DNA of 64,000 nt from assembly GCA_949130485.1 (NCBI GenBank), contig OX422195.1:622881-686880 (forward strand). The letters are read 5' to 3'. Numbering within the stretch: position 1 is the first letter of the stretch; the number at the start of each line of letters is the position of its first letter. This document shows positions 1 to 64,000 of the stretch, in pieces. The notes beneath the pieces are model-generated. The model was not told where the DNA came from and searched no databases. It saw nothing but the letters and a program-made list of their open reading frames with translations. Origin of the DNA: Agelas oroides (Eukaryota; Porifera; Demospongiae; Agelasida; Agelasidae). Made by a program: the position numbers and the translations under genes.

Positions 1-881
1 GGTGAGGTTTGGTTTGTGGAAACTTTGGGGACTCCACCATTTCACGTAAATTCTGCACATGACCCAGACACACCCTTCCCCCATTTCCCCACCCCAGATG
101 AAGTGCTTGTTCCGAGTAATGTGTGTGTGGGTGCGTGGGTGTGTGCGTGTGTGCGTGTGTGCGTGTGTGTGGGGGGGGGGGGGGGGGGGGGGGGTGTGCA
201 TGTGTTTAAACAATTCTTTGCTGAGGGCAAATTTGAAGCTGCATGAGAGAGGACGTCTTGTCTGTTCTAGAACTAAGTGAAAGCTTGAAGCCACTAGCTC
301 CACTTTAGCAGGAAATGCTAACTTCTTCCTGCCAGCAACTGAAAACGAGTGTCCTTCATCCATGGCTTCATAGCACATCACAGTACATACCTTCAGAACC
401 CACCACATACCTTGGAAGCCTCTGGTCAGCACTAGATGACAACCACCCACCCACCAATTGAAAACGAGTCTTCTTTCTTCTTCATGGCTTCATTTTGGGT
501 TAGTTCCAGTTCCAAGTACAGCAACTCAGGCCCCAGGCCAATCCCGGACTGGAAAGGCTGAGAGCCAGAGTGGTCAAATCCGTAAACCTTCAGTTGGCTT
601 GAGAGTATACTCTTAATGCCTGTTTCAGGAGCTGCAGTGATTTCATGTGTGCACGTTTATGATTGCACCATAGAGGTCTAGCTCAAAAAATGTTATCGTT
701 TTATCTCATAGCCATGGAGAAAAATTGGAAAGTTTTCTTCACGGCTATATGAGATAAAAACTGGGAAAGACTGCAGTATAGTAGCACTTATATTTGGCTG
801 GTAGGGCATGTGCAGAGATAGACTCAAACCCAGACACTGTCTGTCTGTCTGTCTGTATGTATGTATGTATGTATGTATGTC
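1..881. other. Gene-free, repeat-rich flank
   Basis: No coding region is recognised. A (GT)n tract runs into about 24 G residues at roughly 121-194. A (CTGT)n/(ATGT)n tetranucleotide tract at about 837-880 abuts the MITE that begins at 882. The rest is unique-looking AT-rich sequence in which I see nothing else. Confidence 0.6.
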
Positions 882-1129
882 AAGAGCGCATAAGAACGGG
901 CGGCTAGAGTAAAAGCATGTAACTCCAATAGAAGCCCGTAGTCCAGGCAAAATTATTGAACCATACTAAAAATAGAACACCCGGTCACGTGCTTAGCAAC
1001 AATGGCTTATGTCTATGCAGAGCTGCGCAGTACGTGTCACTATTTTTAGTACTGGCGGTAAATTCCAACTGGTTTCAAATTTACGGAGTTACACGCTCTT
1101 ATTCTAGCCGCCTGTTCTTATGCGCTCTT
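882..1129. mobile_element. MITE, 'GAGCGCATAAGAAC' family, copy 1
   Basis: The ends are inverted repeats of about 45 bp: AAGAGCGCATAAGAACGGGC at the left is mirrored by GTTCTTATGCGCTCTT at the right, and both continue through a CTAGAGTAA-type and GTGTAACTCC-type block. The interior has no ORF. A second full copy lies at 6285-6545 and a partial one near 3886-3960, so this is a multicopy family. No transposase is encoded. Confidence 0.8.
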
Positions 1130-1375
1130 ATGAGCTCTTTTGTTTGTGTGTATGTTATGAAACCGAAAGCATATACGCTGCATTGTAGTAGGTCTACAAT
1201 GAAACACAGTGTGAGCTATTATAAATTTAGAGTACTAACACGTGTCTGCACGGCTGTTGTATTTTTACACTTCTGACTGGTTTGGTATGTAAACACTATT
1301 CACGGTTGCTAAGGATACCGTCACAACAACTAAGCTATTGGAGGTCACAATATCAAAAGGTTAAAATCTCTTGTA

Positions 1376-1600
1376 TAGTTGAGCGAATCTTTCAGCTGAG
1401 TGAACCTTTCAGGGTTGGGGGAAGTTTTTTAGCTGGGTGAATCTTTCAGCATGGTGAATCTTTCAGCTGGTGAGTCTTTTAGCATGGTGAATCTTTCAGC
1501 TGGTGAGTCTTTCAGCATGGTGAATCTTTCAGCATGGTGAATCTTTCAGCTGGGTGAATCTTTCAGCTGGGTGAAGTTTTTAGCTGAGTAAGTTCAGAGT
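1376..1600. repeat. Tandem repeat, GTGAATCTTTCAGCTG units
   Basis: About twelve imperfect copies of a 16-18 bp unit (GTGAATCTTTCAGCTGG or GTGAATCTTTCAGCAT). No ORF is associated with it. Confidence 0.75.
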
Positions 1601-1881
1601 TGAGTGCCAAGAGGGTGGCAGTGTTCTGTGGTAAGTGTGTGCTGTCATGTGAGTGGCTTCATATCAATGATTTCAGACCTGGTGGTGACCTCCTGATGTC
1701 ATCAGAGTAAGGGTACAGCTAGCTCCCTTCATGTGCATGTGTACTGTTAGCTTCCACTACCAATAGATTAGTGATGTCGGAATTACATCATAGGGAATTT
1801 TTGTTCCACTAGACCATACACGTACACAATTCATTCTACCTATTATGCTGTGCACTGATTCCAACAAGCACTACTTATTAT

Positions 1882-2296
1882 TAGCCTCGTTCCCAGGCTG
1901 TTCCCGCCTCCAGTTTTTGATCGCTTCCAGTATAAAAACGGAGGGGGAAGGCCTGGGAGAAAGAGTCACGTGCGTGACGTCAGGTAGACGTGAGGGTAGA
2001 CGTGAGGGGGGCGGTGCCCGACGAAGAATCTCGAGGTCCTTCTTGTAATATCTTGTCCAAGAACTTGAGACTGTAACATTCGAAAGACAGCGTCAATACA
2101 GCTCGTTGTATGGTAGACTCGAGGCTGATCAACGCAAAGTTTGTGAATTACAACGATCGGGCACCGACCCCCTCATGTCTACCCTCACGTCTACCTGATG
2201 TCACGCACGTCACTCTTTCTCCCAGGCCTTCCCCCTCCGTTTTTATACTGGAAGCGATCAAAAACTGGAGGCGGGAACAGCCTGGGAACGAGGCTA
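1882..2296. mobile_element. Long-armed foldback element, TAGCCTCGTTCCCAGGC family
   Basis: Two nearly identical inverted arms of about 140 bp (1882-2021 and 2158-2296) flank a core of about 135 bp. The tips are TAGCCTCGTTCCCAGGC and GCCTGGGAACGAGGCTA. This is the longest member of the short foldback family that recurs through the window. No ORF is seen. Confidence 0.85.
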
Positions 2297-2320
2297 ACTT
2301 ATTATGCTTTACAGTTCCAC

Positions 2321-2384
2321 TAGTCTCGTTCCCAGACCCTTGGTATGGTACACATACCGTACTGAGGGTCTGGGAACGAGACTA
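2321..2384. mobile_element. Short foldback element, TAGTCTCGTTCCCAGAC tips
   Basis: A 64-bp near-palindrome with tips TAGTCTCGTTCCCAGACCC and GGGTCTGGGAACGAGACTA around a short spacer. It is a minimal copy of the same family as 1882-2296. Confidence 0.75.
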
Positions 2385-2403
2385 CACCATCTATTATGCA
2401 TGA

Positions 2404-3209
2404 AGTTATGCTGTACACACATGGCTCCTTCTGTGTGCACTTGGAAGGGTGAGTGTGCTGTACACACATGGCTCCTTCTGTGTGCACTTGGAAGGGTGAG
2501 TGTGCTGTACACACATGGCTCCTTCTGTGTGCACTTGGAAGGGTGAGTGTGCTGTACACACATGGCTCCTTCTGTGTGCACTTGGAAGGGTGAGTGTGCT
2601 GTACACACATGGCTCCTTCTGTGTGCACTTGGAAGGGTGAGTGTGCTGTACACACATGGCTCCTTCTGTGTGCACTTGGAAGGGTGAGTGTGCTGTACAC
2701 ACATGGCTCCTTCTGTGTGCACTTGGAAGGGTGAGTGTGCTGTACACACATGGCTCCTTCTGTGTGCACTTGGAAGGGTGAGTGTGCTGTACACACATGG
2801 CTCCTTCTGTGTGCACTTGGAAGGGTGAGTGTGCTGTACACACATGGCTCCTTCTGTGTGCACTTGGAAGGGTGAGTGTGCTGTACACACATGGCTCCTT
2901 CTGTGTGCACTTGGAAGGGTGAGTGTGCTGTACACACATGGCTCCTTCTGTGTGCACTTGGAAGGGTGAGTGTGCTGTACACACATGGCTCCTTCTGTGT
3001 GCACTTGGAAGGGTGAGTGTGCTGTACACACATGGCTCCTTCTGTGTGCACTTGGAAGGGTGAGTGTGCTGTACACACATGGCTCCTTCTGTGTGCACTT
3101 GGAAGGGTGAGTGTGCTGTACACACATGGCTCCTTCTGTGTGCACTTGGAAGGGTGAGTGTGCTGTACACACATGGCTCCTTCTGTGTGCACTTGGAAGG
3201 GTGAGTGTG
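2404..3209. repeat. Homogeneous 47-bp minisatellite, about 17 copies
   Basis: The unit contains GTACACACATGGCTCCTTCT followed by a GTGTGCACTTGGAAGGGTGA block and is repeated head to tail with essentially no divergence. The unit length is not a multiple of three and the minus strand lacks stops in all three frames, which produces long overlapping open frames that are not genes. Confidence 0.9.
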
Positions 3210-3533
3210 CGAACCATTCTTACCTGAAGCCTCACTTCTTGGGTGAATTGTAATACACCTTGTGTGCCCAACTTAAATCCGATAAGGAAGGGTGTGTTAA
3301 TCGACCTAGTAGAGACACATTCCCTGCGGATGATTCACTACTAAACTCCCTGGTGAATCGTTCAGACTCCAGAGTTGAGTGCCAAGAGGGTGGCCGTGTT
3401 CCCCCCCCCCCCCCCCCCTCCCCCCTGCCCAGCTTTATTGCTTGTGGCCCCTGTGTGTCACTTGTAAGTAGTGGAATACTTGACTAGGAGCCTGGGATCG
3501 AAGCTAATTAAACTCCAATGGCTACAACCTCAA

Positions 3534-4140
3534 TAGTCTCATTCCCAGACCTGCAGCATAGTACACTGGGGGTCTGGGAATGAGACTACAACCAAAGCTA
3601 CTTCAACAGACAAACAGTCTGGTAGTATGTGAATATTCATGTGAACTCCAGTGACATCACACCATGAACCTTTATGCCCGCATTCCAGCTTCCTCAAGCA
3701 TCCTGCTGTAATTATGGCTCACCATTTGCATGTCCCTAATTACATCATGCAGGATGATGTCACCTGATGAGCTTCTGATAAAGCATGAGTACGTAGTATG
3801 TATATTAGGGCCGCCAAAATTTTTCTAAGCTGCTTTTCCCCCTACATGTACAACACTGTACTGGTCTTGTAGAAATACTAGCAAGTGCGCATAAGAACGG
3901 GTGGCTGGAGTAAGAGTGTGTAACTACGTAAAATTTGAAACTGGTCGGAATTTAGTTTGCTGGCATGGAAGTGTACAACATAGATAGTCTCATTCCCAGA
4001 CCATTAGTTTACTGGTATGGAAGTGTACAACATAGATAGTCTCATTCCCAGACCATTAGTTTACTGGTATGGAAGTGTACAACATAGATAGTCTCATTCC
4101 CAGACCATTAGTTTACTGGTATGAAACTGTACAACATAGA
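3534..4140. repeat. Foldback copy and tandem array built on it, plus MITE fragment
   Basis: 3534-3587 is a short foldback with tips TAGTCTCATTCCCAGAC and GTCTGGGAATGAGACTA. Around 3886-3960 there is a fragment of the GCGCATAAGAACGG MITE. From about 3953 to 4140 a 52-bp unit that includes TAGTCTCATTCCCAGACCA is repeated about 3.5 times, so one foldback arm was tandemly amplified. No gene is recognised here, although upstream exons of the next gene could be hidden. Confidence 0.65.
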
Positions 4141-4289
4141 TGTGTAGTTAGCATTCCTTGTAAGAGAGTACCCGATTTTGTACCAATTAGTAATTTTATT
4201 TCCTATCAAGCCAGCCGGCATTCCCCAGCATGCTTGCCCATCACAACGTGCTGCTTTTGATGGCGTATTGCTATCTCTCTCCTCTGTAG

Positions 4290-7200
4290 CACCACAGCCC
4301 AAGGCCTGTGACGACGACTTTGCCTACTGGAGCCAGGACCCCAAACTGGTGGAGGTGTGGAGGGAGGGAAAAGTATCCCTTGGACTTTCCATCATGACCA
4401 GAGAGGTTGGTAATATTGAACATTATTCTTTTAATTAGAGAGTCTGAAGCCTGTCGCTCGGGCCAAGAGGTTTTGAATATTGAATTATCAGTCCTTGAGT
4501 GCATCGTCAAACTTTGTAGCATTTCAACCCCAAGGGACTTTTTTTACAATTCTCAAACAACCGATATGACAGTTACCAATCATCTATATAGTTACTCCTC
4601 CCCTCTCCAAATAGCCATGGCTTCAGACCAAAGATTTCACAGATTACCCTCCCCAACTGTAAAATACAGTCCTTGCAGACCTCAGGGGAAATACTTGGTC
4701 TGGGGACAACATTACTCCCTAAATTCCTCCTCTCCTCCAACCAACCCCCCTTATCCCCTCTTACCCCCTCTTACCCCTCTTACCCCTCTTACCACCTCTT
4801 ACCCCCCCCCCCCCCCACCCCCTCCCCCCTCCCAACTTTTTAGATGGCAAAAGAATCTCATTTTGAGAGAATTGTGCTGATAAAAGGATTTAACGACCAG
4901 TGTCTGAGGGAGCTACCAGACCGGCTGGGCAAGTACACACACATCCAGGCTGTAAACGGCATCTTTCTCGACGGTCTCCCCATCGAGAGAGTAACAGAGG
5001 TTTTCCGAGACTTGGTGCACCCACATGTACAACTCCTAGTTCGCTACATCCACCCCATTCGGAGACAGTCCGACACCCCCACACCCCTTGTCCACTTTCC
5101 CGAGCGTCACTCAACCTATAACCCACAGACAGCTGGGCGGAGACCATCCAGACAGAGCATCGACACTAGCGCTGAACCACTTCCGATCCCTCTCTTCATT
5201 CTAGGCGACCATTTCACAGTGTGTAACACCCTCTTCCATCTGCTTCAAGCAGACGATCTTCAGAGTCCAAGTGCAAGATCCGAGAGCACTTCTTCCCTCT
5301 CTAGTTTTGATCCTACCCCTACAAGCCCCACCCCCCATCCACTGGTACCGACCACCATCCAGGAAAATAGCGAGGTTAGCACGCCTCTTAAGTCTACCCC
5401 ACCCTCAAGAAGATTAGGAAGACACCACAGTGATTTGCTCGCCAACTCAGATGCGTACGTCATGCGAGCTAAAGTCCCACCTGGAAAGTTTGAAATTGAT
5501 GCCAAAGACCTTCCAGATCTAACCATTGACGGCAAGGATGCAGATCCGGAAACACCTCACAGGCCGCCGCAAAACTTGCTCAGGCAGGTCAGCCAACATC
5601 ATGTTCCAGTCGCCCAGCGGGAGTACATCCTGCACATGTTCACACAGAAGGTGGACCGCCAGTTTGCCCATCTGTTTCTAAAACCAAGTGGAATCTACCT
5701 CATTGTGGTTGCTCTCCATGACATTCTCGACGATCCCCTGATTCAGTACGAGAACCTCTTCAACTGGCTACGACTGATACACACCCACGTGCGGCCAGAT
5801 GAGATTCGACGAGTGATTGTCGTGGGGATGTACAAAAAATCCCAAGTGCAGCGCAACGGTGATATTCTGAAATGCGTCCAACACCTCAACACAGCTATTC
5901 GTGACCAGACAAAGCAGACCTTTGTCATTCCCATGAAGGAGAGGGGGCATGTGTTTATGTTCGACATTGATCAAGCACAGACCGAGGTTCAGTACCTCTG
6001 CAGCTGTATCCGGAGCTGTATGGATGTCTTTATCAACCGATCGTGGTACTTTGAGAGAAATTTTTTCGACTGTGTCTTCACACCCTTCAACGGGTTCAGG
6101 AATGTCTGTTCGAAAATAATGGTCAAGAGAGGAACAGTGGAGTCTTCTTCGTCCATCCAAAAGCTCTACGACGGAACAGAGCTGCCCAATTGGTACTTTG
6201 AAACCCTTGCTGCCTATGCACCCGCTTTCATCAACTTATCAGGAGGAGGTCAGTATGTCACAGGCTCTTAGGGGGCAGGGAGGGCAAGAGCGCATAAGAA
6301 CGGGTGGCTAGAGTAAGAGCGTGTAACTCCAATTGAGGCCCACAGTCCAGTCAAAATTATTGAACCGTACGTACTAAAAATAGAACACCCGGCACGTACT
6401 TAGCAACAATGGCTTATGTCTACGCGCAGCTGCGCAGTACGTGACTACGTGTTACTATTTTTAGTGCGGTTCAATAATTCCGACTGGTTTCAAATGTACT
6501 GAGTTACACGCTCTTACTCTAGCCGCCCGTTCTTATGCGCTCTTGCCTTGTACACACTGTATGTCACAGGCTCTTAGGGGGCGGAGAGAAAAATCATAAT
6601 TAGAGCTTGGAGGGTTGTTTGCCATATTGGGTGAGGAGAAAAATCCTCCTAAGAGCCTGTAGATACAATATTAAGAGATCGGTTACCATAGTTACGTGGT
6701 TGAGGGAGAGAAACGAATGATTGGTATGCATTAATTGGAATGACACAACCTTTTCTGCAGTGGGTAATTTCTGCTGCAATTACATACGTTCTGTTTGCAC
6801 ACACACACTATCACCACCGCAGACTGCATCCTAAAGCCTGCCTTCATTGCCGATCTCCTACAGACCTGCCTGGGAAAAATGACGCCCAACGAATATATGG
6901 TGTTTGCACCCTCCAATGCTGCCTTGTGCAAGCTACCAGTAGTCACCTCTCAACTCCTTCACCACCGCATGTCCGACATGAACCTCGATGGAAGAAAACA
7001 GGACGCTGTCATTTCATGGATGAAAGAGCTTGAAGTAATCTACAGCATTGGGAATGAACGAAGCGACATCTTCTTCGTCCCTTTCCTTGCAACTGAGGCA
7101 GTCTCAGACCAGGCCATGTTTGATTGGAACGAGGGTGTCGCAATGGAATTCGATACTGCACTCACCTTGTACGCACAGCTCAACGTTCCGGCTACTGAAC

Positions 7201-9125
7201 AATTCTTTCACCGTCTAATCGCGTTGCTGCTCAAAGATGCCGCAGCGATGGGACCACGGGTGTGGGTCAATCTCGGGTGTAAGGAGGCTATGCTCCCTCT
7301 ACACTATGATGAGCCCAACTCACAACAACGACAACAGCTGGGCGTAGCCCTGCTCAGATATCACCCCATTCAGAACATCATCGAGTTCAGACTAAGGTAG
7401 GACATTCTCCATCAAAGAAAGGAAACGGATAATACAGTCAAATCATTCCCCAGCCCCCGTCCAGAGAACCTGGGAATGAGGCTACACTATATGTAGCCTA
7501 GTCTCGTTCCCAGGCTCCCTTGCTCCAGAATGTGAACATTGAAGTTGTGCAGGTGGGGAGAGCCTGGTATTTGTTCTCATGTGAGCAGCGTCAAGGGTAG
7601 AAGGGGGGTAGAGAGACCTTAGTTGTGTGTGGGTGCCTCCGAAGACTCGATAGCAAAAAGAGCGAAGGTAGTGGGTGACTTACTTCATATATCTAGCTAG
7701 CGAGGAGTGAATATTCTACACACTGAGCATAATTAGAACACTACCAGACGTTTTCAAGATCAAGTCATGGTGTTGTTGTTTTATTATTGTTGTTGTTGTT
7801 GTTATTGTTGTGATGTGTGACCTTTCATTCAGGACCAGCCGACCCCTACTGCTCCTGAAAGCAGCACAAGCCAAGCTCAACGAGGTCTACGGACACTCAA
7901 AATACAACGAATCCTTCAAGGAGGCCGTCTCGTTCCACATCCCAGCCCCCAATTTCGACCCCTCCATCAAAGAGGGTGCCATCTGGAAGCTTGGGAATGT
8001 CGGAGTCAAACCAAAGGTCGTGGTCAACCCATCTTCTTTTGACTGTGAACCGGAGAGAGAGGTGGAGGATGATCTAGACGAGGACGATCTTGGTGTGGAC
8101 AGGCCCGACAAGGTGCTGATAAAGATGAGGCCTCTCACCACTCCAGGAACCCTGGATACTGCCGAACTGAAGACCTGGGCCTCCTCTGATCCGGAAATGA
8201 AAGTGGTTGGTGTCTAATTTCTAATCCAGATGTAGCTAATTAGTACAGGAATGTAGCACACAACAATGTGGAAAGTTTTCACGACATTTAGTTTCAACAT
8301 GTGTAATCCTAGTAGCCTCGTTCCCAGGCCTCCCCCGTTTTTTTTTGTTGTTGTTGTTGTTCGGTTTGTGTTCAGTATAATACACAGAAGCGGAAGAGTG
8401 GTACTGAATGCAAACCTAAGAACAGGAGGCCTGGGAATACAATCCTAAGGATAGTTATCATTCTAAAGATTGCGTTAGTTGTCCAACAGAGCAAAGGTGG
8501 ATAATTACTACTACTCAGAAAACACAGCCTTCTTTCCAGGTCATCATGAAATAGACCAGTATACATGTAGTTCACCGGGCAAAGAGTCACGTAATACTAC
8601 TGTGACATGTCCAGTCACCAAACTCTATCCTGCTTGCTTCAGTTCCTTGTTCTCCAGTCCCCTTGTCTTTGCAAAGAAGCCATCTGCATGCAACCAGGTG
8701 TGCCAAGATGCCCTTGGGCACACATGGTCAAATGCAGTTCCTTTTCACTCGGCAGACCTTCTTTCTGTTAGCTGTATTTACTTTCACTTTCTGTGTTTCT
8801 TTTCCCCGCTCCCCTACAGCTCCCGGCAAATCTTTATCTCTATCTTCAGAAGCTACTAAGCACAGGAGAACATTGGGCTATGGTTGGATCACAACTGGGG
8901 CTTTTGTCTGTTGAAGACATCAATTTCTACCGTGATAATCCATGTAATGGTGGAAACGGTAGCGTACCATTGGACAAATGGAAGGAAAGCACACTCACAT
9001 ATAAAGACTTAGCGGATGTTCTCAAGTCTCAAGAAGTAGGACTGATCAAAGCGGCAAATTCAGTGGAGAACTTCTTCTCCGGTGACAAGACAGACTTTGT
9101 GTTTAGGTCACACTCAAGACCGTAG
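4290..9125 (+). CDS. PDZ / degenerate Roc-COR / death-domain protein (5' partial)
   Basis: Exons 4290-4405, 4844-6248, 6823-7396, 7833-8202 and 8820-9125 (stop TAG) join in frame with GT-AG introns; the beginning was not found. Exon 2 opens with a PDZ-like fold (HFERIVLIKGF, then IQAVNGIFLDGLPIERV). A Roc-like segment follows: FILGDHFTVCNTLF sits where a P-loop would be but lacks the GK[ST] core, and IYLIVVALHDIL with VIVVGMYKKS resemble later G-domain strands. Exons 3-4 look like a COR-type region. The last exon is a death domain (HWAMVGSQLGLLSVEDINFY, then W, then LADVLKSQEVGLIKAA). The architecture suggests an intracellular scaffold signalling through death-domain contacts, with a Roc module that probably does not bind GTP. 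Domain assignments are by eye; PDZ and death domain are the safest. Convergent with the next gene. Confidence 0.8.
6285..6545. mobile_element. MITE, 'GAGCGCATAAGAAC' family, copy 2 (intronic)
   Basis: Lies in the intron between 6248 and 6823. Tips are CAAGAGCGCATAAGAACGGG and GTTCTTATGCGCTCTTG, and the interior matches the copy at 882-1129. It is flanked by direct copies of TATGTCACAGGCTCTTAGGG (about 6254 and 6559), so the host sequence is also duplicated around the insertion. Confidence 0.8.
8313..8447. mobile_element. Foldback element, TAGCCTCGTTCCCAGGC family (intronic)
   Basis: TAGCCTCGTTCCCAGGCCTCC at the left is opposed by GGAGGCCTGGGAATACAATCC at the right; the right tip has decayed. 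It lies in the last intron of the death-domain gene. A poly-T/GTT tract fills the loop. Confidence 0.55.
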
Positions 9126-10484
9126 TCACTTGTTTCTGCGCCATTAGCCGCACAAATGCCATTAAAATCCGATCACAGCATTTTTGTGCATGAGCAAAAG
9201 CTACTACTTTTTTTTTTGTAGTGTACTAATCTTTTATTGGTTGTTTCACTCATGGATGCTGTACGTGTGTACATACAGGGTTAAAGTATGTTGTACGTGC
9301 GTACGTACGGGGTTAAAGTATTGTTTTTATGTATACCATGCAGTTTTTGTGCACTAGCTTGACATTCCATAGGGGACAGGGGGATCCCCTCAATCATTAT
9401 ATCTCAATTGCAATTATTAAATTCATTCCAGGCCTTTGCTGCCTTCAGTTGATTGGTTGCCTTCAGTTGTTGATTGCTTGCAGTGTCCAAATATAAAATT
9501 GTATGCTGCATAAATATAGATTGGTATGCTGCATGAGATATATGATGGTGGTGGGAATGATGCTTATTTATTGTTTTGTGTAAATTTCTATGTACCCCAT
9601 ACAACAACATTAATGTTACTAGTAAACAATGTTATGCCTCCAAAGAAGATGCAATGTGAAATCATATATCAACCTACAACCAGTGCGATTATGAGATATA
9701 TCGCACTCAAATAAACAAATGTGATTGGCTGCTTTTTGTTTACCATGAGGCATATTGCATAGGTAGCATGCATTATTGGCTGATAGACTTAATTGCTCGT
9801 ACATACTCACTGTTGATATAATTTCTCATCCCAGCATAGTACTCTGACCTTGTGCAGCGTTGGTCACTCACAATATACTGACATGCATGCCATTGCATGG
9901 TCTCCAAGAGGGCTGAAGTATGTACTGCAAACACTGGAGTCAGAAGGTCTGGGAACGTGTGAACCTATATAGCCCAGCATGGTATAGTGACCATCCTGAA
10001 CCATTGCATAAAGTAATCACGCAGAAAAGTGTTTTGAGGGCAACTGGAAGTGAGGATCGACCCTCTGTGGAGAGATACTGGCTGGAGCTGAGCAAGGCTT
10101 GGGAGTGAGGAGAGAAGGGGTGCAGTCAAGCCACAGACAGACTGAGCCCCTCCCACTGTACTAACTAGAGACAGAGATTGCCAGTCCTGATTTTAATATT
10201 CAAGAGATTAAGTGACGAAGTGAATGATGATGAATTATACAGGTTTCTTGATTGATCAGTGATAAAAGCTGTGTTGTTTGTGGGGTGCGTATGTATGCAA
10301 CACATAGCAGTTTATGGACACACAAAAGCTGTGCTACGCACCTGTCAATAGCACTTGAATGAGATGAAGTATTGTTACAAGTGGGGTGTGTGTTGATACA
10401 AAACAGGTAGTGTACAATATAATATAGTTATGTGCATACATCCTTGTTTGGCATAACTCCCATTGTGAGGTATTGCATTGTGGT
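9126..10484. other. AT-rich intergenic region between convergent genes
   Basis: Two near-identical GTACGTGYGTACGTACGGGG-like blocks occur at about 9260-9320. An isolated GGTCTGGGAACGTG stretch near 9944 may be a decayed foldback tip. No gene is seen. Confidence 0.5.
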
Positions 10485-11478
10485 TCAGGTAAAAAACACA
10501 TCATCTTCGGCCCCACTTGAAAGTGGGCTGTGCTCTCCTTCATGTTTCATCACCGATATACACCCACCTTGTGATCCACTTGAGTCTCTACATGAAGTCT
10601 TCCTCTCCTTCTCCTCCTCCCTGACCTTATGACCATCTTCTTGCATTGATTCAAGTGGCATGACCAGAGTCCCTCGCGATCTAGACACTATCAGTGTTGG
10701 TATCTTTGCTGGAGCACGGTCGACCTTCTTGTCTTTCTGAAATTTTGTCTGACGTGCATACTTTCCCAGCTTTTTGATCTCTTCATTTAGTGTCACCAGT
10801 CGATTTTGGAGTACCTGGTCCTCTTCACCTAGCCGTGTCTGTATAGTGAACAGCAACACATGTACATGCACCTCCACATGCAAAAATTGCTGGTTACAAT
10901 TAACTAAGTAATATGATTCACTGTGCACACATGGAAACAACAGTCACCATTCACAGAGATAGTAGAGTAGGGCTACTGTCTCGCCACTAGTCAGGTAGGG
11001 AAGAGAGGTGGGTCTGGCTAGCAAGACTAGTATCTGTCGCGGTCACAGCCAGGGTGTACTGTTAACTGCAGACACTGTATGCAGCGCTATATACGTAGTG
11101 GCTCACCAGCTGTTGTCTGATCCTTGCAAACGCCACCTCCACCTTCTGTGGACCGGCCTCCTTCTCAAGATTGTCGACAGTTCTCCCACGGCTTCCTACA
11201 AGTGCCGACGACGGCCGACCGCCGTGGAGACGCAGCGATCGTTTCTTGAAGTTTGGTGCGAGTACACTGGCGCTTCGGGGTCGCTGTACAGAACCAGTTC
11301 TTTTCGGCTCGACGGTTGTGCTCCCCCCACTGCTCTGCCTCGTTATCTTTAGACGATTGAACTCACTGGGTGACAGTGGGTGCGACAGACTTAGAGCTTC
11401 ACCGCTGAAATCCAGATGCTGGCGGCGAATCCTCTCGGCCGGGATTTCAAGACGTGGTAACGTCGCCGAAGCAGCCAT
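10485..11478 (-). CDS. Unrecognised basic coiled-coil protein, two exons
   Basis: Exon 1 is 11478-11107 and exon 2 is 10838-10485; the GT-AG join keeps phase 0 and gives about 241 residues. I chose ATG 11478, the first in-frame ATG. The N-terminal half is Ser/Arg/Pro rich (SPSEFNRLKI, RPRSASVLAP, RLHGGRPSSALV) and looks disordered. Around the junction a helical stretch forms a likely coiled coil (VAFARIRQQL joined to TRLGEEDQVLQNRLVTLNEE, then KKLGKYAR). The C-terminus is low complexity and acidic (GAEDDVFFT). No signal peptide or membrane segment is visible. I do not recognise the family; a cytoskeletal or centrosomal adaptor role would only be a guess. Confidence 0.6.
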
Positions 11479-11530
11479 CAACGAACAGTTTAACTATTTA
11501 CACTTATACGGAATTCCTACATTGCATAGC

Positions 11531-11997
11531 GCCTCTTTCGCGCTCATAGACACCCCCCTAAACTAACTGCATGCTTGCGTAAAATCGGCTGATGAAAATG
11601 CCGTTTATATAGTACAGTAAACTTTATTGCTCAATTGGCAATGATGGCATAGTTTGTAAACCGAAGTTAGCATATTGCAAGCCGAAGTGATGGGGCTGGC
11701 CACCGTGTCAATGGTGCTTGTGGACGAACTAGAATGTATTTGTGATTATAGCGTCGCAAAAAATGTCTGTATTGGCGGTAAAATGCGCGGAACGCGGAAT
11801 GCATTAATGGAATGGGGCACGGTTAGCGACACACACACACACACCTCTCCAGCATGCAAATGTAGCTTGCAAACAAGCAGTGTTGAACGCCTTCTAAAAT
11901 GCTGTGCCAACTCCCTGCATTAGTCTCTCCTAGACTCTCCCGATTTTACGCAAGCATGCAGGTAGTTTAGGGGGGTGTCTATGAGCGTGAAAGAGGC
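11531..11997. mobile_element. MITE with 58-bp terminal inverted repeats
   Basis: Left end 11531-11588 (GCCTCTTTCGCGCTCATAGA and onward) and right end 11940-11997 are inverted copies differing at about two positions. The 350-bp interior contains a (CA)n tract and no convincing ORF. It sits about 50 bp upstream of the minus-strand start codon at 11478, so it may lie in or near that gene's promoter. Confidence 0.8.
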
Positions 11998-13534
11998 AGC
12001 CACACACTTTGCTCGTTCTCTCAATGTAACACCCACTATCAGTGCTCATAGGAGCCAATGAATAACTGAGCACCTTTAAAACCCTTCTCCCCAGGCTTCC
12101 AAGTAGGGCAGATTGTTGGACAGTCCTATTTCAACAGGTCAACTTGAGGGTCTGATGGCCGGCCTGGGAATGAGGCTAGGCCCAAGGGTAATTTGAGTAA
12201 GTAACTTCACATGTGGGAGGATTTCCCCAATTATAGTTAGTGCCATGCAGTAATTAAGCCCAACCACCATTCATTGTCACCAGGATTTAGACATGTATAG
12301 CCATGTAGTTAGTTGTGTTTGCTTGAACTTGGGCCTCCCTTTCAAGGTGCCAATTTGCACACAGCCTACATGATCAAGTCTACTTAGATTAACCTGACAA
12401 ATCATTGCATTACATATCATTCCTGCATTTGCAAATCATACAGCAATTATTTGTAATGAGAGATACAATGCCTATAAACACGTTGCAAAATGGACAGACA
12501 AATGTACAAATATGAGTGAGTGGTTGCTGTGTGATAAATGATCATTTGATCTTTTAGTCCATTTGCTTATAAAAATAAAAAGCAGTAGCGTAAGTCCTCA
12601 ATTATCGGCTGACTTCTATTATCGACCACTGCTACATCGATTATCGACCACATACGTAATCGTCATATTACGGAACATTACGGAAAGTATACGAGGTCCA
12701 TCGTCGTGCAGCTGAGTCTACGAAGTCCATCGTCGTGCTGCTGAGTCCATCGTCGTGCAGCTGAGTCTACGAAGTCCATCGTCGTGCTGCTGAGTCTACG
12801 AGGTCCGTCATCGTGCAGCTGATTCTACGAGGTCCATCGTCGGGCAGCTTAGCGCGGGTAGTCTACAAGGCCCATCGTCGTGCAGCTGAGCGCGGGTACG
12901 GTCTACAAGATCCTTCGTCGTTCAGCTGAGCGCGAGTAGTCACCCAACAAATTGTCGTTGTCGGTGTTCAACAGCACCTCCAGGTAATTTTTGAACTGAT
13001 TTCAGTACGCAGTTTGTAAGTACTTAGTGCAAGTGATGTGTAGTTGCAGTATTTAAGGGGTAGCAAGCCTACTAGCGTAAGTCGCCAATTCACGGTATCG
13101 GCGGCAGCTAGGTGTTAACCGAGCCTCAGCCCGGCTATGTTGATCTAGGCCATAGCCGACAGAGGAATAATTGTGGGTTGTAATTGACTGTGCCGTGTAT
13201 TCCAACTGATCTGTTGTTCCCGTGCCTTGTATTGCAACTGATCCAAGTCGTGCACATTGGATCAGGCACCTAACTGTCTGTACTATGCATAAAAGATCTG
13301 CATCAATTTTCTTTTGTAAGGCCCTGGGGTAGAGATTTTTGTTTTATAACTCTGATAGTCAGCAATCCGAGATGTGTTTTCTGGCAAGGACCAAAAGGAA
13401 GAATCGCTAGAAGTTACATTGTGTTATTAACTTCAAGCTACAGGCTATAGTGCACGAAAGCATGCAATACCCACTACAGTTCTATCAAATTATAGTTGTT
13501 GTTTTTTTCTTCATAGCCTGATGCGTATCATTTG

Positions 13535-13816
13535 ATGGGGTGCTCACCCAGCAGTGACGAGTCAGAATACGAAGAGTACGTTGTCCCTTGGAATGAGCAG
13601 TGGAGACATGCTAAATGTACTGTGAGGGCACCTCACCAACTGATTATATTGGATAAACCCGGGTACTGTGACTTTTGCCGAATTGTGAAAAAGGTCTATA
13701 AAAAAACACCCTACAGATGTGAGAAATGTAAATTAAACTTTTGTTTTAATCCTAAAAGGAATCATTTTAGGAAGTGGCATTCACCTAAATATGATGGACT
13801 TCGTAGCTATACTTGA
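13535..13816 (+). CDS. Small Cys/His zinc-binding ORF inside the transposon
   Basis: About 93 residues. Cys/His ligands are arranged as YCDFC, then YRCEKCKLNFCF, then NHFRKWH, a CxxC-CxxC-plus-His pattern resembling the C-terminal zinc fingers of piggyBac-type transposases. The N-terminus is acidic (SSDESEYEEYV). A possible 3' splice site just upstream (TTCTTCATAG ending at 13516) means 5' exons could exist. It lies between the left end and the transposase and is probably an element-encoded accessory protein or a transposase exon. Confidence 0.55.
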   Translation: MGCSPSSDESEYEEYVVPWNEQWRHAKCTVRAPHQLIILDKPGYCDFCRIVKKVYKKTPYRCEKCKLNFCFNPKRNHFRKWHSPKYDGLRSYT

Positions 13817-14369
13817 TACTTAGTGGCTCTGCAAATCCTGAGACTGTGCAAGCCTTCATGCAGCATTCCTTAGGTAGGTTTGAGTGCTTGTACAATTGTG
13901 TTTACAGTGTAATGCATTTCATTGTGCTGCATGTTGGTGTGGGATCCCAAAACTTGACTACCCGCTTTCTCAAGAAATATTTAATTTTGTGTTCCCAGAA
14001 CCTTGTTTGCTGGTTGTGAACAGTCCCTGGTACAGCCCATAACTTACAAGAAACCTCATAGTACTGCCCACTTTTGGGGAAACCCAGTGTGGTTTCTTTG
14101 AACTCTGGAAAATTGAGTGATAGGAAAAGAGACCACTTCACACGTATATTGTCACTATATAAGCCTAAATAGTCATGTTTGCATATTGGCCTTGTGGTTG
14201 ATGCTAAGGCATTAGCAATAACTAGACAACAATATACACTATTGTATGGAGACTCAACCCAACCTAAAAGCTGGGAAGAAGCCTGCATGGGAAAGGCTAG
14301 TTTATAGCTGAGTTGCATATAAAAGCATGAGCATATGCCAATCTTGATTTATCTTGCAGATGATTGACT

Positions 14370-15728
14370 ATGTCCAACAAGAAGCGAAAAGGGTTTAGAC
14401 GTTTGAAATCTCAGTCCAATGTCCATCAAGTTCAACCACAACCACGCCGTGATCCCAAGAGGAAGAAGTGGACTGATGAACAAATGAAGGCTGCAATGAA
14501 AAGTGTGGTAGATGACAGCCTCTCAGCAAACAGAGCTGCTGACCTCCACGGTGTCCCTCGATCTACATTGAAAGATCGTTTAAGCGGACGTGTCATACAT
14601 GGAACAAAACCTGGACCAAAGCCTTACCTAACAGTTGATGAAGAAGCCGAACTGTCGCAGCACCTCCTCCAGGCATCTGCAATGGGATTGGGGAAGACTC
14701 GCCGAGATGTGAAGTGCTTGGTAGAAGTGTGCATTAGGAAGAAGGGCACACTGAGGGGTTCTGCCGTTAGCAATGGATGGTGGGATAAGTTTCTCAAGAG
14801 AAATCCAATGCTAAGCCTTCGTTCAGGGGATTCGACCGCTGGAGTAAGAATGGACGCTATGAATGTTGAAAACATGAAAGAATACTTTGATTTGCTGAGA
14901 GAGGTTTATGATGAATATGAGTTCAACAGTCATCCTGAGTGCATCTATAACATGGATGAGACAGGAGTACCCTTAGAACCACGTCCACCTAAGGTCATTG
15001 CCAAGAGGGGGCAAAAAAAGATCCGATACCGAACGTCTGGGCAGAAAGCACAGATAACAGTCATTGGATGTGGCAGTGCAACCGGTCAAATAATCCCCCC
15101 CTTTATCATCTATGCTGCCAAGCAGTTAAACCCTTTGTGGATCCGAGACGAAGTGGGTGGTTCTCGGTATGCTGTTAGTGACAAAGGCTGGGTAGATCAG
15201 GAACTGTTCTACCTTTGGTTGAAGGAACACTTCCTTGAAAATGCTGCGTCACGACGCCCCCTTCTACTCTTGTTGGATGGTCACAGCTCGCATTTTGAGC
15301 CCCAATCTATTCAGTTTGCGAAAGAAAACGGAATTGTTATCTTTTGCCTTCCACCTCACACCACGCATGAGTGTCAGCCCCTTGATGTTGGTCTGTTTGG
15401 ACCCCTGAAGAGACACTGGCAGCAGGAATGCCATAAGTTCTATCAGAAGCACCCCAGTCTAGTCATTTCGAAGCTCAATTTCAACCTTGTATTTCGACAA
15501 GCTTGGCTCAATGCTGTATCCCCTGCAAACATTTGCGGAGGATTCAAAAAAGCTGGTGTGTATCCCTACAATCGCAATGCAGTGCTTACGCTTGAAAGTG
15601 GCTGCAACAATTCCAGTGAAAAAAGTGAAGAGAATGGTGCTGTGAGTGAAGATGGTCATAGTGAAGGTGAAGCCATTGTCTCTTTTTCTGTTGCTGTCAT
15701 CTGTCTTCTTTTCATCCCCATACACTAA
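14370..15728 (+). CDS. DDE_1 (pogo/Tigger-like) transposase
   Basis: About 450 residues in one long open frame. The N-terminus has a basic psq-type helix-turn-helix (RKKWTDEQMKAAM, then SANRAADLHGVPRSTLKDRL), followed by a CENP-B-like DNA-binding segment. The catalytic Asp triad is visible: YNMDETGV (Asp near 14955), LLLLDGHSSHF (near 15276) and CQPLDVGLFGPLK (near 15384), with 35 residues between the second and third Asp. This DDD layout fits pogo/Tigger/jerky transposases, which cut and paste DNA at TA sites. The open frame has a likely splice donor at about 15667 (AGTGAAG|GTGAAG), so the true product probably continues into downstream exons and the terminal hydrophobic tail before 15728 is intronic. 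No inactivating stop or frameshift is seen in the DDE domain. Confidence 0.85.
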   Translation: MSNKKRKGFRRLKSQSNVHQVQPQPRRDPKRKKWTDEQMKAAMKSVVDDSLSANRAADLHGVPRSTLKDRLSGRVIHGTKPGPKPYLTVDEEAELSQHLLQASAMGLGKTRRDVKCLVEVCIRKKGTLRGSAVSNGWWDKFLKRNPMLSLRSGDSTAGVRMDAMNVENMKEYFDLLREVYDEYEFNSHPECIYNMDETGVPLEPRPPKVIAKRGQKKIRYRTSGQKAQITVIGCGSATGQIIPPFIIYAAKQLNPLWIRDEVGGSRYAVSDKGWVDQELFYLWLKEHFLENAASRRPLLLLLDGHSSHFEPQSIQFAKENGIVIFCLPPHTTHECQPLDVGLFGPLKRHWQQECHKFYQKHPSLVISKLNFNLVFRQAWLNAVSPANICGGFKKAGVYPYNRNAVLTLESGCNNSSEKSEENGAVSEDGHSEGEAIVSFSVAVICLLFIPIH

Positions 15729-15752
15729 TCTTTCTTTTCTTTCTTAACCCAG

Positions 15753-16252
15753 ATGATGGTGGAGATCCTCATAGTGGAGCTGGAGATCTTGGAGCCGGAG
15801 GCGCTAGAGACAGAGACCTTGGAGATGGAGGCAGAAACTTTGAAGACGGAGACCTTGGAGGCAGAGATTTTGGTGGCAGAGAGCTCAGAGATGGAGGTGA
15901 GATGGAGATCTTGGAGCCGGAGGCGCTAGAGACAGAGATCTTGGAGATGGAGGCAGAAACTTTGAAGACGGAGGAGACCTTGGAGGCAGAGATTTTGGTG
16001 GCAGAGAGCTCAGAGATGGAGGCGGAGACGGAGATCTTGGAGCAGGAGGCGTTAGAGACAGAAACCTTGGAGATGGAGGCAGAAACTTCGAAGACGGAGA
16101 CCTTGGAGGCAGAGATTTTGGTGGCAGAGAGCTCAGAGATGGAGGCGGAGATGGAGATCTTGGAGCCGGAGGCGTTAGAGACAGAGACCTTGGAGGTGGA
16201 GGCAGAAACTTTGGAGATGGAGACTTGGGAGCCAGAAACCTTGAAGGTGACT
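15753..16252 (+). repeat. Transposon exon-like repeat array, open in two frames
   Basis: A degenerate unit of about 120 bp, itself made of GGAGATGGAG-like blocks, is repeated four times. One frame encodes Gly/Asp/Arg repeats (DLGDGGRNFEDGDLGGRDFG), the other a Glu/Leu/Thr-rich repeat (EMEILEPEALET). A 3' splice site (AACCCAG at 15752) opens the array, and GT donors occur at 15898 (GATGGAG|GTGAGA) and near 16241 (CTTGAAG|GTGACT). One unit is a base shorter, so the Gly-rich frame does not stay open through the whole array. Confidence 0.6.
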
Positions 16253-16557
16253 TCCTTTCCTGCACCCTGACTCCCTCTCTCTCATGCTCCTCCTTCTGCT
16301 TCCCTCTACCTCTCTCCCTCTCACTCCCCCCTTATACTTTCTCCCACTATTTTTTGTGGACGCTTCTAGCTACATGTATAGTCTGAGAAACTGTAGGCCA
16401 AGACTGACAGTAATCATTTTCAGATGGCATTCAAAATCTCATCAAGGTTGCCAATGGGTACACATTACATCGCAAGCCATGCCAGTTATGTGATCATTTG
16501 ACACAGGCAAGACCCTCACAGATTCTGAAGTGACATGCATCTCTGCCTCTACCTCTG

Positions 16558-16560
<3 letters not shown>

Positions 16561-16604
<44 letters not shown>

Positions 16605-16609
16605 CACAC

Positions 16610-16703
<94 letters not shown>
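16561..16703. repeat. (CA)n microsatellite
   Basis: About 143 bp of near-pure CA dinucleotide with occasional CG, just upstream of the 3' splice site at 16719 in the transposon's predicted coding region. Both strands are open for long stretches and give spurious Cys/Val or His/Thr frames. Confidence 0.9.
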
Positions 16704-16706
<3 letters not shown>

Positions 16707-16719
16707 AACTCTTCTTCAG

Positions 16720-17690
16720 ATGGAGATAAAGATGGGAAAGGGATTGGTTGTTATATATTTTCTGTGGAAGAAGAATTACGCTTTTCTAACAGATTTGAAG
16801 AAGGCTATGATTTATACGATCGAAAGTATGAGGCTTGGTTAAAAATCCATCACCCAGATGCAGTTAATAAGTGTTCAACAAATGTGTTTGTTCCTATCAC
16901 GTCAAGTACGCCTGTGCTCCCAGATGCATCTTCTCCTGTTTCTGCTGCAGTATCTCAATCTCTCTCTTCCCATCACTTATACACACCAAGCACGGCATCA
17001 ATATCCTATAATTCCACTTCAGTGGTTCCCTCAGTATCAACATCTCAAGAAAATTTAAGCACTCCTCATCCACATGCTTCTGCAGTGTCAGGTTCAAAAA
17101 CTCTGAGTGGACGTTCTCCTTTGTCAGACTTGCTCAATCTTCCCAAGAATGTGCTGGACACGAAACAGAAGACAGGAAGGGCTCGTGTGCTGACCAGTAC
17201 TGAATGCTTGCGCCTTTTAAAAGAGAAAGAAGAGAAGAAAAAACAAGTAGAACTGGAAAAGGAAAGGCGAAAACAGGAAAGAAAACTGAAGAAGCAGCAA
17301 AAGGAAGAGGAGCAAAAGCGTAAGGCTGATGAGAAGGCTCAAAAAGCCACAGAAAGACAAGCATTAAAAGCCAAGAAAGAAGCAGCAAAGGCTGAAAGGG
17401 AAGCAGCTCGCATAGAAAAGGCAAAGAATAAAGTACAGAACATTCCGTTTAAAGCTGGGACCAAGCGTTGCAGTGTAAGTGAACCCCGAGTTACCCGAAA
17501 GAAAGCTAGGGGTGACATGGATGCAACAGTTGAGTTTGATCTTTGCTGTGTTTGCTTTGGGTCTTATCAGGAAGACATTGATACTGGAAGAGAGTGGCTA
17601 CAGTGCAGCTGTAATAGGTGGATCCACGAGGACTGCGTGGACAATGAAGATCTAGATGAAAGTAGTGGCAGGCTATGTCCTCTTTGCTGA
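16720..17690 (+). CDS. Transposon C-terminal exon: coiled coil plus PHD-like zinc finger
   Basis: A 3' splice site (CTTCTTCAG) precedes the exon, which is open to the TGA at 17688-17690. It encodes a Ser/Thr/Pro-rich linker, a long Lys/Glu/Arg coiled coil (EKEEKKKQVELEKERRKQER and onward), and a C-terminal treble-clef-like finger: CCVCFG, EWLQCSCNRWIHEDC, LCPLC. This W-x-QC-x-C-x3-W-x-H-x2-C spacing resembles the PHD-like fingers at the C-terminus of some pogo/Tigger-like proteins in invertebrates. It is probably the last exon of the transposase gene, but the exact exon chain from 15728 is unresolved: candidate donors near 16480-16510 give different phases. Confidence 0.6.
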
Positions 17691-18010
17691 GTATTGCATG
17701 TTCTGCCTACAGATGCTTGTTCATGAAAATTGAAACATAAGAAACAATTTGAAATAACTTGCAAGGGGTAGTCAGACTTGGCAAATTCAGTGGTGTGCGT
17801 TAAAAGGCATAGTTTTGAACCCATAAAAAGCACGCATCTACAAAAGGTCATTGGGCGATAATTGAGTATTGCAAAACGTATAGGTAGCCGATAATCGGTG
17901 GCGGTGGACGATAATAGAGGAGCCGCGAACTCGACTGCGGCTGTTCATCGCAGTATCGCAGTGTGTCCAAGCCTGCTTTCAAGCTTCTCACGTTGCAGGA
18001 GAGCCAATGA

Positions 18011-18652
18011 CTACCAATAAAATCTTTCAACTAAGTTCTGGAAGCATTCCAAAGGCAAGTTATGAGCCGAGGCGCAAACCTCGGCCGATAATTGAGGTCT
18101 TACGCTAACACTTGGAAGGCTTGCAGTTCTTTCACTCAGGGATCTATAAGAGAAGCTGGGTTGGGATGGTAATGCTAACAGATGCGTACTTCTGTCTCGC
18201 AGAAATTTTAGTGAGGACTGACTGAATGATGAATGCTTCCTCCGTAGGTTTTTCCGAGATGGTACATTCCTACTGAATGTATAATCACCATCAGATAAAT
18301 TACCATCCAGGTCTGATTCACACTCCTCACGTAAATTTGCAAAACCATTGTAGGTAACAAATTTTCTTGCTGGGGTATTATCACTGCTGTCTCTCCAGTT
18401 CAGGTGTGTAAATGATTGTGTAGATGGGATGCATCTTCCATTTTCTGTTCTGAAAGGGCAGTCTGGTTTGTTGCATGGGCAGATGATTGCCCGCGTGTCT
18501 CTTTGTAGTTCCTCAACCTCATTCATCAGTTCTTCTGTCTTCTTCCAAAAGGCCACAGATCTTGTGGCGGGTTCCACTACATCTGGTGAGGAAACCTGCA
18601 TGTATGGAGGTGTGCATGACGGAAGATCAACATTTGAACTGAATTTGTTCAT
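18011..18652 (-). CDS. Unrecognised host exon whose 3' end reads into the transposon
   Basis: Reading from ATG 18652 the frame is open to a TAG at 18011. Residues encoded by 18652 to about 18106 are host-derived: an N-terminal Ser/Pro stretch, a short coiled coil (FWKKTEELMNEVEELQRDT), a Cys motif (IICPCNKPDCPF) and a Ser/Arg tail. From 18105 downward the frame runs through the transposon terminus (VRPQLSAEV and onward), adding about 33 foreign residues. Without the insertion the frame would continue at 12585 and stop at 12554-12556 after about ten codons. The exon extends upstream of 18652 in the same open frame to a likely 3' splice site at about 18677. The family is not recognised. Confidence 0.5.
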   Translation of the reverse strand: MNKFSSNVDLPSCTPPYMQVSSPDVVEPATRSVAFWKKTEELMNEVEELQRDTRAIICPCNKPDCPFRTENGRCIPSTQSFTHLNWRDSSDNTPARKFVTYNGFANLREECESDLDGNLSDGDYTFSRNVPSRKNLRRKHSSFSQSSLKFLRDRSTHLLALPSQPSFSYRSLSERTASLPSVSVRPQLSAEVCASAHNLPLECFQNLVERFYW

Positions 18653-19253
18653 ATCACTTGCATGACCTCTAGCCAATCTAAAATGCTGCCTTGGTTTTTG
18701 CCATGCTGGTCAGAGATTTATGGGAGCTTGTTCAAGTTGCCGTAGCCATGCCAGATCTAGATGAAACAGGACACTTTTAAGAAGGTGTCTGTACATAACT
18801 AACGAGTTGCTGTTGGTTGTAAACAGTAGCTAGCAAGTAATGCCATGCATGTGAAATGCATAGTGGTTGTAGCTACGTAACTTTGAAGTACTGATTTTGC
18901 ACTATTTGTTCCATTGTGTACTCTTGCAGCTTGGTTTTTCGTTTCAAAAAATAAAATAATAAATTCGTCTCTTGGCTTTTTCTGAGGTTTGAGTGCATGC
19001 AGCGCTAAAAAAATAATTGCTTTTGTACAAGTGTATGCACTCTACGCCCAGGTATACACCTCCCTGGCATACACTACGGAGTGACACAATCAAGCTTCCC
19101 CACCGGACCCAGGCCTAATAGCCTTAGCTCTTCCATGCCGATCGCATACTAGCGCATGCTCAACGCAAGAAAAGAAAAGGGGATAAAATATAAAGGAAAA
19201 AGCTGCAGTAGCTAGCTAGCTAGCTTACACTTTAATACCGATTGTGAACGTAC

Positions 19254-19298
19254 CTTGATTCTTGGCAATACGTTGGACATGGATCTTGGTCTCGCCAT
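19254..19298 (-). CDS. Candidate first coding exon (15 codons)
   Basis: On the minus strand, ATG 19298 begins MARPRSMSNVLPRIK and ends in a strong splice donor (ATCAAG|GTACGT). It is probably the first exon of the gene whose exon is at 18011-18652, but it ends in phase 0 and does not join that exon directly in frame. A missing small exon, or an unrelated gene, is possible. Confidence 0.35.
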
Positions 19299-21014
19299 CT
19301 TTCGGTAGTACTCCTAGTACGTTCAGCTAAAGTCGCAGGTTAACTACTGCCGGTATACAGCCGGCGGGGGTGCTCTTTTATTTATGTACTGCGACGGTGT
19401 GATGTAATTCGTGGTGAATATCGTTAGGGGTCAAAAACGAGGAAATGGTCGACTTAACTACCAGCAAGTTGCAAGCTGGCAGATCGTTCTCAGGCCCCCA
19501 CCAGCAGTTTCCGTCGTTTTTCAATATGATAAAGGAGCGACGGAAAACTCGGCAGGGTCATGCAGGTTAGCAGCATTGCAGTTTTTGCTCTCAGATGATC
19601 ACCATGTGTACACTGATGAACAATAAATGTAAGTACGATTATTATAATGTTGCACAAAACTTCAGAAAGGGATACACATGTTCTAGTCCCACAATATTAT
19701 GCACTAAGTGTTCAATGTAGTTAACAACACATATGTCCAAAGTTGCTCTGTTAAGGTAGTGTGTTTGTGTGCATGTGTGCATGTGTGCAAGGGAGGTAGA
19801 CGAAGATAGGAAAGTAGAGATAATTAACGTCACTGCGTATATGTATGCATGGCAGGTTTTATCACAGAGCACGTGGGTACAAGGGGGTTAGCCGAAGAGA
19901 GGAAACATGAAGTAATGGATACATGGTACACCATCACACTACATATAACAAAGTTCCTTAATTAGTTGTAACTACATAGTGCATGATGTTTTGTAACTAT
20001 ATCTCATGCCAGGATTATTGTTGGTGCATGTGACATAACCGTCCTGTATGTGTGTGACGTGAGCAAATGCTGTGTACATTGTATCATACTGGGTTAGGGT
20101 TTGTGCTGTGCTGTTGTGCTTGTCTAACGAACTGGTTTTTATTGAAAATATTGCAGGACACGACACCACGTCGTAATGGCAATGCACAAAAAATGCAAAT
20201 AAAAAAGTCACAATGGGCACATAGCTAGGGACTGGCTAGTCAATTTGCTTTGTGGTCTTCTGGGTGAAAAAAAAAAAGAGCTCTTTGAGTATCTAGCAGT
20301 AGTGGCTAGCAGGACGGACATATATAGCACTACGCATGTGGGCACCAAACTCACGGCGGGAGCTCCTTGGTCATCATGTCACCGTGTGCTACAGTATTCA
20401 ACAATGGATCTCGGAGATTCACGGTAGTTGGCAAAAAAAAATTTGCAATGTTTCGATCACACTCGGGTAATCTCCTGAGTTGCCTGAAGAAGATTACCCG
20501 AGTGTGATCGAAATGTTGCAAATAAATTTTTGCTAAACACATTTTGGATGTTTTTGTAGGACCACAAGCCAAATGAAATTGTAGCTGACTGCTTGAAGTT
20601 CTTTGTATTGTAATTGACACACAGAGAAGCAATTTGTAGTTGATTGGAATTACAAATCTTCCTGTGGTATGTACAAACCGAAAATCATTGGTGTGTGTTT
20701 CCTGTACATTACTGTGTGTTCCTGCCAATGGCTTCATTAATATTATTGGGCTCAAAGGGTGTTCAGATAATGTTTGGATAAGTGAAACAATACAATTTGA
20801 ATGCAAATCACTTTCCATTTAATCCACAGAACATTATTATTCTGGGAGTTTGGATGAAAAACTATGATGTTTCTTACACAATACAGCCCTATCCCATGTG
20901 ACAAGAAATATAATTTAAAACACCAGACTTTCTCGGTCTGGGAATGAGACTACAATGAAAGCTGGCAGTGGCCTGGGAACACGGCTGGCATAGTATTTCA
21001 TTCCCATATCTTAC
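19299..21014. other. Region without recognised genes; may hold the 3' exon of the JmjC gene
   Basis: Short open frames only. A frame at 19411-19626 lacks any recognisable domain. The last coding exon and 3' UTR of the minus-strand JmjC gene should lie here. One possibility is a 3' splice site near 20898 followed by about 17 codons and a stop, but I cannot confirm it. Two decayed foldback tips occur near 20930-20995. Confidence 0.4.
20431..20533. repeat. Near-perfect hairpin, about 40-bp arms
   Basis: GCAAAAAAAAATTTGCAATG followed by a CGATCACACTCGGGTAATCT block is mirrored by AGATTACCCGAGTGTGATCG and then AAATGTTGCAAATAAATTTTTGC, around a loop of about 15 bp. It is probably a very small MITE. 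Confidence 0.75.
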
Positions 21015-24000
21015 CTGACTGGAATCTGTGAAAACAGTGGCCGCAATAACTCAATTCCTCGAACCAAACTGCTCCTGTACCGAAGTCTCTGTTGATGTGG
21101 TAGAGGCTAGTAACACAGGATAAACTAAGAGCAAACATCAACAGAACTAGGGATCAAGCAGGACCGCTTGTTCTTACAGATTCCTCCCAGTCAACTTGGC
21201 TGCAAAATGCTGACATTTCAGCTAACAAGGTACTGTTGACTCGGAGATTTCCAGACCCTACCACTGGCTCATAGCGCTGCAGAGAAACAAAAAGATTTTC
21301 TTCCAGAATTAAATTGTCATTTTTATGCTAGTTTTGTACTATTTCATACTCAAACCAAAAATACACCCAGATCCCAAGGGTCTCATTCCCAGATCCCGAG
21401 GGTCTCATTCCCAGATCCCAAGAGTCTCATTCCCAGACCCCCCAGCCACAAGACTATACACTGCATGCTCACAGAATCTGCAGCCCCCCCCCCCCCCCCC
21501 CCCCACAGTTCACCACCAGGGTTTCTTCAAGCAAAAAAAAAAATTTTGGGGGGGGGGAATATTAAAAAACGTATACAGTACAAAAGTGCCACAAGAAAAT
21601 TTGAGGGGTGTTGCTTAATGTTCTGTTGCTCCAATTTTCTAAGCAATACTAAGACATCCCAGTAATATGGTATTATGATGTAGTGACAATCTCTTGGAGG
21701 GGGGGAGCTAGAGTTGTTTGGGGCCCCTCCGTTTCATGAGACCCTGACTGGTTCAACTAGTGCTGAGTGAGAGCTTGTTTTTCTTACAAATAAACCACAT
21801 ACTGACATAACATTCAGTCAAGAATTTGCACTTGGCATGCCATGCTAGTATCAAATGTCCATATGCCGAGAAATGAGTAAGGTGTAGGGCACAAGTATGC
21901 CACATGGACACGCACATCCATTGCAAAAGTAAATGTAATTATTAAAATGTAACTCATCGAAACAGTATACAGTGACGAGAAAGTTTATTGCTACTAAAGG
22001 CTTTACATACACACATGGTGTCATGTGCAATATCCTATGGAGTTTATTGACAGTTGACTGATAGTTTTACTGGCAGTTTACTGATAGTTTTACTGGCAGT
22101 TTACTGATAGTTTTACTGGCAGTTTACTGATAGTTTTACTGGCAGTTTACTGAGTTTTACTGATAGTTTATTGCAAATCTACTGACAGTTTACTGAAAGT
22201 TGAGTAACCAGGCAAATATTAGTTGTCTGGCCCTAGTTTTCATGGTTTGTTGGTGAACAGGCTTTTAGTTCCTGGGATGGCTACCATTACTGTTGATGTC
22301 TAACTTCCCTAGTACAGATAGTCTAGCACAATTGTGCAAAATAGTTGTAGCTTAAAATCACCTCACCTGGTGGAGAAGGTGTATGGTGAAGGCTTGAGTA
22401 TCTTCGATCGCAACTGATCCTAGAATCTGGCAACAAACAAGAACATACATACGTACCTGTTAGTAATGAGTGATTGGTACAGGCACTTGATTGGTTGGCT
22501 CAGACGCCCAATGAGGTTTCAGTTGGCTCAGTAAATAGAGAGTATGGATGTCATATTGAGTTCTACACAGAAAGAAAACAGCCTCTATACTATACCATCT
22601 CGATGTATATCTTTGTGGCTTTTGCTCTATACTATACCATCTCGATGTATATCTTTGTGGCTTTTGCTAGCTCTTCCCAACTCCAGTGCTCTTCAAATGG
22701 AATCGGTTTTCTATAGCTGCACAGTGTAGAAATGCATGCATGTAGTAAGATACATACAATGTACATAGTTATAGTCTCATTCCCAGTCTCTGCAAAGAGC
22801 CTGGGAATGAGACTAGTATATTAGCATGTGGTATACAGTAAAACTTGTCTATAGCGGTCAATGTTAAAGACAGCCACTACTCCTGGTTCTGGTTGTACCT
22901 GCATGCAGAGTGTGACCTGACCATCCGTCTATGAGACGGCCCAAATAATGCTGTTTCCATGACAACCATTATAAAGCAATCAAGTTTAATTCTTTCAAAG
23001 CTGGACTATAGCCTCATCAATTATGTCACTTAGAACCCAAGGTACCTGTTGTCTTGCAGCTTTAGATTTTTCTTAGCTAGACTAGATTTTTCTTCAAAGC
23101 TACGAGACAAAATCCAGAACAATTAAACCACTTGCAGGAAGTCTGGGAATGAGGTTAGTGTTTCAGCCCGTCCATGCCATTCACTAGTACATACTCCATA
23201 TTATTTGATTACATAATTATTACATCATTGCGGCAGGCCCCACCCACTCACATCTCATTAAGGAGGGCATACTCAGGGGCATCACTCCATACATTTACAG
23301 AAACACTCTCAGAGAGGGTCTCGACATGGTGGAACCAGAAGGGAGGCACCACCAGCATATCCCCTGGACCAACCTCTGCAACAACCGGATGAGTTCTGTG
23401 TTGATAACGACAGGAAACAGTCTGAAAACATCCCTGTGTCACATTCCTATTATATCCTGCTTATATTAACACTTCCTGATGGTTTATGTTGTGGGTGGGG
23501 GAGGACAAACGGTTGTTATGGATTTTTAATAGCAGAGGTGGGGAATTCAATTACCAATTGTTTCCTTTGGAGAGGATGTAGAGGATGTAGAGGTGACAGA
23601 TATGGGGGAGGTATATACATAGTTGTCATGGCTTGATACAAGAAGCAGGGAATTCAATTATCATTGTCTTCCTTTGGAGTGGTCAGATGTTAAGCCGTCA
23701 ATGAGAAATCACTGTTGTGCCATTGGGATTTCCTCGACAACCAAAATTCATTCATGGAGGTCACATGTGTGCAGTCTCATTCCCAGACTAAACCAGATGG
23801 TCTGGGAACCAGACTGGGCAATATCAAATTTCCAGCTGCAAGTGTTATGTTGACCCCACACATGCAACTAGTGTCCACCTGCAAGTGTAGGCTGTTGTCC
23901 CTGCATGAGGTCTAGCTTGCATGTTCTGCAATGGTGTGGCTAGCTCTGTAAGTCTGCTATAATACATTATACCACATTACATCACTTTCGAGGTATTTCA

Positions 24001-27000
24001 TTGGATGAACAGTGGAGTGTAACAAGCATAATATGTTATGTAAAAATTGAAAAAAAAAAAATAGTTTGCACAAAACTTACATGTGGTTTACACAAAATTA
24101 ATTCATAGTTTACTGTCTCAATGTGGTATAAATTGGATATATGATACCTATAATCAAAGTATAGGTAGTATATCCAATACTTCTACTCTCTTCTGTGTCA
24201 ACTTGATATACTATGTACACGAAGAGACACGTGTACAACATAGGTCTAACATGGTTGATTGTAACACCCATTCCTCAAATACCTTACTCATTATACAGCG
24301 GGATGTAATAATTATATAATGTTACACCCATGCAACCCCCCCCCCCCCCCCCCCCCCCCCCACACGTATGCATTGTGCAGTGTAACAACGTAATCCCCCC
24401 ACATACACCACACCCCCCACATGACATACAGCACTCTCCCACATGACATACACCACACTCCCCCACATGACATACAGCACTCTCCCACACACACATACCA
24501 CACTCCCCCACATGACCCCCACATGACATACAGCACTCCCCCACATGACATACACCACACTCCCCCACATGACATACAGCACTCTCCCACATGACATACA
24601 CCACACACCCCCACATGACATACACCACACACCCCCACATGACATACACCACACACCCCCACATGACATACAGCACTCTCCCACATGACATACACCACAC
24701 TCCCCCACATGACATACACCACACACCCCCACATGACATACACCACACACCCCCACATGACATACACCACACACCCCCACATGACATACAGCACTCTCCC
24801 ACATGACATACACCACACTCCCCCACATGACATACAGCACTCTCCCACATGACATACACCACACACCCCCACATGACATACAGCACTCTCTCACACACAC
24901 ACATACCACACTCCCCCACATGACATACAGCACTCTCCCACACACACATACCACACTCCCCCACATGACATACACCACACTCCCCCACATGACATACAGC
25001 ACTCTCCCACATGACATACAGCACTCTCCCACATGACATACAGCACTCCCCCACATGACATACACCACACTCCCCCACATGACATACAGCACTCCCCCAC
25101 ATGACATACAGCACTCTTACACATGACATACAGCACTCTCCCACATGACATACAGCACTCTCCCACACACACACACCAACTCAATGAAAATACCTCTCAA
25201 AAAGTGGGAATTGATCCAGATTTGGCTCCAGAATATCAACTTGGCTGTGGCCGTAATGCTGCAGTTGAGAATAAATTGTACGTAAGAATAAATTCCCATT
25301 TTGTGAGAAAAACAGCACCGTGCATCAGCACTGACACTGCCTACTAGTGGTAACGTCAAAGTTGATGTTCCGAGCACTTGGTTTAATTAGCCGAATGTGT
25401 GAAACCATTGTCTCATTCCCAAACCATGCAGCATCAGGAGACAGTATGAGGTTGGAACTAGTGGGTGGTGTACTGAAGAATGCTAAAGTGCACAGTGTGA
25501 ATGCTTTAAATAACAGTGGTCGCCACTTCCATAAACAGTGGTTAAAAAGATTAATACCTTCTGCTTACTCACTCTAACAACCCGCCTCAGCTAGCTCACT
25601 CTAACAACCCGCCTCAGCTAGAAATGTATGTTCTTGCGAGATCTGCATATTATACAATGCCGTGGTAGTTCGTAAGCTCCTGATGGAACTGAACAATGAA
25701 CACTTTGTTCACAGTTAAAGATATTTTAACCACAAGTCACTCAATTTTTATGCCACCTATACTTGAAGTATAGTGTGTTTATACAACATTACATCACTTT
25801 CTAAGTATTTCATTGGATGAACAGCAGAGTATAACGGGTCATATACTCCTGATATGTAAAAGTTGTAAATAATAGTTTGCACAAAACTTGCATGTTGTAC
25901 CAGAATAGTTTACACAAAATTAATTCATAGTTTACTGTATCAATATGGTAGAAATTGGCCTATACTACCTATACTCTGAGTATATCTGCGTTTGTACTCC
26001 GAGTAGTATATTATACTCTGAGTACATATTACTATATTTGAGACAGTAAACAGTTTGGTGTAAACTATTCTGTACATCATGCAAAGCTTGTGTAAACTAT
26101 TATATTACAGAGTCTACGTAAGGAACAAGACTCTTCTACTCGAAACGTTTACAAGGTGATACAATTTAGCATAACAGTAGTACACATCATGTGATAGTGT
26201 AATATATCGCTAACCTTCCACGTCACGATGAGTTCCAGCGGATGATTCAGTTACAGAAAGGGAGTATACCTGGTATTGTGTAACTGGTACCATTTTACCT
26301 TTCTCAGATTAAATGATACATCGTTTCAGATTAAATAATAAACACTGAATGAATGATCTACGTTTTAAATTTTACGCTACATGCACACAGCCATGGCAAC
26401 CCAGGCTCGTGGAAGGAAAGAGAAAATGAACTTGGGCACAAGGCTACATCAAAGAAGGCTTAAATTGTACGAGATATCGGATTGTAGAAGTACTGGTACT
26501 GTGCAAAGGAAGCTGGTTAGCGGACTGGGAATGAGCAGAAAATTAGTTCAAACCAATTCCAAACCATTCATATCTCTAGTATAGAGGATTGCGTCTATTG
26601 TTAAAAATAGTTACAATCAACTCACAACATCTACATAACAAGGTCACATGACATTGAAGTGGATCACATGATTGTTACTATAAATAGCACTCAATCCATG
26701 TGACATGATTTAAATATAGTAGCACTAACTGGGTGAAGGCATGGGTAGAGGTAGAGAGTCTGGTTTGGCGGGAAGAGGGTGAAACGTTTCCTGCCCTGCA
26801 GCTGCACAAAAAAGTTGTAGGTGCAGTCGTAGTGCGTGTGGGTCACGATGCCAGCACGACCTACCCACAGATTGATCTACGAGGGAGAAAGAACAGGATT
26901 AAACATGGTGTATAGCCTTGTTTCAAGGTCCCCATCAGCTTTTTATTGCTTGCAGTATGATAATCTGAAGTGGAACAGAAAGCTGGATAAAAGTCTGGGA

Positions 27001-27618
27001 ATAAGGTACATTTACTTATTATGCATATGAGCTAGCTGTGTTCCCAGGCCTTGCACGTTTGTCGCTTGTAGTATGAAATTCTGCACAAATTTCATACTAC
27101 GGCCTTGGAACGAGGCTACACATGAGCGTTACCAATAAAATATGTTGCTAATTCTGCTAGGACAGGCATCACACATGCACTCCTCTAGGACAGTTAGCCT
27201 CGTTCCCAGGCCGTCCACTGCTCAGTTTTTACATACTTTAAGTGCAGTCAAAAACTGGACAGTGGGAAGGCCTAGCTGGAAACAAGGCTATTACACCAAT
27301 ACCAAATATGGTAGTGCTACATTGTAACCGTGGCAATTGTTACCTGCACATTCTCCTCACTGAGGATGACATCATTAATTGGCTGAACATAACCAATTAT
27401 GTCGGGAAATAGGGGCCTGGATGGTAAATGCACGTATGGAGGTAAAAAGAATGAAAACATATGTAGCCATACAAATTTGCCTCTGCACATCTTTGAGGCA
27501 ATGTATGTGAATGTCATGTGACTGTCATGTGACTACCAACCTTAGTGTAGCAATGTCCTGACTGAAGTACAGATAGGGTCCCCTAAGGTGGTCTTTCTCT
27601 GCTGCTCCCTGCAAGATC

Positions 27619-27663
<45 letters not shown>

Positions 27664-30600
27664 TGCAGAAATCAAAGCACATGTTGTTTGTGCAGATGAA
27701 TAGGCATGTACAGTGACGTAACATACATAGGATTACTGGTATGGTACCTGTTACTCTAGCCAATAACATTTGGCGCACTGTGTGCACACACAATTAGAGG
27801 TCAACAAGGGGGGAACTGAATGCTGGGGTGCAATCTTGTTTACATATTGTTCTATGATTGGTCTGACCCGGCATACATCATTTTCCAAGAACTAACCATA
27901 CCCCTATGTTCGTTATGTCACATGCCAATCATCTGCACAAACAACATGTGCTTTGATTTCTGGTGTGAGTTACCCATTGTAGAACTTCTGGAATGGTAAC
28001 GTTAATTTTCATGTTAAAGTCCTCCCACTGCTCATCCACCAGAGGCTCCAGTGGTTTGTTGTCGTGGAATGTCATGAAACTTCTCTTCTTCTCCTGCAGA
28101 CAGTGTGTGGAGTGTGAGAAGTGTGGTGTGTGAGGGGGAGGGGGTGTGGTGTGTGCATATGTGAGGGGAGGAGGTGTGGTATGTGTGTGTGAGGGGAGGG
28201 GGTGTGGTGTATGTGTGTGAGGGGAGGGGGTGTGCATGAGGGGTGTGTGTGTGTGAGGGGAGGGGTGTGTGCATGAGGGGTGTGTGTATGAGGGGAGAGG
28301 GTGTGCATGAGGGGTGGGTGTGTGAGGGAAGGGGGTGTGCATGAGGGGTGTGAGGGTGTGTGGGTGTGAGGACTCAATATGCTGCTACTATCAGCCGGGC
28401 ATGTCATGTGAGACACTGCAAACTTACTTGTCTGTAGGCCAATACATGGGTGAGCTTCTTGGCAAGAAATGACGTCGTGAAGGTTTTCCTTGCAGGCCAC
28501 CTACAATTTCAGAGGGTCGTAGGTGAAACACAACCACTCACAGAACAGACACACAGTAGCACTGATGGTCATATCATTAAGCTCCCAGGCTCTTCTCCAG
28601 CTTTAGCAAAAGCTCAAGTCTGGGGCCAAGAATATCAAAACATATACCCAGCTCTCTCGAACAGTTAGAGCCGTAGCCAGTGTTCCTTGGATACACACAC
28701 AAGAGGAGGAGGGAGGAGGAGGAGGAGAGGAGGAGGAGGCAAGAGTACTTTCTGATCTTCATGCCAGGGTCACTTAAAACAATTAAGTTTACAATTCTGG
28801 CTGTGAGAAATCTCAGCACAAAAGACAGAGTGGCTGTGGTATTTATGCAAGCAGGATTCCTGGCTACATGGTACAAATTGACCTCAACTCCTACCTATTC
28901 TCAAAAAAACCACAGCCAGCCAGTGTGGTTCTTCGCTCTCCTTTTAAGTGCCCCTGACCTCGGTCATGAGATCGCAGTTCTTGTGTGAGTGTATTCATGG
29001 CACACCATTCCTACTGTTCCTCTCCTCCTTGTCTCCCTCCCCCCTCCCCTTCTTATTCCTACTGTTCCGCTTGCCACATTGTCATAACTATGAACCTCTG
29101 TATATGACCAAGTACCCTCATACCCATACCACATACCCAGATCACATACCCAGACCACACACCCATACCGCATACCCATACCACATACCCAGGCCACATA
29201 CCCAGACCACATACCCAGGCCACATACCCAGACCGCATACCCAGACCTCATACCCAGACCACACACCCTGACCTCATACCCAGACCACACACCCAGACTG
29301 CATACCCATACCACATACCCAGACCGCATACCCAGACCTCATACCCAGACCACATACCCATACCACATATCCAGACCACATACCGAGACCACATACCCAG
29401 ACCTCATACCCATACCACATATCCAGACCACATACCGAGACCACATACCCAGACCTCATACCGAGACCACATACCCATACCACATACCGAGACCACATAC
29501 ACAGACCTCATACCTAGACCACATACCCAGACCACATACCCAGGCCACATACCTAGACCACATACCCAGACCACATACCGAGACCACATACCCAGACCTC
29601 ATACCCATACCACATATCCAGACCACATACCTAGACCACATACCCAGACCACATACCCAGACCGCATACCCAGACCACATACCCAGACCACATACCCAGA
29701 CCACATACCCAGACCACATACCGAGACCACATACACAGACCACATACCCAGACCACATACCCAGGCCACATACCCAGACCGCATACCCATACCACATACC
29801 CAGGCAGTGGTGTAGCCAAGCTGGGGCACACTGGGGCACGTGCCCTAGCAATCAGAGGCCGTGCCCCACCATTTGGAGGCGCACCTGAAAATTATCGGCG
29901 CCTAAAGTACTGTTGTCAACCGCTAATTAGGCGCTAAAAATGCATAAACGTCTTGAAATCGAGCAGCGTAGTATAGCTATTTGTATCCTCATATGCTCCC
30001 CTGCTCTCACTGCACGTGAATTTGCTGCAAGTAATAAAGTGACTTTACACTGCACATACATCCGCACCGAAGGCATGGTGCGAAGCCTGCACCCGATTCA
30101 AGGCGACGGTATGGCCTAAAATAGCCTCAGAACCGACCTGGGAAGCTCAAAATATCCAAAATTTTCTGGGGGAGCATGCCCCCAGACGCCCCCTACTTTC
30201 TTCTGCGTTTTGCATAGAAGTTCCCACAAACGTGGTGTGCCCACATTGTGCCCTGGTACCGACTGTGTCCTGGCTACGCCACTGTACCCAGGCCACATAG
30301 GAGGAGGAGGAGGAAGATATTTGTTTTCCCTCCTCCTCAACATGTGAGGGTACATCTGGTAGCAAGACTACACAACCACTTGAAAGCCAGATATAACAAC
30401 ATGGCATCTGTATCTGCATGGTAAAATCCCTAAAGTGCCATATTCTGGTTTTCTCTGTGCAAAGGGTCCAGTCAGTTGTAGTAAACAGAAGCCATGTTGA
30501 AAGTAGGGGCTGGCAGAAAACCTGACAAACAAGTTTCAGGTTGGCAAAGGACCAGCTACAGAGTAGCAAACCACTCAACATGCATAATTAAATCAACCTG

Positions 30601-31711
30601 CTGTGGTTTGTGTGCCATGACAAAATAGTAGATCAGCAATGTGCTACCCACTTAGCCTCCAACCCAGTTCTGGATTTTGTCTAAAGCTGTGAGACAAAAT
30701 CGTGAATGGAAAGCCTGGGTTCGAGACAACTGCTTGTTCCCAAGCTCGAGGTATCCTGATCTCCCCACTTACCCTCTCCCTCTCCTACAAATGAACGAGG
30801 CTACCGCTTGCTCAGGCTGCCACAAAACAATGTCTAGTCTCTAGTCTGTCCAGCTAGGCCATCTCTCAGACTCTCACCCTCCAGAGGTAGTCTTGTATGG
30901 CTATACCCAAATTGGATCTGGCTACGTGAGATGACTCCAGAGGAGGGTGAGAGAAGTCTGCCAAGCCACAGAGATGGTCCAGTTGATAGACTATGACAAG
31001 AGCTACATCAAGCACAGCACTTCAATTATGTACACGAGTGACTTTCTACTGCAGCTGGAGGGAGAGGAGGAGGAGGAGGAGGAGGCAAGAGTACTTTCTG
31101 ATCTCTCAACCTAGCCTTGAAGCCAGGCTTTCCATTCTGGACTTCGTCTTGCAGCTTTGGAGAAAATCCAATTTATCTACGCTATACTCAATCAGCCCGA
31201 AAAATGTTTGCAGCTGGGGGATACCTAACAGAAACTAGAAGCCTTTAGCATGGTTTCTGTGGTTCCCAATTCCATTCAAAAATTGACATCATGGGAACGG
31301 GGTTGACTGACGTTACCTGTCAGCTATTGTTTGTGTGAGGACCACAGGCTCTCTTCCCTCTGCTATCTCCCTGCAGGTGAAGAATGGAGTAATGTGCAGG
31401 TGTGATGGATGTTTTGATACAACAGAGCTGTACAAAAGCCCCGACCTGTAGCTTTTATTTCCCATCCGCTGTCTCTGCACTCTGTAAGTGGGCGGGGCTA
31501 GAAGGGCGGGGCATGTTGGTAAACATTGGTGTCGCCACTTGGTACATACTATGTGCTTCTAACCAATCGCTTCTTGGTCGAGCCATCCACCATAGATATA
31601 GTACCCTGTGATTCCAATAAAGATGAACAGCAGGGAGCACACGGATATGAATCTGCTTCCTCCCGAAGCAGCAACATTTTGAGCACGACCACCACGTCCC
31701 TGCTTCGGCAT
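21015..31711 (-). CDS. JmjC/cupin_8 2-oxoglutarate oxygenase with N-terminal membrane anchor
   Basis: Exons (minus strand): 31711 to about 31564; 31370-31317; 28500-28428; 28093-27974; 27608-27541; 27416-27344; 26876-26730; 26269-26215; 23375-23252; 22710-22638; 22426-22367; 21276-21178; 21106-21015. Joins are in frame from exon 2 on. The exon 1 donor is uncertain: the good GT at 31563 gives the wrong phase, and an in-frame GG|GTACTA lies earlier. The final exon was not found. Exon 1 encodes a hydrophobic anchor (FISVCSLLFIFIGITGYYIY), so a secretory-pathway or membrane location is likely. The JmjC core shows REPVVLTQTIADRWP, GRAGIVTHTHYDCTYN (HxD iron ligands), GRKRFTLFPP (2OG-binding Lys), GPGDMLVVPPFWFHHVE (distal His) and VSVNVW. 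All three iron ligands are present, so it is predicted to be an active Fe(II)/2OG hydroxylase. It resembles FIH/cupin_8 proteins; the substrate is unknown. Confidence 0.85.
22040..22200. repeat. Tandem repeat, TTTACTGATAGTTTTACTGGCAG units
   Basis: About six copies of a 24-bp unit, degenerating toward the right, in an intron of the JmjC gene. Confidence 0.8.
22584..22668 (-). repeat. 42-bp tandem duplication across a 5' splice site
   Basis: Two exact adjacent 42-bp copies cover the end of JmjC exon 10 and its donor (ATCGAGATG|GTATAG). Only the upstream donor can be used productively: reading through it meets an in-frame TAG immediately (GTA TAG). Confidence 0.8.
24338..25180. repeat. Poly-C tract plus CCCACATGACATACA minisatellite
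   Basis: About 24 C residues are followed by about 35 copies of a 22-24 bp unit, CCCACATGACATACAGCACT or a CACCACAC variant, interspersed with ACACACACATACCACAC units. It fills the intron between JmjC exons 8 and 9. The minus-strand open frames across it are artefacts of the repeat. Confidence 0.9.
27620..28375. repeat. (GT)n tract and GTGTGTGAGGGGAGGGG purine-rich repeat
   Basis: A (GT)n tract lies at 27620-27662. A degenerate G-rich repeat (GTGTGTGAGGGGAGGGGGTG and GTGCATGAGGGG units) lies at about 28100-28370, between JmjC exons 3 and 4. The G-rich strand is opposite the template and could form G-quadruplexes. Confidence 0.7.
29108..29804. repeat. 12-bp minisatellite, CATACCCAGACC
   Basis: About 58 units of CATACCCAGACCA or variants (CATACCCATACC, CATACCGAGACC), in the intron between JmjC exons 2 and 3. 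The array is interrupted at 29805 by a MITE and resumes briefly at 30285. Confidence 0.9.
29805..30284. mobile_element. Non-autonomous hAT-like element, CAGTGGTGTAGCC tips
   Basis: Left tip CAGTGGTGTAGCCAAGCTGG is opposed by CCTGGCTACGCCACTG at the right. CAGTGGCGTAGCC-type tips are widespread in non-autonomous DNA transposons of marine invertebrates (from general knowledge; superfamily assignment tentative). A GGGGGAGCATGCCCCCAGAC palindrome and a GTGCCC-rich inner block lie inside. It is inserted in the 12-bp minisatellite. Confidence 0.65.
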
Positions 31712-31839
31712 ATTAAATCTATGGCATAATATAGCTAACCGCTCGTCAATGGGTCACTTCCGGCCTTGCTTCCGGTTGTATCTATGGTCTAGCCTATATT
31801 TGCTGATGTTGCACTTTTTTGTGTGTATTTTTTTCCAGT
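31712..31839. promoter_or_regulatory. Bidirectional promoter, JmjC gene / DUF1295 gene
   Basis: Only 128 bp separate the two divergent ATGs. It contains two ETS-type cores, ACTTCCGG at 31756-31763 and GCTTCCGG at 31768-31775, and no TATA box. A TTTTTTTCCAG before 31839 could instead be a 3' splice site in the plus-strand 5' UTR. Confidence 0.6.
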
Positions 31840-33990
31840 ATGGATCACAGTGGCGATGGCGCTGAGCTCCAAAATAGCAGTATTGTGCGAGGTATTATCG
31901 TCCTACCGAGCGACAACGATAATCTCGCTCTGTGTGCCGCCATCACGGTCGCGATACAGATGACCTTCTACCTGTTTGCATGTTCATGCAAATCGGACAA
32001 GGTCACCGACTTTGCAGGAGCGTCGAACTTTGTAGTGTTGGCGTTGGCTACTTTTGTACTGAGCGGGGTAAGTAAATTAAACATTTAATAATATATTAAA
32101 ATGAATGAAGGAAATAATATCACGCCATAGAGTCGCAACAGGCTATATCTGTCATCTGACAGTTTTGTTAGTAAGATTACATAATACACCGGTTGTGTGG
32201 CAGAACATTTGTTGTTTGAAGTGGTGAACATGTATGGGAGAGAAATTAGTCTCGCAAGCCACACCTTCGCAGAGAGGAAGGGTCTGGTCACGTTGCAACC
32301 ATCAAGTTGTCGCCATGGCAGAAACTTGCTGTGACCAATGAGGTTTGCGCTCTTCATAGATTGCATCCGTTGTCATGGAGTAGCAATTACACCACAACAT
32401 CTTTGGCAAATGTCAGCATCTTATCATCTAACCGTGCTGTTTGATAATTGTGTCCCTCGGTGACAATTTGTCAGCTGCAGCGTGGCCAGACCCTCCATCT
32501 CTCTGCAAAGGGTGTGGCTTGCAAGACTAGGAGATAATTAGATCAGGTCTGGGTCATCTCTGGGCCTTTTTTTTTTTTTTTAAACAGACAGTGACACAAT
32601 GCACAAGAGAACAGACATTTAGTCTCGTGAGCCAGACCCAACAAACCCCAGCATGGATAACCTGTGCATGCAAGCAATCTGTGCTCAAATTGGGTCTGCC
32701 CTGTCTAGAGACAAGTTGCTTGGACGTATTTTTGAGTTCTGCCTATCTCTTTCTGGGTTTAGCCTCATTCCCAGGTCTTCCCAACGTCACGTTTCGACCG
32801 CTTAAAATGTATAAGCAATCAAAAACTGGTTAGTGGTGAGGCCTAGAACAAGGCTACCTTAAACTGGAGTCAGCCATGAGTACTCTGAGCGACTTTTTGC
32901 TCATTTCTTTCCGCAGACTAACAACATACGTCAGGTTGCGATCACCGTGCTGGTAACTCTCTGGGGTGCACGTCTAGCAGGGTACCTACTGATAAGGATC
33001 ATCAAGATCGGCAAAGACAAACGCTTTGATCAAATCCGAGGGAACCCCATCAAGTTTCTTGTCTTCTGGATATTCCAGATTGTTTGGGTCTATGTCGTCA
33101 GTTTGCCAGTGATTTTTATCAACTCTCCAGTTGCGCTACAGAGGGATATCAGTGTTACAGACATTGTGGGAGCAGTGATCTTCCTTCTCGGACTCCTCTA
33201 CGAGACGGTTGCAGATTACCAAAAGTTTATCTTCAAGACGTCTCCGGTGAACAAAGACAAGTGGTGTGATGTCGGCCTATGGAAGGTCTCCAGACATCCA
33301 AATTACTTGGGTGAGATTTGTGTCTGGTGGGGTGCGTTCATTGTCAGTTCGACGATCTTGGTTGCAGCCAAGTGGCTGGCTGTGGTTAGCCCCCTCTTTG
33401 TGATGTTGACTCTTATTTTCTTCACCGGGATCCCTCCTCTGGAGAGAAGTGCCGACAGGAAGTATGGCAAGTAAGTAAACGGTATTGGGGGGAATCTCCC
33501 GGCCAGCTCTGTTTGATCCTCCCACACTTCCATGTTAGCCATGTTCCCTGTACAGGCCTTCCCACCATCATCCACTATGATCACTGACTTGCAGTGAAAC
33601 AAACACACACAGTGTGGATCATTTTCAGTAACACAAACATTGTATTGAAGTGATTAGTGTTCTGGATGAGGTCTGCAGACAAGATCAGTTTGCAATCGGC
33701 TGGTCTCTCATTCTCAAACCTACCTGGTTTCCACTGCATTCACACTAATACTCTTCCACTTCCGTGTATTAAAAGTATAAATGGGGGGGGGGGGGGGGCT
33801 GGGAATGAGGCTACAATATAGCATGGTGGAAACAAGTCTGTATTTACACACACACACGCAAACACACACGCACGCATGCACGCACACACACACACACATG
33901 CACATGCACGCACACACACGCACACACACACACGCACACACACACACACACACACACATGCACATGCACACACACACACACACACACGCA

Positions 33991-34028
<38 letters not shown>

Positions 34029-34307
34029 GATCCGGAGTACAAGGAGTACAAGTCATCCACTCCCCCACTCCTCCCTGGGATTTCTTCCCTCTACCACAAG
34101 ACACCATATTGCCTCAAACTGATCTTCTGCTGTGAGTTCCCCTTCTACCACTCCAAGCCTGAGCCACCACTACCGAGCTGGGAGGACAGTTCAGTCTGGG
34201 ACAGGGGGACTAACGCCATTTCAAACCAACCACGACAAAGTATCACCTCCTCTGGTCATTCTAGTATTTTATATACACCCTATACTAGTAGTCGGAACAT
34301 CTTTTAG
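31840..34307 (+). CDS. DUF1295 / steroid 5-alpha-reductase-like membrane protein
   Basis: Exons 31840-32067, 32917-33470 and 34028-34307 join in frame to 353 residues. At least five hydrophobic segments are visible (NFVVLALATFVLSG, FLVFWIFQIVWVYVVSLPVI, IVGAVIFLLGLLYETVADYQ, WWGAFIVSSTILVAAKWL, VSPLFVMLTLIFFTGIPPLE). The diagnostic motif LWKVSRHPNYLGEICVWWG lies near the C-terminal half and matches the conserved NADPH-binding region of DUF1295 and related 3-oxo-5-alpha-steroid 4-dehydrogenase-fold enzymes. It is followed by the family-typical end of the core (RKYGNDPEYKEYKSSTPPLLPG). The likely activity is NAD(P)H-dependent reduction of a lipid in the ER; the substrate is unknown. The C-terminal tail is longer than usual and Ser-rich. 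The third exon's 3' splice site is the end of a (CA)n tract. Divergent from the JmjC gene; convergent with RPS2. Confidence 0.85.
32247..32529. mobile_element. MITE, TAGTCTCGCAAGCCACACC tips (intronic)
   Basis: TAGTCTCGCAAGCCACACC and GGGTGTGGCTTGCAAGACTA form inverted repeats of about 45 bp that extend to GGGTCTGG / CCAGACCC. It lies in intron 1 of the DUF1295 gene. A related tip (TAGTCTCGTGAGCCAGACCC) occurs at about 32621. Confidence 0.7.
32760..32856. mobile_element. Foldback element, TAGCCTCATTCCCAGG family
   Basis: Tips are TAGCCTCATTCCCAGG and GAGGCCTAGAACAAGGCTA. The inner part keeps the family-specific AAGCAATCAAAAACTGG block. It lies just upstream of exon 2 of the DUF1295 gene. Confidence 0.65.
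33848..34026. repeat. (CA)n microsatellite ending at a 3' splice site
   Basis: About 180 bp of CA with interspersed CG and TG, ending CACACACAG|TGATCC, the acceptor of DUF1295 exon 3. Confidence 0.85.
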
Positions 34308-34667
34308 AGCAGTTAGACCGGTGAAAGGTAACACAATATCGGAAGTTTATTGAGACCAACACATAGTTGTGCGTACATAACAGGTCTGCATGCAGTAACA
34401 CAATATTATTACCTATGAACAGGCCACCAATGAACCGTCATACTTTGTATTCTGGAGAGTATTGTGTATGTGTATAATATTGTGTATGTGTAGAGTATTA
34501 AAGTATTGTTAATGTACGTGTGACCGACACGGTAAGTTTACATGCACAACTATCATTGTGCACAGCTGCTTTATCAACAGATTTCATTTTATGTAATTGT
34601 GTACAAATTGTTATTACAAAAACAGCATCTTAGTTCATTGTCAATCCTGATAATACAAAAGCGTCCA
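34308..34667. other. Convergent 3' region, DUF1295 gene / RPS2
   Basis: 360 bp separate the two stop codons. It contains a small GTGTATGTGTATAATATTGT duplication near 34465. The rest is AT-rich, as expected of two 3' UTRs. Confidence 0.5.
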
Positions 34668-37600
34668 TTACGCTGCTGTTTCTTCGTGTTTGGGTGGCGG
34701 TTGCATCTTTTGAGTCTTGGAGAGATAATCCGTGAACTCCTGGAAGGGAGATTTGCCAAGCTTCGTCTCTGGCCAGAGGTCAGGGGTTAGGTAGGTATAG
34801 GTACGTGCAATGGCAGCAAAGGTGGCCTTGGCTAGAGGACAGAGGGAGAGAGGACATGAACAGCTGCCATCATACTGCAGTGAACCCCCTAGGCTGGAAT
34901 AATTCAGAGGGGCTCAGGGTACCTAGACATGTCGGGTGACCTACCTAGACATGTTGGGTGACATACCTGGACACGTCAGGTGACATACCTGGACACGTCA
35001 GGTGACATACCTGGACACGTCAGGTGACATACAGTGGAACCAGCAAAGAGAGCAAAAAGTGCTTTTTTTGACTTTACAGGCTCATATTTTTAAAAGTAAA
35101 CATGACACAAGAAATACAAACACATTTTCATGATCTCCAGGAAAAACTGAGTAAGACGGGTAGGTGCAAAGGCATCATGTGACAGTCATGTGACAGTACA
35201 TGGCGGGGAAACAACCCTAGGTCAAAAAGTGACTTTTAGCATGGGATTTGTCAAGCATTGCAATTTAAGGTCCCAGACTACTGCCATTGGAATCTCACCC
35301 AGGTAAGGTCCCTTGAACCGCACAAAGTATTCTTAACTGTCAGCACTTTCAGAGAGCAGGGCCAAAGTAGCCATTTTTGAGCCCTCCAAGCGTTAAGCAT
35401 GGTATGCGTGCAAACATACGAGTTAAGGTCTGAACTTTCAGTTATCGAACACAAAGTCTTTATATTTTCAGGAACTAGTGACAGGGAACACTTCTCCGCG
35501 GCCAAATCCGAGAAACGCAGCCTTGTGAGCGCGAACGCGACTTTTCGACGGCCATCTTGCTGTTTTGTGACGTAGGGCTTGTCACGCGAAATAATACTAA
35601 ACGTAACGAGGTCACGTGTATCGTTATTAACAATGGCGACTAACCGTGTGCTGTTGGCGTTCTTTACCTGTCACTGCCAGGGGGTAAAGTTTTATGACTT
35701 GGCAGAGGTAGGCGCTAGGCAGGGGAGCAAAGTCAGATTCGTCAGGGACCCTGGCAATCCCTATGACACCAACTGTGTCGAAGTGTGGCTGTGTGAGGAT
35801 GGTAGGAGGCAGAAGTTGGGGCATGCGGCTAAGGAAGCAGCAGAGTGGCTTTCTCCGATGCTTCTGAAAAGAACCGGTGGGTAGTGAAGAATTCGAAGTA
35901 TTCATCGATAGCCAGCGCTCGAACACGAAAGATCTAGCATTACGTAATCGTATGTCGTGACGTCACAATCGCGATTATCTTAAGTACAGTGGTAACGCAG
36001 TAGCGCTAAAATGGCCGTCAAAAAGTCGCGTTCGCGCTCACAAGGCTGCGTTTCTCGGATTTGGCCGCGGAGAAGTGTTCCCTGTCACTAGTTCCTGAAA
36101 ATATAAAGACTTTGTGTTCGATAACTGAAAGTTCAGACCTTAACTCGTATGTTTGCACGCATACCATGCTAAACGCTTGGAGGGCTCAAAAATGGCTACT
36201 TTGGCCCTGCTCTCTGAAAGTGCTGACAGTTAAGAATACTTTGTGCAGTTCAAGGGACCTTACCTGGGTGAGATTCCAATAGCAGTAGTTTGGGACCTTA
36301 AATTGCAACGCTTGACAAATCCCATGCTAAAAGTCACTTTTTGACCTAGGGTTGTTTCCCCGCCATGTACTGTCACATGACTGTCACATGATGCCTTTGC
36401 ACCTACCCGTCTTACTCAGTTTTTCCTGGAGATCATGAAAATGTGTTTGTATTTCTTGTGTCATGTTTACTTTTAAAAATATGAGCCTGTAAAGTCAAAA
36501 AAAAGCACTTTTTGCTCTCTTTGCTGGTTCCACTGTACCTGGACACGTCAGGTGACATACCTAGAAATGTCAGGTGACATACCTAGACAAGTTAGGTGAC
36601 CTACCTAGACAAGTCAGGTGACCTACCTAGACATGTCGGGTGACCTACCTAGACAAGTTAGGTGACCTACCTAGACATGTCGGGTGACCTACCTAGACGC
36701 GTCAGGTGACCTACCTAGACAAGTCAGGTGACCTACCTAGATGTGTCAGGTGACCTACCTAGACAAGTCAGGTGACCTACCTAGACACGTCAGGTGACAT
36801 ACCTAGATGTGTCAGGTGACCTACCTAGACAAGTCAGGTGACCTACCTAGACAAGTCAGGTGACCTACCTAGACATGTCGGGTGACCTACCTAGACAAGT
36901 CAGGTGACCTACCTAGACATGTCGGGTGACCTACCTAGACAAGTCAGGTGACCTACCTTGATGTGTCAGGTGACCTACCTAGACAAGTCAGGTGACCTAC
37001 CTAGATGTGTCAGGTGACCTACCTAGACAAGTCAGGTGACCTACCTAGACACGTCAGGTGACATACCTAGATGTGTCAGGTGACCTACCTAGACAAGTCA
37101 GGTGACCTACCTAGACACGTCAGGTGACATACCTAGATGTGTCAGGTGATATAATACTAACGTCTGTCCTGAGACAATAGCTAGGTAACAGAGCTGGTAT
37201 ATATCACTGTACATGGACCAACAAACATGAGAACTACTGGTGTACAGGTGGACCCTTCTTAAAAGACACCCTTGAATTAAGGACACCCCACTAACCACGA
37301 CAAACACTTGCTCCCAAGGGTCTCCACCTGCTTACCAAAGTTTCCTAGGGTGGCTGTCTGTCCACGAGCACAGGTATAGCAGTCAGATACCCCTGCCATT
37401 TGCATCAGCTTCTTGGGCACGGCTGCAGCCACAATGCTAGTACCACGTGGCGCAGGGATGAGACGAACCAACACACTGCCACACTTGCCTGTCACCTTGG
37501 AAGGGGAGGAGAGAAAGGGAGGGGAAGTGGAAGAATATGATGTCATAACAGATCAGCAAAGCGGACAACTATGAGTACTAAGCTGTTGTTTGAGATAGCT

Positions 37601-38552
37601 TCGTTCCCAGGTCCCTCCCCAGCTTTTGTCACATAATAATTTAATGGAGGTTGTAAGGAGTTGAAGAGAAATGTACCTGGGAACGAAGCTAAGGCAGATA
37701 GCGTCATCTCACCTTGCAGGGAACGGTGTGGGGTTGACCGATCTTATTACCCCAGTAGCCCAGGCGAACAGGAATAACAGACAACTTTGCTAGCACAATA
37801 GCCCCCCTGATAGCAGTGGCCACTTCCTTAGAGCACTTTACCCCCAGCCCCACGTGACCGTTGAAATCCCCCATTGCAACAAAGGCCTTGAACCTGGTCC
37901 TCTGTCCGGCTCGTGTCTGCTTCTGTACAGGCATGATCTTCAGAACCTCGTCTTTGAGTACTCCCCCTCCCAGAAAGTGATCGATGATCTCCGCCTCCTT
38001 GATGGGGATGGAGAAGAGGTAAATGTCCTCCAGACGTTTGATTTTACCGTCCTTCACAAGACGTCCCAGCTTGGTCACAGGGATCCACTGCAAGAAGTGA
38101 GATTCAAAGTTAACAGAATACTACATGTATCACAAACAGACTGCATTATGACACACTTGTTATAAGGTCACGCCTTTAAGTGGCAATTATTCATACATTT
38201 TCAAGTGGCGTCCCTTGTTGAGATAGAACTGTATTGCACTCTATGGCAATATACTGGTTTGTATATAGCATGAGCTATCTCATGCAGTTCCCTCAATTAG
38301 CAATAAAAGTCTATAAATTTTCGGGTAAACTATGTTCGATGTGGACAGTGTTAAAAAAAACCCACCATCATTTCAATCGTGCATTCACACTAGTAGTAAC
38401 AATCTTCCCGAAAGAGTATTCCTACTAATTTAGCTCACCTCCTTATCCTCTGGCTTCCCCCTCCCTCTCCCTCGTCCCCTCCCCCTGCGGCCCCCACGAC
38501 CCCTCCCACGCCCAAACCCACCTCGACCACCGGCTGATCCTCTGTCTGCCAT
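34668..38552 (-). CDS. RPS2: 40S ribosomal protein S2 (uS5)
   Basis: Exons 38552-38439, 38087-37713, 37495-37336 and 34831-34668 join in frame to 270 residues. The N-terminus is the eukaryote-specific Gly/Arg repeat ([20 protein letters not shown]). The S5 N-terminal double-stranded RNA-binding domain follows ([57 protein letters not shown]), then the S5 C-terminal domain ([40 protein letters not shown]), and the end [20 protein letters not shown]. It is part of the small subunit near the mRNA entry channel and decoding site. The length is close to the animal norm (about 290). The last intron (34832-37335, 2.5 kb) is occupied by a minisatellite and a foldback transposon, unusually long for a ribosomal protein gene in this neighbourhood. 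Divergent from DNAI2. Confidence 0.97.
35032..36535 (+). mobile_element. Foldback DNA transposon carrying a HIRAN-domain ORF
   Basis: Two inverted arms of about 520 bp (35032-35553 and about 36012-36535) are roughly 95% identical by eye. They start CAGTGGAACCAGCAAAGAGA and end in the reverse complement, and are flanked by TA on both sides (35030-35031, 36536-36537). The first ten bases, CAGTGGAACC, resemble ends of pogo/Tigger elements. The unique centre (about 460 bp) contains the HIRAN ORF at 35633-35884. No transposase is present, so it is non-autonomous in its current form. It is inserted in a minisatellite in the last RPS2 intron. Confidence 0.85.
35633..35884 (+). CDS. Stand-alone HIRAN-domain protein inside the foldback element
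   Basis: 83 residues from ATG 35633. Nearly the whole protein is one HIRAN domain: [11 protein letters not shown] at the start, the signature [20 protein letters not shown], then [25 protein letters not shown] domains (as in HLTF) bind DNA 3' ends and are usually fused to helicases or nucleases; here it stands alone. ATG 35633 was chosen because the domain begins right after it, though the frame is open upstream to 35579. A GT donor at the very end (GGTGG|GTAGTG) would allow splicing into the right arm, whose outward frame (near 36061-36282) is also open. Whether the ORF is expressed is unknown. Confidence 0.75.
   Translation: MATNRVLLAFFTCHCQGVKFYDLAEVGARQGSKVRFVRDPGNPYDTNCVEVWLCEDGRRQKLGHAAKEAAEWLSPMLLKRTGG
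37596..37691. mobile_element. Foldback element, TAGCTTCGTTCCCAGG family
   Basis: Tips are TAGCTTCGTTCCCAGGT and ACCTGGGAACGAAGCTA. It lies in the RPS2 intron between exons 2 and 3, ending 22 bp before exon 2's donor. Confidence 0.7.
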
Positions 38553-39170
38553 TGCTGGATAAGAAAATAAAACAAAACGCAGATCATAACCATCAGAATT
38601 TACAAACACCATTTGCCTGCGAAAATTAGGAACATCCCAACTGCTTTTCATAAGCACACCCTGTTACTCTAATACACACGCCCCAAATACATATCTATGC
38701 AAAATAAGCCATATCCAATCCCACAGTAGGCATGCCGTACGCTAAAATTCAGGAACATGTATGATGCTAGCAGATTACTTTCTTACGTGGATATTCGCTC
38801 CTTCTTCAACCACGCGACTGTGCAATGGAAGCGTGCGTTCTGCGCATGCGTAATTGGCTGCCGCTGGCACAACAACCAGCTCCACCCCCTAACGACAATA
38901 AAATGGCGCTCGATAAACAGTGATCCAGCTGCTCTTGCCAAGCTCAGAGATCTTCACTGCAACCTAACATTGGAATTACAGTAAGTGTCTGGATTAGCAT
39001 ATGAGGCTGGCATGTGTACCCCATTGCACCGTTTGTAGTGTAATCATGGAGAAATAGCTATGGGCGCTATCTAATACACCTCGGGCCAATGCCATGATAC
39101 CATAAGGCTATTTTATAAAGGCATTGATCTAAAAACCTCTTTGCTGTACAGGGATATATTGTGGACAGAA
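38553..39170. promoter_or_regulatory. Divergent promoter region, RPS2 / DNAI2
   Basis: 618 bp between the divergent start codons. An NRF-1-like site TGCGCATGCG (38841-38850) is followed by an ATTGG (inverted CCAAT) box at 38853. No TATA box is obvious. A possible 5' UTR exon for DNAI2 could end at ATTACA|GTAAGT near 38981. Confidence 0.5.
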
Positions 39171-42086
39171 ATGGAAATTGTGTATGTGTATACAAAGAAG
39201 CGGTCTGAGTTTGGCCGCCAGCCGTTGTTCTCAGACCAGAATGCTCAGCTGAACATAGACATCCCGCCAGATGACTCCCTGCAAGATGATTTTATTGAGA
39301 AAAACCCAGTTGACATGGCTATCCAGTATGCTCCACAGATGTCAGAACATGAGGTCAGTAAGTTGGTATCACCCTTCCTCCATATGGTACTAAATACTGT
39401 GTGCACCATAATGCAGTAACTAGTGCTGCCCTTGGAGCATGTATGTAACACACACTGTATGGCTTCACACACACACACCAGGTAAACACAGTGCGTTATG
39501 AGACAGAGAACCGAGGCATGAACCATAGCGAGGGTGGCTGGCCCAAGGACATCAACCCAGCAGAGGCGGAGCAAACCATTCGATTCAGGAAGAAAATGGA
39601 AAAGGACGAAGCGTACATCCAAACCGTCCAAAGGCTTGGGCAGGTAAGGACATATCTTCAGTGGCATCATTGTTTGAACAGAGAGGGTAGCCAGAACCAC
39701 CTTCGCAAAAAGTGGATCTAGCTTGCGAGACTAGGTAAATGTTTGACCAGTAGGGAAAGTGCTTTACTGGGGATCTCGAGTTGTACATACGAGTCACAGG
39801 AAACCAATGGCTTATCTGTCAATAAAGAGAGGAGGGGCTTACCTTTTTCATCGGTAAACGTGTACCAGGCTAGCTAACCAGTATGCATTCACTTGACAAA
39901 GTTAGTGGTCTGCCTCTTGTTAGTCCCTTATATATGTGTGTTTATCCAGCATTCTTGCAATGTGAATGTATGGGAGATAACACTCAGTCTCACCCTCCTA
40001 CAGCAATATTTGATGTGTTGTTGGAATCATTTTCTTCCTCAGGAAATGGACCACTATTTGAAGCAGAACAATGCAATCGATATCTATGAGGAGTATTTCT
40101 CGGATGCTCCTGTGAGCAGTGTCACAGATGAACCACCGTCTGCTAAGACCATTACAATATTGAGGTGTGTGTGTGTGTGTGTGTGAGTGCGTGTGATGTC
40201 ACAATGTAGTATATTCCACTGCAGAGACCCACAGGAAGTAAAGCGTGCAGTGACGCACATCTCATGGTACCCAGACGGTGCCCACCGGCTGGCTGCCGCC
40301 TACTCCATGCTGGAGTTCCAGAAGTCCCCCACTGGAATGCCCCTAGAGTCCTACATCTGGGAGATCGGTGAGCAACCAAATTACACTACCCCGTTGCACA
40401 CATTAACCCTACGAAAGAACATTTTCCTTCAACAGCAATGCTTTTGCACAATGCCTGAAGGTTACAGCCCAGAATGTTTCTGGCTGTATATATGCGTACC
40501 TGAGTTGGGGGGGTGTAGGAACTTGTATAGCAGTTTTTCGATCTTTGTGCACTAGTGCGTCTGATATTGTGTTCCTCCCATCTATTCACCTTCCCCTTTC
40601 TTGTCCTCCTCAATCCCTCCCCCTCTTCCTCTTCTGTCTCACCCTTCTCATCCTCCCCTCCTCCCCCCTCCCCTCTCCTTCCGTCCTCCCCTCTCCCCTC
40701 TCCCCCTCTCCTCTCCTTCTGTCCTCCCCTCTCCCTTCTCCCCCTCTCCTCTCCTTCCGTCCTCCTTCTCCTCCCTCAGAAAACCCCAACAAGCCAGAGC
40801 ATGTTCTCAAGCCCTCGTCTCCGATGCTCTGTCTTGAGTATAACCCAAAGGACCCTCACCTGCTGGTCGGGGGGTGCTACAATGGACAACTAGCTCTCTT
40901 TGACACCCGGAAGGGCTCCCAACCCATGGAAGTCACCCCTATCGAGATCAGCCACAAGGACCCTGTGCACAAGCTCATATTCCCCTCATCAAAGACTGGT
41001 GAGGAGTAGAGTACTCAGCATCTATCCTCAGAGTGCTGTGAGAAATGATACATTGTTGGACTGCTCAAACTTGATAAGATCACTTACAGGGTGTATTCAC
41101 TTTGCAGTGCATGTGTGTGCATGTGTGGGTCTGTAGCCTCTTCACCAGGCCCCACCCAGCTTTCCCAGGCTCCACCCAGTTCCTCAGGCCCCACCCAGCT
41201 TTCCCAGGCCCCACCCAGCTCCCCCAGGCCCCACCCAGCTCCCCAGGCCCCACCCAGCTTTCCGTCACTTGCAATATATACGGAAAGCTGGCCTGGAAAT
41301 GTGTTTGTTCAATGTTCATTGAAAGATCACGTTGATCCCACTACCCTTCTCCCTCTCTCTTCCCCCCTTCCCTCCCTTCCTCCCACACACACACAGGTTC
41401 TGATGTATTCTCCACGTCTACAGACGGGCAGGTGATGTGGTGGGATATCCGTAAACTTGTGGAACCAGTCGAGACCCTCTCCCTGGAGTTTGCCGGCTAC
41501 AAACCTGGAACTGTGCTGGGAGGCATTGCGCTGGAGTACGAATCCACAATGGTGAGGCTACATGACAGAAAATAATGGCATCTTGAGTTTAAATGAAATG
41601 TTATTTTGTTTGTGTCCAGCCGACCAAGTTCATGGTGGGTACAGAGCAAGGAGTGATCCTCTCCTGCAATCGCAAGGCTAAGAACCCGCAAGACAAAATT
41701 ACAGCTGCCTTCACTGGCCACCACGGACCTATATATGCACTACAGGTAATACACAAATCTGGAAAGCCCATGGGCTACAATAACTGCCTTTTAGAAGTGT
41801 ACAATGGATTTTGAACGTGATCTTCTTTTTCTGCAGCGCAACCCGTTCTACCCAAAACAGTTTCTCTCAGTTGGTGACTGGACAGCCAGGGTGAATAATT
41901 TGTAGTGTTAGACCATCACGAGCCCTCTGTCTTTCACTGTGGTATTGAATTCACTGTCATTTCCATTGCCTGCACAGGTATGGTCAGAAGATGCTAAGGA
42001 GTCACCCATCATGTGGACAAAGTAAGTAACTATGCTAAAAGGGGACAGCCTTCAAGTTCTCTCTTTCCTAAACACACACACTCACA

Positions 42087-42125
<39 letters not shown>

Positions 42126-43750
42126 ACACACTCACACACGCACACACACACTCACACACACACACACGCACACACACACTCACAGGTACAGTACAACATA
42201 CTTGACTGATGGCTGCTGGAGCCCCACTCGTCCAAGTGTGTTCTTTACAACGAGCATGAAGGGTACACTCAACGTATGGGACATCCTCTTCAAACAGACT
42301 AACCCCACCCTCACCATGCAGGTCAGTACCTTCACTAGCTGGTCAGTAGCTTCACTAGCAGGTCAAGTAGTCGTGCCCATTACTCCTTTGCCTATCAGCC
42401 TCATACCATGTACCTTCTATTGTTTCTCTGACCGATATATTGAAAACTGACTGTTAGTACACATTAGCGTCTTCCTGAACAGAAGAAGAAAGCTATGATA
42501 CATACTCTATTTATCAGCTGTGTGTGACCTCTTTACACCAGTGGGGAATGAATTTTAGTCACTATTCCACTCAGCTATGATTTAACTTACCTCAAGCCCT
42601 CCTGCATACACACAAACAAAGAAATGAATTCCATTACCATTCATACTCCACAAGAGAATGAGAGCTGGACTTTAATTCCCCCTTTCTCCCAGGTGTGTGA
42701 TGAATCTCTTCACTCAGTGCGCAGTCATGACCAGGGTAAGCTGCTGGCTACCGGCTCCCACTCGGGGAACATCACTCTCCTCGAACTGTCAGACTTCCTC
42801 GGCGTCATTCAACCCAACGAAAAGCAAAACATCACCACAGTAAGTGAGCGTAAAGATTGCGTAATCATGCAACCAGGGTGCAGATTCTTTTAGAACTAAA
42901 AGCAACCCTTAACAGTCTCGTTCCCTGCCTCAGCTTTCTATTGTTTGCAGTACAGTGAGGAACAGAACGTTGAGCTAAGGGCCTGGGAACGAGACTAAGA
43001 TCTTAGTTACGAGGGTTCTATGTTACCAGAGATAGGAACAAAACAGGAACCAACTGAGAAGCCACTACATCATTAATGTGTTTACTGATGTGCCATTTAT
43101 TTCTTCTGCAAGATGTTGGAGCGTGAGACACGTCGGGAGAAGATTCTGGAAGGAAGGAGGAGAGAGATGAAACTGAAGGCTAAACAACAGAGTGCTGCAG
43201 CGACCACTGCCGGTGGTGGTGGTGGAGGAGGAGGAGGAGGAGGAGGAGGGTGAGGAAGGAGGAGGAGGAGGGAGGAGGAGGGGGGAGGAGGGGGGAGGAG
43301 GGAAGGAGAGAAAGGGGAAGAGATATCCAGGGGAGGAGCCTGGAAAGAGGCTAAGCATCACATTTACCCACCCTCCTCCACACACACACACACAGTGAGG
43401 ATGGTGAGGAGGAGGAAGATCTAGTGGGGAGTGCAGAGGAAGAGTTCTGGGCCAACCTTGCCCAGGAACAGAAGGAGATTGAGTCAAAGGAGCTGAAGAG
43501 AAGGGAGGCCCTCCTACCCAAAAACAAGCCAACTCCCATACCTGAGGAGGGAGCGGAGATCAGCTCAGAGGAGACAAAGGTTAGCCTCACCCCCAGGCTT
43601 TCACCTTATTTCCAGTGTGATACAAGATGATCTAAGCAAGAGTGCTAATGTGTTCTTGCTTCAGCTTATATGATGTGTTAGTCTTTTTCACCACTTTTTG
43701 TTATGTTTTTGCCTCTGCAGGAATCAGGTGAAGCCAGTGGTTCCACATGA
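39171..43750 (+). CDS. DNAI2: Axonemal outer-arm dynein intermediate chain 2
   Basis: Fourteen exons join in frame to 613 residues: 39171-39353, 39482-39643, 40043-40164, 40225-40367, 40780-40998, 41397-41551, 41620-41745, 41837-41890, 41978-42021, 42186-42321, 42693-42839, 43113-43249, 43396-43579, 43721-43750. The start [16 protein letters not shown] and the segments [20 protein letters not shown] and [17 protein letters not shown] are diagnostic of DNAI2/IC69. WD40-type blades follow ([85 protein letters not shown]), then a charged tail ([17 protein letters not shown]). It anchors outer-arm dynein heavy chains to the axonemal doublet, so the organism makes motile cilia. The tail contains a poly-Gly run from a GGA repeat at 43210-43250. 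Several 3' splice sites abut (CA)n tracts. Confidence 0.96.
41140..41265. repeat. GCCCCACCCAGCTTTCCCAG minisatellite (DNAI2 intron)
   Basis: Six copies of a 17-20 bp unit in the intron before DNAI2 exon 6, ending near a partial foldback tip. Confidence 0.75.
42913..42997. mobile_element. Foldback element, CAGTCTCGTTCCCTGCC variant
   Basis: Tips are CAGTCTCGTTCCCTGCCTC and GGGCCTGGGAACGAGACTA. It lies in the DNAI2 intron after exon 11. Confidence 0.65.
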
Positions 43751-44108
43751 AGAAGCACCCAATGTGATTTTTATTTTAGATTCTGTATAGATATTTATCT
43801 TTGTTCTCGTTTTCCGCAAAACTTACTCGATCATGTACGTACATACACAGCCATTATCACTTATAGGGAAAACTTTTCATGTGCACATACAGTCACAGGT
43901 TCTCTTCTCTTTGTACACCATGATCTTTCTCTGATTTGGTAAAAACTGTTATTCATGGTTGTCATGGCAACAAGGTCACGTGATAAACAGCCTGTTTACT
44001 AATCAGCTAGCTAGCTGCATGTTTATTTTCGAAAACACCTGAATGAGAATCGAGGAGTGTATTTGTTCACTTTAGCATACTCTGCAAATCTCATAGCGTG
44101 CAAAAACT
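43751..44108. other. Intergenic region between DNAI2 and the receptor kinase
   Basis: 358 bp between tandem genes. It is AT-rich, with short GTACGTACATACA repeats and no recognised motif beyond what a 3' UTR plus promoter would contain. Confidence 0.5.
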
Positions 44109-45908
44109 ATGAGCAGTGGGAGGCGCATTTTGCTCCTGGCAGTGCTGCAGCTGCTTGCCCCTGCCACGCCCACCTTTGCTCAAGGCAAGTCGTGCAAGTT
44201 ATTAAACATAACAACCGTGAGTTCCACAGACTCGTATTTGGTCACGAGTCCAAAGATCTGTGGTCCTTACATAGCTAGAGTGTTTTCTAAACCTAACGGT
44301 GATTGAAGCAGATCGTCGGTTGGAGGTTGAATGGCGTGCAGTCGACCAGCCCCTCCCCCATTTGCGCACTGATAATCTCATGGGAACCGGAATGAAACAG
44401 TCGATTGTAATATCGTGAAACCTGCCTGCCATTGACATAAATACGCATGATGAGCAATGTCTACAGCAATGACACAGCTCTATAAATACCTACATGAACT
44501 TTGCACCAACACAAACTCAAGGCTAGCAAGAGCACTTTACTCCTTTCCTCTCCTCTCTCACTTGCAGGCTGTTCTTCACAGGGGGTTATAATTTCAGAGG
44601 ACAAGCTGGCGGCACTCTCCACTTGCACCACCATTACTGGTGACCTCATCGTGGGTCAGAGGGACTGCTCAGCTGTGTGCAACATAGCCAACTTCAACAT
44701 GCTCAGCTCACTGCAGGAGATACAAGGCTCTATTGTGATACAATGCTGTAACTCTCTTCAGGACATTACAGGGTTTGACCAGCTGCACACCATTGCGGGG
44801 TCCCTCGTTGTTTACTACAACCAAAACCTGCAGAGGATCAGTGGATTTGGTATGCTTAGGAACGTGACAAGTGTTGAGATTAGCAACAACGAAAACTTGC
44901 AGACGATATCTGGGTTTGGTCAGTTGAACCTCATCAATGGATACTTGCAAATGGACAGAAACACAGCTCTTCTGGACTTGGAAGGATTTAGTAATCTGCG
45001 AGTCCTTGGTGGGGAGACGTTAGTCCTGGGACATGCGCTGACTGTACTCTACAACACTAACCTCACCACCCTCGCTGGACTGAGGGGACTTAACGCCATT
45101 AACTATGGAACTGTGCACATTGAGGGGAACACGCTACTCTGCTATGCTGGGTACCCACAGTGGACAGTGGGGTCTTACCCTGCCCGTCCACCCGAGGGGG
45201 ACAGGGGGATTGACTGGAGGACAAAGTTGAACATGTCTTCCGTCCCTTCCTGGCAGTACAGTTGGAACATTGGGGGATTCCCCACTCTTGTGGTACAGAA
45301 CAATGCCAACTATACCAGCTGTGGTAAGTACCAAAAATTACCTCTGAGTTTCTCCCCACCACCCCCCCCCCCCCCATAGCCTACGTAGCCCCTCGTATGT
45401 ACCTATGCTCATTTCTTCTTTACATGTGAAAGAGCTTGGATTCAAGGCTACTACCACATACATACATCCTTTCCAACTTTTCTTCCCTGCACCACCAACA
45501 CACACACACACACACACACACACAGTGTCTGCCTCCTGTCACTCATCCTGTCCACCCGGAGCCGGATGTCTGGGACCCAATGATCGAACCCTCTGCGGCA
45601 CATGCCCACAATCCACCAACATATGTTCCATTGGACCAGCCCCCACCCCCCCATCATGTGATCCAACCCCCATTCCCTGGTGGCCTCCCACCCAGCTGCC
45701 ATATTCCGCTGTCTTTGGAGTGTTTTTCACGTTCATTGCTATTGTTGTTCTTGCTGTGCTCGTAGTGTTGGTGATTGTCGGTGTCAAACTGTACAAGCGG
45801 TTGAAGGAGAGTCGGAAAGGAAGCTTTGACATCAGTGTAAGCTAGTTATTTCAAGTTTCGTCATCATTGTAACATTAATGGGACATTGTCCTGTGCATGC
45901 ACACGCAT

Positions 45909-45963
<55 letters not shown>

Positions 45964-48900
45964 AAACAGCTAAGCTCCTCCGAGTCTGGTAACTCCACAG
46001 GGATTGAGCTCATACCCCAAGGAGACTATCGCTCAGCCAAGAAAGCCTCTCTAACAAGCAAGACTACAACATCAGACATGATAGCTGAACCCACCCCACA
46101 GGGTGGAAGCTACAGTGGTAAAGGTATGAAGAAGGCTCCCGAACTGGACTCAGTTGTGATATCAAGCTACCACCAAAAGCCAGATTCCATACCAGCCCCA
46201 CAATCTGGCACGGCACAAGAGAAACCACCCCCCACCAGGACCGGCAAGCAGGCCCCTACGGCTCTTTCATCAAAGCAACAGACGAAACCATCAAAGGCTA
46301 GCCCTACGGTGATGGCTAGCCACCAGCAGAAGACAGGAGTCCCTCCTGCAGCTGATGAAAGTACAGACAGCACCCCGAAAGGTCAGTGTTGATTGATCAT
46401 GTTTACTGTCATGCAGTAAACGAGAAACAACAACAACACTTTTGTTTTGTTGTATACTGTCATGCAGTAAACACGAACCCATGAGAAACAACAACAACAA
46501 CACTTTTGTTTTGTTGTATACTGTCATGCAGTAAACACGAACCCATGAGAAACAACAACAACAACACTTTTGTTTTGTTGTATACTGTCATGCAGTAAAC
46601 ACGAACCCATGAGAAACAACAACAACAACACTTTTGTTTTGTTGTATACTGTCATGCAGTAAACACGAACCCATGAGAAACAACAACAACAACACTTTTG
46701 TTTTGTTGTTTACTGTCATGCAGTAAACACGAACCCATGAGAAACAACAACAACAACACTTTTGTTTTGTTGTTTACTGTCATGCAGTAAACACGAACCC
46801 ATGAGAAACAACAACAACAACACTTTTGTTTTGTTTTATGTTGCAGACGAGAACTCAGAGATTCCCATGAACTTTCCTCGAGATCAGCTCAAACTGTTGA
46901 AAGAATTTGGAACAGGAGACTTTGGAAAGGTACATACGTTCGTAGGCCGTACTCCTTTCCCTCCCTCTGCTTCACCACTTGACGATGTATCCGCAGTGAC
47001 TCACATACATCTTCCACTCCACCATCTCACACTAACCACCACAGGTCCACCAAGCTGAAGCTAAGAAGATCGTCCCTGGACAAAAGAAAACTTCCGTCAT
47101 GGTGAAGGTATGTGGAGTGCAGAGGTACGTAGGAGCCAAGTACAACGTAGAGACATGTTGGTTTATTGTCTCATGATACAGCAACTGAAGAGTGGTGCTA
47201 CGAGAGAGGAGCGTGAAGCCTTCCTTCGTCCAGTGGAAGCCATGAAGTATGCAAGAAATAAGCAGACTCAGTGTTGTCAGCAATACTTTACTTCACTGTA
47301 TATAAACCTCTGACCATGTAGTCACATGACTGTCACATGACCATCACATGCCTGTCACGTGACCATCACATGCCTGTCACATGACCATCACATGCCTGTC
47401 CCATTATATATGACTTTCACATCAAATGGTTTTCCCCCCACACTCCCTCAGGGTTCTGAGACACCCCAACGTTCTCTCGTTACTGGGTGTGTGCTCCGAG
47501 GGGCCTACCCTGATGGTGCTGCTGGAGTACTGTGCCCAAGGGAACTTCAAGACCTACCTGGTGCGCAAGAGACCAGAGGCAGCCACAGTAAAGGAGAGCG
47601 GGCTGATGACAAGGATGATAACAGACATGGCTAAAGGGCTCATGTACCTGCACAGCATGAACATTGCACACAAGTACGCCATTTAAATTTGAGAGTCTTG
47701 CAAGATATATTGACTGGGAATCTCATCTTTGGTGCTAGTTTGTATTTTGGTGAATTTTTACTCTGTTTTTTGCCTACAGTGACTTTGCAGCACGCACCTG
47801 TTTGGTGATGGGCAACAACACTGTGAAGTTAGGGGACTACGGTCTCACAAGACAGATCTTCAAGGCAAGAAAGAAATTAGTTTGTGTCATACCCCTCCAT
47901 TTACTTCCTTACCCTTCCACTCCCTCACAGGAGGACTACTACTCTCGTAGCCCCAACCAGCAGGCATGGCCCATTCGCTGGATGGCTCCAGAACAGATTG
48001 TGATCCAGGCCAGGAACATCCTCAAATCCATGCCAGCCTCCATGGCTGGAAATATTTGGTGAGAAGCTCACTGTTTTGCTCTGGAATGCATGTTCTGTAG
48101 TCTCAAGAGCGCATGATGACGTCATTTTCATTCCGGAGGGAAGACTTCCCCCCTCCGCAATAAAAATGACGTCATCATGCACTCTTGGTAGTCTACATTA
48201 TATTATTCATTATGGTACCAGCCTTGCTACATAGCTGGTCACATGATGTATCACATGACCTCTACCCTCCTAGCCTCGTTCCCAGGCCTTCCCCGGCTCC
48301 AGTTTTTGATCGCTTGCAGTATGCAAAAACGAACTGCAAGCGATCAAAAACTGGAGGCAGAGAAGGCCTGGGAACAAGGCTATACCCTCCTATGGCCCAT
48401 TAGTCACAAGACCTATCACATGACCCCCCTCCTATGGCTTCACTGGTCACAAGACTTATCACATGACCCCCCTCCTATGGCTTCACTGGTCACAAGACCT
48501 ATCACATGACCCCCCTCCTATGGCTTCACTGGTCACAAGACTTATCACATGACCCCCCTCCTATGGCTTCACTGGTCACAAGACCTATCACATGACCCCC
48601 CTCCTATGGCTTCACTGGTCACAAGACTTATCACATGACCCCCTCCTATGGCTTCACTGGTCACAAGACCTATCACATGACCCCCCTCCTATGGCTTCAC
48701 TGGTCACAAGACTTATCACATGAAACTTCCTGGCTCTCTCCTATATATGCAGGTCATTTGGTGTAGCACTGTGGGAGGTCTTTAGTTTTGCCCAGTGGCC
48801 GTATGAAGACTTGAGCAATGAAGAGGTCATCCAGACCCTGAAGAGCACGGGCAAGTGCACCTTGGAAAATCCCTTCAGGCCCAGGGAATCCCTTGCCCCA

Positions 48901-50195
48901 ATGTGAGTCCACAAAGTGACGTAACTCAATCAATACTGTCCCATAATATGCTATGAGTGTGTGGATAGGCCATACCCACTTTAGCTAACATGTCAATCAT
49001 CTTTCGTTGCACTTAGGCGCACTTTGAAATTCATGCTGCCCCCTTCTACACCTCATGCAGGTTTGCGATAGCACAGCTGTGTTGGCAGTCAGCGGAGGAG
49101 AGACCTTCGATGGAAGAACTGTTTGATAAAATACAGAACTTTGGAGGAAAGAAAGCTCAACCAGGAGTGGTGCCACTATCCTCCGTTAAGCAGCGTCAGG
49201 AGCCTAGGAGACAGTCTGGTCAACCATCCGAGTCCAGGAGACTCTCTGGCCAACCACGAGAGTCCAGGAGACTCTCCGGCCAACCACGAGAGTCCAAAAG
49301 ACTGTCTGGCCAGGGGTACAAACCCAGGAGACCGGCTCCCAAAAAGCCAGAAGGGAGGGTGAGAAGAGGCAGCGAAGAGCCACTGATAACCAACAGCTCT
49401 CTTTCCATGGAACAAGAGGACGTGTTTTCAGAGCGATCAATGTCACAGGACAGCACCATGAGTTTGAAGTTTCCCCAAAAGAAAGAAATAACACAAAAAT
49501 GGGAACGGACATCGAGTGCTGATCCATTGATACCCAGCTCAAATTCCGAGAACAATGCTGTAAAAATTGACTCGGCAAAACCTGTTGACACAATTCTAGA
49601 AGAGGAAGCCCAGGATCTGGAGCTCCCAGCCTCAAAGCCAAAGTATTCGTTCCAAGACGAAGAGGGAAATGACATTGATGGTTTAGGATCAAGTCCAATC
49701 GTTCTGGACCTTGGGGCATCACAGGATAGCCCCGAAGAAGATGGCCAAATGGACGACAGTGGTGGTGGTGGAGACCAAGACGACTTTATTCTTGAGCCAC
49801 CTGCAGATTTCAGTCAGTCCAGTTTGGATAAAGAAACAGAAGAAGTCAAATCTAAAGATCAAACGATGGAACTTGTGGCAGGCAGTGATGGAAATGAAGT
49901 GTTCTTTAATTTCGGGGCAGAAGAGGAGGAAGATGAAGACAGTCCTCTCATGATGAGGAAAGTAAGTGCTGATTCTGGTCCCAACTTTAATCAAATTGCT
50001 GAAAGAACTAAGACAGGAAGAAATGCAGATACAAAAAAGATCAAGAGGGCAGGTAGCAAAACAAAGGGCAAGACAAATCCAGCTTGGCTGGTTGAGGAAG
50101 ACCAGTTTGACCAGTTTGACTATCAAGATGCGCTAGAAGAAGAGGACTTACCCGAGGTAGTGTACGATGAAGAAGTCGCTGCACTAATATGGTGA
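44109..50195 (+). CDS. Receptor-L-domain transmembrane protein with LMTK-like (pseudo)kinase
   Basis: Exons 44109-44184, 44568-45323, 45526-45836, 45970-46381, 46847-46929, 47045-47107, 47182-47246, 47452-47673, 47780-47864, 47931-48058, 48753-48902 and 49061-50195 join in frame to 1,161 residues. Order: signal peptide (ILLLAVLQLLAPATPTFAQ); receptor-L-like repeats (DITGFDQLHTIAGSLVVYYN, ISGFGMLRNVTSVEISNNEN); a Cys-rich segment; one membrane helix (FGVFFTFIAIVVLAVLVVLV); kinase domain; long acidic tail with LSGQPRESRR repeats. The kinase keeps the Gly loop (GTGDFGKV), VMVK Lys, WMAPE and WSFGVALWEVFS. HRD is HND (its N codon is split by an intron), the catalytic-loop Asn is Thr (DFAARTCLV), and DFG is DYG. 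DYG and overall sequence recall lemur tyrosine kinases (LMTK). It may be a pseudokinase receptor; the ligand is unknown. Introns 1 and 9 are GC-AG. Confidence 0.88.
46400..46836. repeat. 64-bp minisatellite ending at a 3' splice site
   Basis: About 6.5 copies of a unit containing TGTCATGCAGTAAACACGAA and AACAACAACACTTTTGTTTT, in the intron upstream of the first kinase exon. Each unit ends TTGTATACTGTCATGCAG; the true acceptor (GTTTTATGTTGCAG at 46846) looks like a diverged copy of the same end. Confidence 0.8.
48104..48187. mobile_element. 84-bp MITE with CRE-like TGACGTCA in both arms
   Basis: CAAGAGCGCATGATGACGTC and GACGTCATCATGCACTCTTG form near-perfect arms of about 27 bp. The outer tips match the GAGCGCAT family at 882 and 6285. 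It lies in the kinase gene intron after exon 10. Confidence 0.75.
48271..48382. mobile_element. Foldback element, TAGCCTCGTTCCCAGGCC family
   Basis: Two long arms: TAGCCTCGTTCCCAGGCC at the left, AAGGCCTGGGAACAAGGCTA at the right, with the inner block CAGTTTTTGATCGCTTGCAG present in both orientations. It is the cleanest mid-size member of the family. Confidence 0.8.
48395..48722. repeat. 42-bp minisatellite, CTATGGCTTCACTGGTCACA
   Basis: About 7.5 copies alternating ACAAGACCTATCACATGACC and ACAAGACTTATCACATGACC, so the higher-order period is 84 bp. It lies in the kinase gene intron before exon 11. Confidence 0.85.
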
Positions 50196-50377
50196 CTGAT
50201 CACACAGATACACCCACACACACACAGTTGTAAATTTGGTACATGTAGTAATACTCCACCATGCTATACATGTATATATTTTATCCCTGCCAGCCTCAAC
50301 ACGGTTGCAAGTATAAACTTTACTTCTGCACCTCTTTTACAATGGAGCTCAAGACTCAGCCATACTGCACGGTGCTA

Positions 50378-53184
50378 TTAAACATGGGGCTTTAGTACTC
50401 GAGTTGCAAGCCACTGTAAGAAGTTCAGCTTCCTCTTGGGAGCTGTTTTAGTCTCTGCCAGCGTCAGTCGATGGCCATAGTCAAACATCTTCCTCTGCTC
50501 CTAGCAATGAGGAAACATGCCACACAATAAGAAATTAGTTATGTAATGTCAGCGGGTGAGTTGTGATTTTTCTACCTCATGAAGAGCTTCTCTTAGTTCC
50601 TTATTCTCAGTCACCAGTGCTACTTGAGCTTCCAGGTCACGGCTGAGAGAACGGTGGCCTGTAAACAAAATTAACAAAAAGATTTGTTAACATTCCACCA
50701 GACAGATGTGTTGTGCTCGTCTATCAGGCACAAATTCTAAAATTTGTCTTGATCTCAAGAGTCAAGATGTCAAAACTACAGTGGAACCCCGCTTAACGAA
50801 CAAAGTCCTGACTGTCCTTCCATTCACTTCAATACTTAGAAGATGTCAAAACTATGACCTTCACAACAAATACTACAGTAACAGTAACTAATAGCTGCTG
50901 TAAGTGGTCTACTTTACCATAGTTGCTGGACCCCACGAGAGAGAGGGAGGGCAACTGTTCTCCTGGGAGGTAGTACCACAGTCCCTTGCCATGGAATGTC
51001 CATGCCTCTCTGAGATACTCAAAGTATTGTACCCGGTCCTCCAAGCCGTGGGATGAAACAGCTTCCAGAAACTTCTTTGCAAAGTGGACATACATGCAGG
51101 GAACGTGTCCAGCCACACCCCTAGCTCCATAAAAGCCATTTGCCTAAAGAAATATGAGAATCATACCACTGGCACACTTCGAGTACATACATCATTAAGC
51201 ATACAACCTGTATACACACAAATTATTGTTGTTTTAGTTAACTAAAACCAAAACTAAAATGCATTTTAGTAAGGCATAAAACCTTTTAGTAATTAAAACT
51301 AAAACTAAAACTAAAATTGATGCTGCCTTAGTCTGTTAATCAACTAAATAATTTAAAATCACCGAAAAATAGTACAACTAAAAGTACCGATATTAACCCG
51401 TTTTAGATTTAGTAATTAAAACTAAAACTAAACTAGCAATTTGAATCTGTAGCCTAATTAAACTAAAACTAAACTACTACTTCGAACATACAACACACAA
51501 ATATACCTCAGGGGAAGCTGCCAACACCTTGTAGTCACCTTGACCTTGCAATATTGCCTGGATGTACTGTGGCGGTAGATTAAAGTAGCCAGATGCAAGG
51601 TACAACTGTTCTTCTGCTCTAAGCTCTGAAAGCAACTTTTGTGTGACTACTTCATCCAGTCTAATATCATAATACCCCATCTGCACCAATGGAAATACAG
51701 CAGTATCCAGTTTTTCAGTGCTACTGGCTGTATTGCCAAGTACTTTGAGAAGTTCCGTCTCAGAAACAGTTTCCAATCTGCTCAACTCTCTCACTGCATA
51801 GCCAAGAGACTCCCTGAAGATTCTAGCTGCTTTTCTGGAGGAAAGAGGATCTGTGGAAACTGCAGAGGGTGGCTCTGTGCTACCATCTGCCTTGACCGTG
51901 AAGGAATGATTGGCAACTGTGTTCACGAGATTTGCAAAGTACTCTGCAAGATGGGGACAGTTCTTAAACTTGACGTATCGATCCTCCCTGTCAACAAAAT
52001 AGTCTCGACTCAGATTTGCCCTGGAGAAAGAAGATGCAATAATTTACTCGTTTAGTTTAGCAATGCGGAAATTGCCCACAATCAGCATTGTCAAGTCTGA
52101 AGGTCAAAGTTGACAAGTGTGCTAGCAAGCGCTGTATTACCAAGATTCCACCTAGTAACCTTTCTCTAAATCTTTTTTTTTTTTTTTGCTTTTTTTTTTT
52201 TTGCAGTGGCTTGGAAGTGAGTCTAGAATTCATCTACCAGGTGGTGCTAAGTCTGTTGTGCTGATAAAGCCTAGGAGAGTCCTACCCGCTCAAGACTACA
52301 TCATCATCAAAAAGGTATATCTTCATGTGCTGTAAGCCCATCACTTCATTGAACCTTTCAGGACCAATTCTTCTCAGCAGTCCTCTCAAGTTGGGAGTGT
52401 GGTACAAGTGAAGCTTGAAGGCTTCTCCATATCTCTGAACCAACTCCTGCAACATACTTCTTGAGTTTGGTTTGCCTCGAGACCCACGGAGGTGATCCAG
52501 TAATATGGTGCACTTGATCGCAGGCTTTGAAATACCAGAGAGTGCATCCTCTAATAGATTTACCTGACAGAGAAAACCAAAGCAAATAAAATTTACGAGA
52601 TTTTCCTTCTAACATGTGTTGCAACAAGGGATAGTCCCTTATACCGTATTGTCCCGAGCAAGCGCCCATGGGCGTCGCAGCTCGGGATCAAGGTTTTTGA
52701 TTGGTGCAAATTGTGCTCGATCATTCCCTTCTGAAGTTCTTGATCATGTGGTTCAAAGGTCAAACTGGCAGCCAGTATCGCTGATTCATTGATTTTTGCA
52801 GTTTGGAGGACGTTGATCGCTTGATCCCATTGATTGTAAATGCTTCTAAAGGGGACGTATAAGTGACTAACCCTTGTTGTAACCGATCAGTGTGTGTTCT
52901 TAATCGGCAATATACCAGTTCAGCTTCCCTGGATCCAGTGCCTAAGTACAGTGACGACCACACCACCCTCCTCTCGGCTGTTTGTACTCCATGCTGCAAA
53001 GATGACATCATAATAAAATTGAAACAAAATTTGCAAGACAAATTACACATATTTTTACCTTGAGGGCTTCATAGTACTTTCCTGGTGTGTAGATTATTTC
53101 AACATTCTTCCCAGGAAGCAGGAAAGGTCTGGAGTAGCGGCACAACCAGGAAAACTCAGACAGGGCTCCCAGCTTACCGAGCAT
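50378..53184 (-). CDS. PGS1: CDP-diacylglycerol-glycerol-3-phosphate 3-phosphatidyltransferase
   Basis: Exons 53184-53059, 52563-52286, 52020-51507, 51143-50918, 50658-50576 and 50500-50378 join in frame to 449 residues. It has the phospholipase-D-like fold of mitochondrial phosphatidylglycerophosphate synthase: first HKD-type motif LQHMKIYLFDDDVVLSGANL followed by SRDYFVDREDRY, and second motif WTFHGKGLWYYLPGE with LVGSSNYGHRSLSRDLEAQV. It makes phosphatidylglycerophosphate from CDP-diacylglycerol and glycerol-3-phosphate, the first committed step toward cardiolipin, in the mitochondrial inner membrane. An obvious targeting presequence is missing from the first exon (MLGKLGALSEFSWLCRY), so a further upstream start or a short presequence is possible. 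The length is slightly below the vertebrate protein. Convergent with the kinase gene (182 bp between stop codons). Confidence 0.95.
51230..51480. repeat. AACTAAAACTAAA-rich intronic block
   Basis: Several runs of (AACTAA)n alternating with TTTTAGTAATTAAAACTAAA, in the PGS1 intron after exon 3. Partial self-complementarity (TTTTAGTTAACTAAAA) suggests a small AT-rich inverted-repeat element. Confidence 0.55.
52623..52878. mobile_element. MITE, AACAAGGGATAGTC tips (PGS1 intron 1)
   Basis: AACAAGGGATAGTCCCTTAT at the left is opposed by TATAAGTGACTAACCCTTGT at the right. A GATCAAGGTTTTTGATTGG region and a GACCTTTGACC-like block (reverse complement present) lie inside. A related copy with the same tips lies at 61626-61898. 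Confidence 0.65.
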
Positions 53185-53618
53185 CTCCTAGCATAATCCC
53201 TAAGACGCTTCTAAATATACGAAAGTAATAGTTACTTGTAATTATCTTTTGGTAATTCTTGCTTGTGTTGCTAGGCAACTAATGAAGCAGCTAATCACCA
53301 TGGCGCAGGCACTTGTGGCTCGCTTCGAGGAATCTCCTTTCAGCCCGTGGGGATTGTCGCGAGGGACCTCTGCGTCGTTGCTAGATGCATCACCAAGGTG
53401 TATCCTTGAACTCTTTTGCGCGAAAGAGAAGCCGTGATAATTTACTCTTTTTCTCACTTTGTAATTTACTATACGAGCCCCGCCCAGGTGTGGCTGTGTT
53501 TGTCTGTTGTCCTTAGCTTGGTTCAGTTCAGAGTGTCGGTTGCATTGGTTCAGTGAATTCTCAAGTTATTGAACGTGGGCTGCAGAGCCAAGACTCTCTT
53601 CCTCTTCTGGTCGCAGAC
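53185..53618. promoter_or_regulatory. Divergent promoter region, PGS1 / FAM227 gene
   Basis: 434 bp between the divergent start codons. It includes an open frame of 45 codons from ATG 53300 to TGA 53437 with no recognisable domain; it could be an upstream ORF or a spurious frame. I see no distinct TATA box. Confidence 0.4.
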
Positions 53619-56600
53619 ATGCAGCGAGCAAAGGCAGGGACAGCACCAAGAAAAGCAGTCAGCCAACCCCGTGCTCACAAGCCAGACCAATCTCAAGATC
53701 ATAAGGTACAATGTACACTTGCTTCATACAGCATGTGAACTTTGGCTGAGAATATTTTTATGTCCTCGACAGATCACACTGAGTCCAGAAAAGCAGTCGG
53801 ATGCAAAATTGATTGAGGTATTAGATTGTAGTCAATATATGCATAGATAGTGGAGTGATTTATGGCACCAGTTTGACTATAACAATTGATTTTTCAACAA
53901 TCTCCTCTTCAGTTTGCAACCTTCCCAGGGTTCAGTCCAGCTCACCCCACCCCACTGCCCCACGGCATGTTGACCCTTGATCAAATGAGACGGGTCACAT
54001 GGGCACAGACCAGCTTGGCCATCAAGGTGACTTTACATGCAATGAAGAGTGTTATAGCCCATGCTTGTATTTGAGCTGTAAACATTGAACTCTTTGAACC
54101 CAGCATGATGGCTACCGAGAGTACTGGAAGAAGATATTTTACTCCCCAACTTCACAGGCTATCTTCCAGGTAATTTACAAGTATGGTTATTTTAAGCCAG
54201 CAAGCTAATTCTCTACACCCCATGCAGGATACATTCTGGTGGTTCTTTCTGCACAAATACCAGGTAGGGTATAACTAACTAAAGCATGTGAACTGCACTG
54301 CATGCATAGCTTTATGTTAGCTTCCACTGGGTTCCATCTTGCCCGCTCTGCAGCACAATCAGGAAGTTCAGAAGCTGTTGTTTGGAAGAGTTGCTGTCAA
54401 CTATGTCAAGCTGATTTTTGGGCTCACTGAAGAGAGATGGAGAGATGTATTCTTCAAGGTAAGGCCTAATGGTTGTGTCCGAGAGCACAACTTAGTTCCT
54501 ACCACAAGCTGAACAGATGTGCACAACCAGTGAATTGCACAAAGATTTCTTACTCAGTTATGTGTGCTTTACTTGCACATGCACAGTCTTATCCTGATGT
54601 GATAGCACAGTGTGTGTACTCCACTTTCATCTACGCCTTCCCCACCTCCTGGAACAACTTTGATGATGATTTCAAGAATGAGCTCTGTAACACAATCTCC
54701 TTGTGGCAAGTTGGTGAGTGGTATGTGACTCTATCCATGGTAAAAAGTGATCCAACCTTTTGTCTTGGCTTGCAGGCACACAGACGGTGCCAGATTCCTG
54801 GCAGAAGTGGAACCTAGCTCAACTTGAGCCTCCCAACCTTCTGAAGCATGTCAGCAAGAAGGAGAAGTCACCCAAATCACCTCCAAAACGTAATGGGGAA
54901 ATTAAAATTGCAATGCTAACTCTCTTATTATTACACATGCTGATTTACACCTCAGGGTTCAATCTGGGTGCTTTGGTGAGAAAAGCCAAGGAGAAAGAGA
55001 GGAGTGCTAACTGGAAAACATTCCCAAGGATCAATGAACTGACTCAGTATGGGCTTGGTGTAAGCTTCTCTACCCTTGCTTCATCTGCTTCAAAGCAAGA
55101 AACGCCACTTTCATGCTCAAGTAAAGTGAATAGCAGAGAAGCTGAGTGTAAGGCAGTATCAATAGCACAGTTGGAGAGTGCCCTCACTGTTGAAAGCCAG
55201 AGACTGCAGCAGCTACGACTGCAGAGGGGTGGTGTCCAGACACATGGAGAGACGACTCCTCCCACAGAGAGCACTGCTACCCAGCAGAGGAGAATCGAGG
55301 TGGCTAAGGAACAACTTGTGGATCTGAAGAAGACACTTGAGCTCAAGAAGGTGCAGCAGGAGGCAAAGAAGGGGAGAGCTGCAACTGCAAGCTACAATGT
55401 AGGAAAATCTGAAACAACACTAAAGTTTCCTGCCCCAGCACAAGTGCAGCAGGCTTCTCAGCAACCAAAACAGAAGAGTGCAGCTCACCCTCTATCCTCT
55501 TCAGCACCCCAGAAAGACAAGCTGTATCAGACAGTACGGACTAAGATTCAACAGCAATCCACTCAGCTCCAGAAGCCATCATCACCATCTTCCCACCTGA
55601 GACAACAGACTCCAGGTCAGAGTCGGCCAAAGATAACACCTGTCCCTTTTCCTCCAAAACAACAGCAGCAGCTAGCTGAACAGAGAACAGCAGCTCAACT
55701 GACAAAAGCCCAGGTATCAAGGTCATCAAATCTTGGTGCTGTCAGTTCATCTCATAAAGGAGATCAAACCAGACAGCCAGGAGCCACTGCAGGCAAGGAG
55801 GGAGCAGCTGCCAAGTCCAGTGGTCGTGATCATGTGGAAGGCAGTGGTGGGACCTGGAAGGAGAAGGCACTCGCACTGAGAAAGAAGAACGAGGAGGTTA
55901 GAGTCACACAGATGAGCCTAAAGATTGATTCCATGCACCTGCAGTTTAAACCCAGGCCTTTTACCTTGCCCAGTGTTTATCATGTGCAGTAGTGGTATGA
56001 GGCTAGCTGTTGGGCTATTAATTTACATAAAACTTGGTTATAATCTCATTGCTGCAGTCCTCTGTCCCCACTACTGGTCCCAAGTTTAACCATGTGGTGT
56101 TTGATGTCTGTGGGCACAGCCCGCTGGTGAAGCACTACCTCCAGGAGAGAAGACTCAGCTATGACACCAGATACTCCCTACTCATGAAAAGGACAGAGAT
56201 TAGACAACAGCCACCATATCCCCTCACATAAAATAAGCATAAAACTCAATCTTTTGTCTAAGCAGAAATGATACACCCTATGTACATATGTAGTCTCATG
56301 GGGGAGGGGATCAGTCACACTGGATGCTCCTTGACTCCTCCCAACGTCCAATGCTCCAACATATGAGGAACTACTCCACGAGTCAATCCAGGTCGAGAAG
56401 AAGAACCGGGCACAGTTCAAGAAGTAAGTGCACAACTGTACCAACTCTCTAGGCACTGAATGTAATGTGTAGCACTACTAGTGCTAATACACATCACTAT
56501 TCCCATCCAAGACAATATGCTCGGCAGAAGCAAGCAATAGCTCGATCTCAACAAGAAAGGAAGAGGGCTATGGCACAGCATGAACAGTAAGCAGCTACTA

Positions 56601-56827
56601 GAGAACCTGCAATGGTACACAGTGAACTCTGATGTGTTTCCTTCCTAATAGGGATGTGAAGAAGGTGCTATCCAACAGGAAAGAAGTGAAGCAACTGAGC
56701 AACGAGCTGATGATACACCTGGTACGTCTCCCATACAGTGTGTTAGGTTGTGGACCATCTTTGAGTGAAAATTGTTTTGTGTTTTCAGAGTAAGAGGAAA
56801 GGCAGAAAGGCTGCCGCTACTGATTAA
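53619..56827 (+). CDS. FAM227: FAM227-family protein
   Basis: Fourteen exons join in frame to 684 residues: 53619-53705, 53773-53817, 53913-54026, 54104-54169, 54228-54263, 54354-54458, 54587-54713, 54776-54889, 54956-55896, 56058-56215, 56346-56423, 56512-56586, 56652-56721, 56789-56827. The FAM227 core is recognisable: EYWKKIFYSPTSQAIFQ, DTFWWFFLHKYQ, LFGRVAVNYVKLIFGL, YPDVIAQCVYSTFIYAFPTS, FDDDFKNELCNTISLWQVG. It continues into TVPDSWQKWNLAQL, a large Gln/Ser/Lys-rich exon with a coiled coil, KFNHVVFDVCGHSPLVKHYL and a basic helical tail. Biochemistry is poorly known; FAM227 genes occur mainly in ciliated lineages, consistent with DNAI2 nearby (inference). Intron 10 (56216-56345) reads as a U12-type AT-AC intron. 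Whether it is FAM227A or B is not decided. Confidence 0.87.
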
Positions 56828-56986
56828 CTGCAAGGAGGATTCATAAACCTTGTTGACATATTGGACACCATGTGAAGATTGTCTTGCTATAAGCAGCTGA
56901 AATTGAGATTGGTCAACTGCAGTTCTCGTGTGGATGTTACATAAGAACACATACACAAAGACCATACTAATGATCACATGGCTAGC

Positions 56987-58085
<1,099 letters not shown>

Positions 58086-58193
58086 TTTTCAAGCATGTGA
58101 CAATCACGTGCTATCACGCGATAACCTGAGCTAAAGGAGGCGGATCACATTTTGTTTCCCTGTTTCAGCAGCTCTTTTACGAATCACAGTGTG
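58086..58193. promoter_or_regulatory. Bidirectional promoter, NDUFAB1 / NUDCD3
   Basis: 108 bp between divergent start codons, with an E-box CACGTG at 58105-58110 and no TATA box. Both transcripts must start within or across this interval. Confidence 0.6.
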
Positions 58194-60854
58194 ATGGAGA
58201 TTCTTGGCGGCCAAGAGGGGATGTATGACAACGCCCTGATGGGGATCCTGCAAAGCTGCGGGAAGCTTCAGCCATTTTTGGACGCCGTCTTTAGCTTTCT
58301 GGCCAGGAGGACCGATTTCTACATCATCATGCAACACGAGCGCGCTAAGATGGGCTTCTTCCCGGGCGTAGCCGAGGGTATGGTGATGCAGGCATTTAAA
58401 AAATACGAGATTCTGACACGCAAGCGAGAGACAGAGATTATGCGCGAGGAAGAAACAAAAAGAATTGAACAGATGACACATGATACAACCCAAGACGAAC
58501 TACCGATATCACTTCCGGCCCCTCCAGAGGCGGAAGGTACCAGCAAGGAAACTTCCTCTACTGAAAGTGACACACACCCTCCCCCTTCAGATACCACTCC
58601 TTGTGAACCACCCTCTGAATCTGTCGAGGAGAGAAACGAGATGGATGGTGATGAACCCCCAAAATCTAAGGAGAAAGGAGGGGCTGAACGACAAGAGCGT
58701 ACAGCTGCTTTCAATCTCTCCTCCGATACCTACAATGGTGCTGTTATGGATAACTACAAGTGGTCTCAGACTGTAACGGACATTGATGTTCGTGTGCCTG
58801 TGCCTGAGGGTACAACGTCTAAACATGTCAAAGTGGACATCAGGAGCGACCACTTGAAAGTGGAATTGCTGTTGCCAGAGCATCAGGTTGGTTCGTTAGT
58901 CCTGTTAGAGGACAATTGGATTCTAAGACATTTCTTGTTGCAATGTTGGCTGTATCTCCCCTCACAGGTAATCATTGACAAGCCTCTTCTACATCGAGTA
59001 AAGGTTGAAGAGTCCATGTGGAGTATAGAGACAGGTAACGGTTGCTGTATTTACATCAATCTGGAGAAGACGAAGGAGATTATGTGGAAGTCTGTTCTTG
59101 AGGGTGAGCAGGGGATTGACCTTACCAAGGTCGACACAACCCGCAACATCAGTGAGTTTGATGAAGAAGCTCAAGCTGCCATCCAGCGTGTCACATATGA
59201 CCATCACATGAAGATGCTTGGTAAACCGACCAGCCAAGAGAAGGTGAGGAAGAAATTATGTCTATTGCAGAACACAACTAGTCTTGTACCCAACCCACAT
59301 GCGCTCCCGGTGAACAAAGTTGAATTTCTTGGCCTATTACCAAAATGTACGTAGTAAGGGCCATTGAGGTTGTGAGATAAAAGACAGTAGTATATAATAA
59401 ATCTATTATTTGATGGGTGAGAAGGCAATATGGCTGGATATTGCACGAGTGTGCGGCCGATTTATTATATACTACTGTCATTTTAGTGGCACCTACAAGA
59501 TAGACAGCTACTGCGCATGCGCGGTACAAAGGTCGTTGCTGCGTGCATATTTAAAAGCTTCAGGCTGCTGGCCTGTTTCTAGCTTTGGACGACACCAGCA
59601 CGCGTACCGATTCCTCTACCAGTGGAAGAAAGTACCATAAGTCAGTAAATATTGCCGTCTTCATCCATAATGAAAGCTTATTCGTTGTTTCAGCAGCGGC
59701 TACGAGTGGATTCCAATTAAAGCACACGCCGCGGTTGCTACGCAGCATATGCCCTGCGGGCTATCGAATACGGACTATCGAATATGGGAAAATATTAGTC
59801 ATGTTGCTCTATGAGAAATACTACTATTGGCGCGCGTATACTAGGTATATATACCTTATTACACGAGTTAGCGTGCAATAACAGTTACTGCAATATGCAC
59901 ACTAACGAGTGTAATAAAATGTTTATTATCCAGTACCACAACTGCGTCGTGTCTCTTCTCACACAAAGTACCAAGTAATTCGCAATTTGAAAGCATGCAC
60001 CGGTTCTAATTAAAGCACATCTTGGTTGCTAGGATACCGCATAGACTCGTGTGATATTGCACGGCACAGGAATAGCTGTTGTAGAAATATCAACTGGGTA
60101 TATACATTACTTAGCACTTGCTTTTCCGGTATCGATCCCAGTGTTTGAGTAGGTGTGGTCCAAAATGTTTTGAATATTGCAAGGTTACACTGTCGCACAA
60201 AAGTACACACTAGCCCAAGAACCAGACTGTTTTTTTCCTCGTGAGAGGGTGGTATCTGGGCACAAGACTAGAGCACAAACTGTGCATGTTGGTGGTTTGA
60301 AGATTGCTGATTACATCATATGAACCCTCATGTTGGTGGTTTGAAGATTACTGACTACATCATATGAACCCTCATGTTGGTGGTTTTGATAGTCTCGTGC
60401 CCAGCCGGAAATAACCTACGGAAAATCCGTCTGGTAACATTGCGCGCCTTTCTTGGGCTTTTGCACATGTCAGCAGGGTTTGAACATGGCTTCAATTATC
60501 ACCAATTAGCATCCGCAAAAGCGCTAGGGTGCCAGTGGGCCGCCCCAGTAATTGGACATGCTACAATTTGATTGGCACGTTCAAATAACTCCGCCGTAAG
60601 TAGAAAAGCCCCAGAGTCGAGCCCAACGTTACCAGACGGACTTTCCGTAGGTATATCCGGCTGGTCACGAGACTAGTGGTTTGAAGATTACTGATTACAT
60701 CGTATGAACCCTCAGAAGATTTGTGACCATGCAATCATTTTCTCTTTCTCAGAAAGCCCATGATATCTTGAAGAAGGCGTGGAATGCCGAGGGATCGCCT
60801 TTTAAAGGAACACCTTTCGATCCCTCAAGGGTGCAGATTGCTGGTTCATGGTAA
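58194..60854 (+). CDS. NUDCD3: NudC domain-containing protein 3
   Basis: Exons 58194-58886, 58968-59243 and 60753-60854 join in frame to 356 residues, close to the human 361. ATG 58194 starts an N-terminal helical region typical of NUDCD3 (MYDNALMGILQSCGKLQPFL, DAVFSFLARRTDFYIIMQ), an acidic Pro/Ser linker, then the CS domain (YKWSQTVTDIDVRVPVPEGT, KVDIRSDHLKVEL, LLHRVKVEESMWSIETGNGC, INLEKTKEIMWKSVLEGEQG) and the family tail (LKKAWNAEGSPFKGTPFDPS). It is an Hsp90-associated co-chaperone that stabilises dynein intermediate chain. The third exon is separated by a 1.5-kb intron containing MITEs. Tandem with PWP2, 287 bp downstream. Confidence 0.94.
59383..59479. mobile_element. 97-bp MITE with perfect 20-bp inverted repeats
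   Basis: GACAGTAGTATATAATAAAT at the left and its exact inverse at the right, in NUDCD3 intron 2. Confidence 0.8.
60390..60675. mobile_element. MITE, TAGTCTCGTGCCCAGCCGG tips, inside a tandem repeat
   Basis: TAGTCTCGTGCCCAGCCGG and CCGGCTGGTCACGAGACTA tips are followed inward by complementary blocks CTACGGAAAATCCGTCTGGT and ACCAGACGGACTTTCCGTAG. The surrounding tandem (CATGTTGGTGGTTTGAAGAT units, about 60285-60389 and 60676-60715) is split by the insertion. It lies in NUDCD3 intron 2. Confidence 0.8.
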
Positions 60855-61141
60855 AGCGGATATACAAACTCCAATGCTGCTGAAGCATGTTTTGTGTCAT
60901 GCAGAAAGTTTTATAAAATGTGCAATTTTTTTGTGCTCCTTTCAGCTTCAAGTTTTCAGTGTAATGATTAATGTACACCCTTGTGCATAAAATGGAAATT
61001 GCTGTAAGTAGTGAACTGTATTGCAAATTGTATCCTTTCACAAACAAGTGATTAGAGGTCAAAGTTTATCTTTAATTAAATTTACCATGCAGTATATTTG
61101 GTTGGGCATTAATTGGAAGCAAGCCTCACCGCTACACCGAG

Positions 61142-64000
61142 ATGTCGTCAAAGTTTGCCTACAAGGTATGAACCAGCAAGAAAATTATGCTCCAAGATGG
61201 GTGTGCACAATACGGCACGTATTTTTGTGAATCTACACCTGTAGTTCTCCAATCTGTGCGGTGCTGTGTACAAGCAAGGGAACATAGCCTTCACTAGTGA
61301 TGGTAACAGCGTTCTGAGCCCCGTTGGAAACAGAATATCACAGTTTGACCTCAAGAAGTGAGCAAGACATTTACAGTAGTGTACAGTCTCATTCCCAGAC
61401 CAGTGGAAAGGTGTATGGGAATGAGACAAGGCAACTAGAGCATGAAGCATCATTCCTAGGCCTTTGATACTGTCCAGGGAAGGCCTGAGAGCTAAGCTAA
61501 ATTTCATGAATTAACTAATAATTTCTGTATGGAACTGCTACAGATTGAACCTCTGTGTGTAACTTAGGAGGGAGGAAGTATGGCTAGATGATGCAGTTTT
61601 AAGCAGCGATGTATAGCGGAGAAAGAACAAGGGGTAGTTATATGTCCCGTGTAGAAGCATTTGCGACCGGGATCAAAATTGAATCAAGTGATCAAAGCCC
61701 TTTTTTGGGGGACGATCAAGGGATCAAGGTGACCTCCAAACTGCTAAAATCAACGGATCAAGAATGCAGCTCCAATTTGACCTTTGACCCCTGAAAATCA
61801 AGCAATCAAGTGATTAAGCACATTTTTTGCCGATCAAGAACTAGATCACAGTCGCAAACGCTTCTACAGGTGACATATAATAAGTGACTACCCCTTGCTG
61901 ATGCAGTCTTAAGCAGCAGTGTATAGCGGAGACATGTAATGTACGTATCACTGTTATGTCCCACCCTCCCAGGTTGGTGGTGGGTGGGGATTTTGAAGGG
62001 GGTTTGACTCTAGCAGCATGCCCTTTGGGAGGGGCATTTGCCTTATGTGGAGGATTTTTACTGCACATTTACACATTTGTGTAGTACTGATTTGACGAAA
62101 GAAACTGCCCCTGTAGAAGGGACTTAGATAATTGCCCTGTTCAAATCCCCTATTACACCCCACCTTCTACCAACCTGGGAGGGTGGGGCATAACAGTGAT
62201 AGCTGCATAACTGTTGTGGAATTTGCAGTAGAACCCATGCAGATACCCTTGCAGTTGAGACCAGTCCTGTTTCCTTGTTTCAGGGGAAGAATGTAGCGTT
62301 AGAGAGAGTCTGTCAAGTGTTCTGCATTCTTAGTTCAGGGCTATCCTTAAAGGGGGGCTCCACTGTATGCATGTTGTCTGTTTCTTGTCTTGTCCCATGC
62401 ATGCTCTGATAGCAACAAGTCCTTCACCTTCCCCTTTGAGAACCGGAAGAATATCCATCGGTTTGCTGTCTCTCCCAATGGATTGCTGATGATCACAGTG
62501 GACGAAGGTCAGCGGAACAGTACTACCACAACTGTTCTATTGTCCTTGATTGGGACAAGATCGAGGCTGGGCAAGCTTTCCATAGGTGCTGGATCGTATC
62601 AAGCCCATGTGTCTGTCTGTCTGCTCGCAACAGGATTCCGTAAATATTCCAATTCTCAATTTACAAGGAATAATCAGTTGGAATTCGGCTGAGGCCTCTA
62701 GGCAATGCTGCTTATGTAGCTTGTCTTCCGCTTCTCTGCCAGGGGTCCAAGTGGCATAATGGTAAGAGCGTCTGACTAGTATTCAGAAGGTCTTGGGCTT
62801 GAATCCCAGCTGGATCCCGGATTTTTTACCGTGGATTTGTTTCTCGCTCTCTCAGCAAAACATCATTATTCATGAGCGCTTACTGTCGTTACCAGTAAAT
62901 AACATCAAACCTCAAGGAACTAAGTTAAATACCCAACCTGCAGCGGTACATATAAAGCACATGTAAGGTTTTAGGAACAGTCATTGAAGTTGACTATATT
63001 CGAGCTACTGCATTAGGTACAATGTCCTGCATTCTTAGCTCTTGTTAATAACGTATCACTACTGATGGTTTATCTCCATTCTTGAATTGTATTGTGTCAT
63101 GTTTTTTCCTCACTGGCTATCTCAGATGGTAGGGCGCTGCTGGTGAATCTGCACAAGAAGGTGGTCTTACACCACTTCAACTTCAAGCAGCCAGTGCGTG
63201 ACATCAAGTACAGTCCCAATGGCAGGTCAGTCCCAATGGCAGGTCAGCCCCAATGGCAGGTCAGTCCCAATGGCAGGTCAGTCCAATACCAGGTCAGTCC
63301 ATTGGCTGGTCAGTCCAATGGCAGGTCAGTCCAATGGCAGGTCAGTCCCAATGGCAGGTCAGTCCATTGGCAGGTCAGTCCCAATGGCAGGTCAGTCCAA
63401 TGGCAGGTCAGTCCAATATGGCAGGTCGGTCCAATGGCAGATCAGTCCAATGACAGGTCTGTCCAATGCCAGGTCAGTCCCAATGGCAGGTCAGTCCAAT
63501 GGCAGGTCAGTCCAATGCCAGGTCAGTCCCAATGGCAGGTCAGTCCAATGGCAGGTCAGTCCATTGGCAGGTCAGTCCCAATGGCAGGTCAGTCCAATGG
63601 CAGGTCAGTCCAATGCCAGGTCAGTCCCAATGGCAGGTCAGTCCATTGGCAGGTCAGTCCCAATGGCAGGTCAGTCCAATGCCAGGTCAGTCCAATGGCA
63701 GGTCAATCCCAATGGCAGCTGCCAGGTTAGTCTCGTCCCCAGACCTAATTTTTCGTGCGCGCCCTGCGGACTCGTGGAAAAATAGGGTCTGGACACTTTC
63801 ACTACGAAAACTGGGGCAAGTTTACATACAGCGGTTGGTAAATTGAGTAATTGTAGGTGTTAATTACATTATCAGCTACCTGCACCGTTTGCTTTGGCGC
63901 CAAAAAATTTGCAAGCTGGCTATTTGTGATGACCCATAACGCAATTTACTTTACCTGAACAATCTGATTGGTGCGACAACATGCCAATACGCTCATATGA
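61142..64000 (+). CDS. PWP2: Periodic tryptophan protein 2 (5' exons; continues past window)
   Basis: Exons 61142-61165, 61245-61357, 62413-62507 and 63126-63225 are in the window and join in frame; the rest lies beyond 64000. The encoded start MSSKFAYK|FSNLCGAVYKQG, then IAFTSDGNSVLSPVGNRISQ, FAVSPNGLLMITVDEG and VLHHFNFKQPVRDIKYSPNG, matches the first WD40 blades of PWP2. PWP2 is part of the UTP-B subcomplex of the small-subunit processome and is needed for 18S rRNA maturation in the nucleolus. The donor of the fourth exon (GGCAG|GTCAGT) is the first unit of a minisatellite. The intron at 61358-62412 contains two MITEs. Confidence 0.92.
61384..61427. mobile_element. Short foldback element, CAGTCTCATTCCCAGAC family
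   Basis: CAGTCTCATTCCCAGACC opposes ATGGGAATGAGACAAG in PWP2 intron 2. Confidence 0.55.
61626..61898. mobile_element. MITE related to 52623-52878, between short direct repeats
   Basis: AACAAGGGGTAGTTATATG opposes ATAATAAGTGACTACCCCTT, with AGAAGCATTTGCGA and TCGCAAACGCTTCT further inward. Near-direct copies of TTAAGCAGCGATGTATAGCG lie at about 61600 and 61910, so a longer host or element segment is duplicated around it. Confidence 0.6.
61948..62199. mobile_element. MITE, TCACTGTTATGTCCCACCCT tips
   Basis: TCACTGTTATGTCCCACCCT and CCAGGTTGGT at the left mirror ACCAACCTGG and AGGGTGGGGCATAACAGTGA at the right. It lies in PWP2 intron 2. Confidence 0.8.
62744..62817 (+). tRNA. tRNA-Thr(AGT)-like sequence, possibly a SINE head or pseudogene
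   Basis: A-box-like TGGCATAATGG and B-box-like GGGCTTGAATCCC are present. The anticodon arm is perfect (TCTGA, loop CTAGTAT, TCAGA) with anticodon AGT, the T-arm pairs, and the acceptor stem (GGTCCAA with CTGGATC) pairs except at one position. A TTTTTT terminator follows at 62822. The D-stem is weak and C56 of the T-loop is replaced by T, so a pseudogene or tRNA-derived repeat is as likely as a functional gene. Plus strand, within PWP2 intron 3. Confidence 0.4.
63210..63723 (+). repeat. Minisatellite made of PWP2 splice-donor units
   Basis: About 31 copies of CCAATGGCAGGTCAGTC (16-18 bp, variants with ATTGGCAGG or ATGCCAGG). The first unit spans the end of PWP2 exon 4 and its donor, GGCAG|GTCAGT, so almost every unit carries a consensus-like 5' splice site. 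Confidence 0.9.

Follow-up and report, generated by a model that had tools for sequence, protein, structure and literature searches.

Element in the window and its insertion site

The window, which is the whole 64,000-nucleotide stretch of Agelas oroides DNA analysed, holds a mobile element with TA on each side, long inverted arms, and an open reading frame of 83 residues between the arms (35633-35884, plus strand). An earlier note on this DNA had described a TA-flanked element of about 1.5 kb with inverted arms of about 520 bp, and the element agrees with this in its structure, flanks, and arm length (527-528 bp; Table 1). The arm identity of about 95% given there is too low, as the arms are 98-99% identical: of 528 aligned columns, 6 are mismatches and 2 are gap positions. 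A 22-bp tandem repeat surrounds the element, with about five copies at 34920-35032 and about 28 copies at 36536-37149. When both flanks are joined with one TA, the repeat register is restored, and the element was thus inserted into an intact site. Exons which we take to resemble ribosomal protein S2 (37704-38657, minus strand) and a DUF1295-type reductase (32947-33474, plus strand) lie on opposite sides of the element. Elsewhere in the window, a 454-aa open frame with Pfam DDE_1 and HTH_psq domains (14364-15728, plus strand) is read as a putative pogo-like transposase of another DNA transposon. Open frames at 2309-3271, 24284-25174, and 63092-63785 are translations of tandem repeats and unlikely to be genes.

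The 83-residue frame scored 39.9 bits against Pfam HIRAN (cut-off 24.7, E 3.8e-10) and covers profile positions 9-67 of 96. It also matches the HIRAN chains of human HLTF in PDB, with 5bnh as the best match (E 0.0019). The AlphaFold model had pLDDT of 59 at first, and of 78 with a deeper alignment, in which three strands and a helix were predicted. The HIRAN assignment of the earlier note thus passes the profile check proposed there, with a score above the curated cut-off; the frame is a truncated exon and not a whole gene.

Table 1. Features of the element in the window and of the two genes of the parent copy L009
Feature	Sequence	Position	Strand	Remark
Left TA target-site duplication	Window	35030..35031	.	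Joined flanks restore 22-bp repeat register
Mobile element	Window	35032-36535		1,504 bp, TA on both sides
Left terminal inverted repeat, about 527 bp	Window	35032..35558	+	Begins CAGTGGAACC
HIRAN-encoding exon 1, start codon to deletion joint	Window	35633..35866	+	Pfam PF08797 above cut-off
Deletion joint	Window	35862..35866	+	5-bp microhomology TTCTG, present at both parental break points
Out-of-gene ORF tail (KRTGG, stop)	Window	35867..35884	+	Antisense through start of transposase gene, by comparison with L009
Transposase 5'-end remnant, 20 codons	Window	35867..35926	-	First ATG of the parent is GTG here
Right terminal inverted repeat, about 528 bp	Window	36008..36535	-	
Right TA target-site duplication	Window	36536..36537	.	
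HIRAN gene, 194 aa	L009	Exons 1602-1855, 1913-2072, 2138-2308	+	GT/AG introns by eye
Transposase gene, 614 aa	L009	2547-4391	-	

Short copies and their parent element

The source genome (259 Mb in 141 contigs) was searched with the window element, and 79 pieces matched. Ten near-full-length short copies, including that of the window, are listed as 99-100% identical, and the element is therefore not a chance arrangement. The first sign of a real element gene named in the earlier note, multiple TA-flanked copies with an intact frame, is seen in most of them: TA is present on both sides in nine of the ten, with L023, whose left end is changed, as the exception, and the frame is kept in nine, with a frameshift in L008. 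When longer elements are counted in, TA was found on both sides in 13 of 15 copies examined (nine short copies, L009 to L011, and L012); besides L023, the exception is L019, the left end of which is missing.

In L009 and L010, segments 1-835 and 828-1504 of the window element lie on either side of about 2.5 kb of additional sequence; in L011, the arrangement is present in rearranged form. L009 and L010 are 4.0 kb long, have both genes open, and differ by 23 substitutions and 30 gap positions. Their termini are CAGTG with TA duplications, and they are full-length relatives with a transposase gene, for which the earlier note had proposed to look. In L009, the HIRAN gene and the transposase gene converge, and 238 bp separate their stop codons. 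L011 keeps HIRAN exon 1 and a transposase frame; it is without about element positions 1154-1710, which hold the greater part of HIRAN exon 3, and it has an interrupted left arm.

In the short copies, parent positions of about 831-835 and 3,327-3,331 are fused at TTCTG. HIRAN exon 1 was fused by this deletion to the start of the transposase gene, so the frame in the window encodes a truncated domain. A deletion at microhomology took out HIRAN exons 2 and 3 together with nearly all of the transposase gene, and the short copies were then mobilised, presumably by the transposase of the parents. The start codons of the HIRAN and transposase genes lie 74 and 81 bp, respectively, inside of the near-identical arms, with the result that deletions leaving the ends intact leave the opening part of each gene in place as well. 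This shows how short derivatives bearing a domain come about, with the ends retained and, by geometry alone, the first exon of each gene. Judged by these comparisons, the window element is a non-autonomous internal-deletion copy of a two-gene DNA transposon of IS630/Tc1-mariner type, and not a foldback transposon with HIRAN as its only cargo, as had been proposed.

HIRAN gene in lineages A to E

Five lineages of longer elements were defined in the genome by HMM searches and are designated here A to E, letters used in this analysis only. The search with HIRAN exons gave 43 matches in 40 places, and that with the transposase gave 78 matches in 45 places, both being lower bounds. Eleven of the 40 HIRAN places are within 4 kb of a transposase, in all five lineages, where 0.06 would be expected by chance, and all 11 pairs are convergent (tail-to-tail). 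Short copies of A, short derivatives of D, and fragments are among the remaining 29 HIRAN places. Thirty-four of the 45 transposase places are without a HIRAN match within 4 kb; at three of these that were inspected (L030, L033, and L034), no HIRAN was found.

The spliced HIRAN proteins predicted for L009 (family A) and L012 (family B) reached 33.4 and 47.1 bits, respectively, against Pfam HIRAN (gathering score 24.7). The family B gene has introns at the same positions as in A and the same PDISIDELFAC tail. The family B element of L012 (1644-3452 and 3662-4306) has an open HIRAN gene and one in-frame stop in its transposase. Arms are about 530 bp in L009, L010, and L012. The lineage D element at L026 (2439-7048) starts and stops with TACAGTGCTACACAGCAAGAGAGTAGATTTT, about 30 bp, and the ends of L024 from lineage C are related to it, with 3 mismatches in 20. 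As the inverted repeats of lineage D are short, the HIRAN gene is independent of long arms. A tie of HIRAN to long arms only is thereby rejected, and the role on hairpin arms suggested in the earlier note is weakened. In five derivatives of D, about 1.1-1.2 kb long (L037, L039, L040, L042, and L043), the transposase side is joined inside HIRAN exon 1. Short elements retaining a cut HIRAN exon thus arose separately in two lineages, and this points to geometry and not to cargo.

Selection on the HIRAN gene

Nine replacement and no silent substitutions from the consensus were counted in the frames of the ten short copies. L007 and L022 are close kin, only 3 differences apart, and have one replacement in common, so at most eight changes are separate. 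With about 77% of sites being replacement sites, nine of nine replacements have P = 0.095 without selection and 0.0003 at dN/dS of 0.2; for eight of eight the values are about 0.12 and 0.0007, respectively. From this ratio, there is no detectable purifying selection on the truncated frame, and the numbers are small. HIRAN as a working cargo of the short element was rejected on the truncated exon, the substitution counts, and the frameshift.

Between families A and B, the complete HIRAN gene has dN 0.288, dS 1.41, and dN/dS 0.204 (codon bootstrap 0.09-0.33), with synonymous sites near saturation. The ratio is 0.089 (0-0.25) in exon 1 and 0.41 (0.16-0.91) in exon 2 alone; that of the transposase, for comparison, is 0.073 (0-0.113). 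Replacement divergence is lower than silent divergence in every pair printed, with silent sites often saturated between lineages. Pairs within lineages have weaker ratios of 0.29-0.84, which might fit many copies being dead. The HIRAN gene of complete elements is therefore, by its substitution pattern, conserved under purifying selection between the two families. The dN/dS below 1 named for HIRAN in the earlier note as a sign of a real element gene is found at this level and not among the short copies.

Conservation of HLTF residues

Positions of HLTF were mapped by counting along the 5bnh alignment from Y72, Y93, and N90/N91, as numbered in the available text of PMC4666394 and PMC11237066. 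Residues were counted in 120 HIRAN homologues with gapped cells set aside. The equivalent of R71 is K in 113 of 115 and that of Y72 is F in 113 of 117, while D94 is D in 117 of 120 and H110 is H in 104 of 115. The equivalents of Y73 and G109 are Y and G, each in 104-117 sequences. In place of Y93, the second base-stacking residue of HLTF, H, K, or R is found in 97 of 120. N90 has a variable equivalent, and the equivalents of N91 and K113 are kept only in part, as N in 74 of 120 and as K in 58 of 114, respectively. Given this variation, DNA binding may differ or be lost.

Transposase and its phylogeny

The catalytic triad of the L009 transposase is D331, D424, and E536, with spacings of 92 and 111 (DD111E), and it is invariant across 21 aligned sequences. 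Pfam HTH_33 and DDE_3 matches in L009 are below cut-off. Among six relatives scanned, DDE_3 is above cut-off in two (P0056 and P0111) and below in the other four, and HTH_33 reaches cut-off in two. NCBIfam IS630 was matched with E 1e-10 in the relative P0028, under the curated cut-off, and with 0.0043 in L009. The TA duplication and the DDE/D triad of IS630/DDE_3 type are both characters of the IS630-Tc1-mariner group.

In a midpoint-rooted tree of 35 transposase rows, those of C, D (L025), and E being less than half filled, all seven HIRAN-linked rows were classified in one group of 24 rows (100/100). L033 and L034, without HIRAN found, are in the other group of 11 rows. L030, where a stretch of 8 kb showed no HIRAN, falls within lineage D. 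The HIRAN label therefore needs two changes on the tree, a result equalled in 153 of 500 shuffles.

Relatives outside the genome

A profile search revealed 194 HIRAN relatives on outside contigs, and 209 relatives of the transposase were found, 120 of each being listed. At least five longest-contig sizes are common to the listed HIRAN and transposase relatives (2,364; 3,798; 8,041; 524,245; and 1,863,786, of which the last two exceed 500 kb). Shifted controls gave a mean of 0.33 (maximum 3), and of 0.0017 for sizes over 50 kb. Linkage by equal contig sizes is indirect and gives no distance, and small sizes can coincide. The outside protein P0126, on a 2.5-Mb contig, matches HIRAN exon 1 of L012 without a difference across all 80 residues of the query; it either comes from another assembly of the same species or reflects a recent transfer.

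A scan of bacterial and archaeal genomes gave two contigs with a transposase match. L044, which is catalogued as belonging to a symbiont of a poecilosclerid sponge, carries a transposase 47% identical, with TACAGTG upstream; the match in L045 is weak and broken (34%). No HIRAN was recognised in either: the best profile hit had E 0.018 and is inside the transposase region of L044, which stops 377 bp past the transposase match, where at most the third HIRAN exon could show, and tblastn on L045 gave E 0.41 over 12 residues only. In IMG/VR scans, no relative was confirmed for the transposase (8 stretches) or for HIRAN (132 stretches).

Possible role of the HIRAN protein

According to excerpts of the published accounts, transposons of the IS630-Tc1-mariner group usually carry one ORF, the transposase (PMC8533490), and some pogo elements have two (PMC7386202). 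No title or abstract opening among the papers listed in the literature searches mentions a eukaryotic transposon with a HIRAN gene. The main finding is a parent with two genes, together with the HIRAN accessory gene conserved in its relatives.

We consider it probable that the parent is a two-gene transposon with a selected HIRAN accessory protein acting at the DNA ends of transposition, and that the window copy is its deletion derivative. In the parent, the DD111E transposase reads inward from one end and the HIRAN gene, presumably spliced and translated, from the other. The HIRAN protein may bind the free 3' ends produced by transposase cleavage and hold or shield them. Alternatively, it may keep a host end-binding remodeller resembling HLTF off the cut ends. 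Integration and repair of the donor gap would then go in favour of the transposon. The HIRAN domain of HLTF is reported to bind the 3'-OH at an ssDNA end, and the isolated domain to inhibit HLTF-driven removal of Cas9 from cut ends (both in the available part of PMC11237066). Transposon ends might be protected from a remodeller of the host by a free HIRAN protein in an analogous way. It is a good deal more doubtful whether a widespread eukaryotic clade of IS630 type requires its own 3'-end-binding HIRAN protein, capping or channelling cut ends or blocking HLTF-like remodellers; if true, HIRAN would be a transposon-encoded antagonist of DNA-end processing.

An unlikely explanation, still well ahead of those that follow, is that HIRAN serves the transposon away from cut ends as a regulator, for instance by repressing the activity or expression of the transposase or by coupling transposition to replication forks. 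It would suit the partial loss of the end-stacking and neighbouring residues of HLTF, and in one study the HLTF HIRAN domain preferred fork-like junctions over 3' ends (PMC4666394, in excerpt). Bacterial HIRAN-HipA pairs, predicted antitoxins in the available text of PMC11706625, indicate that HIRAN proteins can partner another protein, and with both start codons so near to almost identical arms, the two genes may share control sequences. Against it, the basic, aromatic, and Asp/His positions of the signature are conserved in most homologues, and no result here favours regulation over end binding.

That the HIRAN frame represents a piece of host sequence captured and carried along by chance, functionless in all copies, is very improbable. 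The short copies alone, with their nine replacements, no silent change, and one frameshift, look as they would without constraint, but the gene is retained at the same convergent position in longer elements of five lineages, its introns match between families A and B, and it has 194 relatives outside the genome. For complete elements, a functionless fragment was rejected on the ratio between families and on the convergent linkage. Least probable of all is a foldback element whose working cargo is a stand-alone HIRAN domain, perhaps binding its own hairpin arms. The long arms and the open frame of the window copy, a frame kept in nine of ten short copies, speak for it; the frame is nevertheless a truncated exon that runs on into transposase sequence in antisense, with no detectable selection among the short copies, and lineage D has HIRAN with repeats of about 30 bp and short derivatives in which HIRAN is cut even earlier.

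With an accessory protein at the DNA ends as the preferred reading, the conserved second gene suggests that some transposons encode part of their own end handling or a counter to end processing by the host. The pairing of HIRAN with a transposase may be useful for genome-engineering transposases.

Comparison with known systems

The HIRAN domain here and that of HLTF (PDB 5bnh) are both HIRAN by Pfam and by sequence. The equivalents of R/K71, aromatic 72, Y73, D94, G109, and H110 are retained in most homologues, whereas Y93 and N90 are not kept in most, and N91 and K113 in part. In HLTF the domain is part of a multidomain translocase; here it stands alone.

Among transposons, Sailor (DD82E; range DD78-111E) is similar in having a transposase of IS630 type with a long D-E spacer, as described in the available text of PMC8533490, from which all Sailor characters are taken. 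The spacer of 111 is at the top of the published Sailor range. The HCELNPIE-like motif of Sailor at the catalytic E resembles HCELSAIE in L009 and HCELNPIE in its relatives, and Sailor inverted repeats vary up to more than 1 kb, comparable to the long arms here. One full-length sponge member, 4,115 bp long, is given in Table 1 of that paper. The target-site duplication of Sailor is predominantly TATA, in contrast to TA only here; its termini are usually GT/CC instead of CAGTG, and its motif at the first Asp is I/VVYLDET instead of VVHDEST. A second gene such as the HIRAN gene is not mentioned for Sailor in that text.

Elements of the Tc1/mariner superfamily have the TA duplication, inverted ends, and an IS630-related DDE transposase in common with those described here. 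Their spacing is DD34-41 D/E (PMC8533490, same text) as against 111, and the spliced HIRAN gene is an additional difference. The pogo superfamily, in the available part of PMC7386202, belongs to the IS630-Tc1-mariner group, has mostly TA duplications and one or two ORFs, and in some members very long inverted repeats of 392-856 bp, as here, but its signature is DD29-56D and not DD111E. KolobokP and KolobokD (PMC9587614, in excerpt) are likewise eukaryotic DNA transposons carrying a gene for another DNA-acting protein; they belong to the Kolobok superfamily and have nucleases as accessory proteins, whereas the transposase here is of IS630 type and the accessory protein is HIRAN.
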